Source: Anaeromyxobacter diazotrophicus (GTDB lineage Bacteria > Myxococcota > Myxococcia > Myxococcales > Anaeromyxobacteraceae). From it: DNA of 64,000 nt. How positions within the stretch are numbered: the stretch's first letter is position 1; every line of letters begins with the position of its first letter. The stretch is from the NCBI RefSeq assembly GCF_013340205.1, contig NZ_BJTG01000008.1:186001-250000 (forward strand). Direction: 5' to 3'. The notes under the pieces are model-generated. The model ran no database searches. It had not been told where the DNA came from and worked only from the letters and a program-made list of their open reading frames with translations. A program made the translations under genes and the position numbers. Shown here piece by piece: positions 1 to 64,000 of this stretch.

Positions 1-147
1 GCACGCGCCGTTGAACACCTGGATCCGCCCCTCGGCGTCCATCGCCAGCACGAGCGCGTCGACGGTGGCGAGCACGGTCGCGAGCATCCCGCTGCGCTCG
101 TCGAGCTCGGCGGCCGGGAGCGGGCGGGATGTGGCGGCCTGTCGCAT
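1..147 (-). CDS. PAS-domain signalling protein, N-terminal fragment (cut by left edge)
   Basis: Only the first 49 codons are in the window, read from an ATG whose complement lies at 145-147. The peptide begins MRQAATSRPLPAAELDERSG, and residues 29-47 (VDALVLAMDAEGRIQVFNG) have the pattern of the first beta strands of a PAS sensor domain. PAS proteins bind small ligands or cofactors, or act as interaction modules, and usually feed a histidine kinase, cyclase or sigma-54 activator. The output domain lies outside the window, so the role is open. It runs in the same direction as the sugar kinase upstream, about 150 bases away. Confidence 0.6.
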   Translation of the reverse strand, partial: MRQAATSRPLPAAELDERSGMLATVLATVDALVLAMDAEGRIQVFNGAC

Positions 148-176
148 GCTCGATCTCCGACGGTGAACACTGTAGC

Positions 177-204
177 CCGCGGCTCCAGCGCGGTGAAGCC
201 GCGG
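177..204 (-). terminator. Possible hairpin between the ROK kinase and the PAS gene
   Basis: Arms CCGCGGCT (177-184) and AGCCGCGG (197-204) pair over 8 bp with a 12-base loop. It lies about 100 bases after the ROK kinase stop. There is no T run, so it could equally be a chance GC-rich hairpin. Confidence 0.25.
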
Positions 205-299
205 CGCCTCCGACGGCCACGGGTCGGGCGAGGCGGGCGCACGCGCACCCACCGTCGAGACCCGCCTCCAAGGCAGCACGGCCCGGCAGCGCGGGCGCC

Positions 300-1262
300 C
301 TACTCCAGCAGCGCCGCCCCGATCACGCCGGCGTCGTCGCCCAGGAAGGCGCGCTCCAGCGTGAGCCCGACCAGGGCGCTGCGGGAGACCCGCGCCTGGA
401 ACACCTCGTCCACCCGCCGGCGCAGGTCGGGACAGCCGAGGAGGACGCCGCCGCCCAGGATGACGCGGGCGGGGTTGAGCAGGGTCACCACCGAGGCGAT
501 GGCGTTGCCGAGCAGGTCCGCCACCTCCTCCCACAGCGCACAGGCGTAGGGATCGCCCTGCACGCAGGCCTCGTCGATCACGCTGGCGGAGAGCCGCGAC
601 AGGTCGCCCTGCAGCAGCGCGCCGAGGCGCGAGCTCGCCCCGGCCGCGAGCTCCTCGCGGACCCGCGCCGCGAGGTTCATGCCGCTCGTGTACGCCTCCA
701 GGCAGCCCAGCTCGCCGCAGCCGCAGCGGCGGGGCGCGGTGCTGGCGCGCGACGGGCGCACCTTGACGTGCCCGAGCTCGCCCGCCACGCCCCGGTGCCC
801 GTCGTGCAGCCGCCCGCCCAGGATGAGGCCCGAGCCGACGCCCGAGCCCACGAACACCAGCACCGCGTCGTCCACCCCGCGCGCGGCCCCGAACCGGCGC
901 TCGCCCCAGGCCGCCGCCGAGAGGTCGTTCGCGATGCGCACCTTGGCGCCGAGGCGCTCCTCGAGCAGCTCCCCCAGCGGCACGTCGCGCCAGCCCAGGT
1001 TCGGCGCGTTGAGCACGACCCCGGTGCGCCCCAGGCACTGCCCCGCCACCCCCACGCCCACCCGGCCGAAGGTGCGCGCCGCGTCCCCGGCGCCTTCCAG
1101 CGCCGCCGCCACGGCGTGCGCGACCGTCTCGACCACCGCCGCCGGCGAGCGATCCCGGTGCGGCTCCTTGTGGGAGGCGACGATCTCGCCCGAGTCGCGG
1201 TCCACCACCGCCGCGCGGGCGTTGGTGCCGCCGAGATCCACCCCGAGCGCGCGCGCCGCCAT
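300..1262 (-). CDS. ROK-family sugar kinase (glucokinase type)
   Basis: A 320-residue cytoplasmic kinase expected to phosphorylate a hexose, most likely glucose, with ATP. The phosphate-binding loop DLGGTNARAA is at residues 9-18, the catalytic Asp sits in the NDLSAAAWGE segment at 113, and the ROK zinc signature is complete: GELGH (161-165) followed by CGCGELGCLE (180-189), with Cys 180, 182 and 187. The ATG at 1262 is 11 bases after the stop of the phosphomannomutase gene, so the two are probably co-transcribed. Together with that mutase it would convert a free hexose to hexose-1-phosphate. The exact sugar cannot be read from sequence. Confidence 0.88.
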   Translation of the reverse strand: MAARALGVDLGGTNARAAVVDRDSGEIVASHKEPHRDRSPAAVVETVAHAVAAALEGAGDAARTFGRVGVGVAGQCLGRTGVVLNAPNLGWRDVPLGELLEERLGAKVRIANDLSAAAWGERRFGAARGVDDAVLVFVGSGVGSGLILGGRLHDGHRGVAGELGHVKVRPSRASTAPRRCGCGELGCLEAYTSGMNLAARVREELAAGASSRLGALLQGDLSRLSASVIDEACVQGDPYACALWEEVADLLGNAIASVVTLLNPARVILGGGVLLGCPDLRRRVDEVFQARVSRSALVGLTLERAFLGDDAGVIGAALLE

Positions 1263-1273
1263 GGCCGGCGCTC

Positions 1274-2647
1274 CTAGGCGCCCACCTCGCGGCCGAGCGC
1301 CTGCACGCGCTCGGTGACGAGCTGCTCGATCTCGCGGAGCCGCTGCGCGCTGGTCGCCTCGAAGCGCAGCACGAGCAGCGGCTGCGTGTTGGAGGCGCGC
1401 ACCAGGCCCCAGCCGTCGGGGAAGGTGATCCGCACCCCGTCCACGGTGACCGTCTCGTAGCGCGCGGAGAACCAGGCCTGCGCCCGCCGGACCACCTCGA
1501 ACTTCTTCTCCTCCGGGCAGTCCATCCGGATCTCGGGTGAGGCGAAGGTCTCGGGCAGGTCGGCCAGCAGCGAGGAGAGCGGCGCGTCCGTCCGGCTCAG
1601 GAGCTCGAGGAGGCGCCCCGACGCGTAGATGCCGTCGTCGAAGCCGAACCAGCGGTTGGCGAAGAAGATGTGCCCGCTCATCTCGCCGGCGAGGAGCGCG
1701 CCCGCCTCCTTCATCTTCGCCTTGATGAGGCTGTGGCCCGCCCGCCACATGATGGGACGCCCGCCCTTGCGCGCGATGTCGTCGTAGAGGTTCATCGAGC
1801 ACTTCACCTCCCCGACGATGGCGGCGCCGGGGTTCTCCTCCAGCAGGGCGCGCGAGAAGAGGACCATGAGCTGGTCGCCCCAGAGCACGTTCCCGCGCTC
1901 GTCCACCGCGCCCACCCGGTCGGCGTCGCCGTCGTAGGCGATGCCCACGTCCGCCTTCACCTCCAGCACCTTCCGCCGCAGCGGCTCGAGGTTCTTCTCG
2001 ACGGTGGGATCGGGGTGGTGGTGGGGGAAGCGCCCGTCCATCTCCAGGAAGAGCGGCACCACCTCGAGCCCGAGCGCCTGGAAGATCGGGACCGCCACCG
2101 CCCCGCCGGTCCCGTTGCCGGCGTCGACCACCACCTTGAGCTTGCGGGGGCCGAGCTGCAGGTTCTCGCCGACGTAGGCGCGGTAGGGGCCGACGACGTC
2201 GTGCGGCTCGACCCGGCCCTGCCCGGCGGCGAACCGCCCGGCGGCCACCAGCCGGCGGAGCTCCTGGATCTCCTCGCCGTGGAGCGTCCGCTTGCCGACG
2301 CCCACCTTGAGCCCGTTGTACTCGGCCGGGTTGTGAGAGCCGGTGATCATGCACAGCCCGTCCACCGGCAGCGTGTAAGCGGCGAAGTAGGTGAGCGGCG
2401 TCGGGACCACCCCGAGGTCCACCACGTCCACGCCGGTGGCGGTGAGCCCGGCGAGGGCGCGCCGCGCGAAGCGCTCGCCGGACAGGCGGCAGTCCCGGCC
2501 GAGCACCACCCGCTTCCCGCCGGCGCGGCGCACCATCGTCCCGAGCCCGCGGGCGATCGCCTCGACCGCGTCCTCGGTGAGATCCTGGTCGACGAGCCCC
2601 CGGACGTCGTACTCGCGGAAGATGGTGGGGGAGATGGTGCTCGCCAT
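1274..2647 (-). CDS. manB: Phosphomannomutase/phosphoglucomutase
   Basis: A 457-residue alpha-D-phosphohexomutase interconverting hexose-6-phosphate and hexose-1-phosphate. The phosphoserine loop TGSHNP has catalytic Ser104, the magnesium loop DGDADR is at 239-244, the sugar-recognition loop GEMSGH is at 321-326 and the phosphate-binding loop RASNTQP is at 417-423. All four domains are present and the length is normal for bacterial AlgC/ManB enzymes. The mannose-1-phosphate guanylyltransferase gene just upstream suggests mannose-1-phosphate is a main product, feeding GDP-mannose. Dual use of glucose is common in the family and cannot be excluded. Confidence 0.9.
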   Translation of the reverse strand: MASTISPTIFREYDVRGLVDQDLTEDAVEAIARGLGTMVRRAGGKRVVLGRDCRLSGERFARRALAGLTATGVDVVDLGVVPTPLTYFAAYTLPVDGLCMITGSHNPAEYNGLKVGVGKRTLHGEEIQELRRLVAAGRFAAGQGRVEPHDVVGPYRAYVGENLQLGPRKLKVVVDAGNGTGGAVAVPIFQALGLEVVPLFLEMDGRFPHHHPDPTVEKNLEPLRRKVLEVKADVGIAYDGDADRVGAVDERGNVLWGDQLMVLFSRALLEENPGAAIVGEVKCSMNLYDDIARKGGRPIMWRAGHSLIKAKMKEAGALLAGEMSGHIFFANRWFGFDDGIYASGRLLELLSRTDAPLSSLLADLPETFASPEIRMDCPEEKKFEVVRRAQAWFSARYETVTVDGVRITFPDGWGLVRASNTQPLLVLRFEATSAQRLREIEQLVTERVQALGREVGA

Positions 2648-2770
2648 GTGCGGGGCCTCGGTCGGGAATGTAAGGGGGGTGGCGGCTCCGCGTCGCGCCC
2701 GAAGGTGGCCGCCCGCGCCGGGCCCGGGCGCCCGCCCGGGGCGGACGGGGCGGCGCCGGCGCCGCGCGCC

Positions 2771-3913
2771 TCAGGTCATCTCTTCGCGGCCACGGCGCTT
2801 CAGCTCGTCCACCGCCTTGCGCACGTCCTGGGCGCGGTCGCGGCGGCACACCAGCACCGCGTCGCCCGCGTCCACGACGATCAGGTCGTCCACGCCGATG
2901 ACCGCCAGCGGGCGCCCGGGCAGCCCCAGCACGACGTTGTCCTTCCCGTCGAAGATCATCGCCTCGCCCTCGACCACGTTGCCGCGCGCGTCCTGGGCCC
3001 GGACCTCGCGGAGCGCGTCGAAGCTGCCCACGTCGCTCCAGCCGAAGTCCCCCGGCACCACCGCGATCCGGTCGCTCTTCTCCATGACGCCGTAGTCGAT
3101 GGAGATGGCGGGGCAGCGCGGGAACGCCTCGGCCAGCGCGCGCGCCGCCCGCGGCGTGCCGATGGCCCGGTCGATCCGCTCGAGCTGCTCGCCGAGGTCG
3201 GGCAGGGTGCGCCGGATCTCGTCCAGGATGACGTCGGCCCGGAACACGAAGATGCCGCTGTTCCACAGGTACCCGCCGTCCGCGAGGTAGCGCTGGGCGG
3301 TGGCGCGATCCGGCTTCTCGACGAACTTCGCGACGCGGCGGGCGACCGCGCCGCCGTCGGCGGCGGGCTTGGCCGGCGCCGGCTTCGCCTTCCCGCGCGG
3401 CTTCTCGCGGCCCTCGCCCGGCGGGCCGTCGAGCCGCGCGCCGACCTTGAGGTAGCCGTAGCCGGTCTCCGGCCGCGACGGCTTCACGCCCAGGGTGACG
3501 ATGGCCCCGCCCTGCGCCACCTCCGCCGCCGCCGCGAGCGCCTCGCGGAACGCCGCCGGCCGCGCCACGTGGTGGTCGGCCGGCAGCATGGCGAGGACGC
3601 CCTTCTTGTCGAGGCGGGCCACGTGCAGCGCGGCCAGCCCGACGCAGGGGGCGGTGTTGCGCGCGCACGGCTCGACCAGGAGGTTGTCCTTGGGCAGGTC
3701 CGGGAGGATGCGGCGCGCTGCGGCCGCGTGCGCTGGCCCGCACACCACGAAGGTGCGGTCGAGCTTCGCCAGCGGCGGCAGGCGCGCGACGGTGGCCGCG
3801 AGCAGCGGCGTCTCGCCGACCAGGGCCAGGAACTGCTTCGGGCGCGCCTTGCGCGAGAGCGGCCAGAAGCGCGTGCCGGACCCGCCAGCCATCACCACCG
3901 GGAAGAGCTTCAT
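2771..3913 (-). CDS. manC: Mannose-1-phosphate guanylyltransferase
   Basis: Makes GDP-mannose from mannose-1-phosphate and GTP for polysaccharide and glycan synthesis. The nucleotide-binding signature GGSGTRFWPLSR starts at residue 10, followed by FVEKPD and WNSGIFVF, all typical of the ManC/CpsB nucleotidyltransferase domain. At about 380 residues it has the catalytic domain only, without the C-terminal isomerase domain of type II enzymes. A Lys/Ala/Pro-rich insert (about residues 165-190) just before FVEKPD is unusual. The ATG at 3913 overlaps the stop of the upstream Nudix gene as ATGA, which I prefer to a non-ATG start four codons upstream. A 123-base GC-rich gap separates it from manB. 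Confidence 0.88.
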   Translation of the reverse strand: MKLFPVVMAGGSGTRFWPLSRKARPKQFLALVGETPLLAATVARLPPLAKLDRTFVVCGPAHAAAARRILPDLPKDNLLVEPCARNTAPCVGLAALHVARLDKKGVLAMLPADHHVARPAAFREALAAAAEVAQGGAIVTLGVKPSRPETGYGYLKVGARLDGPPGEGREKPRGKAKPAPAKPAADGGAVARRVAKFVEKPDRATAQRYLADGGYLWNSGIFVFRADVILDEIRRTLPDLGEQLERIDRAIGTPRAARALAEAFPRCPAISIDYGVMEKSDRIAVVPGDFGWSDVGSFDALREVRAQDARGNVVEGEAMIFDGKDNVVLGLPGRPLAVIGVDDLIVVDAGDAVLVCRRDRAQDVRKAVDELKRRGREEMT

Positions 3914-4500
3914 CGTCCGCTCCACAGGCCGAGCAGCTCGTCGAGGACGCGCGCGGTGGCGCCCCAGATCGTCAGCCCCGGCAGATCGTAGTAGTGCACC
4001 AGGTGCCGCTCCCCGTACGCCTCGCGGTGCTCGGTGCGGTGGACGCCGGGACGCGCCAGGGCGGAGAGCGGCACGTACACGATCGCCTCCACCTCGCCAG
4101 GGCGGGCCACGTAGGGGTAGGGATATGGCACCAGCCCGACCCAGGGCGTCAAGCGAAAGCCGGAGACGAGCACGAGCGTCTCGTCGAGCTGACCCAGCAC
4201 CTCCACGCGCGCCGGCTCGAGGCCGATCTCCTCCTCGGCCTCCCGCAGCGCCGCCGACCGCGGCTCCTCGCCCTCCTCGATGCGGCCGCCGGGGAAGCTC
4301 ACCTGGCCCGGGTGGCGCTTGAGGTGGCCCGGCCGGACGGTGAGCAGCACGTGCGGCTCGCCCTCGTGCTCGAACAGCGGCACGAGCACGGCGGCGCGGG
4401 CGAGGCCGCCGTCGGGCAGGTGCTCGGGGCGGAGCCGGTCGAAGGGGAACGCCCCCGGGACGTGCCCCTCCAGCACGGCGCGGAGCCCCCCCAGCGTCAT
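3910..4500 (-). CDS. Nudix hydrolase, CoA-pyrophosphatase type
   Basis: A 196-residue Nudix protein. The Nudix box runs from Gly72 to Leu94 with the REAEEE core, and the preceding segment LLTVRPGHLKRHPGQVSFPG is the extra signature of the CoA diphosphatase (NudL/YeaB) subfamily, which cleaves CoA to 4'-phosphopantetheine and 3',5'-ADP. It overlaps the genes on both sides by 4 bases (ATGA), so it belongs to the same transcript as uppP and manC, although its chemistry has no obvious link to GDP-mannose synthesis. Confidence 0.82.
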   Translation of the reverse strand: MTLGGLRAVLEGHVPGAFPFDRLRPEHLPDGGLARAAVLVPLFEHEGEPHVLLTVRPGHLKRHPGQVSFPGGRIEEGEEPRSAALREAEEEIGLEPARVEVLGQLDETLVLVSGFRLTPWVGLVPYPYPYVARPGEVEAIVYVPLSALARPGVHRTEHREAYGERHLVHYYDLPGLTIWGATARVLDELLGLWSGR

Positions 4501-5384
4501 GGCGCGTTCGCGGCGGCGGGGGCGTGCACGGGCGCCGGCGCCGGCGCCTCGTCGGAGCCGGGGAGGACGCCCTTCCAGAGGAGGACGCCGATGAGGACGC
4601 CGGCGACGAGCCGCCAGGCGACGAAGAGGTAGGTGGTGCGCGTGCGGAGGTAGGCGAGCAGCCAGCCGATGACGAGGTAGCCGGCGAAGAGCGCGGTGAG
4701 CGTCCCGACGACGGTGGCGATGGCCCAGGCGTGCTGCCCCGAGAGCGCCGGCAGCGCCTTCTTCAGCTTGTAGAGGCCGGCGCCGAGCGTGATGGGCACC
4801 GAGAGCAGGAAGCTGAAGCGCGCCGCGTCCTCCCGCTTGAGGCCGAGGGCCATGCCGGTGGTGATGGTGGCGCCCGAGCGCGAGGTGCCGGGCACGAGCG
4901 CCAGGGCCTGCCCGCAGCCGATGGCGAGCGCGTCGGCCAGGCCGACGTCCTCGATCGTGCGGCGGTGGCGCGCCAGCCGCTCGGCGGCGAGCAGGATGAG
5001 CCCCCAGACCACGAGCGAGAAGGCGATGGTGAGGTTCCCGAGCGCCTCGATGCGCCGCTCGAGGAGCTTCCCCGCCACCGCCGCCGGGATGGTGCCGAGC
5101 ACGATGAGCCAGGCGAGGCGCGCCTCGCCGCTCTCGAGCGGCTTGCCCCGGGCGAGCCCGCGGAGCGCGGCGCGGGTGAGCGCGTACAGCTCCTCGCGGA
5201 AGAACAGGATGACCGCCAGGGTGGTGCCGGTCTGGATGATGGTGACGAAGGCGCGGAACTGCTCGTCGGACAGGCGCTGCCCGAGCAGCTCGCCGAACAC
5301 GAGGAGGTGGGCGGTCGACGAGACGGGCAGGAACTCGGTGGCCGCCTGGACCAGGCCGAGGACGACCGCGACGAGGAGGGTCAT
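4497..5384 (-). CDS. uppP: Undecaprenyl-diphosphatase
   Basis: A 295-residue polytopic inner-membrane phosphatase recycling undecaprenyl pyrophosphate to the lipid carrier used for peptidoglycan and polysaccharide export. The two family signatures are present: ATEFLPVSSTAHLL at residues 15-28 and PGTSRSG at 165-171, which form the active site. Several hydrophobic helices follow. The C-terminus ends in a short Ala/Pro tail. It is the first gene of a tightly packed run with the Nudix and GDP-mannose genes, which suits shared use in envelope polysaccharide assembly. Confidence 0.92.
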   Translation of the reverse strand: MTLLVAVVLGLVQAATEFLPVSSTAHLLVFGELLGQRLSDEQFRAFVTIIQTGTTLAVILFFREELYALTRAALRGLARGKPLESGEARLAWLIVLGTIPAAVAGKLLERRIEALGNLTIAFSLVVWGLILLAAERLARHRRTIEDVGLADALAIGCGQALALVPGTSRSGATITTGMALGLKREDAARFSFLLSVPITLGAGLYKLKKALPALSGQHAWAIATVVGTLTALFAGYLVIGWLLAYLRTRTTYLFVAWRLVAGVLIGVLLWKGVLPGSDEAPAPAPVHAPAAANAP

Positions 5385-5440
5385 GGGCGCGGCATCTTAT
5401 GAGCCGCTCCGCCCCCGCGCCACCGGGCCGGGGCGCGAGG

Positions 5441-6064
5441 TCAGCTCCGGCTCGTCGCGAGCCGCACCCCGAAGGCGATGAACACGGCCCCGGTGACCCC
5501 CTCCAGGCCCCGCTGCACCCCGGGCCGCGCCAGGACCGGCCTGAGCCGCGCCACGAAGAGCGTCACCAGCGAGAGCCAGACGAGCCCCTCGGCGAAGTGG
5601 ATGGAGGCGAGCAGGATGGACCGGCGCAGCACCGGGTCGCCCGGCCCGATGAACTGCGGCAGGAAGGCGAGGTAGAAGACCGCCACCTTGGGGTTGAGGA
5701 CGTTGGTGAGGAGCCCCTCGAGGAAGGCGCGGCGCTCGCCGGCCGCGGCGGGCTCCGGGGCGCGCGCCGGGCCGGGCCGGGCGGCGGCGCGGAGCGCCTG
5801 CACGCCCAGGAACACCAGGTAGAGCGCGCCCGCCAGCTTCACGAGCTCGAAGGCGCGGGCCGAGCGCACGAGCAGGGCGGAGAGCCCCACCGCGGAGAGC
5901 GTGGCGTGGACGAAGAGCCCGCTGCCGACGCCGAGCACCGTGAGCAGGCCCGCCCGCCGGCCGCGCACCAGCGCGCTGCGGACCACCAGCATGGTGTCCG
6001 CGCCCGGCGTGAGGGTGAGGAGCGCGGCGATGCCGGCGAAGGCGAGGACGCGCGCGTCGACCAT
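5441..6064 (-). CDS. LysE/RhtB-family amino-acid exporter
   Basis: A 207-residue membrane protein with the RhtB/LysE arrangement: hydrophobic start, LTLTPGADTMLVVRSAL near residues 16-32, and the LTNVLNPKVAVFYLAFLPQF segment near residues 123-142. These exporters remove surplus amino acids such as homoserine, threonine or lysine by proton exchange. The substrate cannot be read from the sequence. It is separated by 15 bases from metK, which raises the possibility that it handles methionine-pathway metabolites, but that is only positional inference. Confidence 0.85.
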   Translation of the reverse strand: MVDARVLAFAGIAALLTLTPGADTMLVVRSALVRGRRAGLLTVLGVGSGLFVHATLSAVGLSALLVRSARAFELVKLAGALYLVFLGVQALRAAARPGPARAPEPAAAGERRAFLEGLLTNVLNPKVAVFYLAFLPQFIGPGDPVLRRSILLASIHFAEGLVWLSLVTLFVARLRPVLARPGVQRGLEGVTGAVFIAFGVRLATSRS

Positions 6065-6079
6065 GGCGGCGCCCGCGCG

Positions 6080-7249
6080 CTAGGCGACGGCCGCGCGCAC
6101 CTTCCCGGTGCCGGCCGCGTCGCGCAGCGCGTCCTTCTTGTCGGTCCGCTCCCAGGTGAACTCCTTCTCGGAGCGGCCGAAGTGGCCGTACGCGGCGGTC
6201 TTCTCGTAGATGGGGCGGAGCAGGTCGAGGTGCTCGATGATGGCGCGCGGGGTGAGCGAGAACACCTCGCGCACGGCGGCCGCGATCCGCTCCTCGGACA
6301 CCTTGCCGGTGCCGAAGGTGTCGACCATGACCGAGACCGGCTCGGCCACGCCGATGGCGTAGGCGACCTGCACCTCGCAGCGGCGCGCCAGCCCGGAGGC
6401 GACCACGTTCTTCGCGATGTAGCGCCCCATGTAGGCGGCCGAGCGATCCACCTTGGAGGGGTCCTTGCCGCTGAAGGCGCCGCCGCCGTGCCGCCCCATG
6501 CCGCCGTAGGTGTCGACGATGATCTTGCGGCCGGTGACGCCGGTGTCGCCCATGGGGCCGCCGATGACGAAGCGGCCGGTGGGGTTGATGAAGATCTTGG
6601 TCTTGCGGTCGACCAGCTTCTTCGGCAGCGCCTTCGCGATGACCTCCTCGCGGATGGCGGCGTGCAGCTTGCGGTTGGAGACGTCCTCGGCGTGCTGGGT
6701 CGAGACCACCACCGTGTCGAGGCGGACGATCTTGCCGTCCTGGTACTCCACGGTCACCTGGCTCTTGCCGTCCGGCCGGAGGAAGTCGAGGCCGGCCTTG
6801 CGCGCCTTGGCGAGCTGGCGCGTGACCGCGTGCGCGTAGTGGATGGGCGCCGGCATGAGCTCCGGCGTCTCGTCGCAGGCGTAGCCGAACATCATGCCCT
6901 GGTCGCCGGCGCCGCCGGTGTCCACGCCCTGGCCGATGTCCGGCGACTGCTGGTCGACCGCCACCAGCACGGCGCAGGTGTTCCCGTCGAAGCCCATCTC
7001 GCCGGAGGTGTACCCGATGCGCTTCACCACCTCGCGCGCGAGGCGCGGGTAGTCGACCTTGGCGCTGGTCGTGATCTCGCCCGCGATCATGACGTAGCCG
7101 GTCTTGAGCAGCGTCTCGCAGGCGACCCGCCCCTTCTCGTCCTGGGACAGCACGGCGTCGAGGACCGCGTCCGACACCTGGTCGGCCATCTTGTCGGGGT
7201 GGCCTTCCGTGACCGACTCGGAGGTGAAGAGGTAGTCGCTGGCGGGCAT
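6080..7249 (-). CDS. metK: S-adenosylmethionine synthetase
   Basis: Makes S-adenosylmethionine from methionine and ATP. The 389-residue protein carries the family signatures [17 protein letters not shown] near the N-terminus, the hexapeptide-type [11 protein letters not shown] and the glycine-rich [16 protein letters not shown]. Length and motif order match bacterial MetK. A good promoter sits directly upstream. I found no SAM riboswitch in the 130-base leader region, so control of this gene probably does not use one. Confidence 0.96.
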
Positions 7250-7286
7250 GCGGGTGGTCCCTGGTGGTGGTGGTGAGCGGGGGGCG

Positions 7287-7316
7287 AAGCTACGCGGCGG
7301 AGGTCGAACCTGTCAA
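7287..7316 (-). promoter_or_regulatory. Promoter for metK
   Basis: On the minus strand TTGACA (7311-7316) and TAGCTT (7287-7292) are separated by 18 bases. The -35 box is a perfect sigma-70 consensus, which is rare in this GC-rich sequence. The ATG lies about 37 bases downstream, after a run of GGT/ACC triplets. Confidence 0.6.
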
Positions 7317-7380
7317 TATCACGGACGCTTCGCCGCCGCAGCCCCGGGAGCGGAGGGCGCGGGAGCGAGCGGACGGCCCC

Positions 7381-9153
7381 TCACCCGGCGACCGGGCCCA
7401 CGGCCATGTCGTCGAGGAGCCCCGGGAAGCGCAGGCCCATCTCCGAGCGCACCTCGCGCTCGATCTCGTCGGCGGCGGTGAGCTCGAGGAGCCGCCCGAC
7501 CAGGCGCTGGCCGTCGGCGGCGCTCGCCTGACGGACGATGCGCTTCACGAGCGGGATGCTGCCGCCGTTCATGGAGAGCTCGGTCATGCCGAGCCCGAGC
7601 AGCACGAGCACGAAGAGCGGCTCGCCCGCCATCTCGCCGCACATCGAGACCGGGATGCCGGCCTGCCGCCCGGCGTCGCAGACGAGCTTCAGGGTGCGCA
7701 GCACGGCGAGGTGCAGCGGCCGGTACAGGTACGCGACGTCCTTGTTCTGCCGGTCGATCGCCATCGTGTACTGGATGAGGTCGTTCGTGCCGATGGAGAA
7801 GAAGTCGCACTCGCGCGCCAGGCGGTCGGCGATGATCGCCGCCGACGGCAGCTCCACCATGATGCCGACCGGCGGCAGCCGCGTCTCGACGCCCTCGCGG
7901 CGGAGCTCCTCGCGCGCCTCGCCCAGGAAGCGCTTCGCCGCCCGGAGCTCGTTCACCCCCGAGACCATGGGGAACATGATGCGCAGGTGGCCGTGCACGC
8001 TGGCGCGGAGCATGCCCCGCAGCTGGGTGCGGAACATGTCGGGGTGGCGCAGGCAGTAGCGCACCGCGCGCAGGCCCAGCGCCGGGTTGTCGTCGTGGGT
8101 GCGCACGCCGAGCGGCAGCTTGTCGCCGCCCAGGTCGAAGGTGCGGATGGTGACCGGGCGCGGCGCGAGCTGCTCCAGGATCTGCCGGTAGGTGCGGTAG
8201 TGCTCCTCCTCGGTGGGCAGGTCGCTGCGGCCCATGTAGAGAAACTCGGTGCGGTAGAGGCCCACGCCCTCCCCGCCGTGGGCGAGCAGGCTCTTCACCT
8301 CCTCGGCGAACTCGATGTTGCCGTCCAGCTCCACCCGCACCCCGTCGGTGGTGGTGGCGGGGAGCTGGCTCGTCGCCATGAGCTCCCGCTCCTGCGTGAG
8401 CCACCGCTCGCGGGCCGCCTCGTAGTCGCTCCGCTCGCCCGGCGACGGGTTCAGCACCACCACCCCGCGCTGCCCGTCGACCACGATCCAGTCGCCGCGG
8501 TCGGCGAGGGCGCTGAGGCGTCCCACCCCGACCACCGCCGGGACGTCGAGCGCCCGCGCCACGATGGCGGTGTGGGAGGTCTTCGTGCCGAGGTCGGTCA
8601 CGAAGGCGGCCACCTTGCGCTCGTGGAGGAGCAGCGCGGTGTCGGCCGGGGACAGGTCGCGCGCCACGATGACGGCGCCCTCCGGCGGCGGCTCCGGCAC
8701 CTCGGCCGCCTCGCCGGTGAGGTTCTTGATGATGCGCTCGCCCACGTACTCGACGTCGGCGCGCCGCTCCTTGAAGTAGTCGTCGGCGAGCTCGGAGAAG
8801 GCGGCCTTGATCTTGCGGATGGCGCGCTTGACCGCCCACTCCGCGTTGATCTGATCCTCGCGGATGAGGCGCTGCGCCTCGTCCACCAGCATCTCGTCCT
8901 TCAGCATGAGCCGGTGGGTGTCGATGATGGCCGTGTGCTCGGCGCCCTCCAGCTGCTCCACCTTCTCGCGCACCTCGGCCAGCTGGCGATCGGAGGCCTC
9001 CAGCGCCGCCTTGAAGCGCGCGATCTCGGCCGGGACCTCCTCGACCGTCACGCGCCGCCGCGGCGCCCGCACCCGCTTGCGGTCGACCGGCCAGCAGCGC
9101 CCGACGACGATGCCGGGGCTGGCGGCGAGACCCATGAGCGTGTGAGAGCCCAT
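7381..9153 (-). CDS. ptsI: PTS enzyme I (phosphoenolpyruvate-protein phosphotransferase)
   Basis: A 590-residue enzyme that takes phosphate from PEP onto His194 in GTKTSHTAIVARALDVPAVV and passes it to HPr. The PEP-binding barrel has the GIMVELPSA, DFFSIGTNDLIQYT and SMCGEMAGEP segments. All functional regions are intact, so the relay should be active. It starts 7 bases after the HPr stop and is the last gene of the PTS run that begins with hprK. Confidence 0.95.
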   Translation of the reverse strand: MGSHTLMGLAASPGIVVGRCWPVDRKRVRAPRRRVTVEEVPAEIARFKAALEASDRQLAEVREKVEQLEGAEHTAIIDTHRLMLKDEMLVDEAQRLIREDQINAEWAVKRAIRKIKAAFSELADDYFKERRADVEYVGERIIKNLTGEAAEVPEPPPEGAVIVARDLSPADTALLLHERKVAAFVTDLGTKTSHTAIVARALDVPAVVGVGRLSALADRGDWIVVDGQRGVVVLNPSPGERSDYEAARERWLTQERELMATSQLPATTTDGVRVELDGNIEFAEEVKSLLAHGGEGVGLYRTEFLYMGRSDLPTEEEHYRTYRQILEQLAPRPVTIRTFDLGGDKLPLGVRTHDDNPALGLRAVRYCLRHPDMFRTQLRGMLRASVHGHLRIMFPMVSGVNELRAAKRFLGEAREELRREGVETRLPPVGIMVELPSAAIIADRLARECDFFSIGTNDLIQYTMAIDRQNKDVAYLYRPLHLAVLRTLKLVCDAGRQAGIPVSMCGEMAGEPLFVLVLLGLGMTELSMNGGSIPLVKRIVRQASAADGQRLVGRLLELTAADEIEREVRSEMGLRFPGLLDDMAVGPVAG

Positions 9154-9160
9154 CCGTCGC

Positions 9161-9433
9161 TCACTTCTCCCCGAAGCCGTTCTCGATGACCTTCGCCAGC
9201 GCGTCCATCGCCGCCTGCGCGTCCTCGCCTTCGCAGGCGACCACGATCTGCGTCCCCTTGGCCGCCGCGAGGGTGAGGACGCCCATGATGCTCTTCCCGT
9301 TCACCTCCGCCCCGTCCTTCGTCACCTGCACCTCGGCCCGGTAGCGGTTGGCGGTCTGGACGAGCTGCGCCGCGGCCCGGGCGTGGAGCCCGAGGGTGTT
9401 GACGATGAGGAACATCCGCTCGAGGCGCGCCAC
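9161..9433 (-). CDS. ptsH: Phosphocarrier protein HPr
   Basis: A 90-residue HPr. His17 in NTLGLHARAA is the enzyme I phosphorylation site, and Ser47 in NGKSIMGVL is the regulatory serine used by HPr kinase. The presence of that serine with a downstream-helix sequence of the regulatory kind agrees with hprK being in the same cluster. The GTG start overlaps the IID stop by one base (TAGTG). A second possible start, ATG at the seventh codon, would give a more typical HPr length. Confidence 0.94.
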   Translation of the reverse strand: MARLERMFLIVNTLGLHARAAAQLVQTANRYRAEVQVTKDGAEVNGKSIMGVLTLAAAKGTQIVVACEGEDAQAAMDALAKVIENGFGEK

Positions 9434-10227
9434 TAGAGGCTCCCGTGGAGGCGGCCGGCCAGCAGCGCGGCGCCGGTGCCGCCGGCGAGGGCGGCGTAGG
9501 TGGCAGGGAAGAGGCGCGCCCCGCGGGCGAGCAGGAGGTAACCGGCCGCGGCGGCGGCGGCGGTGGCGGCCGGGGCGAGCAGCGGCGCCACGGCGCGGGT
9601 GGCGGGCAGGGCGGCGTAGGTGGCGGCGGCGGCGCCGCAGAGCGCGGCGCCGGCGAGGCGGAGGCGGTCGGCGACGACGGGCAAGCTCAGGCGGGCGATG
9701 GCGCCGACGACGGCGTCGCCCTCGCGGTAGCCCGCCCGGAACAGGCCGATGCGCAGGGTGAGGTGGATCGCGTTGTAGAGCGTAAGCGCGGCCACCACCC
9801 CCGGCCAGCCGAAGACGAGCGCCGCCACGGCCGCCAGCGCGCCGAAGGAGGGGCGGAGCGCCGTCCAGAAGAAGCCGTCGCCCACCGCGGCGAGCGGCCC
9901 CTGCAGCGTCGCCTTGTAGGTCACCGGCGCCTGCGGCGGCTCGGCACCGGCGGCGACCCGTTCCTCGTGGTGAATGGCGCCCCCGAGGATGGCCGCGGCG
10001 GCGTACGGGTGGCAGTTGAAGAACCCCAGGTGGCGTGCCAGCGCCGCCCGACGCGCCGCCGGCTCGGGGTAGAGCGCCCGCAAGGCCGGCGCGATGGCGT
10101 AGGCGAAGCCCAGGTTCTGCATGCCGCGGCGGTTCCAGGCCGCCTGCAGGAAGAGCCCGCGGCCGAAGCAGCGAGCGAGGACCAGCGCCGGCACGCGCCG
10201 GGCGAGCGCGGCGGCGGGGGCGCTCAC
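9433..10227 (-). CDS. PTS mannose-family IID component
   Basis: A 264-residue membrane component of a mannose-type permease. It has the conserved IID stretch LQAAWNRRGMQNLGFAYAIAPAL, the HPYAAAAILGG segment and TLQGPLAAVGDGFFWTALRP. The C-terminal third is hydrophobic. The start is GTG at 10227, overlapping the IIC stop as GTGA. IID forms the membrane channel with IIC. Which sugar is moved is unknown. Confidence 0.86.
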   Translation of the reverse strand: MSAPAAALARRVPALVLARCFGRGLFLQAAWNRRGMQNLGFAYAIAPALRALYPEPAARRAALARHLGFFNCHPYAAAAILGGAIHHEERVAAGAEPPQAPVTYKATLQGPLAAVGDGFFWTALRPSFGALAAVAALVFGWPGVVAALTLYNAIHLTLRIGLFRAGYREGDAVVGAIARLSLPVVADRLRLAGAALCGAAAATYAALPATRAVAPLLAPAATAAAAAAGYLLLARGARLFPATYAALAGGTGAALLAGRLHGSL

Positions 10228-10967
10228 CACGTCCTCCGCAGCGCCCACACCGCCAGGAGCGCGGCGGCGCCGGCGCCGAGCGCGCCGAGGTAGTAGGTGC
10301 GCGCCCGGGCGGCCCGCAGCGCCTTCGCGCCCGAGGCGCAGGCGAACCCGCCGAAGGCGGCCCAGCCCACCGCCAGCGCCGCCGCTCCGGCCGCCCCGGC
10401 GCGCTCGAGGAGCGGCGGGATGAGGAGCGCCGCCAGCCCCGCGCCGAGCGGCGCGAGCACGAAGGCGATGCCGAACGGCAGCGCCAGGCCGTAGAGGTTC
10501 ACCCGCGCCGCCGCGTCGGCGTCGCCCGCGGCGAGGTCGGCCTCGGCGCGGGCGTACAGCCGCTCGTTCACCCGCTCGACGAGGCGGTCGGCGCGGCGGC
10601 CGAGGAGCGCCAGCGGGGCGCACAGGGCGAGCGCCAGCGCGGCCGCCGCCGGCAGAGCGGCCGGACCCCCGATCCCCGCGGCGCCGAGCCCGTGCAGCGC
10701 GAGCGCGGTGCCCGCCGCCACCGCGCAGGTCCCGAGCGCCTCGTGGACCGGCAGGGCCGCGCCCAGGTTCACGGCGCCCAGCCAGAGCAGCTCGAGGGGG
10801 GCGCCCACGAACAGGCCGGAGGCGGCGTCGCCCACCGCCAGGCCCGCCAGCGGACCGATGGCGATGGGGCGCGAGAGCATCGCCTGCAGGAAGCCCTTCC
10901 GCTCGACGGCGGCGAGACCGGCCACGAGGCCCAGGGCGAGGTAGGACACGGCCACGGGAATGTACAC
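10224..10967 (-). CDS. PTS mannose/sorbose-family IIC component
   Basis: A 247-residue polytopic membrane protein starting with GTG at 10967, which overlaps the IIB stop by one base. Recognisable IIC features are the early AAVERKGFLQAMLSRPI segment and GAPLELLWLGAVNLGAALP. It pairs with IID to form the transport channel. Ala/Leu/Gly content is very high even for a membrane protein in this genome. Confidence 0.82.
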   Translation of the reverse strand: MYIPVAVSYLALGLVAGLAAVERKGFLQAMLSRPIAIGPLAGLAVGDAASGLFVGAPLELLWLGAVNLGAALPVHEALGTCAVAAGTALALHGLGAAGIGGPAALPAAAALALALCAPLALLGRRADRLVERVNERLYARAEADLAAGDADAAARVNLYGLALPFGIAFVLAPLGAGLAALLIPPLLERAGAAGAAALAVGWAAFGGFACASGAKALRAARARTYYLGALGAGAAALLAVWALRRTW

Positions 10968-11470
10968 TAGCGCCCGCCCCTGGCGGCCGCGTACTTGTCC
11001 GCGAGGGCGGCCGCTCCGACCGGGGCGTCCGACGGCACCGCCCGCGCCTCGAGCTCGAAGCCGCGCCGCGCGAGCTCCTGCACCGTCCGCACCTCCTCCT
11101 CGGAGAGGTAGACGGACGGCGTCAGCGACAGGCGCCCCGGCGCGTAGTGGACGTTGCCCAGGTTGACGCGGGGCGCCAGCGCCGGGGTGAGCCCGGCCTC
11201 GACCGCGCGCGCCAGCGCCGACACCTCGCGCACCAGCACCAGCACGGCGTCCGGGCTCGCCCCGAGCGCGCCCCAGTCGATCTCGGCCAGGCGGCGGATG
11301 TCGACCGGCAGGTCGGGGGGCAGGCAGAGCGTCATGGCCGCCTGCGCCAGCGGGCTCGCCGCGGCCTCGTCGTCCGCGACGACCACCCGCCGGGCGCGCA
11401 GCCGCGGCGCCCACGTCTCGAGGATCTGGCCGTGGAGGAGGCGGTTGTCGACCCGGAGGAGGGTGATCAC
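10967..11470 (-). CDS. PTS mannose-family IIB component
   Basis: A 167-residue cytoplasmic phosphotransfer domain. The active site is His13 in RVDNRLLHGQI, an exact IIB(Man) signature. It receives phosphate from the IIA encoded just upstream and gives it to the incoming sugar. The start at 11470 follows a 121-base gap that contains one copy of a 45-nt dispersed repeat, so IIB and IIA are not tightly coupled although they are probably in one regulon. Confidence 0.9.
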   Translation of the reverse strand: MITLLRVDNRLLHGQILETWAPRLRARRVVVADDEAAASPLAQAAMTLCLPPDLPVDIRRLAEIDWGALGASPDAVLVLVREVSALARAVEAGLTPALAPRVNLGNVHYAPGRLSLTPSVYLSEEEVRTVQELARRGFELEARAVPSDAPVGAAALADKYAAARGGR

Positions 11471-11516
11471 CCCACGAGTCTAAGCGAGAGCGCGCCGGAA
11501 TTCGCGCAGGCTGCGG

Positions 11517-11561
11517 GCGGAGGGGCAGCCGGAGGAGGCTCGGCCGGAGCGAGCGGGGAGC
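11517..11561. repeat. 45-nt dispersed repeat, intergenic copy
   Basis: This copy lies between the IIA and IIB genes. It matches 39975-40019 without gaps at 41 of 45 positions. It begins GCGGAGGGGCAGCCGGA and ends near CCGGAGCGAGCGGGG. Both copies are followed by a GC-rich inverted-repeat region. The other copy is inside a protein-coding gene. Confidence 0.75.
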
Positions 11562-11591
11562 GCGAGGGGGCGGCGCCCTTCCCGCTTCCCC

Positions 11592-12008
11592 TCACCGCGC
11601 CGTCCGGGCGCGGACCCGCAGGACCTCGCTCGCGAGCGTGATGTTCTTCTGGCCGTAGCCGGTCAGCATCTGCGCGGTGTCGCGGAGCGAGGCGCCCTCG
11701 GCGCGGCAGGTGGAGAGCTTCACCAGCATCGGCAGGTTCACGCCGGTGAGCACCTCGATGTGGTCGTCGAGGAAGGTGAGCGCCAGGTTGGCGGGCGAGC
11801 CGCCGAACATGTCGGTGAGGACGAGCACGCCCTGGCCCTGGTCCACCGCCTTGATCGCCTCGGCCAGGTGCGCCCGCGCGTCGTCCATGCCGGCGGCGCC
11901 GTTCACCGAGACGGCGCGGCACTGCTCGAGCTTGCCGCACACGCCCTCGGCGGTGCGGATGAGCTCCTCCGCCAGGCCCCCGTGCGCCGCCACCACCAGA
12001 CCGACCAT
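11592..12008 (-). CDS. PTS mannose-family IIA component
   Basis: A 138-residue separate IIA domain. His9 in VVAAHGGLAEEL is the phosphorylation site and TDMFGGSPANLAL is the conserved active-site loop. It accepts phosphate from HPr-His and donates it to IIB. It follows rapZ by 9 bases and precedes a repeat-bearing gap. Standalone IIA(Man) proteins can also act as phosphorylation-dependent regulators, so a regulatory role beside transport is possible. Confidence 0.92.
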   Translation of the reverse strand: MVGLVVAAHGGLAEELIRTAEGVCGKLEQCRAVSVNGAAGMDDARAHLAEAIKAVDQGQGVLVLTDMFGGSPANLALTFLDDHIEVLTGVNLPMLVKLSTCRAEGASLRDTAQMLTGYGQKNITLASEVLRVRARTAR

Positions 12009-12017
12009 GGCGTCTAC

Positions 12018-12922
12018 CTACTCCTTCTCCAGGTCGCGATGCCAGAGGCGCACGTCGGTGCCGGCCTCCTGCAGCGCGCTGGCCATGGCGGCGGCGATGG
12101 CGACCGAGCGGTGCCGGCCGCCGGTGCAGCCGATGGCGATGGTGAGGTAGCTCTTCCCCTCGGCCCGGTAGCGCGGCAGGAGGAAGTTGCAGAGGTCGAG
12201 GGAGCGGTCGAGGAAGGCACGCGCGTCGGGCTGGCCGAGCACGTAGTCGCGCACCCGCTCGTCGGTGCCGGGGTAGGGCTTGAGCTCGGGGACGAAGTAC
12301 GGATTCGGCAGGAAGCGGACGTCGAGCACCACGTCGGCGTGGCTCGGCAGCCCGTAGCGGAAGCCGAAGGAGACCACCGTCACGCCCATCTTCTCGATGG
12401 CGCCCTCGACGAAGCGGCCGTGCACCAGCCGCTTCAGCTCGTGGACGTTGAGCGACGAGGAGTCGACCACCTCGTCGGCGACCGCCTTCAGCCCCTCGAG
12501 CGCCTTGCGCTCGGCGGCGATGCCCTCCGGCACCGAGCCGCTCCCGAGCGGGTGGCGGCGGCGCGTCTCGGAGTAGCGGCGGAGGAGCGCGTCGTCGGTC
12601 GCGTCGAGGAAGACCACGTCCACCCGGGTGCCGCGGCGGCGCACCTCCTCGATGACGCGCGGCGCCTCGGCCAGGAAGCGCCCCTCGCGCGCGTCGACCA
12701 CCAGCGCGATGCGGGTCACCTCGCCGGCGGTGTGCGCCGAGAGCTCGAGCAGCTTCTCCAGGAAGACGATGGGGAGGTTGTCGACGCAGTAGAAGCCGGC
12801 GTCCTCCAGCGCGCGCAGGGCGGTGGACTTCCCCGACCCGGACACGCCGGTGAGGATGACCACCCGCGGCTCGAGCGGCGGGCGCAGGTCGACGGGGTGG
12901 CGCTCGGGGCCCTGGCGCTGCG

Positions 12923-12926
<4 letters not shown>
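12018..12926 (-). CDS. rapZ: RNase adapter protein RapZ / nucleotide-binding YvcJ family
   Basis: A 302-residue protein with Walker [10 protein letters not shown] at residues 27-35, a conserved central [20 protein letters not shown] segment, and the C-terminal [12 protein letters not shown] signature. In enterobacteria RapZ senses GlcN6P and directs RNase E to GlmZ; in Bacillus YvcJ the role is less clear. The position between hprK and PTS genes is the classical arrangement outside enterobacteria and links it to PTS-dependent carbon control. The ATG overlaps the hprK stop by 4 bases. Confidence 0.92.
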
Positions 12927-13888
<962 letters not shown>

Positions 13889-13897
13889 GCGGGGCGC

Positions 13898-13926
13898 AGT
13901 CTAACCCGCGCTCGCCGCTCCGTCGA
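13898..13926 (-). promoter_or_regulatory. Possible promoter for hprK
   Basis: On the minus strand TCGACG (13921-13926), 17 bases, TAGACT (13898-13903). The -10 box ends only about 10 bases before the ATG, so the transcript would have almost no leader. Confidence 0.4.
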
Positions 13927-13952
13927 CCTCGGGGCGCGGGGTGCTTTCTCGT

Positions 13953-13982
13953 TTGACCGGGCGCGCAGCGCGTCACTAGATT
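13953..13982 (+). promoter_or_regulatory. Possible promoter for the DHH phosphoesterase gene
   Basis: TTGACC (13953-13958), 18 bases, TAGATT (13977-13982). The two 30-nt hairpin repeats at 13988-14051 would form the 5' leader. The first 14 bases, TTGACCGGGCGCGC, are repeated exactly at another candidate promoter at 24079. Confidence 0.45.
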
Positions 13983-13987
13983 GCCGC

Positions 13988-14051
13988 GCGCGGCGGGGAA
14001 CGAGTTCCCGCCCTACGTGAAGCGCGGCGGGGGACGAGCCCCCGCCCTACG
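13988..14051. repeat. Two tandem 30-nt hairpin repeats
   Basis: Copies at 13988-14017 and 14022-14051 differ at 3 of 30 positions. Each is a self-pairing unit ending in CCCGCCCTACG; the second forms GGCGGGGG/CCCCCGCC with a 5-base loop. The differences fall in the stem and loop edge, and the pairing is kept. The units look like a REP-type element and sit directly before the DHH gene. Confidence 0.75.
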
Positions 14052-14064
14052 ACACACTCCGGCC

Positions 14065-15033
14065 ATGCGCCTCAAGGTCCTCCACCACGGCAACTGCTTC
14101 GACGGCTGCGCCTCGGCGGCCGTCTTCAGCCGCTTCTTCGCCGAGCGCGAGGGCGCGCGCCTCGAGGCCACCTCCTTCTTCCCCCTGCAGCACGCGCAGA
14201 AGGACCCCTTCCCGCCGGGCGCGTTCGACGCCGACGTGAACGCCTGCGTCGACTTCCGCTTCTCGCCCTCCCCTGCCCTCCACTGGTGGTTCGACCACCA
14301 CCAGAGCGCGTTCAAGCCGGCGGGCGATCGGGCGGTCTTCGAGCGCGACGCCTCCGGGCAGAAGTTCTGGGATCCCACCGCCCCGTCCTGCGCCGGCTTC
14401 ATGGCCCGCACGCTCCAGGCGCGCTTCGGCTGGACCGCGCCCGACCTGGCGGACCTCCTCCGCTGGGCCGACCTCATCGACGCCGCCCGCTTCCCCAGCG
14501 CCGCCATGCCGGTGCGGCTCGAGGAGCCGGCGCTGCGGCTCATGGCCCTCCTGGAGGCGACGCAGGACCCTTCCCTCCAGACCCGGATCATCGAGGCGCT
14601 GCGCGTGCGCCCGCTGGCCGAGATCGCGGCCGAGCCCTGGGTCACCGCCCCGCTCGCCCCCATCCTCGAGCGCCACTTCCGCTCCATCGAGACGGTGCGC
14701 CGGCTGGCCCGGGTCGAGGGCGGGGTGGTCGAGGTCGACCTCTCCGAGACCGAGGTGCAGGGCGCGAACAAGTTCATCGCCTACGAGCTCTTCCCCGACG
14801 CGCGCTACACGGTGGTCGTCTCCCGCGACCCGAAGCGGGCCAAGGTCTCGGTCGGGTCCAACCCCTGGTCGAAGGTCACGCGGACGCACGACATCGCCCG
14901 GCTGTGCGAGCGCTACGGCGGCGGCGGGCACCCCGTGGTGGGGGCCGTCTCCCTCGACCCCGATCGCATCCTTGACGCGCGCCGCGTGGCGGGGGAGATC
15001 GCAGGGATGCTGAGGGACGGCGGCGCCGCATGA
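14065..15033 (+). CDS. DHH-family phosphoesterase
   Basis: A 322-residue protein with a DHH domain: N-terminal HHGNCFDGCASA (residues 7-18, metal-binding Asp13) and the family-defining DHH at 77-79. The C-terminal DHHA1-like region has GGGGHPVVGAVSL near residue 290. Relatives hydrolyse c-di-AMP, short oligonucleotides or other phosphodiesters with Mn. The substrate is not evident. I start at ATG 14065 because an upstream in-frame extension would run through the hairpin repeats. Its stop overlaps the next gene's start (ATGA), so it is coupled to a response regulator. Confidence 0.82.
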   Translation: MRLKVLHHGNCFDGCASAAVFSRFFAEREGARLEATSFFPLQHAQKDPFPPGAFDADVNACVDFRFSPSPALHWWFDHHQSAFKPAGDRAVFERDASGQKFWDPTAPSCAGFMARTLQARFGWTAPDLADLLRWADLIDAARFPSAAMPVRLEEPALRLMALLEATQDPSLQTRIIEALRVRPLAEIAAEPWVTAPLAPILERHFRSIETVRRLARVEGGVVEVDLSETEVQGANKFIAYELFPDARYTVVVSRDPKRAKVSVGSNPWSKVTRTHDIARLCERYGGGGHPVVGAVSLDPDRILDARRVAGEIAGMLRDGGAA

Positions 15034-15410
15034 CACCCGGCCAGTACATCCTGGTCGTCGACGACGACGACGACTTCCGCGAGGCCCTCTCCGAGGTCCT
15101 GAGCGAGGCCGGGTACCCGGTGCAGCAGGCCGAGAACGGCGAGGTCGCGCTCGCCCGCGTGAAGGACGAGCAGCCGGGCATCGTGCTGCTCGACCTCAAG
15201 ATGCCGGTCCTCGACGGCTGGGGCGTGATGGAGCGGATGCGCGGCGAGGCGAAGAGCGCCGCGGTGCCGATCCTCATCCTCTCGGCCTACGGCTTCGAGT
15301 GGGAGGCCGAGCTGCTGGGCGCCCAGGGGTACATCCCGAAGTCGGTGGGGATGGAGGAGATCCTGGACCGCGTCCGCAAGGCGGCGGGCCCGCCCCCGAT
15401 GCGGCACTAG
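15030..15410 (+). CDS. Single-domain response regulator (CheY-like receiver)
   Basis: A 126-residue receiver domain with acidic pocket VVDDDDD (residues 9-15), phosphoacceptor Asp55 in LLDLKMP and conserved Lys104 in YIPKSV. There is no output domain, so it must act through a partner or in a phosphorelay. Its start overlaps the DHH phosphoesterase stop by 4 bases, which suggests coordinated expression and possibly regulation of that enzyme. No kinase is adjacent. Confidence 0.88.
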   Translation: MTPGQYILVVDDDDDFREALSEVLSEAGYPVQQAENGEVALARVKDEQPGIVLLDLKMPVLDGWGVMERMRGEAKSAAVPILILSAYGFEWEAELLGAQGYIPKSVGMEEILDRVRKAAGPPPMRH

Positions 15411-15414
15411 CGGG

Positions 15415-16191
15415 CTAGTGCAGGCCGGCCGGCTGGCCGTCGGCCGCGGCGAGCGGCTGCTCCTCCGGCGGCTCGACGTCGATGATCCGGAAGCGCCGGT
15501 CGAACGCCTTCTTGAGGAGCGGCATCGCCACGTTGTAGACGGGGACGCCCTTGGGCGTCCGGCCCTCCAGCGTGCCGTGGTGCGCGTGGCCGTGGAACAC
15601 CGCTTGGGCGCCGAAGGCGTCCACCGGGGCGGCGAGCCGGCTCGTGCCGAGGAACGCCTTGATCTCCGCCCCCTCGCCCAGCGTCGTCGCCGCGATGGGC
15701 GCGTAGTGCATGATGACGATCCGGTGCGGGGTGTCGATCTGCCCCAGCGCCGCCTCGAGCTTGAGCGCCTCGTTCACCGCCTCCTGCACGAACGCCTTCA
15801 CGGCCGGCTCGCCGAACGCCTGCAGGGTCGCGCGGTCGAAGCCGCACCCGAAGCCCTTCACGCCGGCCACCCCGAGCCGCCTGTCGAGGATGGCGTACTC
15901 GCCGTCGAGGAGGTGGACCTTGGCCTCGCGCATGATGCGGCAGATCTCGCGCTGCTGGCCCGCCTCGTAGTCGTGGTTCCCGAGCACGGCGGCGCAGGGG
16001 ACCCGCAGCTCCGAGAGCGCCTCCGCCAGCGTCTTCGCCTCCTCCACCAGCCCGCGGTCGGTGAGGTCCCCGCACAGGACGAGGCCCTCCGCCTCGCCGT
16101 TCACGGCCAGGACGAGCTCGCGGAACCGCCCGTGCTGGTCCTCGCGGCAGTGCAGGTCACCGAGCGCGGCCAGGCGAAACGACCGCTCCAT
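15415..16191 (-). CDS. Metallophosphoesterase
   Basis: A 258-residue calcineurin-type phosphoesterase. Metal ligands are visible in order: GDLHC (residues 11-15), GDLTD (41-45), GNHDY (71-75), a later MHYAP and GHAHH. No signal peptide is seen, so it should be cytoplasmic. The substrate is unknown. Its 5' end overlaps the preceding nucleotidyltransferase-like gene by 35 bases, and its stop faces that of the response regulator gene 4 bases away. Confidence 0.84.
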   Translation of the reverse strand: MERSFRLAALGDLHCREDQHGRFRELVLAVNGEAEGLVLCGDLTDRGLVEEAKTLAEALSELRVPCAAVLGNHDYEAGQQREICRIMREAKVHLLDGEYAILDRRLGVAGVKGFGCGFDRATLQAFGEPAVKAFVQEAVNEALKLEAALGQIDTPHRIVIMHYAPIAATTLGEGAEIKAFLGTSRLAAPVDAFGAQAVFHGHAHHGTLEGRTPKGVPVYNVAMPLLKKAFDRRFRIIDVEPPEEQPLAAADGQPAGLH

Positions 16192-16993
16192 CCTCGCTCC
16201 CTTCGGGCGCGGCGCCCTCCGCCCGCTGCCGCGCGTGCAGCGCCCGCCCGTCCTCGTAGCCGAGGCGGTCGAGCGCGTGGCGGTACTGGACCCTGGAGAC
16301 GAGCGGCCCGCGGCAGACGCGCCGCGCCCAGTCGCCCTCCGCCACCCCCTCCCCGGCGCGCCGCAGGAGCTCGCGCATGACGCGCTCCGGCACCCGCGAG
16401 CGGTCGGAGGGGAAGACGAAGCGGAACATGAGGAGCTGCGCGAGGAGCACCTCCCAGTGCGGGCCGAAGCGCGCCAGGAGCCGCTCCCAGTCCATGCCGT
16501 CGCCGCAGGCGTGGACGAGGTGCGCCACGTCGTGGCCGTCGTAGCGCTCCCGCTCGCAGACGAACCCCTTCGACCAGATCATCTCCTCCGGCGGAGCGAG
16601 CAGCACCGGATGGCCCATGACCTCGCCCGGCCGCGCGTGCTCGAACCAGAGGTCGTCCACCACCGCCACGCCGTTGCCGGAGGAGAAGATGACGTCCACG
16701 AACCACTCGCCGCGGTAGCCCTTGCCGAGCCAGCCCGGGTCGAGCAGCTCGGTGCGGAACCCGGCCCGCTCCAGGGCGACGAAGGAGTCCTCCAGGTCGC
16801 GGCGGCGCAGGAAGACGTCGAGGTCCTTCGTGTCCCGGAAGATGCCGGTGTACTCGAAGAAGGCGTAGGCCCCCGCCACCAGGAACGGCACCTCGGCCTC
16901 GTTCAACGCCGCGATCGCGTCGGCGCGGGCGTCGAGCTCCCCCGCGCTCCGCCGCTCCGTGGCGATCTCCTCACCCGCGCGCGGACGCTTCAT
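16157..16993 (-). CDS. Nucleotidyltransferase-fold protein
   Basis: A 278-residue protein whose N-terminal half has the nucleotidyltransferase pattern PFLVAGAYAFFEYTG followed by RDTKDLDVFL (residues about 35-62), where the DLDVF acidic pair would bind metal. Similar sequences occur in AbiEii-like and aminoglycoside-nucleotidyltransferase-like families. The middle region has a conserved-looking EEMIWSKGFVCERERYDGHD segment. No partner antitoxin gene is adjacent; the downstream overlapping gene is a metallophosphoesterase. Function is not assigned. Confidence 0.72.
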   Translation of the reverse strand: MKRPRAGEEIATERRSAGELDARADAIAALNEAEVPFLVAGAYAFFEYTGIFRDTKDLDVFLRRRDLEDSFVALERAGFRTELLDPGWLGKGYRGEWFVDVIFSSGNGVAVVDDLWFEHARPGEVMGHPVLLAPPEEMIWSKGFVCERERYDGHDVAHLVHACGDGMDWERLLARFGPHWEVLLAQLLMFRFVFPSDRSRVPERVMRELLRRAGEGVAEGDWARRVCRGPLVSRVQYRHALDRLGYEDGRALHARQRAEGAAPEGSEDGAVVSPGRAR

Positions 16994-17083
16994 CCCGGAA
17001 ACCTGACCACGCCCGCTGCGGCGGGGAACCGCCGGGCCGCGCGGGCCGGGGCCGCGTCGGCGCGCGGGCGGGCAGGCGCCCGC

Positions 17084-18262
17084 TCAGTCGTCGTCGTCGG
17101 CGAGCGTGGCGGGCCGCACCGCGTGCGGCCCGAACCGCCGGTTCACCGCGTCCACCGCCGCGTTCACGGCGGCGCGGCGGGCGGCGTCGGCCGCCGGCCG
17201 CGGCTCGAACAGCCCGAGCTGCTCGGCGCGCTCCTCGAAGCCGCTCACCGACACGCCGACGAGGCGCACCGGGCGATCGAGCTCGACGCGCTCGAGCTGC
17301 TCGCGGGCGGCGGCGAACACCGCGGCCCCGTCGTCGGTCGAGGCGGCGAGCGTGCAGCGGCGGGTGACGAGGGTGAAGTCGGCGTACTTCACCTTGAGCG
17401 TGACGGTCCGCCCGCGCAGCCCCGCCTCGCGCAGGCGGCGGGCGGTCCGCTCGGCCTGCGCGAGCAGCCGCGGCAGGAGCGCCGCGCGGCCGGCGAGGTC
17501 CTGCTCGAAGGTCTCCTCCGAGCCGACGCTGCGCGAGGGCTCGTCCGGCACCACCTCGCGCGGGTCGTCGCCGCGCGCCAGCGCCAGGAGGTGGCGCGCC
17601 GGCCCGCTCCCCAGCGCGCCCGCCACCAGCGCCTCCGGCGCGGCGGCGAGCTGGCCGACGTGGTGCAGGCCCAGCTTCGCCAGCGCCTCGCCGGTGACCT
17701 GGCCCACGCCCCACAGCCGCGAGACCGGCAGCGGGGCGAGGAACGCGCGCGTGCCGCCGGCCGGGACCTCCACCAGCCCGTCCGGCTTGCCCAGGTCGCT
17801 CGCGATCTTGGCCGCCAGCTTCACCTCCGCCACGCCCGCCGAGACGGTGAGGCCCACCTCCGCCCGGACCCGCCGCCGCAGGGTCTCGGCGATGGCCCGG
17901 CCGCCGCCATGCAGCGCGGCGCTGGCGGTGACGTCGAGGAAGGCCTCGTCGAGCGAGAGGGGCTCCACGAGCGGCGTGTACTCACGGTAGATCGCGAAGA
18001 CGCGGCCCGACAGCTCCTCGTAGCGGGGGAAGCGCGGCGGGACGAACACGCCCTCCGGGCAGAGCCGCCGCGCGCGCGGCGTCGGCATGGCCGAGCGCAC
18101 CCCGAAGCGGCGCGCCTCGTAGCTGGCCGCGCACACCACCCCGCGCGCGGAGGGGCCGGCCACCACCACCGGGCGCCCGCGCAGGGACGGGTCGTCGAGC
18201 TGCTCCACCGACGCGTAGAAGGCGTCGAGGTCGAGGTGGAGGATGGCGCGCCGCCCGGCCAT
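17084..18262 (-). CDS. dinB: DNA polymerase IV (Y-family)
   Basis: A 392-residue translesion polymerase. The catalytic carboxylates are in LDLDAFYASVE (residues 10-20) and SLDEAF (103-108), and the thumb/little-finger order is normal. Near the C-terminus EQLGLFE contains a QLGLF beta-clamp-binding motif. I use the ATG at 18262 because an upstream non-ATG extension adds residues with no family similarity. It is divergent from a TetR regulator with a 16-bp palindrome between them. Confidence 0.93.
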   Translation of the reverse strand: MAGRRAILHLDLDAFYASVEQLDDPSLRGRPVVVAGPSARGVVCAASYEARRFGVRSAMPTPRARRLCPEGVFVPPRFPRYEELSGRVFAIYREYTPLVEPLSLDEAFLDVTASAALHGGGRAIAETLRRRVRAEVGLTVSAGVAEVKLAAKIASDLGKPDGLVEVPAGGTRAFLAPLPVSRLWGVGQVTGEALAKLGLHHVGQLAAAPEALVAGALGSGPARHLLALARGDDPREVVPDEPSRSVGSEETFEQDLAGRAALLPRLLAQAERTARRLREAGLRGRTVTLKVKYADFTLVTRRCTLAASTDDGAAVFAAAREQLERVELDRPVRLVGVSVSGFEERAEQLGLFEPRPAADAARRAAVNAAVDAVNRRFGPHAVRPATLADDDD

Positions 18263-18349
18263 GGCCCCGTTGTAGCACCGGGGTCCGGCGCGCTCCGGCT
18301 GCGCGCCCCGCGCTCGCCAGCTTCGTTGGGGGGGACCCGCGCGTTCCAG

Positions 18350-18365
18350 CTTGACGGCCGTCAAG
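18350..18365. promoter_or_regulatory. 16-bp perfect palindrome, candidate TetR operator
   Basis: CTTGACGGCCGTCAAG reads the same on both strands. It overlaps the -35 box of the TetR gene's likely promoter and lies about 90 bases before the dinB start. TetR regulators commonly repress themselves through such sites. Confidence 0.6.
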
Positions 18366-18377
18366 ACTCGTTACTAT
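18351..18377 (+). promoter_or_regulatory. Promoter for the TetR-family gene
   Basis: TTGACG (18351-18356), 15 bases, TACTAT (18372-18377). The AT-rich -10 stands out in this region. The -35 box is one half of the 16-bp palindrome, so binding there would block RNA polymerase. Confidence 0.5.
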
Positions 18378-18410
18378 GTGCCCTGCGTGGACGCTTTCGT
18401 CGCGGGAAAG

Positions 18411-19049
18411 ATGACGCCAGGGGCCAAACCGTCCATCGCGGACCGGCTCTGGGAGGCCTCCCGCGCCGAGTTCTCGCTGCGCGGTTACCACGGGGCGCGC
18501 GTGCAGGGCATCGCCCGCCGCGCCGGCTGCAACGTGGCGCTCCTCTACCGTCACTGGGCGTCAAAGCGGGCGCTCTACCTCGAGGTGCTGCGCACGATCT
18601 GGAGCGCCATGCTCGGGAACGTGGTGCAGCTCATCGAGACCGGCCGCGGCGCGCCCGCCGTCGTCGGCGCCTACCTGGACGCGAACCTGCGCGACCCGCT
18701 CGGCGCGCAGATCATCATCCGCGAGTTCCTCGACGGCGGCCCCTTCCTCAACGAGCTGTTCGAGGCCGAGCCCGAGCTGGTCGCGCCTGTCCGCCGCGCG
18801 GTGCAGGCGATCTCCGGCGAGGCGGCCCCCGGCGCCCCGGCCCTCCGCCCCGGCCTGGATCCCACCCTGGTCGTGCTGAGCGTCGGCGGCCTCGCCGCGC
18901 TCGTCGCCTCCGCGCACGAGGCGGCCCGGCCGTTCTTCGCCCAGCCGGTGCCGGCCGAGGTGTGGCGCCAGCACCTCTACGACCTGCTCTTGCACGGCGT
19001 GCTCGGCTGCCAGGACCAGCCCGCCGGCGGGCCGCCGCCCGCGGCCTGA
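18411..19049 (+). CDS. TetR-family transcriptional regulator
   Basis: About 212 residues. The N-terminal helix-turn-helix spans the GARVQGIARRAGCNVALLYR stretch followed by HWASKRALYLEVL, the TetR signature. The C-terminal ligand domain is not assignable. The ATG at 18411 places the DNA-binding domain at the normal distance from the start and leaves the promoter and palindrome upstream; a TTG start inside the palindrome at 18351 would add 20 residues and is less likely. Target genes may include dinB (divergent) or the oxidase downstream, but nothing in the sequence decides this. Confidence 0.85.
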   Translation: MTPGAKPSIADRLWEASRAEFSLRGYHGARVQGIARRAGCNVALLYRHWASKRALYLEVLRTIWSAMLGNVVQLIETGRGAPAVVGAYLDANLRDPLGAQIIIREFLDGGPFLNELFEAEPELVAPVRRAVQAISGEAAPGAPALRPGLDPTLVVLSVGGLAALVASAHEAARPFFAQPVPAEVWRQHLYDLLLHGVLGCQDQPAGGPPPAA

Positions 19050-19094
19050 TCGTTTCGGTTTTCCCCCCGCCCCTCCGGGGCTACTCTCCCCGCC

Positions 19095-20207
19095 ATGCGT
19101 CACGACGTGGTGGTGATCGGTGCCGGGGTGCAGGGCTGCGCGGTCGCGCTGCGGCTCGCGCAGGCGGGGAAGGACGTCCTCGTGCTGGAGCGGAGCATCC
19201 CGGGGGCGGAGGCCTCCAGCGCGGCGGGCGGGATCCTCTCGCCCGGCGTGGAGGCGGTGGAGCCGGGGCCCTTCTACGCGCTGTGCCGCGCCTCGCTGGC
19301 GCGCTACCCGGCGCTGGTGCGGGAGGTCGAGGCCGCGACCGGCGTGGCGGTCGGCTACCGCGAGGGCGGCACGCTCGAGGTGGCGCTGGAGGACGACCAC
19401 GCCCAGCTCCTCGCCGCCCGCGCCGAGCGGCTGGAGCGGCAGGGGCTCCCGGCGGAGGTGCTCGACGACGCCGCGGCGCGGCGGCTCGAGCCCGGCCTCT
19501 CCCCGGAGACGCGCGGGGCGCTCTTCTTCCCCGACGAGGCGTCGCTCGACCCGCGCCTCCTCTCGCGCGCGCTCTACCTCGCGGCGCGCGCCGCCGGCGC
19601 CCGCTTCCAGACCGGGCAGGTGCTGCGCATCGTCCACGAGGGCGGGCGCGCCGTGGCGGTGGAGCACGACGCGGGCCGCCTCGACGCCGGCGCGGTGGTG
19701 CTCGCCGCCGGCGCCTGGAGCGCGCTCGTGCCCGGCAGCGGGCTGCCGCGCGGCGCGGTGCGCCCGGTGCGCGGCCAGATCGCGCTCCTCGACACGCGCC
19801 AGCGCCTGCTCTCGCGCGTCGTCTTCAGCGACAAGGGGTACGTCGTGCCGCGCGCCGACGGCCGGCTCCTGTGCGGCTCGACCATGGAGGAGGTGGGCTT
19901 CGAGAAGGCGGTCACCGCCGGCGGCCTGCACCGCGTGCTGGGCATGGCGCTCGAGCTCGCCCCCGCGCTCGAGCACGTGCCGGTGGTGGAGACCTGGTCG
20001 AACTTCCGCCCCGCCTCGCCGGACGGCGCACCGGTGCTCGGGCCGTCGAGCGTGGCCGGGCTCTTCTACGCCACCGGCCACACCCGCAACGGCATCCTCC
20101 TCACCGCCATCACCGCCGACGCGGTGGCCGCCGCCGTGCTGGGCCAGCCGCCCCCGGTGGACCTGGCGCCCTTCTCGGTGGAGCGGCTGGCGCCGCGGGG
20201 AGCGTAG
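19095..20207 (+). CDS. thiO: FAD-dependent glycine oxidase/D-amino-acid oxidase-like protein (ThiO)
   Basis: A 370-residue flavoenzyme of the DAO superfamily. The dinucleotide loop VVVIGAGVQG is at residues 5-14 and the C-terminal substrate/FAD region ATGHTRNGILLTA matches glycine oxidases, which make the iminoglycine needed for the thiazole of thiamin. No other thiamin gene is in the window, so assignment to ThiO over another amine oxidase rests on family similarity alone. Confidence 0.78.
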   Translation: MRHDVVVIGAGVQGCAVALRLAQAGKDVLVLERSIPGAEASSAAGGILSPGVEAVEPGPFYALCRASLARYPALVREVEAATGVAVGYREGGTLEVALEDDHAQLLAARAERLERQGLPAEVLDDAAARRLEPGLSPETRGALFFPDEASLDPRLLSRALYLAARAAGARFQTGQVLRIVHEGGRAVAVEHDAGRLDAGAVVLAAGAWSALVPGSGLPRGAVRPVRGQIALLDTRQRLLSRVVFSDKGYVVPRADGRLLCGSTMEEVGFEKAVTAGGLHRVLGMALELAPALEHVPVVETWSNFRPASPDGAPVLGPSSVAGLFYATGHTRNGILLTAITADAVAAAVLGQPPPVDLAPFSVERLAPRGA

Positions 20208-20252
20208 CGGCGCCGTGTTGCGGGCACGCCCCGGCCCCCCAAGCTTTGGGGC

Positions 20253-21164
20253 GTGCCCCTCGCCCCCGACGTCGAGCGCGTGCTCGACCACCTGGCCGGC
20301 CGCATCCGCCGCGGGCAGCTGGTGGTGCTGGTCGGCGCCGGCGCCTCGCGCTGGGCGGCGCTGCCCACCTGGAAGCAGGCCGTCTGCGAGCTGGCGCGCG
20401 ACCTCGCGCCCGCCCTCGAGGCGGCGGTGCCGGAGGCCGCGCGCCGGTTCACGCCCCCCTCGCCGGACGACCCGCTCTCGGTCGACGCCTTCCTGAAGAT
20501 CGGCGAGGCGTTCCGCTGGGTCTGCGGCGAGGAGCGGCTGCACGAGCGCCTGCGCCGGCTGTTCGACGCCTCGCACATCGACGCCGCCGACCTGCCGCTC
20601 CACCGCCTGCTGGTGCGGTTCGCCGACCACGTGCCCGCCATCTACACCACCAACTTCGACGACCTGCTCGAGCGCGCGTTCGGAGCCGCCGGGCGCGCCT
20701 ACCAAGTGGTGGCGGAGCCGCGCGACCTGCACGCCTGGCGCTTCGACGAGATCGACGGCGAGTTCGTGCCGCGCTTCCCCATCTACAAGCTGCACGGCTC
20801 GCTCGGCCGGCCCGGCTCGCTGGTGCTGGGCGAGTCGGACTTCCAGCGGCGGCAGGGCCTCGCCTCGCACCCGATCGACCTGCGCTTCTGCTCCGACGTG
20901 GTCGGCCGCGAGGTGCTCCTCGTCGGCTACTCCTTCTCCGACCCCAACGTCCGCTGGCTGTGGGCGAAGCTGCGCGACCTCGACGTGCTCCCGGTCGCCC
21001 ACTTCCTCGAGCTGGGCGAGTCCACCGACCTCGACGTGGCCTACTTCCTCAAGGACCGCATCCACCGGATCGACCTGCGCGCCGGCGACCGCGAGCGCCC
21101 GCGCGAGCTGCTCGAGTTCCTGGAGCGGCTGCTCGGCCGGATCACTCCACCCAGTCGGCGATGA
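20253..21164 (+). CDS. SIR2-like NAD-binding domain protein
   Basis: A 303-residue standalone SIR2-like protein. NAD-binding GAGAS is at residues 28-32, YTTNFDDLLE at 131-140 (Asn134, Asp136), the catalytic His181 in YKLHGSLG, and VGYSFSDPN at 224-232. Sirtuin zinc cysteines are absent, as in the SIR2_2 group. In anti-phage systems such domains are NAD hydrolases, but those usually have partner domains or genes; none is obvious here. Its 3' end overlaps the convergent lipoprotein gene by 23 bases. Confidence 0.82.
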   Translation: MPLAPDVERVLDHLAGRIRRGQLVVLVGAGASRWAALPTWKQAVCELARDLAPALEAAVPEAARRFTPPSPDDPLSVDAFLKIGEAFRWVCGEERLHERLRRLFDASHIDAADLPLHRLLVRFADHVPAIYTTNFDDLLERAFGAAGRAYQVVAEPRDLHAWRFDEIDGEFVPRFPIYKLHGSLGRPGSLVLGESDFQRRQGLASHPIDLRFCSDVVGREVLLVGYSFSDPNVRWLWAKLRDLDVLPVAHFLELGESTDLDVAYFLKDRIHRIDLRAGDRERPRELLEFLERLLGRITPPSRR

Positions 21165-22185
21165 AGACGTTCGTCTCGCCCGGGCGCGAGCCGTTCCGGT
21201 TGGAGGCGAAGACCAGCTTCTTCCCGTCGGGCGAGAACATCGGGAAGCCGTCGAAGGTGTCGTTGTAGGTGATGCGCTCGAGCCCGGTGCCGTCGTCGTT
21301 CACGAGGTAGAGGTCGAAGTCGCGCCCCCGCGGATCGGCCACGTTCGAGGCGAAAATGATGCGGCGGCCGTCGGGGTGGAAGAAGGGCGCGAAGCTGGCG
21401 GCGCCGAGGTGCGTCACCTGCCGCTGGTTCCGGCCGTCGGCGTCCATCACCCAGATCTCGAGCTGCGTCGGGCGCACCAGCTTCTGCGCCAGGAGCGCCC
21501 GGTACTCCGCCAGCGCCGCCGCGTCCTTGGGGCGGCTCGCGCGGTAGACGATGCGCTTCCCGTCCGCCGAGAAGAAGGCCCCGCCGTCGTAGCCGGGCGT
21601 GTCGGTGAGGCGGGTGAGGCCGGAGCCGTCGAGGCGCATCTTGTACAGGTCGAGGTCGCCGTCGCGGGTGGAGGTGAAGACGATCCAGCCGTCCTTCGAG
21701 ATGGTGGCCTCGGCGTTGTAGCCCGGGGCGTGCGCCAGCGGGGCGAGGTCGCTCCCGTCCGGGCGCGCCGTGTAGAGCTGGTAGTCGTAGAGCGCCCAGC
21801 TGTAGCCGTGCGACATGTCCGGCGGCGGCGGGCAGTCCGGGCTCGCCTCGTGCGTCGACGCGTAGAGCAGCCGGTCGCCGCCGGGGAAGAAGTAGCCGCA
21901 GGTGACGCGCCCGCGGCCGGTCGAGACGAGGCGCGGCGAGGAGCCGTCGGCGCCCATCACGTACTCCTGGTCGCAGGCGCGCCCGTCGCGCGTGGACTGG
22001 AAGACGAGCTCCCGCCCGTCGAAGCTGAAGTAGGCCTCCGCGTTCTCGCCGCCGAACGTGAGCTGGCGGAGGTGGGCGAGGTGGCGCTCCTGCGGCAGCC
22101 GGAGCTCGCGGGAGGCCGGAGCGGCGGGTGGGCGCGAGGCGCAGGCGGACAGCGACACGGCGAACAGGAGGGCGGCGCGGTTCAC
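21142..22185 (-). CDS. TolB-like beta-propeller lipoprotein
   Basis: A 347-residue exported protein. From GTG 22185 the N-terminus VNRAALLFAVSLSACASRPP has a short positive start, hydrophobic core and lipobox LSAC (Cys15). The mature part contains WD40/PD40-type repeats of the pattern SADGKRIVYRASR, HPDGRRIIFASN and SPDGKKLVFASN, as in TolB and related propellers. Such proteins are usually periplasmic or outer-membrane scaffolds. No pal or tolA is nearby, so I do not call it tolB. Confidence 0.82.
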   Translation of the reverse strand: MNRAALLFAVSLSACASRPPAAPASRELRLPQERHLAHLRQLTFGGENAEAYFSFDGRELVFQSTRDGRACDQEYVMGADGSSPRLVSTGRGRVTCGYFFPGGDRLLYASTHEASPDCPPPPDMSHGYSWALYDYQLYTARPDGSDLAPLAHAPGYNAEATISKDGWIVFTSTRDGDLDLYKMRLDGSGLTRLTDTPGYDGGAFFSADGKRIVYRASRPKDAAALAEYRALLAQKLVRPTQLEIWVMDADGRNQRQVTHLGAASFAPFFHPDGRRIIFASNVADPRGRDFDLYLVNDDGTGLERITYNDTFDGFPMFSPDGKKLVFASNRNGSRPGETNVFIADWVE

Positions 22186-22255
22186 GCCCGCTTCATAGCG
22201 GCGAGCGGGCGGCTGCCCGTGCCCCATCGAGGCCCAGCCGCCCCGCCGCGAGGGT

Positions 22256-22272
22256 GCTCTCTCACGGAGAGC
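22256..22272. other. Small hairpin in the gap between the divergent lipoprotein gene and the next gene
   Basis: GCTCTC and GAGAGC pair around a 5-base loop. It lies in the 190-base spacer between divergent genes. No promoter boxes could be confidently placed here. Confidence 0.3.
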
Positions 22273-22375
22273 GCGGGTTCGCTGGTGGGGCTGGGTCGCG
22301 AAGGCAACACCCCTCCTACGCCCGCGCCGGCTGGCTTGTCCGCCCTCCGGCTCCCGCCCAGATTGAGGCGCCGGG

Positions 22376-22789
22376 ATGCTCTCCACCTTCACGATCCTCT
22401 TCCTCTTCCGGTTCGGGTCCATCCCGCCGCCCCGCCAGCCGGCCATCTCCTTCCGCGCCGAGGCGCACGCGGCGGCCGTCGAGAGCGCGGCGGCGTGGGC
22501 CCCCCTCCACGGCCCCGCCTCCGGGGCGGAGGCGCGGGGCGACGGCCCCGGCGATCCCGGCGGTCTCGACGGTCCCGACCTCCCGCTCCTGTACGGCACC
22601 GGGCCGGTTCAGGGCCCGCTCCGCCCGGCATACCGTCCGAGCGAGTGGGTGTCGTCGGTGGCTCACCAGCTCCATCTGGCCGACCACCCGCTGGCGCGCG
22701 CGGCCCTCTGGCTCTCCGGCATCCCGGTCCAGGTCGACGCCCGCCCACCCGGCAAGGTGGTGGTCCGGCTCACCCTCCGCGGGTTCTAG
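22376..22789 (+). CDS. Hypothetical protein
   Basis: A 137-residue reading frame starting MLSTFTILFLFRFGSIPPPR. Third codon positions are almost all G or C, as in the neighbouring genes, which supports coding. The N-terminus is hydrophobic and aromatic; the middle is Gly/Pro/Ala-rich; the C-terminal 50 residues (WVSSVAHQLHLADHPLARAA onward) look like an ordered segment. No family recognised. It is divergent from the propeller lipoprotein. Confidence 0.5.
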   Translation: MLSTFTILFLFRFGSIPPPRQPAISFRAEAHAAAVESAAAWAPLHGPASGAEARGDGPGDPGGLDGPDLPLLYGTGPVQGPLRPAYRPSEWVSSVAHQLHLADHPLARAALWLSGIPVQVDARPPGKVVVRLTLRGF

Positions 22790-22829
22790 CGGCTGGCGCC
22801 TGCCCGGCCGTTGGTAGGCCCGGCCGGGT

Positions 22830-24062
22830 GTGGCAGACTCCCGGGCGGTGACCGGACGATCGCCTCGCTCCCCGCTCCTCGCGCTCCTCCTCGCTGCCGC
22901 CTGCAGCCGGCCCGTGCCGCCGCGGCCGCCAGCGGCCGCGCAGGCGAGCGCCCCGCCGCCCGCGACGCGCGGCCAGCTCGCCCAGGTCCGCCCGCCCCCC
23001 GCCCCCTGCGCCCGGCGCGGCCCCGCCCGGCTCCTGCTGGAGGAGGCGGACCTCGAGCTCGATCGCGGTCAGCCGGCGCGCGCGCTGGCGTGCGCCGAGG
23101 AGGCGCTGCGCCTCGCGCCGCGGCTGGTGGCCGGCCTGCGGCTCCGCGCCGAGGCCCTCGTCGACCTCGACCGGCTCGACGACGCGCGCCTCGCGCTCTC
23201 GCGCGCGCTCGCCATCGACCCCGACGACGCGGAGACGCTCCACGCCGCGGCCGACCTGTACGTGGCGCGCCTCCCCGGGGACCGCGCCACGCTCGAGCTC
23301 GGGCTCGAGTACGCCCTGCGCGGCGCCCGGGCCGCCGAGCGGCGCGGCCGCGCCGACGCGGAGCTCACCGGGGCGCTCGTCCTGCTCGCCGCCATGGCCG
23401 AGAACGACCTGGGCGAGAGCCGCGCGGCGCTCGCCCACGCCGAGCGGGCGCTGGCGCTCCACCGGGGCGACGTCGACGCGCAGTACGAGCGGGGGGTGGC
23501 CCTCTACGAGCTGTGCCGCTTCGACGAGGCGCGCGGGGCGCTGGAGCGCGTCCGCGCGCAGAAGCCCGAGGACGCCTGGACGCTGCACTACCTGGCGCTC
23601 GTGGCCGAGCGCTCCGGCCAGGGGCGCCACGCCGAGGAGCTGGAGCGGCGGGCGCGCACCCTCGCCCCGGACGAGCTGGGCGGCGGGGTCACCATCGCGC
23701 GGGCCGACTTCGAGGCGGAGGTGCGGCGCGCGGTGGCGGCGCTGCCGGAGGTCGAGCGGCGGGCGCTCCAGGCGGTGCCGCTCGAGGTGGCCGACGTGCC
23801 CGCCCTGGACGACCTCACGGCGGTCGATCCGCCCCTGTCGCCCTCCATCCTGGGCCTCTTCCGGGGCCCCTCCGAGGGCGAGCCCTGCCTCCCGGAGGAC
23901 GGCCCCCGCTGCCGCAGCGTGGTGCTCTACCGGCTCAACCTGGCGCGCTTCGCGCGGAGCCAGGCCGACCTCTCGGAGCAGGTGCGCGTCACGCTCCTGC
24001 ACGAGCTCGGGCACCTGCACGGGGAGTCGGACGACGAGCTGCGCGCCCGCGGCCTGGAGTAG
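22830..24062 (+). CDS. TPR lipoprotein with C-terminal zincin-like metallopeptidase motif
   Basis: A 410-residue predicted lipoprotein: LLALLLAAACSRP near the N-terminus gives a signal peptide with lipobox AAAC. Tetratricopeptide-like helices cover about residues 65-290 (for example ALACAEEALRLAPRLVAGL). The last 20 residues begin with HELGHLHGESDDEL, an HExxH zinc motif like that of the small MMP1-type zincins, which normally are separate proteins of about 120 residues. The start is GTG 22830; GTG 22848 is also possible. Confidence 0.8.
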   Translation: MADSRAVTGRSPRSPLLALLLAAACSRPVPPRPPAAAQASAPPPATRGQLAQVRPPPAPCARRGPARLLLEEADLELDRGQPARALACAEEALRLAPRLVAGLRLRAEALVDLDRLDDARLALSRALAIDPDDAETLHAAADLYVARLPGDRATLELGLEYALRGARAAERRGRADAELTGALVLLAAMAENDLGESRAALAHAERALALHRGDVDAQYERGVALYELCRFDEARGALERVRAQKPEDAWTLHYLALVAERSGQGRHAEELERRARTLAPDELGGGVTIARADFEAEVRRAVAALPEVERRALQAVPLEVADVPALDDLTAVDPPLSPSILGLFRGPSEGEPCLPEDGPRCRSVVLYRLNLARFARSQADLSEQVRVTLLHELGHLHGESDDELRARGLE

Positions 24063-24078
24063 CCGGGGCAGGCGCCGC

Positions 24079-24108
24079 TTGACCGGGCGCGCGCCGGCGC
24101 GGTTAGCT
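24079..24108 (+). promoter_or_regulatory. Possible promoter for the 80-residue hypothetical gene
   Basis: TTGACC (24079-24084), 18 bases, TTAGCT (24103-24108). The ATG at 24116 would make the mRNA nearly leaderless. Confidence 0.4.
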
Positions 24109-24115
24109 CTCACCC

Positions 24116-24358
24116 ATGGCGAACGGCGACCGCTGGGAGCGCTGGGGCGTGAGCTACACCACGCGCGAGGGCAGGCCCGTCCTCTCGGAGGAGTCGATCT
24201 GGCAGCTCGAGCTGCTCCACCCGGAGGCGGTGGAGCGGACGCCCGAGGGCGCGCTCTACCTGCACCTCGACCAGACCTACCTCGTCACCGCGATCCCCGG
24301 GCGCGCCTTCCGCGCGCTGGTCCCGGCCGAGCGGCCGAGGCGCGTGGCGCCCCGCTAG
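24116..24358 (+). CDS. Small hypothetical protein
   Basis: An 80-residue protein beginning MANGDRWERWGVSYTTREGR. It is rich in Glu, Leu and aromatic residues, soluble, with no signal peptide or known motif. A promoter-like sequence is directly upstream and codon bias is typical for this region. It converges on, and overlaps by 4 bases, the next small gene. Confidence 0.55.
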   Translation: MANGDRWERWGVSYTTREGRPVLSEESIWQLELLHPEAVERTPEGALYLHLDQTYLVTAIPGRAFRALVPAERPRRVAPR

Positions 24359-24660
24359 GGCTTGCGCCGCGGCCCGTGCGGCCCGCCGCCCCGCCGCACG
24401 TGCATCGCGTTCATCTCGGGCGACTGGGGCGGCTCGGGCTCGATGAGGTTCGTGAGGTCGTCCTCGGGGCCGGGCAGGTCGCCGCCCGAGTCGCCGCCGA
24501 GCCGGGTCGGCGCGGCGCCCCCGACGTTCGAGAGCGGCACCACCCGCTCGCCGCGCTCGTCGTCGAAGTCCGGCCGCTCCCGCGCCCGCACCGTCGGCTC
24601 GGGGAGGTCGGGACCGTCGTCTTCGAGGGAGGGGCGGGGGCTCTTGCGGCGCTCTTTCAC
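24355..24660 (-). CDS. Small acidic/proline-rich hypothetical protein
   Basis: About 101 residues from a GTG at 24660, beginning VKERRKSPRPSLEDDGPDLP. The sequence is hydrophilic, rich in Asp, Glu, Pro and Arg, and probably disordered, ending in a basic RRGGGPHGPRRKP tail. No family is recognised. The codon bias is normal but low complexity lowers confidence that it is a real gene. Confidence 0.45.
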   Translation of the reverse strand: MKERRKSPRPSLEDDGPDLPEPTVRARERPDFDDERGERVVPLSNVGGAAPTRLGGDSGGDLPGPEDDLTNLIEPEPPQSPEMNAMHVRRGGGPHGPRRKP

Positions 24661-24704
24661 GCTCCAACGGTGAGGCGCCGCTCGGCCGCCGGCAACGCCG
24701 GGCC

Positions 24705-26138
24705 CTAGCTGGAGCGGAGCCGGGCGAAGAGGCGCTCGTACGCCCCGGCGCTGGCGCGCCAGGAGAAGTCCTGCGCCATGCCGCGCTCCTGCAGCCCGCG
24801 CCAGGCGCGCGCGTCGCGGTAGACGTCGAGCGCGCGCCGCAGCGCGGTGGTCATGGCGGCCGGGTGGTACTCGTGGAAGGTGAAGCCGGTGCCGCGCCGG
24901 GCGCCGTCGAAGTCCTCCACCGTGTCGGCGAGCCCGCCCACCGCCCGCACCACCGGCACCGTGCCGTAGCGGAGCGAGTACATCTGGTTGAGCCCGCACG
25001 GCTCGAAGCGGCTCGGCATGAGGAAGGCGTCCGCGCCCGCCTCCATCCGGTGGGCGAGCTCCTCGTCGAAGCCGATCCGCGCCGCCAGCCGCGCGGGCAC
25101 CTCGCGCGCCGCCCGCGCGAACAGCTCCTCGTAATCGCGCCGCCCGCTGCCGAGCAGCGCGAGCTGGACGTCGAGCTGGAGCAGCGCCGGGAGCGCCGCC
25201 GCCACGAGGTCGATCCCCTTCTGCTCGGCGAGCCGGCCGACCATGGCGACCACGGGAACGTCCGCCCGCACCGGCAGCCCCAGCTCGCGCTGCAGCGCCT
25301 GCTTGCAGCGCGCCTTCCCGGCGAGGGCGGCGCGGTCGTAGTGCGCGGCGAGCTGCGGATCGCGGGCCGGGTCCCACACCGCGTCGTCGATGCCGTTCAG
25401 GATCCCGGAGAGCCGCCCGGCGCGGTGGCGCAGGAGCCCGTCGAGCGAGCAGCCGTGCTCGGGGGTGAGGATCTCCCGCGCGTAGTTGGGGGAGACCGTG
25501 GTGACCGCGTCGGAGAAGACGATCCCCGCCTTCATGAAGTTGAGCTGGTCGTAGAACTCGACCGCCTCGTAGCGGAACACCTCCCATGGCAGGCCCACCG
25601 CCGGCACGAGCTCCTTCGGGAACACGCCCTGGTAGGCCAGGTTGTGGATGGTGTAGACGCTGCGCGCGCGGCCGGCCCAGCCCGCCTGCGGGTGCTCGTG
25701 GCGCAGCATCCAGGCGCCGAGCGCGGCCTGCCAGTCGTGCAGGTGGACCACGTCGGGCGCGAAGCCGAGCGCGCGCGGCACCTCCAGCGCGGCCCGGCAC
25801 AGGAACGCGAAGCGCTGGGCGTTGTCGGGGTAGTCGCGCCCGTGCTCCTGGTAGAGGCCGCGGCGGTGGCCGAACCAGCGCTCGTGCTCGACGAGGAGCG
25901 CCTCGGCGCCGCCGAGCCGGCCCCGCCACAGCCCGCCCACCTCGCCGCGCGCGTGCACCACCTCGGGGAGCCGGGTGAGCGCGTGGGCCGACGGGTCGAT
26001 GGAGCCGTAGCGCGGCGTCACCACCTTCACCGCGTGCCCGCGCGCCGCGAGCGCCGCGGGCAGCGCGCCGGCCACGTCGCCCAGCCCGCCCGTCTTCGAG
26101 AAGGGCGCCACCTCGGAGGCGACGAAGAGGACGTTCAT
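24705..26138 (-). CDS. glgA: Glycogen synthase
   Basis: A 477-residue GT5 enzyme that elongates alpha-1,4-glucan from ADP-glucose. The KTGGLGDV motif at residues 15-22 binds ADP-glucose; the C-terminal Rossmann domain has MVGRLAEQKGIDL and the FLMPSRFEPCGLNQMYSLRYGT signature. Length matches bacterial GlgA. The upstream gap to galT contains a dispersed repeat rather than a clear promoter. Confidence 0.94.
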   Translation of the reverse strand: MNVLFVASEVAPFSKTGGLGDVAGALPAALAARGHAVKVVTPRYGSIDPSAHALTRLPEVVHARGEVGGLWRGRLGGAEALLVEHERWFGHRRGLYQEHGRDYPDNAQRFAFLCRAALEVPRALGFAPDVVHLHDWQAALGAWMLRHEHPQAGWAGRARSVYTIHNLAYQGVFPKELVPAVGLPWEVFRYEAVEFYDQLNFMKAGIVFSDAVTTVSPNYAREILTPEHGCSLDGLLRHRAGRLSGILNGIDDAVWDPARDPQLAAHYDRAALAGKARCKQALQRELGLPVRADVPVVAMVGRLAEQKGIDLVAAALPALLQLDVQLALLGSGRRDYEELFARAAREVPARLAARIGFDEELAHRMEAGADAFLMPSRFEPCGLNQMYSLRYGTVPVVRAVGGLADTVEDFDGARRGTGFTFHEYHPAAMTTALRRALDVYRDARAWRGLQERGMAQDFSWRASAGAYERLFARLRSS

Positions 26139-26165
26139 TCCGTGTTCACGTTAGCAGCAGAAGCG

Positions 26166-26315
26166 GGTGGGGGCCCCGCGAAGCGGGGGAGGGCGGAGCC
26201 CTCTCGGCGGGGCGCGGGCGCGGGGGCGGCGCAGCCGCGCGCGCCAGCGCACGGGACCCGCCGCGCGGGGTGGGGCCCCAGCCAGCTCTGCTGGATGGGG
26301 CGGGGCGCAGCCCCG
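26166..26315 (+). repeat. Dispersed GC-rich repeat, about 150 bp, copy 1
   Basis: Fills the space between galT and glgA. It shares ordered blocks with the reverse complement of 52854-53008: GGCGGAGCCC, GGCGGGGCGC, GCACGGGACCCGCC, GGTGGGGCCCC and GGGGCGGGGCGCAGCCC. Internal inverted repeats suggest a folded RNA or DNA element. No reading frame is shared. Confidence 0.8.
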
Positions 26316-26317
26316 TT

Positions 26318-27319
26318 CTAAGTCACCACCAGGCGCAGGAACTCGGCCGCCTCCTCGGGCGGGACCGGGTTGATGTGGAAGCCCGAGCCCCACTCGAACC
26401 CGGCGACGTGGGTGAGCGCCGGCATGACCTCGATGTGCCAGTGGTACGACGGGCTCGCGGGGTCGCGGAGCGGGTTCGAGTGCAGGATGAAGTTGTAGGC
26501 CGGGTCGCCGAGCGCCGCCCCGAGGCGCCGCAGCGTCGAGCGCAGCGCCTGGGCGCAGTAGGCGAGCCGCTCCTTCGGCTCCGCCTCGAAGTTCGACTCG
26601 TGCCGCTTCGGCACCACCCAGGTCTCGAAGGGGCTGCGCGGCGCCCAGGGCGCGAACACCACGAACTCCTCGTTCTCCAGCACGAGGCGGCTGCGGTCCT
26701 TCCGCTCCTGCATGACGATGTCGCAGAAGATGCACCGCTCGCGGTGGTCGAAGTGCCGCCGCGCGCCCTCGATCTCCTCCTGCACCTGCCGCGGGGTGAC
26801 CGGCAGCGCGATGAGCTGCGAGTGCGCGTGCTCGAGCGTGGCGCCCGCCGCCTGGCCGTGGTTCTTGAAGAGCAGGATGTACCGGAAGCGCTGGTCGTTG
26901 CGCAGGTCGAGGATGCGCGCCTTGAAGGCGAACAGCACCTCGGTCACCTCCGCGTCGGAGAGCGCGGCCAGGTCCTTCGTGTGGTCGGCGGTCTCGACGA
27001 TGACCTCGTGCGCGCCCACCCCGTTCATCCGGTCGTAGATGCCGTTCGCCTCCCGCTCCAGGTCGCCCTCGATCATGAGCGCCGGGTAGCGGTTCGGGAT
27101 GACCCGCACCTTCCAGCCCGGGCCGTCGACGGGCCCGGCCGCGGGCCGCCCGGCGGCGTACACCTCGTGCGGCGTCTTGTCCTCCTGCCCGGGGCAGAAG
27201 GGGCACAGGCCGGAGGGGACGTGGTCGAGCGGGCGCTGCACGTCGCTCGGGCGCTTGGCCCGCTCGGTGGCGATGATGACCCAGCGGCCGACGATGGGAT
27301 CCCTGCGCAGCTCGGGCAT
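26318..27319 (-). CDS. galT: Galactose-1-phosphate uridylyltransferase
   Basis: A 333-residue HIT-superfamily enzyme of the Leloir pathway, exchanging UMP between glucose and galactose 1-phosphates. Zinc/structural cysteines are in CPFC (39-42) and CIFC (196-199), and the active-site HAHSQ is at 164-168, where His166 is the nucleophile. No galK or galE is in the window. Its place between glgA and an MFS gene fits general sugar metabolism. Confidence 0.92.
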   Translation of the reverse strand: MPELRRDPIVGRWVIIATERAKRPSDVQRPLDHVPSGLCPFCPGQEDKTPHEVYAAGRPAAGPVDGPGWKVRVIPNRYPALMIEGDLEREANGIYDRMNGVGAHEVIVETADHTKDLAALSDAEVTEVLFAFKARILDLRNDQRFRYILLFKNHGQAAGATLEHAHSQLIALPVTPRQVQEEIEGARRHFDHRERCIFCDIVMQERKDRSRLVLENEEFVVFAPWAPRSPFETWVVPKRHESNFEAEPKERLAYCAQALRSTLRRLGAALGDPAYNFILHSNPLRDPASPSYHWHIEVMPALTHVAGFEWGSGFHINPVPPEEAAEFLRLVVT

Positions 27320-27340
27320 GCGCCCTCCTCGCGAACCGGC

Positions 27341-28537
27341 CTAGCCGTCGCGCCCGCGGGCCGGCTCGAGCGGCGCGCCGCCGGCCGGGGCGGGGCGCCG
27401 CAGCGTGGAGCCCACGGCGGCGGTGGCGAGCATGATGACGGCGCCGCCCAGGTAGGGGGCGGCGAACCAGAGGTGATCGTAGGCGTTCGTGGCGGAGATG
27501 GGCCCCACCACCCGCCCCAGCGCCGCCGCCGCCTGCCCCACCCCGAGCGTGCCGCCCTGGTCGTCGGCCGCCGCGGACCGCGAGATGAGCGAGGTGAGCG
27601 CCGGCGTGGTCAGGCCCGACCCGAAGGCGAGCGGCAGGCAGGCGCCGAGGAGGCCGCCCAGCCCGCCCGCGTACGGGAGCGCCGCGAGCCCCGCCCCCTG
27701 CGCCAGGAGGCCCGCGACGAGCAGCGCCCGCTCCCCGAACCGCCGGGTGAGCGGTCCGATGAGGCCGCCCTGCACCACGGTGACCACCACGCCGATGAAG
27801 GCGAAGACGTAGGAGACCTCGCTGCGATCGAGGTGGTAGCGGTGCGCGGCCAGCAGCGCGAAGGTGGCCTCCATCCCGCTGAAGGCGAGGATGGCGAAGA
27901 GGTAGATCAGGATCAGGCGGCGGATGCCCGGTTTCTTGAACTCCTCGACGAGCCGCAGGAAGCGCGGGCGGTGCTGCGCCTCGACGCGGGCCGCCGGCTC
28001 CGGCAGGACGAAGAAGGCGGCCACCCCGTTCACGGCCGCGAGGGCCGCCGCGGCGTAGCCCGGCGCCGCCAGCGACACCTTCGAGAGCAGCCCGCCCATG
28101 GCCGGCCCGAGGATGAAGCCGAGCCCGAAGGCGGCGCCGATGAGGCCCATGCCGCGGGCGCGCCCCTCGGGCGGCGTCACGTCGGCGATGTAGGCCTGCG
28201 CGATGGCGATGTTGGCGGTGGCCGCGCCCGCGAAGAGCCGCGAGACGAGCAGCCACGCGAAGGTGGGCGCGACCGCGTACCCGAAGAACGCCACCGCCGT
28301 CATGACGATGGAGAGGAGCAGGAGCGGCCGGCGGCCGAGCCGGTCGGACAGGCGGCCCCAGATCGGCGTGAACACGAACTGCATCGCCGAGTAGCCGGTC
28401 ATGAGCCAGCCGATCTGGCTGTCCGGCGCGCCCAGCCGCTCGGCGTAGAGCGCCATGACCGGGATGACCATGCCGAAGCCGAGCAGGTCGACGAAGACGA
28501 TGACGAACAGGATGGCGAGCGAGCGGCGGGTCTTCAC
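27341..28537 (-). CDS. MFS transporter, TetA-like
   Basis: A 398-residue protein with about 12 membrane helices. The loop 2-3 signature GRLSDRLGRRPLLLLS near residue 60 is the MFS motif A. Overall pattern resembles drug/proton antiporters of the DHA1 group. The substrate is unknown; it could export a sugar or toxic compound. It lies 21 bases before galT. Confidence 0.86.
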   Translation of the reverse strand: MKTRRSLAILFVIVFVDLLGFGMVIPVMALYAERLGAPDSQIGWLMTGYSAMQFVFTPIWGRLSDRLGRRPLLLLSIVMTAVAFFGYAVAPTFAWLLVSRLFAGAATANIAIAQAYIADVTPPEGRARGMGLIGAAFGLGFILGPAMGGLLSKVSLAAPGYAAAALAAVNGVAAFFVLPEPAARVEAQHRPRFLRLVEEFKKPGIRRLILIYLFAILAFSGMEATFALLAAHRYHLDRSEVSYVFAFIGVVVTVVQGGLIGPLTRRFGERALLVAGLLAQGAGLAALPYAGGLGGLLGACLPLAFGSGLTTPALTSLISRSAAADDQGGTLGVGQAAAALGRVVGPISATNAYDHLWFAAPYLGGAVIMLATAAVGSTLRRPAPAGGAPLEPARGRDG

Positions 28538-28623
28538 GCGGCAGCCATGTTAACGGAGCGCGCCCGAGATCGCCGGGAATCCCGTGCCCGGCGCGCGGCG
28601 GGGGCGAGGCGCGGGGGCGCGCG

Positions 28624-29502
28624 TCAGGCGAGCACCCGGTTCCGGCCGGCTTCCTTGGCCTGGTAGAGCCGCTCGTCGGCGCGCCGGACGAGCGCCTCCG
28701 GGCTCTCGTCCTCGGGCGAGAGCTCCGCCACGCCGATCGACACCGTGAGCGGGATGCGCGCCCCGTCGAAGAGGAACGCGTGCTGCTCGACGAGCCCCCG
28801 CACCTTCTCGGAGAAGAAGCGCGCCTTCTCGAGCGGGACGCCGGGCAGGAGCAGCGCCAGCTCCTCGCCGCCGATGCGGGCGAAGAGCTGCTCGGCGCGC
28901 ACCAGCGGGCGGACCAGGGCGGCGAGCTCCCGCAGCACCTGGTCGCCGGCCAGGTGGCCGAACCCGTCGTTCACCCGCTTGAAGTGATCGAGATCGAGCA
29001 GCGCCAGCGCCAGCGGGTGGAGGTGGCGGCGGGCGCTCGACACCTCGCGCCGGAGGGCCTCGGCGAAGCCGCCCTTGTGGACGAGCCCGGTGAGCGGGTC
29101 CTCGTCGGCGAGTCGCTTCACCTCGGCGTGGTAGAGCGCCTCGAGGTCGCCGCCGGCCAGGTACTTGAGGATCACCGAGCCGACGCGGACGTGGTCGCCC
29201 GGCGAGAGCTCCCGCGCCGACACCCGCTCCTCCCCGACGAAGGTGCCGTTGGTCGAGCCGAGGTCCTCCAGGAGGTGCCGCTCCCCCTCGCCGCGCACGC
29301 GGGCGTGGCGCCGCGAGACGTCCTCCGCCTCCAGCACCAGGTCGCACCCGGCGTCGCGCCCCAGCACCACCTCGCGGCGCGCGAGCGGCAGGCGCGCCCC
29401 CAGCAGCCGGCGCATCGGCGCGTGGATCACCACCAGGCAGCCCTCGCCGGCCGCCGGGCCGGGCGGGGCGAAGCCCGAGAGCCGCGTCTCCTCCGTCGAC
29501 AT
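28624..29502 (-). CDS. FHA-GGDEF diguanylate cyclase
   Basis: A 292-residue cytoplasmic protein. An FHA domain (about 40-115) has GRDAGCD, SRRHARV and GSTNGTFVG, the phosphothreonine-binding residues. The GGDEF domain follows with DPLTGL at 135-140 and an intact GGEEL active site at 211-215. The product-inhibition site expected as RxxD is RAEQ (202-205), so feedback inhibition by c-di-GMP is probably lost. FHA input implies control by a Ser/Thr kinase, a common theme in myxobacteria. Confidence 0.92.
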   Translation of the reverse strand: MSTEETRLSGFAPPGPAAGEGCLVVIHAPMRRLLGARLPLARREVVLGRDAGCDLVLEAEDVSRRHARVRGEGERHLLEDLGSTNGTFVGEERVSARELSPGDHVRVGSVILKYLAGGDLEALYHAEVKRLADEDPLTGLVHKGGFAEALRREVSSARRHLHPLALALLDLDHFKRVNDGFGHLAGDQVLRELAALVRPLVRAEQLFARIGGEELALLLPGVPLEKARFFSEKVRGLVEQHAFLFDGARIPLTVSIGVAELSPEDESPEALVRRADERLYQAKEAGRNRVLA

Positions 29503-29568
29503 CGCGCGGAGGGTCTCACAGGCCGCCCGGGATCGCCAAGCGGGCGCGCGGGGCGCGATATCGGGCCC

Positions 29569-31746
29569 TCACACCCGCCAGTGGATCCGCTCGAAGTCCT
29601 GGTCGGGCACGGTCAAGGTCACGTAGCCGGCGCGCGGCAGCCGCTCCAGCTCCACCCCGCCGCGGAGGACGTGCAGCGCCAGGGCCACGCGCTCGCCGGG
29701 CGCGAGGCCCAGCTCCGCGAACGGCAGCGCCAGCTCCATCACGCGCGCGAAGGCCGCCCGCCCGAGCGGGGCGCCGTCGCGCCGGCCCGGCCGCTCGACC
29801 CCGTCGCAGGCCGGGGTGAAGTCCACCTGCGCCTGCACCCCCGTCGCGAGCAGCTCCACCCGCACCGCGCTGCACGCCTCGGTGGCCCGCTGCGGCGACT
29901 CCACCGGATCGAGCCGCAGGTACAGGTGGCCGAGGTCGAACCCGTAGCGCAGCGCCTCGAACGCCTGCGCGCCGCCGAACATCGAGCCGCGCGCCTGGCC
30001 GGGCCGGTAGACGCCCCCGCCCTGCCACTCGAAGTAGGTGGTCTCGCGCCCGTCGATGGTGGGCGTGATGAGCAGGGTCGGCTCCCGCAGCGGCTGGGCC
30101 TCGGCGCCGGCCGGCAGCTCCGCCCGCTTGATGGGCTCGAGCGCCTCGATGGGCAGGGGCGCGCCGATGAGCTGGCAGGCGGCGATGACGTAGGACCGGA
30201 ACAGCCCGTCGAACTCGACCGCCAGCTCGGTGTGGAAGTCGTCCCCGTACCACCAGTACCAGTCGGATCCCTCGGCGGCGTAGAGGTGCCGGTGCGCCAG
30301 CGCGATCGCCTCCCGCGTGACGCTCGGCGCCGGCGCCGCCTCCACCCGGGCCAGCGCCTCGCGGGCGCGCCCGAGCGCCGTCCAGGCGCGCCGGTCCTCC
30401 TCGTGGCCCATCCAGATCCGGTAGGACGCCTCGATCCAGGACCCGGAGTGGATGCGCGGGATGACCGGCCCCGGCGCGCCGGCGGTGGCCTCGGTGAGGG
30501 TGGCGGTGGCGAGGTCGGGGGAGCTCTCCAGCCGCCGGTAGAGCGCCTCCAGGAAGTCGCGCCCCGAGCCCTGGAAGTGCTCCCACGGGTTCTCGCCGTC
30601 GAGGAACACGCCCACCGTGGCCGGGCCGGGCTGCCCGTCGTCCTCCCACGCCTCGCCGATGGCGGCCAGGTGCGAGGTGAAGTCGGCCGCCGCCTCGGCC
30701 GCGCCGGTGCGCTGGTAGCTGAAGCCGATGAGGTCGGAGAGCCCGCGGTCGCGGAACAGCATGGGCAGCTCGCGGGCCCCGGCCTGGACGCGCCAGGGCC
30801 GGTAGAGCGCCCGCGGCCGCGGGGTGCCCTCGGGCAGCGAGTGGAGCAGCACGCCCTCGTCGGTGGCGGCCCAGCGCACGCCCTCCGAGGCGAGCAGCTC
30901 GAGCGCCTCGGGGGACACCGAGCCCTCGGCCGGCCACATCCCGGCGGGCCGCGCGCCGAAGTGGCGCTCGTGGCTCGCGATCGCCTCGCGCACGTGCCAG
31001 CGCGCGTCCTCGGGCCAGGCGAAGCGCGGCGGCAAGGGCAGGTGCGGGAGCGCCCGCCGCGCCGAGTCGGTGTCGCACACGAGCGGGAGGATCGGGTGGT
31101 AGTAGGGCGTCGAGGACAGCTCGACCTGCCCGCGCTCGGAGAGGGCCCGCCAGCGCGGCGCGATCTCGCCGACCACCCGCCGCTGCGCCGCCAGCACGTA
31201 GTCGAGGTCCGCCTCCGTGTAGCCACGCCCCTTGGCCCGCAGCGCCGCCAGCCCGGGGTCGTCCTCGACGGCCCCGAACCCGAACCAGCCGAGGTTGAAG
31301 AGCACCTGCAGGTCGGCCAGCTCCGCCTCGCTGAAGCCGCTCGCCACCCGCGCCAGGTCCAGGTAGCGCACGTCCCGGCCGCGCTTCTGGAGCAGCTCCC
31401 AGTAGCGGGGCATGGGCTTCACCACCGTCTCCCAGTCGATCATGAAGAACGACCGGAGCACCGCCTGGCGCTCCTCGGGCAGGAGCTCGCGGGCGCGCTT
31501 CCTCGACAGGTCGAGGAAGCGATCGCGCGCCTCGCCCCGGGCGTACGCCTCGAGCTGCTCCATCAGCACCGGGGTGAAGTTGACGGTGCAGCGGATGGCG
31601 GGGTGCCGCTCCAGCATCCACGCCATGTCGTAGTAGGCGCGCGTCGCGTGCAGGCGCACCCACGGCAGGAGGAACTCGCCCGTCTCCGGCGCGCGGTAGA
31701 GCGGCTGGTGCATGTGCCAGAGGAAGGCGAGCCGGACCTTGGCCAT
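29569..31746 (-). CDS. Glycoside hydrolase family 57 protein
   Basis: A 725-residue enzyme acting on alpha-glucans (amylase, pullulanase or branching enzyme type). The N-terminal LWHMHQPLY (residues 9-17) is GH57 region 1; Glu274 in GMWPAEGS is the expected nucleophile and Asp383 in FLDGENPWEH the acid/base. A C-terminal beta-rich region follows at about 540-725. There is no signal peptide, so it is probably cytoplasmic, as expected for glycogen turnover together with nearby glgA. Confidence 0.9.
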   Translation of the reverse strand: MAKVRLAFLWHMHQPLYRAPETGEFLLPWVRLHATRAYYDMAWMLERHPAIRCTVNFTPVLMEQLEAYARGEARDRFLDLSRKRARELLPEERQAVLRSFFMIDWETVVKPMPRYWELLQKRGRDVRYLDLARVASGFSEAELADLQVLFNLGWFGFGAVEDDPGLAALRAKGRGYTEADLDYVLAAQRRVVGEIAPRWRALSERGQVELSSTPYYHPILPLVCDTDSARRALPHLPLPPRFAWPEDARWHVREAIASHERHFGARPAGMWPAEGSVSPEALELLASEGVRWAATDEGVLLHSLPEGTPRPRALYRPWRVQAGARELPMLFRDRGLSDLIGFSYQRTGAAEAAADFTSHLAAIGEAWEDDGQPGPATVGVFLDGENPWEHFQGSGRDFLEALYRRLESSPDLATATLTEATAGAPGPVIPRIHSGSWIEASYRIWMGHEEDRRAWTALGRAREALARVEAAPAPSVTREAIALAHRHLYAAEGSDWYWWYGDDFHTELAVEFDGLFRSYVIAACQLIGAPLPIEALEPIKRAELPAGAEAQPLREPTLLITPTIDGRETTYFEWQGGGVYRPGQARGSMFGGAQAFEALRYGFDLGHLYLRLDPVESPQRATEACSAVRVELLATGVQAQVDFTPACDGVERPGRRDGAPLGRAAFARVMELALPFAELGLAPGERVALALHVLRGGVELERLPRAGYVTLTVPDQDFERIHWRV

Positions 31747-31790
31747 CGGGTGCGAGCTGTAACGGAGCCGAGGGTGCGCCGCCGCCCGCG

Positions 31791-34700
31791 CTACCGGAAG
31801 AGCTTCCCCAGGCCGCCCTTCGACTTGAGCTTGAGCTCGCCCATCTCCTTGGCGAGGCGCCCCAGCCGGTCCGTCTTGTCCGCGATCTCGCGCTGGAGGC
31901 GGGAGATGCGGGTGTCGCGCTCGCTCACCTGGGACTGCAGGAGGTCGCGCTCGTGCGCCATCCGCTGCAGCCGCTCGGCCACGCCCGCCCCGGGGGCGTC
32001 GGGCGAGGTCCGCGCCGCCTCGGCCACCGCCTCGGCGTCGGAGAGCCGCCGCAGCGCGTCCGCCAGCTTGCTCTCCGCCTCGCGGGCGCGCACCTCGGGG
32101 GCGCCCGCGGCCGCCGCCTGCGCGGCGCGCTCCGCCAGCTCGCCCTGGGCCGCGGTCAGCTCGGCGGCGCGCCGCTCCGCCTCGGCGCGCAGCTCGGCCG
32201 CCTCGGCGGCGCGCTCCGCCAGCTCCTCGCGGAGCCGCGCCACCTCGCCCGCCGAGGCGGCGCCGCCGGAGGCCTGCGCCGCCTGCAGCCGGCCCTCGAT
32301 CTCCTCCTTCTCCCAGCGCACCGCCTGCAGCTCGGCCTCCAGGGTGGCCGCCTCCGCCTCGGCGGTCTCGGCCGCGGCGCGCGCGGTCTCGACCTCGGTG
32401 CGGAGCCCGGCCGCCTCGGCCTGGGCCGGCGTGAGCGCCTCGGCGTACGAGGTCTCCGCCGCGCGCCGGGCCGCCTCGGCTTCGGCCCGCGCCGCCTCGG
32501 CCTGCCCCGCGGCCGCGCGGGCCGCGGCCGCGTCGGCCTTCTGGGTGGCCAGCTCCTCCTCCAGCCGCCCCACCCGATCGCGCAGCGCCTGCCGCTCCTC
32601 CTCCACCTCGGCGAAGCGCGCCGCCAGCGCCTCGCGCGCGCTGGAGAGCTCCCCGCGCAGCCGCGCCGCGGCCGCGCTCTCTTCGCTGCGCTGGGAGCCG
32701 ACCGCCGCCGCCCGGCGCTCCGCCTCCTCGGCGCGGGCGGTCGCCTCCGCCACCCGGCCCTCGACCTCCTTCAGCCGGTCGGCGAGCAGGTCCGCCTCGG
32801 CGTGACCGCGGGTCACGGCCGCCTCGGCGTCCTCGGCGCGGCGCAGCGCCTCGGCGAGCCGCGGCCCGGCCGCGCCGGACTCGGCCTGGGCGGCCGCGAG
32901 CTCCGCGCGCGTGCCCTCCAGCTCGGCGCGCGCGGCCGTGAGCGCCGCCGCGAGCTCCTCCGCCCGGGCCCGCTCGGCCTCGAGCCGCGCGCCCCCGTCG
33001 GCGCGCTCCGCCTCCAGCGAGGCGAGCTTCGCCTCCGCCGCGAGCGCCCGCGTCTCCAGCTCGGCGGCCTCCCCGGCGTGCTCCTCGCCGCGGCCCCGCA
33101 GCACCTCGACCTCGGCGGCGAGCCCGCTCGCCTGGGCGGACAGCGCCGCCTCGCGGCGCCCCGCCTCCTCGGCCTGGGCGCCCCGCGCGGCCAGCTCGCG
33201 CTCGAGCTCCTCCGCCCCGGCCCGCGCGGCGGCGAGCGCCGCCTCGGCCGCGGCGACCGCGCCGGTGAGCTCGGCCTCCCGCGCCTCGGCCGCGGCCGCC
33301 TCCGCGGCCCGCGCCTCCTCCGCGGAGCGCTGCGCCTCGCGCAGCGCAGCCGCCTCGGCGCGCGCCGCCTCGGCCTCGCGCCGGGCCGCCTCGGCGAGGG
33401 CAGCCTGCTCCGCCGCGCCCGCCTCCGCCGCCGCGCGGCCGTCCCGCGCGACGGCCAGCTCGCCCTCGGCCGCGGCCAGCCGCGCCAGGGCCTCCTCGCG
33501 CTCGCCGGCCGCCGCCTCCGCGGCGGCGCGCGCGCTCGCGAGGTCCGCGTCCGCGGCAGCCCGCGCGGTGGCGAGCTCCGCGTCCGCACCGGCGCGGACG
33601 CTGGCGAGCTCCTCGTCCGCCGCGGCCCGCGCGGCGTCCGTCTCGCGCCAGGCCGCCTCCGCCGCCTCGCGCGCCTCGGCCGCCGACCGCGCCGCCTCCG
33701 CGCGCGCCTGCTCGGCCGCGCCCGCCTCGCTCCGCGCCTGGTCGCGCTCCTCGGCCCGCGCCCGCGCCTCCTCCTCCAGCGCGGCCACGCGCTCCTCGCG
33801 CAGGCGCGCCTCGACGCGGGCGCCGCGCAGGTCGGCCTCGCGCGCGGCGACCTCCTCCTGCGCGGCCGCCAGCTCGCCGCTCCGGGCCGCCAGCTCCGCC
33901 TCGGCGCGCGCCACCGCGTCCGCGAGCTCGTTCCGCCCCGCGCGCTCCGTCTCCAGCCGGGCCGCGACGTCGGCCTGGCGCGCCGCCGCCGCCTCGAGCT
34001 CGGCGCGCAGCGAGGCGATGACCTCCTCGAGCGCGCCCGCGCGCGCCTCCGCCTCCGCGCCCGCGGCGCTGGCCCGGGACAGCGCCTCGTCGCGGCCCGC
34101 CAGCGCCTCGGCGCAGCCGGCGTGCGCGTGCGCGGCCTCGGCGCCCGCCAGGGCCGCGTCGGCGAGCGGCCCCGGGGGCAGGGTCACGAGCACCATGCTG
34201 GCGAGCCCGGTGGGGCGCGCGCCGCACAGCGCGACGTAGTAGGCGGCCTCGGGGGCGCCGGAGAGCGAGCCGTCGACGCCCAGGTCGGGCGCGTCGTCGC
34301 CGCGCGCGGCCGGGGCGATGACCCAGCCCACCGCCGGCGACTGCGTGGCCACCTCGACCACGTCGAACTGGGCCGCCAGCGCGCCGGCGAAGCTCTCGTA
34401 CGAGGGCACGTCGAGGATGGGCGGCTCGCCGGCCAGGGCGGCGAGGCCGCGCGCGCCGGCGGCCGCGAGCGCGGTGACGAGGTGCCCGCGCGGCGAGAGC
34501 AGCTCGGCCAGCGCCGCCAGGCGCTCGGGGCTCGCCGCCAGCGCGGCGCCGTCGGCGACGAGCACGAGGTCGAAGGCGTGCTGCGGGAGCTCCTCCAGCG
34601 CCGCCGCGCGGAACTGCACGAAGGGGTGCGCCGAGACCTCGGCGGCGCGGCCGAGCCCCAGCCCGTCGTCCTCGACCGAGAGCACCGCCGCCGCGCCGCG

Positions 34701-34844
34701 CTCGGCCAGCGCCAGCGCCGACGCGCCGTCCGTCGCGCGCGCCGCGCCGATCTCCAGCACGCGCCGGCCGCCCAGGATCGGCTCGATGAAGCTGTAGCGC
34801 GAGAGGAGGTCGGCCGCCCCATGCGGCGCGTAGAAGGTGCTCAT
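31791..34844 (-). CDS. Large coiled-coil protein with N-terminal methyltransferase-like domain
   Basis: A 1017-residue protein. Residues 1-215 resemble a Rossmann methyltransferase, with VLEIGAARATDG at 29-40, a strand with FDLVLVADGA near 110 and LLSPRGHLVTAL near 135, but it may not keep catalytic residues. Residues about 240-1000 are almost continuous Ala/Glu/Arg-rich heptads predicted to be coiled coil. The basic tail ends LKLKSKGGLGKLFR. Architecture recalls myxobacterial scaffolds such as AglZ, in which a globular domain precedes a long coil. It sits 45 bases before the GH57 gene. Confidence 0.78.
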   Translation of the reverse strand: MSTFYAPHGAADLLSRYSFIEPILGGRRVLEIGAARATDGASALALAERGAAAVLSVEDDGLGLGRAAEVSAHPFVQFRAAALEELPQHAFDLVLVADGAALAASPERLAALAELLSPRGHLVTALAAAGARGLAALAGEPPILDVPSYESFAGALAAQFDVVEVATQSPAVGWVIAPAARGDDAPDLGVDGSLSGAPEAAYYVALCGARPTGLASMVLVTLPPGPLADAALAGAEAAHAHAGCAEALAGRDEALSRASAAGAEAEARAGALEEVIASLRAELEAAAARQADVAARLETERAGRNELADAVARAEAELAARSGELAAAQEEVAAREADLRGARVEARLREERVAALEEEARARAEERDQARSEAGAAEQARAEAARSAAEAREAAEAAWRETDAARAAADEELASVRAGADAELATARAAADADLASARAAAEAAAGEREEALARLAAAEGELAVARDGRAAAEAGAAEQAALAEAARREAEAARAEAAALREAQRSAEEARAAEAAAAEAREAELTGAVAAAEAALAAARAGAEELERELAARGAQAEEAGRREAALSAQASGLAAEVEVLRGRGEEHAGEAAELETRALAAEAKLASLEAERADGGARLEAERARAEELAAALTAARAELEGTRAELAAAQAESGAAGPRLAEALRRAEDAEAAVTRGHAEADLLADRLKEVEGRVAEATARAEEAERRAAAVGSQRSEESAAAARLRGELSSAREALAARFAEVEEERQALRDRVGRLEEELATQKADAAAARAAAGQAEAARAEAEAARRAAETSYAEALTPAQAEAAGLRTEVETARAAAETAEAEAATLEAELQAVRWEKEEIEGRLQAAQASGGAASAGEVARLREELAERAAEAAELRAEAERRAAELTAAQGELAERAAQAAAAGAPEVRAREAESKLADALRRLSDAEAVAEAARTSPDAPGAGVAERLQRMAHERDLLQSQVSERDTRISRLQREIADKTDRLGRLAKEMGELKLKSKGGLGKLFR

Positions 34845-35024
34845 GCTGCTGATGTTACACCGGGTGGGGTGCCTTCCGCGCCCGGGCGCCTGGCCGCTGG
34901 CGCTATCGCCCGGGCGCCCCGGCGCGACGGAGCCGCGGCGCCCGCCGCCGGCGCGCGGCGCAGGCTGGGGCGGCGACGCCCTTACATGTGGGCTCGGGCC
35001 CGCACCGGCGGAGATCCGGTCGGC

Positions 35025-35195
35025 TCAACCCTGAGTCGTGCCCGGCGCCGGCGCAGCCCCTGGCGCCGCCGGACCCGGGCCCGCCTCGCCGAAGGGCGCT
35101 CCCTGGCGCAACTCCCGGGCCCTGTCGCAGTCCGCCCCACAGGCGGCGATGGCGAGCGCGAGCAGCACAGCGGTGAGCACCCACAGCCGGGTCAC
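35025..35195 (-). CDS. Very small predicted lipoprotein
   Basis: A 56-residue frame from GTG 35195. Its N-terminus VTRLWVLTAVLLALAIAACG is a compact lipoprotein signal with lipobox AIAAC (Cys19). The mature 38 residues carry a second cysteine at 23 and a Gly/Pro/Ala-rich tail. No family is recognised. The signal peptide is the main reason to consider it real. Confidence 0.55.
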   Translation of the reverse strand: MTRLWVLTAVLLALAIAACGADCDRARELRQGAPFGEAGPGPAAPGAAPAPGTTQG

Positions 35196-35297
35196 GGCGG
35201 CGGAAGCTAGCCGTGGGGCCGGCGTGCGTCAAGGTGGGTGAAGGGCCGGCGCAGCGGGGCGCGCCGGGGCCTGTGCGCGGCCGCTGGCGGTCGCCTG

Positions 35298-35330
35298 TCG
35301 CGGTTCGCGGTCGCGGTTCGCGGTTCGCGA
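35298..35330. repeat. Short tandem repeat
   Basis: TCGCGGTTCGCGG occurs twice head to tail (35298-35310, 35311-35323), followed by a partial third unit TTCGCGA. It lies in the spacer between the small lipoprotein gene and the gene ending at 35344. Confidence 0.7.
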
Positions 35331-35343
35331 TCGCCGCCCGCCG

Positions 35344-36069
35344 TCACCGCGCCGGCGCAGGACCTGGCTGCTGCACCTGCGCGGCGGGCGCCGGCGGCGC
35401 GGCCTCCGCCGGCGGGACTGGCTGGTTGCCGCCCGGCGACGCGAGCGCGCGCTCGGCCCGGTACAGCTCGTCGACGGTGGGTCCGACGAGGCGCAGCGCC
35501 TCCCCGGCCTCTCCGGCGTGGTGGGAGGACGAGGCGGCGGTGAGCTTGAGCTTCTCGCGCGCCTGGCGGAGCGCGTCGGTGGCCTTCCCGAGGAGCTGGC
35601 GCGCCTCGAAGTAGCCGGACTCGGCGCGCACGGTGCGCAGGTCCTCGCGCTGGGTGGCGGAGAGGCCGGCCAGCTTCTCGGCGCGGTCGATCCACGACAG
35701 CGCGCGCTCCACCAGCTCGGGCTTCTCGGTGGCGAGGTCGTCGCGCGCCCACTTGGCGAGGTACTCGTAGAGCGCCTGGTCGAGGCCGCCCCGGTCGTCG
35801 AAGGTGCGCTCCTCGTCGAGCTTGAAGCCGGCGGGCGGCTTCAGCGGCGCGTAGGCCTGCGCCTGCGCCGGATCGGCGGTCTTGAAGGTCTGGCGGCCCA
35901 TCGGCGCCATGACCCCCTTCTTCACGGTGAGGTAACCGTCCTCCAGCGCCAGCGTGTAGGTGCGCGCGTTCCGCTCGGAGAGCAGGTAGACCACCACCGC
36001 GAACAGCGCCAGCACCGCCACCACCAGCAGGAAGGTGCGGCCGGCCGAGCCGCGCGCCGGGGCGCTCAT
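35344..36069 (-). CDS. Membrane-anchored hypothetical protein
   Basis: A 241-residue protein with one N-terminal membrane helix (residues 13-31, [17 protein letters not shown]) and a soluble C-terminal part. The soluble part is mostly helical with TPR-like spacing (for example [17 protein letters not shown]) and ends in a Pro/Ala tail. It overlaps the hpt stop by 4 bases (ATGA). A bitopic scaffold or accessory protein is likely; no specific role can be given. Confidence 0.75.
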
Positions 36070-36596
36070 GGCTTCACGACCCCGAGGAAGGGGAGGTTGC
36101 GGAAGCGCCCGTCCCAGTCGAGCCCGTAGCCGATCACGAACTCGTCGGGGATGGAGAAGCCCTTGTACGCGATGGGCACCTGCACCTTGGCGCGGGCCGG
36201 CTTCTCGAGCAGCGCGCACACCTTCACGCTGGCCGGGTGCCGGGTGGCGAGGTTCTCGAGCAGGTACTGCATGGTGAGCCCGGTGTCGACGATGTCCTCG
36301 ACGAGCAGGATGTGCTCGCCGTCGATGGGCCGCGACAGGTCGTTCGTGATGCGCACCACGCCGCTCGACTTCGTGCCCTGGTACGAGGTGGTGCCGATGA
36401 AGTCCACCTTGAGCGGCAGGTCGATGGCGCGCGCCAGGTCGGCCAGGAACATGAAGCTGCCCTTCAGCACGCCCACCAGCGTGAGCGGCTGGCCGGCGTA
36501 GTCGGCGCTGATGCGGGCGCCCAGCTCCGCGATGCGCGCGGCGAGCTGCGCCTCCGAGAGCAGGACCTCGACCTTCTCGCCCCCGAGCCTAGACAT
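36066..36596 (-). CDS. hpt: Hypoxanthine phosphoribosyltransferase
   Basis: A 176-residue purine-salvage enzyme making IMP (and perhaps GMP) from hypoxanthine or guanine and PRPP. The PRPP loop [12 protein letters not shown] is at residues 97-108 and GVLKGSFMF at 42-50 is the early HGPRT motif. It overlaps a upp-like gene by 8 bases, so two base-salvage genes are translated together. Confidence 0.93.
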
Positions 36597-37413
36597 AGGC
36601 GTTGTTCATGATCTCGCCGAACCCGCCGCCGCCCGGCACGATGTACTGGTGGTCGGTGAGGCCGCGCTCCTCGGCCCAGCGCGTGCCGGGGACGGTGGCC
36701 ATGACGTCGGGCGCCGAGAGGCCGCGGTCGAGCCGCACCGCGTAGACCTCGACGTCCGGGTGGTCGGCCGTCATCCGCCGCAGGTACTCGGGGGTGACGA
36801 TGAGGTGGATGTTGATGATCCGGCGCGGCGTCCCGGGCACCTTCTTCTTGTAGGTGGAGATGGCCTCGGAGAGCGAGCTGCCGGTCGCGCCCATGGGGTC
36901 CGGGAAGAGCAGGAAGGCGTCCGCGACGTCGCCGCCGATCTTCATGCCGCCGATGCCGGCCCCCACCACCTCCTCGTTCTCGCCCAGCATGCGGCTCATG
37001 ATGATGTGGTCCTGCCGCACGCCGCGCGGGTCGAGCGCCACGTTGAGGAGGTCGTAGACCGTCTGCGACGGGATGGCCCCGGCGCGGGCGATGTTGACCG
37101 TCACCGCCCGGACCGAGCGATCGAGCACCTCGCCGTGGAACACGCCGGCGGGGGTCACGTCGATCATGCGGGTGGCGACGTCGCGGACGACGCGCGGGAA
37201 CTCCGCGTTCATCACGTCCTCGAGCAGCCGCCCGTAGATGTCCACCACCAGCCGGTTGATGGCGGGCTGGATGGTGTCCTTGGCGCAGAGCTGGGCGAGC
37301 TGCGAGAGGAGGTAAGGGTTCGAAAGGATGTGGACGTTGGGCCCGTACCGGTGCTCGATCTCCGAGTGGCGGAACGGGATGTTTTCGTAGAGGCGGTCGG
37401 GCACGGCGCGCAT
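36589..37413 (-). CDS. Uracil phosphoribosyltransferase-family protein
   Basis: A 274-residue protein of the UPRTase group. The substrate loops are visible: [15 protein letters not shown] at 107-121 and the PRPP loop DPMGATGSS at 172-180. It is about 65 residues longer than typical Upp, and the C-terminal uracil-binding loop reads [18 protein letters not shown] instead of the usual shorter ending with GDFGDR. It could be a genuine UPRTase or a relative with different base preference. Co-translated with hpt. Confidence 0.8.
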
Positions 37414-37605
37414 CCTGCCAGCCCGATCCGGCGGCGGCAAGGCGCATGGACCGGGGGCAGGAGGCGGTCGAGCGGGCCCCTCTCATGGTCGGGCCGCTTC
37501 GAGCGACGTCGCTGGGGGCGCGGGCCGCGAGCCCGTGACGATGGCGGGCTCGAGCGGCTCGCGGTCGAGGGCGAGCCGGTCCCGATCGGAATGGATCGTT
37601 TGGAC

Positions 37606-37611
37606 TAAAAT
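37606..37611 (+). promoter_or_regulatory. Candidate -10 box for the aminotransferase gene
   Basis: TAAAAT, 9 bases before the ATG, inside GTTTGGACTAAAATCC, which is unusually AT-rich for this sequence. No matching -35 box is clear, so an activator may be needed. Confidence 0.35.
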
Positions 37612-37619
37612 CCTCGCCG

Positions 37620-38774
37620 ATGGCGACCTCGATGCGACACACCTTTCTATGCACGGGGCACACGCCCAGGCTCACGGACGTCGTCAGGGCCGAGAACTGC
37701 CGGCTCTGGACCTCGGAGGGGCGGCGCTACCTCGACCTCGAGTCCGGGGTGTGGTCGACCTCGCTCGGGCACGGGCACGGCGCGGTGACGGCCGCGATCG
37801 AGGCGCAGCTCCACGAGCTCGTGCACACGGGCTACTGCTACTACCACCCCGTCGTGGATCGCGCCGCGGCGAAGCTGCTGGACGTCACGGGCATCGAGGG
37901 CGGAAAGGCCCTCTTCCTGGCCTCGGGCAGCGAGGCGGTGGAGCTCGCCCTCGCGATCGCCGCCGAGGCGACGGGCCGGCGCAGGTTCATCACGCTCGCT
38001 GGGAGCTATCTGGGGGCCTACGGCATGGCCTCGAGGACCGCGGCCGACCAATGGATCGAGGTGGACTGGGAAGGGGACGAGGGCCTCGGGGACCTGCCTC
38101 TGGAAGAGGCGGCGGCCTTCGTGCTCGAGCCGGGGAGCTCGAGCGGCCGCGTCAGGTTCCCCCCGCGCGCGCTGGTCGAGGCGCTCGCGCGGCGCGTCCG
38201 CGAGGCAGGCGGACTCGTCATGGCCAACGAGGTCACCACGGGCCTGGGTCGCACGGGCGAGTGGTTCGGGTTCAACCACTACGGGCTGAAGCCAGACCTC
38301 GTCGCGATTGGAAAGGGGCTTGGATCCGGCTACCCGGTGAGCGCGGTGGCCCTCGGGGAGGTCTGGCGCCGCGTGGACCTGGGCCACTTCCACTACGCCC
38401 AGTCGCACCAGAACGACGCCCTCGGCGCGGCGGTGGCCCTGGCGGTCATCGAGGAGCTGGAGCGGAGCCGGCTCGTCGAGAAGGCGCGGGAGGACGGCGC
38501 CCGTCTGCTCGCGGGCCTCGAGGCGATCGGGGCGAGGCACCCCGTCATCCGCGAGGTCCGTGGTAGGGGCCTCATGCTGGCGGTCGAGTTCGTGCCTGCG
38601 GACGGTCCGTCCAGGGCTCTCCGGGTGGCGGAGGCCCTCTTCGAGCGCGGCATCATCCTGGTCCGCAGGCCGGGCCTGGAGATCCTCAGGCTCGACCCGG
38701 CCCTCACCGTCGCGCGGGAGGATCTCGACGAGTTCCTTTCCGCGTTCGAGACGGTCGTGGGTGGGCTCGGGTAG
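37620..38774 (+). CDS. Class III PLP-dependent aminotransferase
   Basis: A 384-residue enzyme of the ornithine/acetylornithine aminotransferase fold. PLP-binding lysine lies in VAIGKGLGSGYPVSAV and the SGSEAVELAL segment binds the cofactor phosphate. The usual DEVQTG, whose Asp contacts the PLP ring nitrogen, reads ANEVTTGLGRTG here, with Asn in place of Asp. The substrate is unknown. The gene uses AGG, GGA and other codons slightly more than its neighbours and stands alone, which could indicate transfer. Confidence 0.85.
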   Translation: MATSMRHTFLCTGHTPRLTDVVRAENCRLWTSEGRRYLDLESGVWSTSLGHGHGAVTAAIEAQLHELVHTGYCYYHPVVDRAAAKLLDVTGIEGGKALFLASGSEAVELALAIAAEATGRRRFITLAGSYLGAYGMASRTAADQWIEVDWEGDEGLGDLPLEEAAAFVLEPGSSSGRVRFPPRALVEALARRVREAGGLVMANEVTTGLGRTGEWFGFNHYGLKPDLVAIGKGLGSGYPVSAVALGEVWRRVDLGHFHYAQSHQNDALGAAVALAVIEELERSRLVEKAREDGARLLAGLEAIGARHPVIREVRGRGLMLAVEFVPADGPSRALRVAEALFERGIILVRRPGLEILRLDPALTVAREDLDEFLSAFETVVGGLG

Positions 38775-38959
38775 CCGGGACGGTGGGTGTCGCACGCGCA
38801 CGAAGATCGCCGACGGCCGCGGCGCCGCGTGCCTCCACCCGCCGGCTCGCCCGTGGGCGACTGTGCGTCCGTGTCGGCGAGCGCCCCGGTGCCCAGCGGC
38901 GGCGCGGCCTGACAGAATGCGCGCCCACGCCCGCACGTCTGCTGGCGGGAGGCCCCACC

Positions 38960-39688
38960 ATGAAATGGATCGCCGCCGTCGCCCTCGCCGCCACCGCCCT
39001 CACCGCCTGGGCCCAGCCCGCGCCCGAGCTGCCCGGCTTCACGCGCCCGCGCGAACTCGGCCCGGAGCCTCGCCCCGCGCCCGCCTACCCGGCACCAGCG
39101 CCCGCGCCGGCGCGGGCCGCCCTCTCGATCGACTACGCGCAGCATCCACAGGGCGCGACCCTGGTCGCGGTGCGCGCCCCTGACGGCACGCCGTGCCGCA
39201 TCGCGGACGAGCGCGGGCTCGTCGCCGAGGGCGGCGCGCCCCTCACCGTGCGCGCTCACCCGGGAGCGCTCTACCGCGTCGAGATCCTCCCCCCCGGCCG
39301 CCCACCGCTCACCGGCGAGGTCGCCGCCAGCGCCGGCCAGGTGGCGACGACCTGGGCGGCCGTCCCGCTCCTGCCCGCCCCCCCGCCGCCGGTCGCGGGG
39401 CCGGCCCCCATGGACCCGGACGCGTTCGACGGCCTGCTGCAGTCGCTCGGGCGCGGCCCGGAGGTCCGCCAGCTCGAGCGCGTGAGGGCGGCCGCGCGCC
39501 GCAACTATTTCCTGGTGAATCAGGTGCTCGATCTCCTGGACGCGTTCACCTTCGGGAGCTCGAAGCTGAGGGTGCTCGAGCTCACCCGCGACCGGATCCT
39601 CGACCGCGAGCACGAGCGCCGCATCCTGGAGCGCTTCAGCTTCCCGCCGGAGCGCGAGCGCGCGCGGCAGCTCCTCGCCCGGGGCTGA
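38960..39688 (+). CDS. Secreted DUF4476 domain protein
   Basis: A 242-residue exported protein. MKWIAAVALAATALTAWAQP is a signal peptide cleaved after about residue 18. A Pro/Ala-rich linker follows, then a small beta-rich region, and residues about 150-240 match DUF4476 (FDGLLQSLGRG, NYFLVNQVLDLLDAFTF, KLRVLELTRDRILD). The domain occurs in bacterial periplasmic proteins of unknown role. Confidence 0.75.
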   Translation: MKWIAAVALAATALTAWAQPAPELPGFTRPRELGPEPRPAPAYPAPAPAPARAALSIDYAQHPQGATLVAVRAPDGTPCRIADERGLVAEGGAPLTVRAHPGALYRVEILPPGRPPLTGEVAASAGQVATTWAAVPLLPAPPPPVAGPAPMDPDAFDGLLQSLGRGPEVRQLERVRAAARRNYFLVNQVLDLLDAFTFGSSKLRVLELTRDRILDREHERRILERFSFPPERERARQLLARG

Positions 39689-39752
39689 CCTCTCCGCCGG
39701 CCATCGCTCCACCGCTTGTCTCCTGCTCGGCGGCCGCATAGATGTTGCGGCC

Positions 39753-41318
39753 ATGCCCGAGAACGCCTGGGAGCTCGTCGCGGCGGGGATGGCGGACCTG
39801 CGCGCGCTGCAGGGCGCCGCCACGCTCCTCACCTGGGATCAGGAGACCTACCTCCCGAAGGCCGGGGCCGAGGCGCGCGGCGAGCAGCTCTCCGCGCTGC
39901 AGGGGCTCTACCACGAGAAGCTCACCGCGCCGGCGCTGGGGGACGCGATCCTCGCGGCGGAAAAGGCGCTGCGAGCGGAGGGGCAGCCGGATGAGGCTGG
40001 CCCGGAGCGAGCGGGGGGCATGGGGGGGACGCCTCCGGCGGACCCCCCATCCTCGAGACACGCTGCGCTCCGCGCGCTCCGCTTCGACCGCGACCGCGCG
40101 GTGAAGGTCCCGGCCCGGCTCGTGCGCGAGCTGGCGCGGGAGCAGTCGGCCGCGCTCGTCGCGTGGCGCGAGGCGCGCGAGCAGGACCGGTTCGACCGCT
40201 TCGCGCCTCACCTCGAGCGGCTGCTGGCGCTCCGCCGGGAGCAGGTGCAGGCGATCGGCGTGCCGGCGGGCGGCGAGCTCTACGACGTGCTCCTCGACGG
40301 GTACGAGGAGGGGATGCGGGTGGCGCGGCTCGAGCCGCTCTTCCAGCAGCTCCAGGGCTGGCTCGTGCCGCTGGTCGAGCGCCTCGCCGCCCGGCCCCCG
40401 CCGCCGGACCCGTTCGCCGGGCGCCGCTTCGACCCCGAGCAGCAGTGGCAGCTCACGCTCGAGGTCCTCGCGGCCATGGGCTTCGACCTCGACGCCGGGC
40501 GCCAGGACCGCTCCATCCACCCCTTCACGCTCGGCCTCGACCCGCGCGACGTCCGGCTCACCACCCACCTCCACGAGGAGGCGCCGCTCTCGGCGCTCTT
40601 CTCCACGCTGCACGAGGGCGGGCACGGCCTCTACGAGCAGGGCCTGCCGGTGGCGCACCGGCGCACCTTCCTCTGCGCCGCCGCCTCGCTCGGCCTGCAC
40701 GAGTCGCAGTCGCGGCTGTGGGAGAACCTGGTCGGCCGCTCGCGCCCGTTCTGGCGCTGGCTGCTGCCCCGCCTCCAGCAGCGCTTCCCGGCGCTGGCCG
40801 GGGTGGACCCGGACGCGTTCCACCGCGCCGTGAACCGGGTCGAGCGGACGCTCATCCGCACCGAGTCGGACGAGGTCACCTACAACCTCCACGTCGCGCT
40901 GCGCTTCGAGCTGGAGCTCGGGATGCTGCGCGGGACGCTCCAGGTGAAGGACCTCCCCGCCGCCTGGGACGACGGCATGCAGCGGCTGCTCGGGGTGCGC
41001 CCGCACCGCGCCGCCGAGGGCGTCCTGCAGGACATCCACTGGGCCTGGGGCGAGCTCGGCTACTTCCCGACCTACACCGTCGGCAACCTGTACGCGGCGA
41101 GCCTCTTCGCCGCCGCCCGCACCGCGCTGCCGGGGCTCGACGGCGACCTCGCGGCGGGGCGGCTCCTCCCGCTCCGCGACTGGCTGCGCGAGCACGTCCA
41201 CCGGCACGGCCGGGCGCTGCCGGCGGAGGAGCTCGTCCGCCGCGCCACCGGGCGCGGCCTCCAGGACGGCGACTTCCGCGCCTACCTCGAGGCGAAGTAC
41301 GGGGCCCTCGCGCCGTGA
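39753..41318 (+). CDS. M32-family carboxypeptidase (Taq type)
   Basis: A 521-residue cytoplasmic zinc carboxypeptidase. The HExxH motif is HEGGH at 287-291 in STLHEGGHGLYEQGLP, and HPFTLGLDPRDVRLTT is the family substrate-region signature. Residues 75-89 (AEGQPDEAGPERAGG) are encoded exactly in frame by a 45-nt sequence that also occurs in an intergenic region at 11517-11561, and the glycine/proline-rich stretch to about 103 looks inserted. Catalytic regions are downstream and intact. The next gene starts within its stop (GTGA). Confidence 0.9.
   Translation: MPENAWELVAAGMADLRALQGAATLLTWDQETYLPKAGAEARGEQLSALQGLYHEKLTAPALGDAILAAEKALRAEGQPDEAGPERAGGMGGTPPADPPSSRHAALRALRFDRDRAVKVPARLVRELAREQSAALVAWREAREQDRFDRFAPHLERLLALRREQVQAIGVPAGGELYDVLLDGYEEGMRVARLEPLFQQLQGWLVPLVERLAARPPPPDPFAGRRFDPEQQWQLTLEVLAAMGFDLDAGRQDRSIHPFTLGLDPRDVRLTTHLHEEAPLSALFSTLHEGGHGLYEQGLPVAHRRTFLCAAASLGLHESQSRLWENLVGRSRPFWRWLLPRLQQRFPALAGVDPDAFHRAVNRVERTLIRTESDEVTYNLHVALRFELELGMLRGTLQVKDLPAAWDDGMQRLLGVRPHRAAEGVLQDIHWAWGELGYFPTYTVGNLYAASLFAAARTALPGLDGDLAAGRLLPLRDWLREHVHRHGRALPAEELVRRATGRGLQDGDFRAYLEAKYGALAP
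39975..40019. repeat. 45-nt dispersed repeat, copy inside a coding region
   Basis: 41 of 45 bases match 11517-11561. Here it is translated as 15 residues without breaking the frame. Following bases form the inverted pair GGGGGG...CCCCCC around 40020-40048, as if a hairpin-bearing element had been captured by the gene. Confidence 0.75.
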
Positions 41319-43366
41319 CCGCCCGCCCCCCCCTCGCGGCGCTGGCGCTCGCCGCCGCGCTCCACGCTCCGTCCGCGCGCGCCGCCGGCGAGGCGCCGCT
41401 CACCCGCCTCCCCTACACACCCGGCCTCGACCCGGCGGCGATGGACCGCGCCGCCGACCCGTGCGTGGACTTCTACGCCTTCGCCTGCGGCGGCTGGCTG
41501 GCGAAGAACCCCATCCCGCCCGACGAGTCGCGCTGGGGCGTCTACGGCAAGCTCGCGCACGAGAACCGGCAGCTCCTGTGGGGGCTGCTCGAGGAGGCGG
41601 CGCGGCCCGGCCCCTCGCGCGGCGACGCCGCGCGGCAGGCGGGCGATTACTTCGCCGCCTGCATGGACGAGGGGGCGGTGGAGCGCGCCGGCGCGGCGCC
41701 GCTCGAGGCGGAGCTGCGCCAGGTGCGCGCGCTCCGCTCGAAGCGGTCGCTGGCGGCGCTCCTCGGCCGGCTGCAACCGTCGCTCGGGGACGAGCTCGCC
41801 TTCGACCTCTCCAGCGAGCAGGACATGAAGGACGCGACGCGGGTGCTGGCGGTGCTCTCCGCCGGCGGGCTGGGCCTTCCGGACCGCGACTACTACCTCA
41901 AGGACGACGCGCGCTCGGAGGAGATCCGAGCCCGCTACGCCAGCTACCTGGAGGGCCTCCTGCGCCTCGCCGGGGAGCCGCCCGAGGCGGCGCGGGCGGG
42001 CGCGCGGACCGCCCTGCGGCTCGAGACGGCGCTCGCCCGCGCCGCCCTGAGCCGCGTCGACAAGCGCGATCCGTACCGCGTCTACCACCGGCTCGGCCTC
42101 GGCCAGCTGCAGGCGCTCACCCCGTCCTTCGACTGGCGGGCCTACCTCGCCGCCGCCGGCGCGCCGCGCCTGCGGGTCTTCAACGTGACCGAGCCCGCCT
42201 TCTTCCTCGAGCTCGAGGCGCGCCTCGCCGAGGAGCCGCTCGAGGCCTGGCGCACCTACCTGGTGGCGCGCCTCGCCGACGCGCGCGCGCCCTACCTCTC
42301 GCGCCCGTTCCAGGAGGCGCACTTCGCGTTCCACGGGGCGTTCCTGGAGGGGGTGAAGGAGGACCGCGCGCGCTGGAAGAAGTGCGTGGCGTGGGTGGAC
42401 CGCGACCTCGGCGAGGCGCTCGGGCAGCTCTTCGTGGCGCGCGCCTTCGCGCCGGCGGTGAAGGCGCAGGTGGAGGACCTGACCCGGCGGGTGGAGCGCG
42501 CCATGGCGCGGCGCATCGCCGAGAGCCCCTGGATGACGCCCGCCACGCAGCGGGCGGCGCTCGCGAAGCTCGCGCTCCTGCGGAACAAGATCGGCTACCC
42601 GGCGCGCTGGCGCGACTACCGGCGGCTGCGCCTCGACCGCGGCGACTTCTTCGGCAACGTGGCGCGCACCGGGCGCTTCGAGACGGCGCGCCAGCTCGCC
42701 AAGGTGGGGCGGCCGGTGGACCGCGAGGCCTGGGACATGACCGCACCGACCGTGAACGCCTACTACAACCCGCAGCTCAACGACATGAACTTCCCGGCCG
42801 GCGTGCTCTTGCCGCCCCTGTGGGATCCGTCGCTCGATCTGGCCCCCGGCTACGGCAACACCGGCGGCACCATCGGGCACGAGCTCACCCACGCCTTCGA
42901 CGACGAGGGGCGGCAGTTCGACGGGCGCGGCAACCTGCGCGGCTGGTGGACGCCCGAGGACGCGGCCGAGTTCGAGCGCCGGACCGCCTGCTTGGTGGAG
43001 CAGTTCGGCCGCTATCCGGCGGTGGACGAGGTGAAGGTGAACTCGCGGCTCACGGTGGGCGAGGACGTGGCCGACCTGGGCGGCACCACGCTCGCGTACC
43101 TGGCCTGGCAGGAGGCCACCCGCGGCCAGCCGCTCGCGCCGCGCGACGGGCTCACACCCGCCCAGCGCTTCTTCGTGGGCAACGCGCAGTGGGCCTGCGA
43201 GAACGAGACCGACGAGGCGAAGCGGGTCCACGCGGTGACCGACGCGCACTCGCCGCCGCGCTGGCGCGTGAACGGCCTCTTCGCCAACATGCCCGAGTTC
43301 CGCGAGGCGTTCGCCTGCCGCGCCGGGCAGCCCATGGCGCCCGAGCACGTCTGCCGGGTCTGGTGA
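41315..43366 (+). CDS. M13-family zinc metallopeptidase
   Basis: A 683-residue exported endopeptidase of the neprilysin/PepO group. GTG 41315 overlaps the M32 stop. The first 25 residues form a signal peptide. Zinc site: HELTH at 522-526 in GTIGHELTHAFDDEG and the third ligand Glu583 in VGEDVADLGG. NAYYNPQLNDMNFPAG precedes the active site and the C-terminus ends with the typical CRVW. It should cut peptides in the periplasm or outside, while the coupled M32 enzyme would trim peptides inside. Confidence 0.92.
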   Translation: MTARPPLAALALAAALHAPSARAAGEAPLTRLPYTPGLDPAAMDRAADPCVDFYAFACGGWLAKNPIPPDESRWGVYGKLAHENRQLLWGLLEEAARPGPSRGDAARQAGDYFAACMDEGAVERAGAAPLEAELRQVRALRSKRSLAALLGRLQPSLGDELAFDLSSEQDMKDATRVLAVLSAGGLGLPDRDYYLKDDARSEEIRARYASYLEGLLRLAGEPPEAARAGARTALRLETALARAALSRVDKRDPYRVYHRLGLGQLQALTPSFDWRAYLAAAGAPRLRVFNVTEPAFFLELEARLAEEPLEAWRTYLVARLADARAPYLSRPFQEAHFAFHGAFLEGVKEDRARWKKCVAWVDRDLGEALGQLFVARAFAPAVKAQVEDLTRRVERAMARRIAESPWMTPATQRAALAKLALLRNKIGYPARWRDYRRLRLDRGDFFGNVARTGRFETARQLAKVGRPVDREAWDMTAPTVNAYYNPQLNDMNFPAGVLLPPLWDPSLDLAPGYGNTGGTIGHELTHAFDDEGRQFDGRGNLRGWWTPEDAAEFERRTACLVEQFGRYPAVDEVKVNSRLTVGEDVADLGGTTLAYLAWQEATRGQPLAPRDGLTPAQRFFVGNAQWACENETDEAKRVHAVTDAHSPPRWRVNGLFANMPEFREAFACRAGQPMAPEHVCRVW

Positions 43367-43371
43367 CGCCC

Positions 43372-44313
43372 ATGGCCACCGAGCTCTACCGCGTCCGCGC
43401 CCCCGCCAAGGTGAACCTCGTCCTGCGGGTCGGGCCGCCCCGGGAGGACGGCTACCACGACCTCGCGACGCTCATGGTGCCGCTCGACCTGGCCGACCGG
43501 ATCGAGGTCCGGCTCTCGCGCGGCCGGCGCGGGCCCGTCACCTGCCGCGTGCCGGGCCGCCCCGAGCTCGACGGACCGTCGAACCTGGCCGCGCGCGCCG
43601 CCGAGGCGTTCCGGGGCCGCTTCGGCGTCGCCGACGCGGTCGCCCTCACCGTCGAGAAGCGCGTCCCGGTGACCGCCGGCCTGGGCGGCGGCAGCTCGGA
43701 CGCCGCGGCGGTGCTGCGCGCGCTCGCCCGCGCCTACGGGGTGCGCGACCGGCAGGCGCTCGCGGAGGCCGGGCTCGCGGTGGGCTCGGACGTGCCGTTC
43801 TTCCTCGGGAGCGGGCCGGCCTGGGCGGCCGGGCGCGGCGAGCGGCTCGCGCCGGCCATCGTGCCGCCGCTCGACCTCGTGCTGCTCTACCCGGAGGACC
43901 CCCGCCTGGCCATCCGTGCGGGGGAGGCCTACCGCTGGCTCGACGCGGCGCGCCAGGGGGCGGCCGTCCGGAAACCGCTGGCGCGGCGCGGCTCCTTTCG
44001 GCCGGCGCACGCCGAGAACGACCTGCAGGAGCCCTGCTTCGAGCGCCACCCGGCGCTCCGGGCGCTGGCGGGGCGCCTTGTAGGACAGGGGGCGAAGGCG
44101 GCTATAATGTCGGGAAGCGGCCCGACGGTGTTCGGGATCTTCGAGGACCGCGCGGCCGCTCGCCGCGCGGCGCTGGCCGCGGGGGAAGGGGCAGGGCAGC
44201 ACGTCGAGGTTCACGTGGTCCGCACCTTGGTACGGCATCCGGGGGTCCTTCGATGGAAATCACCGAGGTCCGGGTCTTCCCCGTCAGCGAGGAGAAGCTC
44301 AAGGCGTACGTGA
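43372..44313 (+). CDS. ispE: 4-diphosphocytidyl-2-C-methyl-D-erythritol kinase
   Basis: A 313-residue GHMP kinase of the MEP isoprenoid pathway. N-terminal APAKVNLVLRV (10-20), ATP loop TAGLGGGSSDAAA (101-113) and the C-terminal MSGSGPTVFGIFED are all present. The last 20 codons read into the spoVG gene in another frame (61-base overlap), so the C-terminal tail is not conserved sequence. GTG 43363, overlapping the M13 stop, is an alternative start. Confidence 0.93.
   Translation: MATELYRVRAPAKVNLVLRVGPPREDGYHDLATLMVPLDLADRIEVRLSRGRRGPVTCRVPGRPELDGPSNLAARAAEAFRGRFGVADAVALTVEKRVPVTAGLGGGSSDAAAVLRALARAYGVRDRQALAEAGLAVGSDVPFFLGSGPAWAAGRGERLAPAIVPPLDLVLLYPEDPRLAIRAGEAYRWLDAARQGAAVRKPLARRGSFRPAHAENDLQEPCFERHPALRALAGRLVGQGAKAAIMSGSGPTVFGIFEDRAAARRAALAAGEGAGQHVEVHVVRTLVRHPGVLRWKSPRSGSSPSARRSSRRT
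44078..44108 (+). promoter_or_regulatory. Internal promoter candidate for spoVG
   Basis: A perfect TATAAT at 44103-44108 lies inside ispE, with TTGTAG at 44078-44083 (19-base spacing). spoVG starts about 145 bases downstream. The sequence codes the conserved AAIMSGSG of IspE, so it may be chance. Confidence 0.35.
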
Positions 44314-44543
44314 CCATCACGCTCGACCACTGCTTCGTGGTGCGCGATCTCAAGGTGATCCACGGCTCCACCGGCCTCTTCGTCGCCATGCCGGCCAAGC
44401 GGCGGAAGGACGGCACGTTCAAGGACATCGCCCACCCCCTCAACTCCGAGACGCGCGAGAGGATGGAGAAGGTGATCCTGGCCGAGTACGAGCGCGAGCT
44501 CGCGAAGGGCGAGCCCCGGCCCACCGGCACCGACGCGGGCTGA
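44253..44543 (+). CDS. spoVG: SpoVG-family nucleic-acid-binding regulator
   Basis: A 96-residue protein matching SpoVG along its length: [20 protein letters not shown], the [20 protein letters not shown] core and the [20 protein letters not shown] loop. SpoVG binds DNA and RNA and modulates gene expression and development in several phyla. It is encoded between ispE and prs, overlapping ispE by 61 bases. Confidence 0.95.
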
Positions 44544-44568
44544 GGCGCCCGCGGGCCGGCCCGACCCG

Positions 44569-44597
44569 TCGACTCCGTCAGACCGCTTCGGTATAAC
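44569..44597 (+). promoter_or_regulatory. Promoter for prs
   Basis: TCGACT (44569-44574), 17 bases, TATAAC (44592-44597). The leader to the prs ATG is about 100 bases. No tRNA gene is present in this gap. Confidence 0.5.
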
Positions 44598-44700
44598 GCG
44601 CCGGTCTGGACGCCCACCCCGGACGCCCGGCTGGCTCGTCACATACGTTCAAACGCTCGCAGCGGGGCCGCGATGGTCCCGCCACTGGGAGGCGCCTCCG

Positions 44701-45660
44701 ATGTCCGCCAACGGGAACGGCTACAAGATCTTCGCCGGCAACTCGAACCTGCCGCTCGCGCGGGCGGTGTGCGAGCAGCTCGAGCGCCCGCTCTGCAAGG
44801 CGACGGTGGGCCGCTTCTCCGACGGGGAGATCCAGGTCGAGATCGGAGAGAACGTCCGCGGCGCCGACACCTTCGTCATCCAGTCGACCTGCCGCGACGC
44901 CAACCAGAACCTGATGGAGCTGCTCGTCATGATCGACGCGCTGAAGCGCGCGTCGGCCGGCTCCATCGTGGCCGTCCTGCCCTACTACGGCTACGCCCGG
45001 CAGGACCGGAAGGTGGCGCCGCGCACGCCCATCACCGCCAAGCTGGTCGCCGACCTCATCGAGACCGCCGGCGCCACCCGCGTCGTGTCGATGGACATGC
45101 ACGCCGGGCAGATCCAGGGCTTCTTCAACATCCCCTTCGACCACCTCTACGCCATGCCGGTCCTGCTCGACCACCTGCGGCGGCGGTTCGACGGCCACAC
45201 CGAGGACGTGGTGGTGGTCTCGCCGGACGCGGGCGGCGTGGAGCGGGCGCGCGCCTACTCGAAGCGGCTCGGCGCCGGCCTCGGCATCGTGGACAAGCGG
45301 CGCACCCGGCCCAACGTGGCCGAGGTCCTGAACGTCATCGGCGACGTGTCCGGCAAGACGGCGGTACTCCTCGACGACATGATCGACACCGCCGGGACGC
45401 TCACGCTGGCGGCCAACGCGCTCATGGACAAGGGCGCCTCGCGCGTCGTCGCCTACGCCACCCACGCCGTGCTCTCCGGCCCGGCGGTGGAGCGCATCCA
45501 GAAGAGCCCCATCGAGGAGATCGTGGTGACGGACACCATCCCGCTCGCCGAGCCGGCGCGGGCGCTCACCAAGATCAAGCAGCTCCCGACGGCGCGCCTC
45601 TTCGCGGAGGCGGTGAAGCGCATCCACAACGCCGACTCGCTGAGCTCCCTCTTCGTGTAA
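44701..45660 (+). CDS. prs: Ribose-phosphate pyrophosphokinase
   Basis: A 319-residue enzyme making PRPP from ribose-5-phosphate and ATP for nucleotide, His and Trp synthesis. The signature RYARQDR-like segment [10 protein letters not shown], the metal site [13 protein letters not shown] and the PRPP loop [12 protein letters not shown] are intact. GGGAGG nine bases before the ATG is a good ribosome site. PRPP is also the co-substrate of hpt and the upp-like gene elsewhere in the window. Confidence 0.96.
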
Positions 45661-45663
45661 AGC

Positions 45664-46791
45664 GTGGCGCGCCGCCACCACGTCGTCCTCGTCCCGGGGT
45701 TCTTCGGGTTCGCGAACCTCGGCGACTTCGCCTACTTCGCGCACGTCCGCGACCTGCTCGGCGAGGCGGGGCCGCCGCTCGGGCTCGAGGGCGAGGTGCG
45801 GGTGGTGCACACCGAGCCCACCGCCTCGCTGCCGCGCCGGGCCGCGCTCCTCGCCGAGGCGGTGTCGGCGCTGCTCGACGAGCGCGACGGCGAGGTGACG
45901 CTGGTGGGCCACTCGAGCGGCGGGCTCGACGCGCGGCTCCTGGTCGAGCCGGGCGTGGCGCTCCCCACCTCCGCGGACGTGGAGCGCTGCGCGCGCCGCG
46001 TGCGGGCGGTGGTCACCATCTCCACCCCGCACCACGGCACGCCGCTCGCGCACCTCTTCGGCAGCCTGCTCGGGCAGCAGCTCCTGTCCTTGCTCTCGCT
46101 CGCCACCATCCACGCCCTGCGCACCGGGCGGCTCCCGCTGGCGGTGGCGCTGCGGCTGGCGCGCGTCCTGCGGCGGCCGGGCGCGAAGCCGCAGGGCGTC
46201 CTCGACCAGCTCTTCCTGCAGCTCCTGGCCGACTTCTCCGGCGCGCGCCGCCGCGCCGTCGAGCAGTTCTTCGACGCGGTCCGCTGCGACCAGGCGCTCG
46301 TCGAGCAGATCACGCCCGCCGGGATGGACCTCTTCAACACCTCCACCCACGCCCGCGACGGCGTGCGCTACGGCTGCGTGGTGAGCCGCGGCCGCCCGCC
46401 CGGGCTGCGCTCGCTGGCGCGCGCCGGGCTCGACCCCTACGCGCAGGCCACCCACGCGCTCTACCTTGCGCTCTACCGCTTCGCCTCCCGCACCCCGCGC
46501 GACCGGCAGCTCCGGCTCACCGCCGAGCAGGCGGCCGCCCTGCGCGTCGCCTACGGTCGCATCCCCGACGCCGCGGCGAACGACGGCATCGTCCCCACGC
46601 TCTCCCAGGTCTGGGGCGACGTGATCGCGGCGGTGTGGGCCGACCACCACGACGTGATCGGGCACTTCCACCAGCCCACCCACGTCCCGCCGCACTTCGA
46701 CTGGGTCGCCTCGGGGACCGGCTTCGCCCGGCCCCACTTCGAGGCGACCTGGCGGGCGGTGGCGGCCTACGCCGCGGCCTCCGTCCCCTGA
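45664..46791 (+). CDS. Alpha/beta-hydrolase, lipase-like
   Basis: A 375-residue protein starting 3 bases after prs, read from GTG 45664. VVLVPGFFGF (7-16) forms the oxyanion region, GHSSGG (82-87) holds nucleophile Ser84, and STPHHGTPLA and the late NDGIVPTLSQ and DHHDVIGHF segments supply the expected Asp and His of triacylglycerol-lipase-type enzymes. No signal peptide is visible. Substrate unknown; co-transcription with prs is probably incidental. Confidence 0.82.
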   Translation: MARRHHVVLVPGFFGFANLGDFAYFAHVRDLLGEAGPPLGLEGEVRVVHTEPTASLPRRAALLAEAVSALLDERDGEVTLVGHSSGGLDARLLVEPGVALPTSADVERCARRVRAVVTISTPHHGTPLAHLFGSLLGQQLLSLLSLATIHALRTGRLPLAVALRLARVLRRPGAKPQGVLDQLFLQLLADFSGARRRAVEQFFDAVRCDQALVEQITPAGMDLFNTSTHARDGVRYGCVVSRGRPPGLRSLARAGLDPYAQATHALYLALYRFASRTPRDRQLRLTAEQAAALRVAYGRIPDAAANDGIVPTLSQVWGDVIAAVWADHHDVIGHFHQPTHVPPHFDWVASGTGFARPHFEATWRAVAAYAAASVP

Positions 46792-46806
46792 TCCGGCCGG
46801 CCCGCC

Positions 46807-46835
46807 TTGACGGGCGGGCGGAAGTCCGCTAAAAG
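46807..46835 (+). promoter_or_regulatory. Promoter for rplY
   Basis: TTGACG (46807-46812), 17 bases, TAAAAG (46830-46835). The -35 box is inside CCCGCCTTGACGGGCGGG, a small hairpin that may also end transcription from the lipase gene. The leader to rplY is about 85 bases. Confidence 0.6.
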
Positions 46836-46928
46836 CCCGCCCTCATTCTGTGTTCCCCAGGGCCTGAGCCGTTCCTGCACGGGCCCCTCGTCGCCGCGCT
46901 CCGCGGACGAGTCCACTGGGAGGAAAAC

Positions 46929-47660
46929 ATGGCGCAGTCCACGAACGTTCTCAGCGCAGCTCCGCGCAGCGACAAGGGCAAGGGCCCCGCGCGCCGGCTG
47001 CGGGCCAAGGGCCTCATCCCCGCCGTCGTCTACGGGCAGAAGAAGGAGCCGACGCACATCGCCGTCGACCCCGGCCTGCTCGAGAAGGCGATCGCCACCC
47101 CGCACAAGTTCAACACGCTGCTCACGCTCCAGCTGGACGGGGCGGAGAAGCGCGTCCTCTTCCGCGAGTACGAGGTCGACCCGGTCTCGCGCCGCCTGCT
47201 CCACGCCGACTTCCTCGAGGTCGACCTGTCGAAGCCGGTGAAGGTCGAGGTCCCGCTGGTCACCACGGGCAAGGCCGAGGGCGTCACCGCCGGCGGCATC
47301 CTCACCGTCTCCGCGCACGACATCGCCGTCGAGGCGCTCCCGGAGAAGATCCCGGTCCGCATCGAGGTGGACGTCACGCCGCTCAAGATCGGCGGCTCGC
47401 TCCACATCGCCGACGTGAAGGCGCCCGAGGGCGTCCGGATCAAGTACGCCACCAACTTCACCGTCGCCGTCGTCTCGGCCCCGGAGAAGGAGGAGGTCGT
47501 CGCCCCGGTGGCGGTCGCCGGCGCGGCGCCGGCCGAGGGCGCGGCTCCCGCCGCGGGCGCGGCTCCGGCCGCGGGTGCGGCCCCGGCTGCGGGCGCCGCC
47601 AAGGGCGCGGCCCCGGCCGCGGCTCCCAAGGCGGACGCGAAGGCGGGCGGGAAGAAGTAG
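46929..47660 (+). CDS. rplY: 50S ribosomal protein L25/general stress protein Ctc
   Basis: A 243-residue long-form L25. The N-terminal 5S-rRNA-binding domain (about 1-95, [20 protein letters not shown]) and the TL5-like beta domain (about 95-190) are complete. Residues 196-243 form a tail of repeated GAAPA units ending in lysine-rich [10 protein letters not shown]. The tail is longer than usual and likely flexible. GGGAGG lies before the ATG. Confidence 0.94.
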
Positions 47661-47665
47661 CTCCC

Positions 47666-48229
47666 GTGAAGCTCGTCGTCGGCCTGGGCAACCCCGGCGA
47701 GACGTACGCGCGTACCCGCCACAACGTCGGGTTCCTGGTGGCCGACGGGGTGGCGGACACGTGCCGGGCGTCCTTCTCGACCCGCAAGTTCGGGGCCGAG
47801 ATCGCCGAGGCCAGCGTGGGCCAGGAGCGGGTCTGGATCGTGAAGCCGCAGACTTACATGAACCAGTCGGGCGAGGCGGTCGGCGCGGCCCTCCGGTTCC
47901 TGAAGCTCGGCCTCGAGGACCTGCTGGTCGTCCACGACGACCTCGAGCTCGACCCCTTCCGCCTGCAGGTGAAGGTCGGCGGGGGGCACGGCGGCCACAA
48001 CGGCCTGAAGAGCGTCAACGCCCACGTCGGCGGCCCGGACTACGTCCGGCTCCGCTTCGGCATCGGGCGGCCTCCCCCCCGCATGGACCCGGCCGACTAC
48101 GTGCTGGGCCGCTTCGCGAAGGGCGAGGAGGGGGCGCTCTCCGACGGCGTGGCGCGGGCGGTGGTGGCGGCCCGGACGATCTGCGAGCAGGGCGCCGTCA
48201 AGGCGATGAACGAAGTGAACCGAAGGTGA
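47666..48229 (+). CDS. pth: Peptidyl-tRNA hydrolase
   Basis: A 187-residue enzyme releasing tRNA from dropped-off peptidyl-tRNA. GLGNPG (6-11), catalytic His19 in [17 protein letters not shown] and [12 protein letters not shown] are all present. It follows rplY by 5 bases, the common ctc-pth arrangement, and continues into the S6/S18/L9 genes. Confidence 0.96.
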
Positions 48230-48319
48230 TGCACCCCGCGGCGGCAATGGTGCCGCGCCGGGACACATTGGCTCCTCGCGGCGGGCGAACCGCCGCTCCA
48301 CGGACCCGAGGGGAGTGAC

Positions 48320-48784
48320 ATGGCGGAAGCGCAGAAGCGTCTCGTGCGCGAGTACGAGACCATCTACCTGCTGAAGGCGGACACGCCGGACGAGCAGGTC
48401 GAAGAGATCAAGGAGCGGCTCCGCGCGGTGGTCACGCGCGAGGGCGGCAAGGTCATCCGGTTCACGAACCAGGGCAAGCGCAAGACCGCCTTCGCGATCG
48501 GCAAGAACCCGCGCGCGCTCTACATGCACTGCCTGTACATCGGCGGCTCGGGGCTCGTGGCCGAGCTCGAGCGCAACCTGAAGATGATCGACACGGTGGT
48601 GAAGTTCCAGTCGATCCGGCTCGCCGACGACGTCGACTTCGAGGCCCGCCAGGTCGAGCAGGACATCAAGGTGGCGCCTCCCGAGGAGGACGCGGCCCGC
48701 CCGCGCGAGGAGCGCTCGGGTGAGTTCGGCGAGCGCAGCGACGGCGAGGCCTTCGAGGCCCCGGCCGAGATCGGGGAGGACTAA
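48320..48784 (+). CDS. rpsF: 30S ribosomal protein S6
   Basis: A 154-residue S6. Residues 1-105 match the family (YETIYLLKADTPDEQVEEIK, GKRKTAFAIGKNPRALYMH, LKMIDTVVKFQSIRL). The C-terminal 45 residues are a variable, acidic, Glu/Asp/Arg-rich extension. The ribosome site GAGGGGAG precedes the ATG. The 90-base leader could hold an S6:S18 autoregulatory structure but I could not confirm one. Confidence 0.95.
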   Translation: MAEAQKRLVREYETIYLLKADTPDEQVEEIKERLRAVVTREGGKVIRFTNQGKRKTAFAIGKNPRALYMHCLYIGGSGLVAELERNLKMIDTVVKFQSIRLADDVDFEARQVEQDIKVAPPEEDAARPREERSGEFGERSDGEAFEAPAEIGED

Positions 48785-48787
48785 TCC

Positions 48788-49171
48788 ATGGCACGTCCTG
48801 GTGAAGCGGGCGCGAAGTTCGGCGGTGGGTTCGGCGGCGGCGGCGGCTTCGGCGGCGGCGGGTTCGGCCGCGGCGGCGGCCGCGACGACCGCGGCGGCGA
48901 GCGCGGCGGCCGCGAGGATCGCGGCGGCGACGAGATGGGCGGCCGCGGGCGCGGCTTCGGCCGGCGCAAGGTCTGCCGGTTCTGCGCCGACAAGGCCCTC
49001 AAGGTCGACTACAAGGATCAGGGCCAGCTCAAGTACTTCCTCACCGAGCGCGGCAAGATCATCCCGCGGCGGATCAGCGGCAACTGCGCGCTCCACCAGC
49101 GCCAGGTCGCGACCGCCATCAAGCGCGCGCGGATGCTGGCCATCCTGCCCTACACGGTGGCGAGCGCCTAA
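48788..49171 (+). CDS. rpsR: 30S ribosomal protein S18 with Gly/Arg-rich N-terminal extension
   Basis: A 127-residue S18. Residues 58-127 are the normal S18 fold, including a zinc-ribbon set Cys63, Cys66, Cys100 and His103. Residues 11-57 are an extra low-complexity arm of GGGFGG and RGG-type units (for example [20 protein letters not shown]). Typical S18 is about 75 residues. RGG-like arms in other proteins bind RNA. The start at 48788 follows rpsF by 3 bases; a later start is not available without cutting the conserved part. Confidence 0.94.
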
Positions 49172-49180
49172 GGAGATCCC

Positions 49181-49630
49181 ATGAAGCTCATCCTCCGTGA
49201 AGACGTCGAGAACCTGGGCAAGGGCGGCGAGCTCGTCGACGTGAAGCCCGGCTTCGGCCGCAACTACCTGCTCCCCCGCGGGCTGGCGGTGACGGCGAAC
49301 CCGAAGAACGTCCGCGAGCTGGAGCACCAGAAGAAGATCGCCGAGGCCAAGGCGGCCAAGATGAAGGCGAGCGCCGAGGCGGTCGCGAAGCGGCTGGCCG
49401 AGACGCCCATCACCCTGAAGCGCAAGGTCGGCGAGCAGGACAAGCTGTACGGGTCGGTCACCGCCCTCGACGTGGTCGAGGCGCTCGCCGCCCGCGGCCT
49501 CCAGCTCGATCGCCGCACCATCGACCTCTCGGAGCCCATCAAGACGCTGGGCGACTTCGAGGTCCCGGTGAAGCTCCACCGCGAGGTGGTCGGCAAGGCC
49601 AAGGTGAAGGTCGAGGCCGAGCCCGCGTAG
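49181..49630 (+). CDS. rplI: 50S ribosomal protein L9
   Basis: A 149-residue L9. The N-terminal rRNA-binding domain has the signature [20 protein letters not shown], followed by a long connecting helix and the C-terminal domain (about 80-149). AAGGAG precedes the ATG. The operon ends here at an intrinsic terminator. Confidence 0.96.
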
Positions 49631-49658
49631 CGGCTCACCCGCAGGAGTTCTTTCGAGG

Positions 49659-49695
49659 AGGGGCGCGGGCGCGAGCCAGGCGCCCCTTCTCTTTT
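49659..49695 (+). terminator. Rho-independent terminator after rplI
   Basis: AGGGGCGC (49659-49666) pairs with GCGCCCCT (49680-49687), followed by TCTCTTTT. It is the only hairpin with a clear T run found in the window. Confidence 0.8.
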
Positions 49696-49709
49696 CACCG
49701 GAGATCACG

Positions 49710-52849
<3,140 letters not shown>

Positions 52850-52853
52850 AGCC

Positions 52854-53008
52854 GGGCTGCGCCCCGCCCCGCCGAGCGAAGCCCGTCGGGGCCCCACCCT
52901 GCTCGGCGGGTCCCGTGCGCCTTCGCGCGCGGCTTCGCCGCGTCCGCTCCGGCGCCCCGCCGAAGAGGGGGCTCCGCCCCCTCCCCACCTGCGGTGGGCC
53001 CCCACCCC
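52854..53008 (-). repeat. Dispersed GC-rich repeat, about 150 bp, copy 2
   Basis: Lies between the convergent mreB and redoxin-TPR genes, in inverse orientation to the copy at 26166-26315. Shared ordered blocks include GGGCTGCGCCCCGCCCC, GGGGCCCCACC, GGCGGGTCCCGTGC and GCGCCCCGCC. It probably also serves as a two-way transcription end. Confidence 0.8.
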
Positions 53009-53045
53009 AGCGAGCAGCCCTGTGGCTCTCGCGCCCCGGAGCGAC

Positions 53046-53876
53046 CTACTGGGCGGCGCAGGGGCGCAGGGTGGCGGACGCCAGCACCGCGCCCTTCGCC
53101 TGGGCGGCGCGGGCGAGCTGCTGCTCCTTGGCCGCGCCGGCGCAGTCGCCGCGCGCCGTGAGCACCTCGGCCAGCACGACGTGCGGCTCGGGCGCGCCGG
53201 GCGCGCGCTCGACCGCGGTCCGCGCCATCGCCAGCGCCTGGTCGAGCTGCCCCGCCTCGAGCAGCTTCCGCGCGAAGCGCGCCTGCAGGCCGGCCTTCAC
53301 GGCGTCGGACTCGTCCACCGGCGCGGCCGGCGGGTCGAGCACCGCGGCCAGCTCGCTCCGGCCGATCTCGCCGAGCAGGAGCCGCACCTGGGCCACCACC
53401 CGCGCCTCCAGGTTCACCTTCCGGAAGTGCTCGTAGGCGGCCAGGTGGTGCTGCTCGTCGGCGATCCCGATCACCGGGTGCAGCCGCACGCCCAGCTTGC
53501 CGTAGAGCGCGTCGCCGCGGTCGAGCAGCACCGGCATGGCGATGCCGGACTGCTTCACCACGCGGCGGACCTCCGCCTCCGCCTCGTCCCCCGAGGCCAC
53601 GGCCACGAAGCGCACCGCCTTCCCGGCCAGCTCCTTCTCCACCCGCGCCAGCCGGGCCAGCACGTCGGCCGAGTTCTCCTGGCCGGTGCGGAAGAACACG
53701 AACACGCTCACGCGGGTGGGGGCGAGCAGGTGCGCCTTCCCTCCGCCCAGCACCGGCAGCTCGTCGTCGGGCAGCTCGCTCCCCACCTCGAACGCGAACG
53801 CGCTGGCGGCCGCGGGCGCGGCCAGCATCAGCGCGAACACGGCGGCGAGGGCGGCGGCGAGACTCGAGCGTGCCAT
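53046..53876 (-). CDS. Exported redoxin-fold/TPR protein lacking catalytic cysteines
   Basis: A 276-residue protein with signal peptide MARSSLAAALAAVFALMLAA and AAPAAASAFA. Residues about 30-165 have the thioredoxin-like/AhpC-TSA pattern, including VSVFVFFRTGQENSADVLAR where a CxxC would be expected; no cysteine is there, so disulfide chemistry is unlikely. The C-terminal half is helical and TPR-like (ARKLLEAGQLDQALAMARTA). It is divergent from the cytochrome gene, so a scaffold role in that respiratory module is possible. Confidence 0.75.
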   Translation of the reverse strand: MARSSLAAALAAVFALMLAAPAAASAFAFEVGSELPDDELPVLGGGKAHLLAPTRVSVFVFFRTGQENSADVLARLARVEKELAGKAVRFVAVASGDEAEAEVRRVVKQSGIAMPVLLDRGDALYGKLGVRLHPVIGIADEQHHLAAYEHFRKVNLEARVVAQVRLLLGEIGRSELAAVLDPPAAPVDESDAVKAGLQARFARKLLEAGQLDQALAMARTAVERAPGAPEPHVVLAEVLTARGDCAGAAKEQQLARAAQAKGAVLASATLRPCAAQ

Positions 53877-54009
53877 GGTGTCGCAGTTGACTCCCCGGTG
53901 CGTCATTCGGCCATCCCCTGAGCCCGTGACGATTCGCCGCACCCTGACGTGTGACCCGTGGTCAAGGGTGCGCCGCGACGCCGCAGCTCCTCCGGCCCGT
54001 CGCGCCTTC

Positions 54010-54038
54010 ATTATAGACGGCGCAAGAAATGCCGTCAC
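54010..54038 (-). promoter_or_regulatory. Promoter for the redoxin-TPR gene
   Basis: On the minus strand GTGACG (54033-54038), 17 bases, TATAAT (54010-54015). The -10 is a perfect consensus. It implies a leader of about 125 bases. Confidence 0.5.
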
Positions 54039-54215
54039 TTCAGGTGTGCTGCACCCCTGTTCGCGGGCTGAGTTGTCGGGTCAATCTGCCGCACGATCCG
54101 AAACCCCCGACACGCCTTGGCGGAAACCGGCGACGCCTCCGCGCGGACCATAAGGGCCCAATCCATGCACACGCGTCCGCACCGGAACGGCAGATCCGCT
54201 GAATTTTCCGGTCGA

Positions 54216-54229
54216 TTGATCCGGCGCAA
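54216..54229 (+). promoter_or_regulatory. Partial FNR/CRP-family site before the cytochrome gene
   Basis: TTGATCCGGCGCAA: the left half is a perfect TTGAT, the right half matches 3 of 5 bases of ATCAA. It lies 70 bases before the ATG. Oxygen or redox control would suit the gene, but the match is weak. Confidence 0.3.
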
Positions 54230-54298
54230 TTGCCGGTCAGGTCGGCGACGTCCGACATCGACTCTTCCGCTCCACACCACCACGGGGCTTAGACGCGC

Positions 54299-56077
54299 AT
54301 GCGATCCACCCTCCTCATCGTTGCCCTCACCCTCTCGTCCGCGGCCCGCGCCGCGGTGCCCTCGCCGGGCGCCGCCGCAGCCGCCGCCCAGCCGGCCGCG
54401 CCGGCGAACCAGGACTGCCTCGCCTGTCACGAGTCGCCGAAGCACGGCGAGCCGGACGCGGTCGGGCGCCAGGGCGTCGTGGCCGGCCTCTTCGGCCAGT
54501 CCGTGCACGCCTCCCTCGACTGCGTCGCCTGCCACGCCGGCTACACGGCGCCGGGCCCGCACGAGGTCGCCGCGCCCACCGATCCGGCCGACCAGGCCCT
54601 CCTCGCCCGGCTGACCGCCGGCAAGACGCCCGACGGCGAGCCCCGCGTGAAGTCGCCCCGCGCCTACCTGGCCTGCGGCGGCTGCCACGGCGACTCGGTC
54701 GACGGCTTCAAGGCCTCCAGCCACGCCAAGTGGCTGGTCGCCGAGACGGCGGTGGCCGGGCCCTCCTGCGCCAGCTGCCACGGCTCCCCGCACGAGGTGA
54801 CGCCGGCGCCGAAGCGCGGCACCGCCGAGTTCCGGCCGTACTGGGCGAAGCTCTCGAAGAGCTGCGAGGGCTGCCACAACGACCCGAAGTTCGTCGCCGC
54901 CGCGAAGCTCGACGAGGAGGTGGCGGTCAACTACCACGACTCCATCCACGGCCGGCTCGTCGCCATCGGCAGCCAGCGCGCGCCGCTCTGCACCGACTGT
55001 CACGCCTGGTCCGTGCGCCCCGACGGCGTGAAGGGCGCCCTGGCGGGCGGGCACGCCACGCTCTCCGGCAAGGGGATCGCCGCCTCGACGGTCGCCTTCG
55101 GCGAGCCGCCCAAGGACTCCGACCACCGGGTCCAGACCTGCGCCCAGTGCCACCGGGGCGCCTCGGCCAGCTTCGCCGCGCTCATCGCGCACAAGCAGCC
55201 GCAGGAGACGGGCCCCATCCCGCACTTCATCCACGTGATGTTCTCGTACCTCACGACCCTCACGCTGCTCTTCTTCGCCTTCCACGTGCTCGTCGACTTC
55301 ATCTACGAGCTGCGCCGGCGGTTCGGGAAGAAGCACGCGGCCGACGCGAGCCTGCTCACGCGCACGGTGGTGCGGTTCGACATCCACCAGCGCATCCAGC
55401 ACTGGCTCATGCTGGCGGGCGTCATCCTGCTCGCCATCACCGGCTGGCCGCTGCGCGGCGCGGGCGCGGTCGAGTCGATGGGCATGAGCGACTTCGCCCA
55501 GCGGGTCGAGTCCTCGCGGAAGTTCCTCGCCCTCTTCGGCGGGCCGCACGGCGCCGGGATCGTCCACCGCGTGGCCGCGGTGATGATCATCCTCTCCGGC
55601 GTCTACCACCTCGTCTACCTGACGTTCCTCGCCAAGAAGCGGACGCTGCCCCTGTCGATGGTCCCGACGCTCAAGGACGCCTTCGACATCCGCGACAACC
55701 TCACCTTCATGCTGGGGCTCAGCAAGGAGCGCCCGAAGTTCGAGCGCTACAACTACCTGGAGAAGTTCGACTACTGGGCGGTGTTCTGGGGCATCATCAT
55801 GATGGTGGGCTCCGGGTTCATCTTCTGGTTCCCGGTCCAGTTCGCGAAGGTGCTGCCCACCTTCGTCCTCACCAGCGCCCAGATCATCCACGGCGAGGAG
55901 GCGACGCTCGCGGCCATCTTCCTGTTCGTGGTGCACTTCTACAACGTGCACCTCAAGCCCAGCATCTTCCCCATGAACTGGGCCTGGCTGAACGGGCAGA
56001 CGACCCTCGAGTACATGAAGGACGAGCACGCCGCGGAGTACGACCGCGTGTTCGGCGAGGACAAGGAGCAGCGGTAG
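54299..56077 (+). CDS. Seven-heme cytochrome c fused to membrane cytochrome b
   Basis: A 592-residue protein with signal peptide. The periplasmic part (about 25-295) has seven CxxCH haem sites: CLACH, CVACH, CGGCH, CASCH, CEGCH, CTDCH and CAQCH. From about residue 305 a membrane part follows with at least four helices and conserved histidines (FAFHVLVDF, RIQHWLMLAG, GIVHRVAAV, VYHLVYL, FVVHFYNVH), matching the formate-dehydrogenase-gamma/cytochrome b561 type that binds two b haems. Such c/b fusions resemble Geobacter CbcL, and the separate CbcA/CbcB pair, which move electrons from quinol to periplasmic carriers. Confidence 0.9.
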   Translation: MRSTLLIVALTLSSAARAAVPSPGAAAAAAQPAAPANQDCLACHESPKHGEPDAVGRQGVVAGLFGQSVHASLDCVACHAGYTAPGPHEVAAPTDPADQALLARLTAGKTPDGEPRVKSPRAYLACGGCHGDSVDGFKASSHAKWLVAETAVAGPSCASCHGSPHEVTPAPKRGTAEFRPYWAKLSKSCEGCHNDPKFVAAAKLDEEVAVNYHDSIHGRLVAIGSQRAPLCTDCHAWSVRPDGVKGALAGGHATLSGKGIAASTVAFGEPPKDSDHRVQTCAQCHRGASASFAALIAHKQPQETGPIPHFIHVMFSYLTTLTLLFFAFHVLVDFIYELRRRFGKKHAADASLLTRTVVRFDIHQRIQHWLMLAGVILLAITGWPLRGAGAVESMGMSDFAQRVESSRKFLALFGGPHGAGIVHRVAAVMIILSGVYHLVYLTFLAKKRTLPLSMVPTLKDAFDIRDNLTFMLGLSKERPKFERYNYLEKFDYWAVFWGIIMMVGSGFIFWFPVQFAKVLPTFVLTSAQIIHGEEATLAAIFLFVVHFYNVHLKPSIFPMNWAWLNGQTTLEYMKDEHAAEYDRVFGEDKEQR

Positions 56078-56098
56078 ATGTCCGGGCGGGGTCCAGCT

Positions 56099-56123
56099 GG
56101 AGGGGCGGCCGCGCGGCCCCTCC
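56099..56123. terminator. Hairpin between convergent cytochrome genes
   Basis: GGAGGGGC (56099-56106) pairs with GCCCCTCC (56116-56123), loop 9 bases. No T run, but it sits exactly between two convergent stops and could end both transcripts. Confidence 0.5.
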
Positions 56124-56143
56124 CTGCGCCCCGCCCGGTCGCT

Positions 56144-57055
56144 TCACCCTCCGGCGGGCCGCGGGGCCGACGCGCGCCCCGCCCCGCGGAAGGCGTGGCA
56201 CGCGGCGCAGGCCCGGCCGCGAGCGTGCTCCGCCGCCTTCCCGTGGCAGCGCAGGCAGCCCTTCGGCTCGCTGCGCCACAGGTGGGCGGCGTGGCAGGAC
56301 GCGCAGGTCGCGTGCCCCCGGTGCGCGTGCAGGCCGGCGCGCGCCACGTCCTCGTGGCAGCTCTGGCATCGGACCAGCTCCTCGGCGTCCGTCCGCGCGT
56401 GCGGCTTGTGGCACGCCCCGCACTCGAACTGCATGGGGGCGTCGTCGGCGAAGCGGGCCGGCAGCACGCCCTCGGCGCGGTGGCAGTTGAGGCAGTCCCG
56501 CCGGGTGGGCCGCAGGCCCGGGTCGGTGGACAGGAAGTTGTGGCAGGTGAAGCAGTGCAGCTTCTGCATCCCGCTCTGCCGGACGAGGTGCTCGCCGTGG
56601 CACCCCTTGCAGCTCGCGACGACGGGCTCGAAACCGTGCACGCTGGCGGCGTGGCACCTCACGCACTCGATCTTGGCCTTGGCCACGTGGATGCGGTGCC
56701 CGCGCGATCCCTCTATCTGCGGCCAGCGCGTGTCGTGCGAGAGGTGGCAGGAGGCGCAGGCGCCGACCTCGACCCGACCGTGCGGCGCCGCGCCGTCGGG
56801 GCTCTTCCCGGCCAGGAAGGCGCGCAGCATGGCGAGCCCCTCCTGCGGGGTCGAGTGGTGGCAGCGCTGGCACGCGACGGTGCGGTGGCTCCCCTTCAGC
56901 CAAAGCGCGAACTCGGGCGTGCTCTTGTGGCACTGCGCGCAGAGCCGCGGGTCGGTGTCGACGTAGCGCTTGAGGCGCGCGGCGCCGTAGGCGGCGGCGA
57001 GGGCGGCCGCGGCGACGGCTGCGAAGGCGAGCTGGGCCAGGCGTCCGCGCGACAT
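56144..57055 (-). CDS. Membrane-anchored twelve-heme cytochrome c
   Basis: A 303-residue protein with one N-terminal helix (about 6-24), probably uncleaved, as in NapC/NirT proteins. Twelve CxxCH motifs follow, from CAQCH near residue 39 to CAACH near 285, including CKGCH, CFTCH and CGACH. The first third (CHKSTPEFALWLKGSHRTVACQRCH) has NapC/NrfH-like spacing. It should carry electrons across the periplasm from quinol or from the neighbouring c/b fusion. It is divergent from the histidine kinase gene with only 62 bases between starts. Confidence 0.9.
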   Translation of the reverse strand: MSRGRLAQLAFAAVAAAALAAAYGAARLKRYVDTDPRLCAQCHKSTPEFALWLKGSHRTVACQRCHHSTPQEGLAMLRAFLAGKSPDGAAPHGRVEVGACASCHLSHDTRWPQIEGSRGHRIHVAKAKIECVRCHAASVHGFEPVVASCKGCHGEHLVRQSGMQKLHCFTCHNFLSTDPGLRPTRRDCLNCHRAEGVLPARFADDAPMQFECGACHKPHARTDAEELVRCQSCHEDVARAGLHAHRGHATCASCHAAHLWRSEPKGCLRCHGKAAEHARGRACAACHAFRGAGRASAPRPAGG

Positions 57056-57117
57056 GTGCCGGGCATACTACCCTGCGCGGCCCTGCCGCAGGTGTCCCCC
57101 GGCCGGGAGGACGCCCC

Positions 57118-58589
57118 ATGAGCCTCCGGCTCAAGCTCTTCCTGCTCATGGCGGGCATCACCGTCTTCTCCACCACCGGCGTCACCGCGGTGGCGCTCTG
57201 GCGCGAGGTGCAGCGCGGCCAGGAGCTCCTCTACCGCGAGGGCGCGGCCATGGCGCAGGCGACCGCCTCCTCGGCGGCGCGCTGGCTCCGCCCGGACGGC
57301 GCGCAGCCCGGCGCCGGCGAGGCGCTCACGGCGGTGCTGGGCCGGCTGGTGGAGGCGGCGCCCCTCGACCGCGCCTGGGTGGTGGACCGCGCCGGCAAGG
57401 TGGTGGCCTGTGTGTCGCCCACCCACGAGGACTGCACGCCGGGGCCGCCGACCGAGTTCGCGCCGGCCGAGAGCCCGGTGCAGGCCCTCAAGCGGCTCAT
57501 CGAGCCGGAGGGGATCGTGACCGGCGCGCCCGTGCTGCGCGAGGGCGAGCTGGTCGGGGCGGTGCGGGTCGACTTCTCCCACGAGGAGGTGGTCGGCTCG
57601 GCGCGGCGCCTCGCCTGGAGCTCCGCGCTGGTGGCCGGCTTCTGGATCGTGCTCGGGCAGGCCTTCGCCGCGCTCCTCTTCGCCGGCATCGCCCGACCGG
57701 TGCAGCGGGTCATCGACGCGGCGCACGCGCTCGGGCGGGAGGAGGACGGCCGCCAGCTCGCGCTGCCCGCCGACCAGGAGCTCCGGGACCTGGTGGGCGC
57801 GTTCAACGCGATGAGCACCCGGCTGAAGGAGCGGCGCGACGAGAACCAGCGCCTCATCGCCACGCTGGAGAAGCGGGTCGAGGACAAGACGCGCGACGTG
57901 CTGCGCGCCGACCGGCTGGCGACCCTGGGCGGCATCGCCGCCGGGTTCGCGCACGAGCTCGGCAACTCGCTCAACGTCATCCGCGGCTACACGGCGGTGG
58001 TGCTGCGCGAGCTCCCGGCGGAGCACCCCAACAAGCCCGACCTGGAGGCGGTGAAGCGCGAGACGCACCGCGCCGCCTCGCTCATGGAGCGGTTCCTCGT
58101 CTTCGCGCGCAGCCGCACCACCCTCGTCACCCCGCAGCCGCTCGAGCCGGTCCTGCGCGAGGCGGTGGAGGTGGTGGGGCCCGCCGCCGCCCAGGGGCAC
58201 GTCCGGACCAGCCTCGAGATCGAGCCGGGGCTCCCCGAGGTGAGCGCCGACGCGGAGCTGCTCCGCCAGGCGTTCCTCAACCTGTGCGTGAACGCGGTGC
58301 AGGCCATGCAGCCCGGCGGCGGGACGCTGGCGGTGCGGCTCTTCGCCGACCGCGGCGCGGTGGTGGCCGAGTTCCGGGACTCCGGGCCCGGGATCGCCGC
58401 CGAGGCGCTGAAGCACGTGTTCGAGCCCTTCTTCACCACCAAGGCCAACGGCACCGGCCTCGGCCTCGCCATCGTCCGCCAGGCGGCGGAGACGCACGGC
58501 GGGACGGTCGAGGTGGAGAGCCGGCCCGGCCAGGGCGCGCTGTTCCGCGTCCGGCTGCCCGCCCGGGCGCCCGCCACGGAGGCGATCGC

Positions 58590-58593
<4 letters not shown>
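57118..58593 (+). CDS. Sensor histidine kinase
   Basis: A 491-residue membrane kinase. Two membrane helices (about 6-26 and 168-190) frame a periplasmic sensor of about 140 residues that contains two cysteines in VACVSPTHEDCTPG. A HAMP linker, then the phospho-acceptor His279 in AHELGNSLN, N box FLNLCVNAVQAM, G1 DSGPGI and G2 GTGLGLAI complete the kinase. Its stop overlaps the response regulator start (ATGA), so they form a cognate pair. Confidence 0.93.
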
Positions 58594-59981
<1,388 letters not shown>

Positions 59982-60052
59982 GCGGGGGCCGCGCTCCACA
60001 AGGTCCCTTGCTTCCGGTGCCTCGCTGGCGTGCAGTGCCGGCGGAGGACCCC

Positions 60053-61003
60053 ATGAAGCTCGCCGCCGTGGTCGCCGTGGTGGGCGCGGCCCTGACCGCC
60101 CTGCTGGTGCAGTACTTCGTCCTCATCCGGCCCTGGTACCAGGGCTGGGGCGCGACCGCGGTCGAGCTGCGCGCCCGGCTGCCCGGCGACGAGCTCGCGC
60201 CCGACGCGCGCGAGGTGGAGACCCGCGCCCTCACCATCGACGCGCCGCCGGAGCGGGTCTGGCCCTGGCTGGCGCAGCTCGGGCAGGACCGGGCCGGGTT
60301 CTACTCCTACGGCTTCCTGCAGAACCTGTTCGGCATGGACATGCCGCGGGGCGACCGGCTGCTCGGGCTGCCGGACCCGCGCCCCGGCGAGAAGCTCCTC
60401 ATGTCGCCCCGCCCCGCCATGGGCGGGCGCGCCTACGCCGTCCACGAGCGGGTCGAGCCCGGCCGCGCGCTCGTGCTCCGCACCTACGCGCTGCGGATGA
60501 TGGGCGCCGGCGGCGCGCCTCCCCCCTCCGGCAGCTGGGCCTTCGTGCTCGCCCCCGAGCCGGACGGCCGCACGCGGCTCGTGGTCCGCAGCCGCCGCGG
60601 GTCCGAGCACGTCGCGCCGTCGCTGGCCGCGAGCGCCCTCGGCGCGCTCGTCCTCGACCCCCTGCACTTCGCCTTCGAGCGCCGGCTCATGCTCGGGGTG
60701 AAGGAGCGCGCCGAGGGGCGGCCGGTCGAGCCGGCGTGGAGGGAGGCGGTGGAGGTGGCGCTCTGGTTCACCACCGCGGCGCTCGGCCTGGCCGCGCTGG
60801 CGGCCGCGCTCCGGCGCCGCCCGGCCGCCGGCCGCTGGCTCCTGGCGGCCACCGCGGCGCTGTTCCTCTTCACGCTGCTCTTCTTCGCCCGGCCCCCGGT
60901 CGCGCTGGCGCTCCTCCTGGTGGTCGCGCTGCGCTTCGCCGTGGCCTGGGCCTGGCGGCGGCCGCCGGGGGAGGCGCGGCCGGCCGAGGCGGCCCGCGCC
61001 TGA
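60053..61003 (+). CDS. SRPBCC-fold membrane protein
   Basis: A 316-residue protein. An N-terminal helix (residues 3-22) anchors a SRPBCC/START-like domain at about 55-205 (TIDAPPERVWPWLAQLGQDR, SWAFVLAPEPDGRTRLVVRS). Residues about 225-300 are two to three further membrane helices. The SRPBCC fold binds hydrophobic ligands. GGAGGA 7 bases before the ATG supports this start. No specific function is known. Confidence 0.8.
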   Translation: MKLAAVVAVVGAALTALLVQYFVLIRPWYQGWGATAVELRARLPGDELAPDAREVETRALTIDAPPERVWPWLAQLGQDRAGFYSYGFLQNLFGMDMPRGDRLLGLPDPRPGEKLLMSPRPAMGGRAYAVHERVEPGRALVLRTYALRMMGAGGAPPPSGSWAFVLAPEPDGRTRLVVRSRRGSEHVAPSLAASALGALVLDPLHFAFERRLMLGVKERAEGRPVEPAWREAVEVALWFTTAALGLAALAAALRRRPAAGRWLLAATAALFLFTLLFFARPPVALALLLVVALRFAVAWAWRRPPGEARPAEAARA

Positions 61004-61924
61004 CTACATCCGGCCGCAGGGGCGGCGGAAGGCGCAGCGGGCGCAGCCGTCGGGCGCGGCGAGCTGCGGGAAGCGCTCCAGCCGCGCCACGTTGCGGGGG
61101 CGGTCCTCGAGCAGCTCCTGCATGGCGGCGATGGAGCCCCGCATCTCGTCGCGGCACCCGTCCAGCCCCGCCGCATCCGCGGCCACGCTGACCCGCTCGC
61201 CGGCCGGGTTCGACAGGTAGACGAGCCCGCCCAGCACCTGCTCCGGCGGCACGCCCCACTTCTGCTGCGCGTAGAGGGCGTAGATCCCGACCTGCGTGTG
61301 GTCGACCCCGCGCTCGCGCCCGGTCTTCCAGTCGAGGACGTGGATGAGCCCGCCCTCGTCCTGGTAGGCGAAGTCGATGGCGACCCAGATCTTCACGCCC
61401 TCGAACACCCAGGAGTCGAGCTCGTCGACCGTGAGCCACTTCGCGCGCGGCGTGCGCTGGATGCGCTCGAAGGTCTCGCTGGCGTAGAAGGCGCGCAGGG
61501 AGCCCTCGATCACCTCGTCCCACAGCCGCTTCCACTCCGCGCCGGGGACCGGCTCGCCGTACTCGTGCTCGACCAGGCCCGCGATCTTGGAGGGCTCGCG
61601 CCAGTAGCTCTTCTCGCGGGAGGTGGACCAGGTCCGCCGGGCGCGCTGGCGCGTCTGCTCGAGCAGCTCGTCGAGGGGCCGGAACTGCCCGGTGCCGCGG
61701 GCGCGCGCCAGGAGGCCCTTCAGCGCCTCGTGCACCACCGAGCCCGCCCACTGCCAGCGCGACGAGAGCTTCTTCAGGACGTACAGCTCGCGCACCGGCG
61801 AGCCGGCCGGCGCCTCCCAGCCGCCCCAGCTGCCGTAGTACTGGAAGTAGTAGGCCCGAAGGCACTGCCGGAACTTCTCGTGCCGGGACTTCGACCAGGT
61901 GAAGTCGTTCGTGAGGTCGGCCAT
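61004..61924 (-). CDS. RecB-like PD-(D/E)XK nuclease with iron-sulfur-type cysteines
   Basis: A 306-residue nuclease. The motif IDFAYQDEGGLIHVLDWKTG contains the catalytic Asp, the DWK form of D/ExK and a QVGIYALYA follow-on helix. Cys21 and the C-terminal set CARC...C (294, 297, 303) match the four-cysteine 4Fe-4S layout of Cas4, AddB and Dna2 nucleases. It is a single-domain form, with no helicase and no cas gene nearby. I start at 61924 since upstream codons are poor in family-like sequence. Confidence 0.83.
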   Translation of the reverse strand: MADLTNDFTWSKSRHEKFRQCLRAYYFQYYGSWGGWEAPAGSPVRELYVLKKLSSRWQWAGSVVHEALKGLLARARGTGQFRPLDELLEQTRQRARRTWSTSREKSYWREPSKIAGLVEHEYGEPVPGAEWKRLWDEVIEGSLRAFYASETFERIQRTPRAKWLTVDELDSWVFEGVKIWVAIDFAYQDEGGLIHVLDWKTGRERGVDHTQVGIYALYAQQKWGVPPEQVLGGLVYLSNPAGERVSVAADAAGLDGCRDEMRGSIAAMQELLEDRPRNVARLERFPQLAAPDGCARCAFRRPCGRM

Positions 61925-61969
61925 GGGGGCTGCCGGGGGAGCAGCCCCCCAGCGGCCGACCATCCTAGC

Positions 61970-63478
61970 TCACGGGGCTGACGGCGCGGTCCTCACCTCG
62001 ACCGGCCCGAGCGGCAGCCCCTCGAGCTGCGGCTTCACGGCGGTCGGGTCGCACACCATCACGGTGGTGAGGCGGGCGGGGTCGAAGTAGCGCTGCGCCG
62101 CCCGCTGCACCTCGGCCGGGCCCACCTTCGCCACCTGGGCCGCGTAGCCGTCCCAGTAGTCGTCGGGGAGGCCGTAGACCACCTCCTCCGCCACCTTGCC
62201 CGCGATCCCGGCCGCCACCGCGAAGTCGGAGGGCAGCGAGAGGAGGAGCGCGTTCCGCGCCACCTCGAGCTCGGGCTCGGGCACCGGCGCGCCGCGGAGC
62301 CCGTCGAGCTGGCGCAGCAGGGCGCGGGTGGCGGCGCCGGTCACGTCCGCCTTGACGCTGCCGACGATGAAGCTCGTCCCTCCGAGCTTGCGCGCCTCGG
62401 CGCGGGCGTAGATCCCGTAGGTGTAGCCCTCCTTCTCGCGCAGGTCGCGGAAGAGCCGCGAGGCGGTGCCGCCGCCCAGCACCTGCGCCGCCACCTCCGA
62501 GGGCACGTAGTCGGGCGAGGCGCGCGGGAAGCCGGGCATGCCCATCATGACGAACGACTGCGGGGCGGCGCCGCGCTTCTTCACGAGCACCGTGCGGAGC
62601 GCCGGCGCCGGCGCGGGCTTCACCGGCGGCGCGGCGGCGGCGGCGCCGGTCCAGCCTGCGAGCGCTTTCTCGAGCTTGGCCCGCAGCTCGGGCTCGGTCA
62701 CGTCGCCCACCACCACCAGCTCGGAGACGTTCGGCCGCCAGCGCGCCGCGTGGTAGCGGACCAGGTCCGCGCGCTTCATGGCCTTGACCGACTTCTCGGT
62801 GCCCATGATCCAGTGGCCGTACGGGTGCTCGCCCCAGAACAGGTGCGCGAAGGCCTTCGACGCCACCGCGCCGGGCTGGTCGCGCTGCTGCAGGAGCCCC
62901 ACCAGCCGCTGGTCCTGCACCCGGGCGAAGTCGGCCGCCGGGAAGCTCGGGTGCTCGAGCACGTCGTCGAAGAGCTCCAGCAGCTCGTCGAGGTGGGCCA
63001 CCAGCGCCGACCCGGAGAGCGACGCGGAGTCGAAGCCGGCGCCGGCCGAGAGGCTGGCCCCGATGAAGCCGAGGTCGTCGGAGATCTTCGTGGCGCTCCG
63101 TTGCTTCGTGCCCTCGGTCATCATCGAGGCGGTGAAGCTGGCGAGCCCGGGGCGGCCCTTCGGGTCGTGCACCGCGCCCGCGTCCACCACCAGGTGGAGG
63201 GCGACGATGGGGAGCCGGTGGTACTCGACGAGCCGCACCTTGAGGCCGCTCGCGAGCTGGAAGTGGCGCTGCGGCGGGACCTTGAGCGCGGGGGCGGGCC
63301 CGGGCTGCGGGACCTGGGACCGGTCGGCAGGGGCGACCGCGTCCTTCACCACCGGGACCGCGGCCGGCGCGGCCGGTGCGGCGGCCGGCGCGGCGGCCTC
63401 CGGCGCGGGGCGCGGCGGCGCGCCGGCGCAGGCGAGGGCGGCGGTGAGGCACGAGAGGGCGGCGAGCCTGCGCATCAC
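61970..63478 (-). CDS. M16-family peptidase-like subunit, predicted inactive, lipoprotein
   Basis: A 502-residue protein with an N-terminal signal and lipobox-like ALACAG (Cys17). The M16 fold is clear, but the zinc motif HxxEH is replaced: the expected GLAHFLEHMLFKGT region reads GLASFTASMMTEGT. This is the usual partner subunit of a two-gene M16 peptidase, where the other chain is catalytic. A long Ala/Pro linker follows the lipid site. It overlaps the next gene by 4 bases. Confidence 0.88.
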   Translation of the reverse strand: MMRRLAALSCLTAALACAGAPPRPAPEAAAPAAAPAAPAAVPVVKDAVAPADRSQVPQPGPAPALKVPPQRHFQLASGLKVRLVEYHRLPIVALHLVVDAGAVHDPKGRPGLASFTASMMTEGTKQRSATKISDDLGFIGASLSAGAGFDSASLSGSALVAHLDELLELFDDVLEHPSFPAADFARVQDQRLVGLLQQRDQPGAVASKAFAHLFWGEHPYGHWIMGTEKSVKAMKRADLVRYHAARWRPNVSELVVVGDVTEPELRAKLEKALAGWTGAAAAAPPVKPAPAPALRTVLVKKRGAAPQSFVMMGMPGFPRASPDYVPSEVAAQVLGGGTASRLFRDLREKEGYTYGIYARAEARKLGGTSFIVGSVKADVTGAATRALLRQLDGLRGAPVPEPELEVARNALLLSLPSDFAVAAGIAGKVAEEVVYGLPDDYWDGYAAQVAKVGPAEVQRAAQRYFDPARLTTVMVCDPTAVKPQLEGLPLGPVEVRTAPSAP

Positions 63479-64000
63479 TTGGTCTCCTTCGCGGCGGTCG
63501 CCCTGGGCTTCACGGTGAGCACCACCCGCGCGTCCTTCTTCAGCCAGCGCGCGGCGGCGGCGCGCACGTCCTCCGGCGTCACCTGCCGGTAACGCGCGAT
63601 GTCCTTGGGGAAGTAGCCGGGGTCGCCGGTCTGGAACCAGTAGCGGTTCAAGGTGGCGGCGCGGCCGCCGAAGCCGCCCACCGGCTCCAGGCTGAACACG
63701 GCGCCCGACTCGGTCTTGTTGACGGCGCGCTCGAGCTCCTCGGGCTGCGGCGGCTCGCGCTTCAGCCGCTCGATCTCCTGGTCGATCTCCCCGAGCAGCT
63801 TCTCCACCGTCTGCCCAGGCTTCGGCGTCGCGACCACGAGGAAGGTGCCGGCGAGCAGCTCCGACTGCTGTCCGGCCGAGACGTTCTGGGCGATCCGCTC
63901 GTCCATGACGAGCCGCTTCACCAGCCGCGCGCTCTTGCCGTCGGCGAGCACGTCGGCGAGGAGGTCGAGCGCGGCGTCGTCCGCCGCGAAAGCGCGCGGG
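63475..64000 (-). CDS. M16-family peptidase, C-terminal part (cut by right edge)
   Basis: The last 174 or so residues of an M16 peptidase: LLADVLADGKSARLVKRLVMDERIAQ, then VEKLLGEIDQEIERLKREPP and the end segment ITPEDV-like VTPEDVRAAAARWLKKDARVVL. Since the downstream subunit lacks the zinc motif, this one is expected to be catalytic, but its N-terminal half is outside the window. Confidence 0.85.
   Translation of the reverse strand, partial: PRAFAADDAALDLLADVLADGKSARLVKRLVMDERIAQNVSAGQQSELLAGTFLVVATPKPGQTVEKLLGEIDQEIERLKREPPQPEELERAVNKTESGAVFSLEPVGGFGGRAATLNRYWFQTGDPGYFPKDIARYRQVTPEDVRAAAARWLKKDARVVLTVKPRATAAKETK

Follow-up and report, generated by a model that had tools for sequence, protein, structure and literature searches.

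The question raised by this locus is whether a large protein with a methyltransferase-like head on a very long coil is an enzyme or a structural element of the cell. The window analysed was the whole stretch of 64,000 nucleotides from Anaeromyxobacter diazotrophicus (contig NZ_BJTG01000008.1, positions 186,001 to 250,000 of the forward strand). The gene, referred to below as the head-coil gene, was located at 31791..34844 on the minus strand (start codon ATG at 34844, last base of the stop codon at 31791) and encodes 1017 residues, in exact agreement with the original prediction. The GC content at its three codon positions was 0.89/0.60/0.99 (GC3 0.99), and it was therefore treated as a real gene and not as a long antisense frame.

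The head (residues 1 to ~225; 34170..34844, minus strand) was compared with domain, structure and sequence collections. The single protein gave a sub-threshold Pfam match to Methyltransf_25 (E 0.083), and 35 of 40 aligned head homologues matched Methyltransf_11. An AF2 model of the head, built with 40 sequences, reached a pLDDT of 82.4 and a pTM of 0.82, and was weak only at residues 173–178, 185–197 and at the end. Searched with Foldseek, the model had 612 PDB matches with an E no higher than 0.001, with methyltransferases on top (best E 9.2e-9); VIA-align returned a Z of 16.1 against 1ve3_B over 173 residues (rmsd 2.9). A profile search of the PDB sequences with the head also led to methyltransferases (2avn, E 2e-6). 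On the predicted model, the head is a class I methyltransferase fold, and we regard this as settled; the Rossmann-type, methyltransferase-like head originally proposed has thus stood up to structure prediction. Pfam searches of the protein gave no Response_reg match up to E 1 and no kinase or glycosyltransferase domain.

The head is followed by an Ala/Glu/Arg coil (residues ~226–980; 31905..34169, minus strand). The region after the head, about 790 residues, is 35% Ala, 18% Glu and 13% Arg, with five prolines. The heptad-band power of the coil hydrophobics was 19.4, against 6.5 ± 1.0 (maximum 9.8) in 200 shuffles, and 19/26 coil windows peaked at 3.47–3.59 residues. With the globular protein GlgA as the control, the power was 12.6 against 7.1 ± 1.6 in shuffles, so that helical proteins generally exceed their shuffles, by less than the coil does. 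The long Ala/Glu coil that had been read from the letters was confirmed by this 3.5-residue periodicity. Residues ~287–480 are Ala-rich, lack clear heptads and may form a single helix. Weaker repeat units of 21 and 42 bp were found in the window coil, among others of 15, 18, 27, 30, 33 and 75 bp. The orthologue of Myxococcus xanthus (L095:806-6421, strain AM003; 1871 residues) carries in its coil a 63-bp tandem repeat (21 residues, three heptads) in 5.3 copies with an 83% match.

The protein ends in a conserved C-terminal cap (residues 981–1017; 31794..31904, minus strand). Against four relatives (L045, L046, L047 and L065), identity was 56–64% for the head, 8–62% for blocks of the coil and 68–76% for the last 37 residues; in the Anaeromyxobacteraceae, the last ~37 residues are conserved like the head. 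Inspection by eye and by pattern picked out a comparable R[IL]xRL-type ending in members of families f5, f11, f13, f17 and others. The cap motif was not found in the C-termini of the Myxococcaceae, where the tail is instead rich in proline or acidic.

Tail lengths were taken from complete frames, available in 90 of the 153 loci with a head E of 1e-15 or better; six methyltransferase-glycosyltransferase loci were excluded and rows identical in the first 60 residues were merged (first length kept), leaving 62 frames. The tails after the head ranged from 109 to 2037 residues, and coil length varies about tenfold, between some 200 and more than 2000 residues. The shortest tails (L027/L079, L041 and L002/L063) belong to draft genomes, and some of them are apparently frameshifted; among closed genomes, the shortest (L042) has about 207 residues. 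The result that would have made the coil incidental, a full methyltransferase of known substrate with coil-less homologues, did not appear: all full-length orthologues other than the suspected frameshifts bear a coil.

The plan of head and coil recurs across the Myxococcota, M. xanthus included. A search with the head sequence matched 15 of the 24 genomes of the family (13 with an E of at most 3e-59, the other two around 1e-4) and 122 of the 147 genomes of the class. The head profile matched 173 of the 195 genomes of the phylum, a figure unusable as a count of the family because ordinary methyltransferases and methyltransferase-glycosyltransferase fusions are included. No orthologue was recognised in family f2, where the two matches opened (L052 and L153) were fused to glycosyltransferase domains. 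The head-coil protein is usually single-copy. Paralogues with head and coil, sought as suggested with the original prediction, were not found in the genome, where the profile had five matches and the longest frame at each of the four remaining loci was not coil-like in composition. In a tree of 86 heads (L050 omitted), the window protein grouped with its genus-mate (100/99) inside a 13-row Anaeromyxobacteraceae clade (100/100); the deep joins were given no weight because long branches are involved.

The gene was absent from the near-complete Anaeromyxobacteraceae genomes G011 and G014–G016, in which the flanking order is otherwise kept. At one such locus (L161) the GH57 gene directly follows the gene for a one-TM protein (described below), and at another (L163) small lipoprotein-like frames and other short ones lie between the two. 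Because it is cleanly missing from several near-complete genomes of this family, the head-coil gene is considered dispensable. It is retained in the 2.1–2.7 Mb genomes G125–G127; a Cystobacterineae MAG (L116) is a named record that bears this gene too.

The genes around the head-coil gene were then compared between lineages. Upstream in the window, on the same strand, lie the gene for hypoxanthine phosphoribosyltransferase (HPRT; 36066..36596, minus strand; Pfam Pribosyltran), a conserved synteny anchor, and the gene for a 241-residue one-TM protein (35344..36069, minus strand), which overlaps the 3' end of the HPRT gene and is the usual neighbour of the family. The one-TM protein has a predicted TM helix and a helical domain, and 499 bp separate its stop from the head-coil start. 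Directly downstream, after 44 bp (31747–31790), is a lineage-specific neighbour of 725 residues (29569..31746, minus strand), which from its sequence we take to be a GH57-type protein; GGDEF-FHA, MFS, GalT-like and starch-synthase genes follow. No structured RNA was matched by Rfam across the window. The order HPRT, one-TM, head-coil is seen again elsewhere in the phylum, in other families (L136, L137 and L140). In the Myxococcaceae, the one-TM gene is divergent and dapF, receiver-GGDEF and receiver-DUF4388 genes follow the head-coil gene, and in Anaeromyxobacteraceae relatives it is succeeded by genes for PilZ and GH57. The PilZ gene was seen 3' of the head-coil gene at L045–L047 and is absent in the window, where the 44 bp lead straight to the GH57-type gene.

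A homologue of the one-TM protein was present at 56 of 64 named loci, and two of the eight misses (L078 and L125) have less than 300 bp upstream. Its profile matched 157/195 genomes, including G011, G014–G016 and 10 of the 12 f2 genomes, and missed G022 and G023 although the head-coil gene is present there. An obligate pair was accordingly rejected, as the one-TM protein occurs without the head-coil gene in the former set of genomes and the reverse holds in G022 and G023. The predicted structure of the one-TM protein had a pLDDT of 91.1; a fold search with it returned 214 PDB matches within E 10, none of them at E 0.001. A frame for a 56-residue lipoprotein-like product (LAIAAC lipobox) was noted between the one-TM and head-coil genes (35025–35195, minus strand), and longer Cys-rich lipoprotein frames follow the one-TM gene at L049 and L163. 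In M. xanthus, the operon partner may be MXAN_5053, a tentative name that goes by length and domain type only; MXAN_5053 is named as a response regulator in one report (PMC4671073) and given a length of 617 in the deletion list of another (PMC4877007).

Motif I, the glycine loop for SAM binding, was surveyed in heads that were 170 residues or longer; those taken from 152 loci were reduced to 87 non-redundant heads. A 3-residue insertion was present in 63 of these (the Myxococcia clade, window included), and none of the 63 has the canonical [DE]x[GA]xGxG. In the window protein, the remodelled loop spans residues 31–43 (EIGAARATDGASA). Active class I SAM-dependent methyltransferases share with the window head the fold and the acidic ends of β1 and β2, and differ from it in having the glycine-rich motif I (E/DxGxGxG). 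E31, the acidic residue closing β1, is invariant (63/63); the column of D58, at the end of β2, is D or E in 54/63 (Asp in the window protein); and the rebuilt loop is itself conserved, with G40 in 59/63. These features hint at some ligand. Judged from sequence, standard SAM binding has likely been lost in the Myxococcia-type heads, a statement that is not extended to all ligand binding. Among the 24 heads without the insertion, nine fit the canonical motif, namely all five that are fused to glycosyltransferases and 4 of the 19 other head-coil heads. Those four all belong to family f11, and because 4/7 f11 members keep the motif, part of the head-coil family may be enzymes. For the window protein, an active or ligand-binding methyltransferase that the coil merely localises or oligomerises would agree with the predicted fold, with the acidic positions just given and with the canonical or near-canonical motif I of the f11 relatives. 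We consider it unlikely, given the insertion and the lack of the canonical motif throughout the 63 Myxococcia-type heads, the replacement of the first glycine of motif I by Asp in 15 of them, and the otherwise disrupted loops of relatives in f17 (EVGTDDPRSL), f25 (EVGARSDDLA) and f31. A polysaccharide enzyme in which the coil serves as a ruler of glycan length was also weighed, since WbdD of E. coli O9a likewise joins an N-terminal methyltransferase fold to a C-terminal coil; WbdD is an active methyltransferase and kinase of O-antigen synthesis (PMC3482155), whereas the head-coil protein has no kinase domain between its methyltransferase head and its coil. Fusions to glycosyltransferase domains occur among distant relatives of the head, and GH57, GalT-like and starch-synthase genes lie downstream in the window. 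The GH57/MFS/GalT cluster persists, however, where the head-coil gene is missing (L161 and L163) and does not adjoin the gene at those Myxococcaceae loci that were examined. No locus for O-polysaccharide synthesis or export or for O-antigen was found among the neighbours in the window and at the relatives' loci. With about tenfold variation in coil length and no kinase or glycosyltransferase domain in Pfam, a WbdD-like role is highly improbable. Among relatives that look catalytic, the fusions themselves (L051, L052, L145 and L147) come closest to the head in these genomes; some begin, like the head, with RYxFxEPL, and they differ in having an intact motif I and glycosyltransferase domains in place of the long coil.

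Myxobacteria are a main model of bacterial polarity and, to our knowledge, their known coil scaffolds are few and receiver-headed. The original prediction had likened the protein to AglZ with a different head, and the likeness of plan holds: FrzS and AglZ of M. xanthus, from the same bacterial order, also combine a degenerate N-terminal globular domain, a long coil and a functional C-terminal end, here conserved. Their head is a receiver or pseudo-receiver and that of the head-coil protein is methyltransferase-derived; because it is no receiver, the protein was not assigned to the FrzS/AglZ family. In FrzS, a receiver-like head without the phosphorylation site, a 258-residue coil and the extreme C-terminal tail are all required for polar dynamics (PMC1974792). 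The coil of the head-coil protein is longer than that of FrzS and, across the family, variable in length; the likeness is one of plan only. A functional counterpart of FrzS and AglZ that works with MglA, type IV pili or gliding complexes, in line with the cell-polarity or gliding scaffold of the original prediction, would suit this plan and the biology of A. dehalogenans, for which colony flares of the kind seen in gliding are described, together with agl, mgl, frz and pilus genes (PMC2330069). The conserved neighbours, however, are HPRT, the one-TM protein and, by lineage, dapF and GGDEF/DUF4388 response regulators, with no motility gene among them. MglB-type (PF03259) and pilus/secretion ATPase (PF00437) families were each found in 37/37 genomes examined, whether or not these carry the head-coil gene, and since all were positive this co-occurrence does not discriminate. 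The gene is moreover kept in the small genomes G125–G127 and lost from relatives that retain those families. A role in motility or polarity of this kind is considered quite unlikely.

We favour, with slightly better than an even chance, a scaffold or tether in the cytoplasm that has no catalytic activity. On this reading, the protein represents the Anaeromyxobacteraceae in an unnamed family that spans the Myxococcota and is built of three parts: a methyltransferase-derived head, a heptad coil whose length changes fast and, in several lineages, a short cap that is conserved. A scaffold or tether fits better than an enzyme because both ends are conserved, the middle changes fast and the active-site loop is rebuilt within an enzyme fold. 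The head, no longer shaped to hold SAM in the usual way, would dock on one partner, the coil would self-associate, presumably as a dimer, and set a distance, and the cap may hold a second partner or the end of an assembly. A candidate for a partner in the membrane is the one-TM protein encoded next to it, and a role in organisation at the envelope or the pole is our guess. A wider version, whose chance we put clearly short of even, is that across the phylum such proteins form intracellular rods, with a retired methyltransferase as the docking head, a coil lengthened by whole heptad repeats to suit each species and a cap in several lineages, and so make up an undescribed spacer or cytoskeletal tether, usually encoded beside an undescribed one-TM protein. 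No Pfam or NCBIfam model names the head-coil family, and no description of it was found in a literature search that covered mainly non-subscription journals. The M. xanthus member opens the family, whose proteins reach over 2000 residues, to immediate genetic test; if the scaffold reading is true, a methyltransferase fold reused as the head of a coil, with conserved ends on either side of a middle whose length changes rapidly, would clearly exemplify evolution from enzyme to scaffold.

Three further observations were made at the loci of relatives. In several lineages, the gene directly downstream of the head-coil gene encodes an exported-looking protein of 729–781 residues that carries six or seven carboxypeptidase-regulatory domains and has a PDZ domain at its C-terminus (L038:1146-3335, L039:13730-15991, L042:5600-7894, L049:11797-14142 and L050:5380-7665). 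In G189, a diverged protein of 552 residues with a methyltransferase-like start (ARVLDLATHHDAR) is encoded right after the one-TM gene (L170:4429-6087, minus strand); because the head profile missed it, diverged members may be undercounted. The head-coil gene, of Myxococcota type and with its one-TM neighbour, was also seen in a Comamonas sp. KCTC 72670 record (L086) and in a Proteobacteria MAG (L123), both of which are probably mislabelled.

Follow-up and report, generated by a model that had tools for sequence, protein, structure and literature searches.

A predicted seven-haem, five-helix cytochrome of the CbcL/MtrH/MtoC kind with a conserved twelve-haem neighbour in Anaeromyxobacteraceae

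Fusions of a multihaem cytochrome c to a membrane cytochrome b are, as such, already known. The CbcL/MtrH/MtoC family was described from 138 homologues in 15 phyla, with chains of 416-1034 aa carrying 3-23 haem motifs, and homology to the named members was accepted at a BLAST E value below 0.01 (PMC6295460). Most members have six membrane helices, with five in four of the published homologues and four in one (PMC6295460). As published, mtoC and mtrH lie beside mtrB (PMC6295460), and the CbcL of Geobacter is required for the use of low-potential acceptors, its c domain forming a redox complex with PpcA (PMC9129911). Anaeromyxobacter and its relatives respire metals and chlorinated compounds, and a homologue of ImcH is the only inner-membrane electron exit that we found assigned to them in the literature.

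The window that we analysed is a stretch of 64,000 nucleotides, positions 186001-250000 of one contig (C8) of a 4.83 Mb genome, the close relatives of which include named Anaeromyxobacter species. It contains a gene, read from an ATG in a single frame according to the list of open reading frames and its translation, whose 592-residue product is laid out as follows.

54299..56077, + strand: fused cytochrome, 592 aa, with an N-terminal seven-haem c domain, an anchor helix and a four-helix dihaem cytochrome b
54299..54364, + strand: probable signal peptide, about residues 1-22, with a hydrophobic stretch at 3-21 (from sequence and hydropathy)
54416..55153, + strand: seven CxxCH c-haem sites, residues 40-285
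55214..55324, + strand: anchor helix linking the c and b parts, residues 306-342 (AlphaFold2 model)
55373..55954, + strand: dihaem cytochrome b, PF01292/FdnI-like, helices within residues 362-552, with conserved histidines at 368, 423, 437, 531, 546 and 551

The CxxCH motifs lie at residues 40, 75, 126, 157, 189, 231 and 281, and 5000 shuffles of the protein's own residues gave a mean of 0.02 such motifs and never more than 2. Pfam places a Cytochrome_C7 match (1.6e-10) in the N-terminal half and Ni_hydr_CYTB (PF01292, 1e-9, above the cut-off) at residues 359-550. Genomes across Anaeromyxobacteraceae carry the same fused single chain, about 50-64% identical to this one, and a further copy is fragmentary, lying at a contig end; this recurrence excludes an assembly artefact as the source of the fusion. 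The central claim of a sequence-only reading of this gene, that seven CxxCH sites and a membrane cytochrome b share one frame, is thus borne out by the reading frame, the Pfam matches, the shuffles and the relatives alike. Even with two mismatches allowed, no sigma-54 promoter pattern was found near the gene, and a search of a plasmid collection returned no match.

The c domain appears to be built for electron transfer. All motif histidines are kept in the seven-haem clade, and so are several histidines outside the motifs: all 23 rows have those at 70, 142, 165, 217 and 298, and 20 have that at 88; a further one, near residue 252, is present in most rows, with a shift in the alignment. These seven (His298 standing just past the last motif) are likely the distal haem ligands. 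Among the relatives, five-haem proteins from Bdellovibrionota-type metagenome-assembled genomes (MAGs) are without the first two motifs, and His70 is gone along with them. Seven motifs matched by about seven conserved non-motif histidines would therefore fit bis-histidine c haems that transfer electrons, rather than an open catalytic haem.

Five long helices make up the membrane half (residues 306-342, 362-387, 415-446, 486-510 and 521-552), both in hydropathy and in an AlphaFold2 model that was built with 20 aligned homologues and is of middling confidence (mean pLDDT 72, lower in the c domain). The four-helix membrane domain of the sequence-only reading thus holds for the cytochrome b proper, but the membrane half as a whole has a fifth helix, the anchor. 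The last four helices have their best fold match in FdnI, the gamma subunit of Escherichia coli formate dehydrogenase-N (1kqf_C; Z 14.5, rmsd 3.4 across 205 residues); hydrogenase-1 cytochrome b comes second (Z 9.7), and a sequence profile search also ranks 1kqf_C first (4.7e-10). The fold search is informative for this half of the protein; for the c domain, a faint match or none at all says nothing about its fold. In the profile alignment His368, His423 and His531 coincide with His18, His57 and His155 of FdnI, and His546 falls one residue past FdnI His169, these four FdnI residues being its haem ligands. Residues 368, 423, 437, 531 and 546 are histidine in 96-100% of 56 homologues and in 20 of 20 rows of a closer set; an absence of b-haem histidines, named beforehand as evidence against the reading, was thus not seen. 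The FdnI-aligned histidines together with this conservation make two b haems in the membrane part very likely. By the same alignment the outer haem would sit on His423 and His531 and the inner one on His546 with either His368 or His437, the latter pairing being uncertain because His546, the last b ligand, does not align exactly with FdnI His169 but lies one residue away.

Relatives were found in 28 of 398 sampled Pseudomonadota genomes, and most of these are fused proteins with nine haems. In ten of the genomes mtrB/pioB is immediately followed, on the same strand, by the fused gene; in one further genome the two are no more than about 5 kb apart. These nine-haem proteins are homologous to the query in both domains, at about 25-30% along the full chain, and end in a C-terminal sixth helix that the query clade does not have. 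Other Myxococcota have more distant single-chain relatives, as do a Longimicrobiales MAG and MAGs labelled Oligoflexia or Bdellovibrionales. In distant lineages some fused relatives carry 14 to 19 haem motifs ahead of the b domain (L031 5830-8718, L101 179-3133, L056 1426-4011), and one protein from another family of the class (L054 976-3153) has an extension after the b domain with an extra helix and more haem motifs, ten CxxCH in total.

On this evidence the fused protein is, as judged from sequence, a member of the CbcL/MtrH/MtoC kind. It joins a multihaem c part (seven CxxCH) and a membrane b part (PF01292) in one chain of 592 aa and keeps the conserved membrane b-haem histidines, and its homology to the family was judged through the nine-haem fused proteins next to mtrB in ten genomes, which stand in for the named sequences. 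With five helices against the typical six it lacks the C-terminal one, which is within the range published for the family. The suggestion that it is a shortened CbcL, a one-piece quinol-to-periplasm bc module, gains support from the domain order, the b-haem histidines and the mtrB-adjacent homologues; the novelty implied for such a module does not stand, since the architecture had been published (PMC6295460). In the literature that we searched we found no description of a five-helix, seven-haem subfamily with a twelve-haem partner, which may be listed in supplementary tables, and the subfamily marked by seven c haems, no sixth helix and a twelve-haem neighbour may be undescribed.

Two other assignments find no support. 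A quinol dehydrogenase of the NapC/NrfH/CymA type is contradicted by the five helices after the c domain and by the b domain, with PF03264 below its cut-off. A known type of thiosulfate or tetrathionate reductase, which had been set beforehand as a finding that would speak against the reading, is not indicated either, as no such family is among the Pfam and NCBIfam matches of the query; a model for octahaem tetrathionate reductase gave a weak match in 2 of 52 homologues.

Downstream of the fused gene lie three further genes.

56144..57055, - strand: twelve-haem c-type cytochrome with an N-terminal membrane anchor and an NrfH-like start (conserved neighbour)
57118..58593, + strand: sensor histidine kinase with HAMP, HisKA and HATPase domains (domain matches, conserved synteny)
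58590..59981, + strand: NtrC-type response regulator (open reading frame, conserved synteny; type from sequence reading)

The first, with twelve motifs, is the only other haem-rich open reading frame in the window. A single hydrophobic anchor lies at the N-terminus of its product, the start of which is similar to NrfH (1.1e-6, well short of the model's cut-off). A homologous cytochrome, nearly always with twelve motifs, adjoins the fused gene in every seven-haem locus with enough flanking contig, and the kinase and the NtrC-type regulator come next across Anaeromyxobacteraceae. In Anaeromyxobacter loci the two genes share a strand, the twelve-haem gene lying 3' of the fused one; in the source species and in some other genera it has the opposite orientation, and because the two genes face opposite ways they are not in one operon in the source species. 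Compared across loci (56144-57055 on the - strand, against L013 7652-8695, L049 585-1415 and L021 5435-6355), the differences would fit repeated inversion of a single gene in place; a search for inverted repeats around the twelve-haem gene as the cause gave only short, imperfect, GC-rich matches. Both cytochrome genes are absent from the one other genome of the genus that was examined, an absence that is likely rather than certain at 92% completeness. Upstream of the cluster, two Anaeromyxobacter species have two tandem mreB-like genes (L016 1109-3389, L020 2517-5115), where the window has one.

Taken together, we consider it quite probable that the fused protein is a quinol:periplasmic cytochrome oxidoreductase of the CbcL/MtrH/MtoC type, which would feed the twelve-haem partner and, through it, acceptors further out, under the control of the kinase and the NtrC-type regulator. 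Quinol, most likely menaquinol in this group, would be oxidised within the four-helix b domain, and the electrons would cross the membrane from the inner b haem to the outer one. From there they could pass to the periplasmic domain with its seven bis-histidine c haems, then to the adjacent membrane-anchored twelve-haem cytochrome, which would carry them through the periplasm towards acceptors at the outer membrane. The module is probably controlled by the two-component pair beside it. CbcL of Geobacter is thought to work likewise, with nine haems and with electrons going to PpcA (PMC9129911). No MtrB/PioB was detected in the source genome, and hence no Mtr-type conduit was found; a porin-cytochrome pair of the Pcc type has been reported for Anaeromyxobacter (PMC4245776). 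A bolder and more doubtful idea, which we offer tentatively, is that the fused protein and the NrfH-like twelve-haem cytochrome form a dedicated and undescribed two-protein electron exit of the Myxococcota, in which the twelve-haem chain would be a membrane-tethered wire across the periplasm, replacing the small soluble carriers of Geobacter.

The module might instead run backwards and reduce quinone, drawing its electrons from cytochromes of the periplasm or from an external donor, as MtoC is proposed to do in Fe(II) oxidisers. Fe(III) reducers and Fe(II) oxidisers are both represented in the family, quinol oxidases as well as presumed quinone reductases, and the direction cannot be told from any feature of the sequence (PMC6295460); many of the nine-haem relatives adjoin mtrB. 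However, the Anaeromyxobacter strains in culture respire by reducing metals (PMC4245776, PMC2330069) and the MtrB/PioB search of the source genome was negative, and we regard the reverse direction as unlikely. We also think it rather improbable that the fused protein is part of a system dedicated to reducing one soluble acceptor, such as nitrite or tetrathionate, in which the twelve-haem neighbour would be either the reductase itself or the protein that donates to it. The c-domain profile does match NrfA, NrfB and NrfH and chains of the hydroxylamine-oxidoreductase type weakly, and the neighbour matches NrfH, but these matches, far below the family cut-offs, reflect the common packing of multihaem chains; moreover, candidate distal histidines for the c haems are conserved, and no catalytic subunit is apparent beside the two cytochromes.

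The same genome also encodes a split bc pair on another contig, C7 (L085 6814-8663), where a nine-haem c protein is followed by a dihaem-type cytochrome b. This two-gene module occurs across Anaeromyxobacteraceae, in a layout that resembles CbcBA of Geobacter. In a tree of the b domain with 71 rows, which is unrooted, has no named CbcA or CbcB sequences among its rows and was made after four long-branched fused rows (at least 11 haems) had been dropped from a first tree, the five-helix fused proteins form one clade of 31 rows that holds the query (support 99/93), with L054 counted here despite its added C-terminal helix; the six-helix fused proteins form another of 28 rows (100/96), and the split b subunits a third of 12 rows (100/100), with the query outside. 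As split and fused forms separate in this tree, we see no sign that the query arose by the recent joining of a CbcA/CbcB-like pair, and the suggestion that it is CbcA and CbcB joined finds no backing in a genome that keeps the pair separately and whose split-type b subunits fall, in the unrooted tree, in a clade of their own. An independent fusion of such genes, though mechanically easy at the split-pair junction because the c subunit ends in a hydrophobic helix comparable to the anchor helix of the fused protein, directly before the b subunit, is very unlikely given that the split b clade stands apart from both fused groups and that all five-helix fused proteins form one clade, albeit in an unrooted tree.

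For organisms of this kind, deletion has two concrete and conserved targets in the fused gene and the twelve-haem gene next to it, and the presence of fused and split bc modules within one genome provides a natural comparison.

Set against the known systems, the fused protein is like FdnI (1kqf_C) in how its membrane domain folds and in at least three b-haem histidine positions, but FdnI has no c haems and its partner is a formate dehydrogenase. With CbcBA of Geobacter it would have in common quinone oxidoreduction and transfer through multihaem c, which CbcBA divides between two chains, in contrast to the single chain here, and the split-type b subunits are a separate clade. For MtoC and MtrH, from Pseudomonadota that oxidise Fe(II) or reduce Fe(III), the likeness is that the nine-haem fused relatives next to mtrB are homologous over both domains and that the b-haem histidines are common to both; those systems differ in their nine haems, six helices and mtrB/mtoB neighbour, where the source genome has no MtrB/PioB match. 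CbcL of Geobacter sulfurreducens resembles it in having, in one chain, a periplasmic multihaem c domain followed by a dihaem b domain of the HydC/FdnI type with conserved membrane histidines, and in its proposed role of quinol oxidation in extracellular respiration (PMC6295460, PMC9129911). Unlike CbcL, with its nine c haems and six helices, the protein described here has seven and five, respectively, and adjoins a twelve-haem partner and a two-component system.
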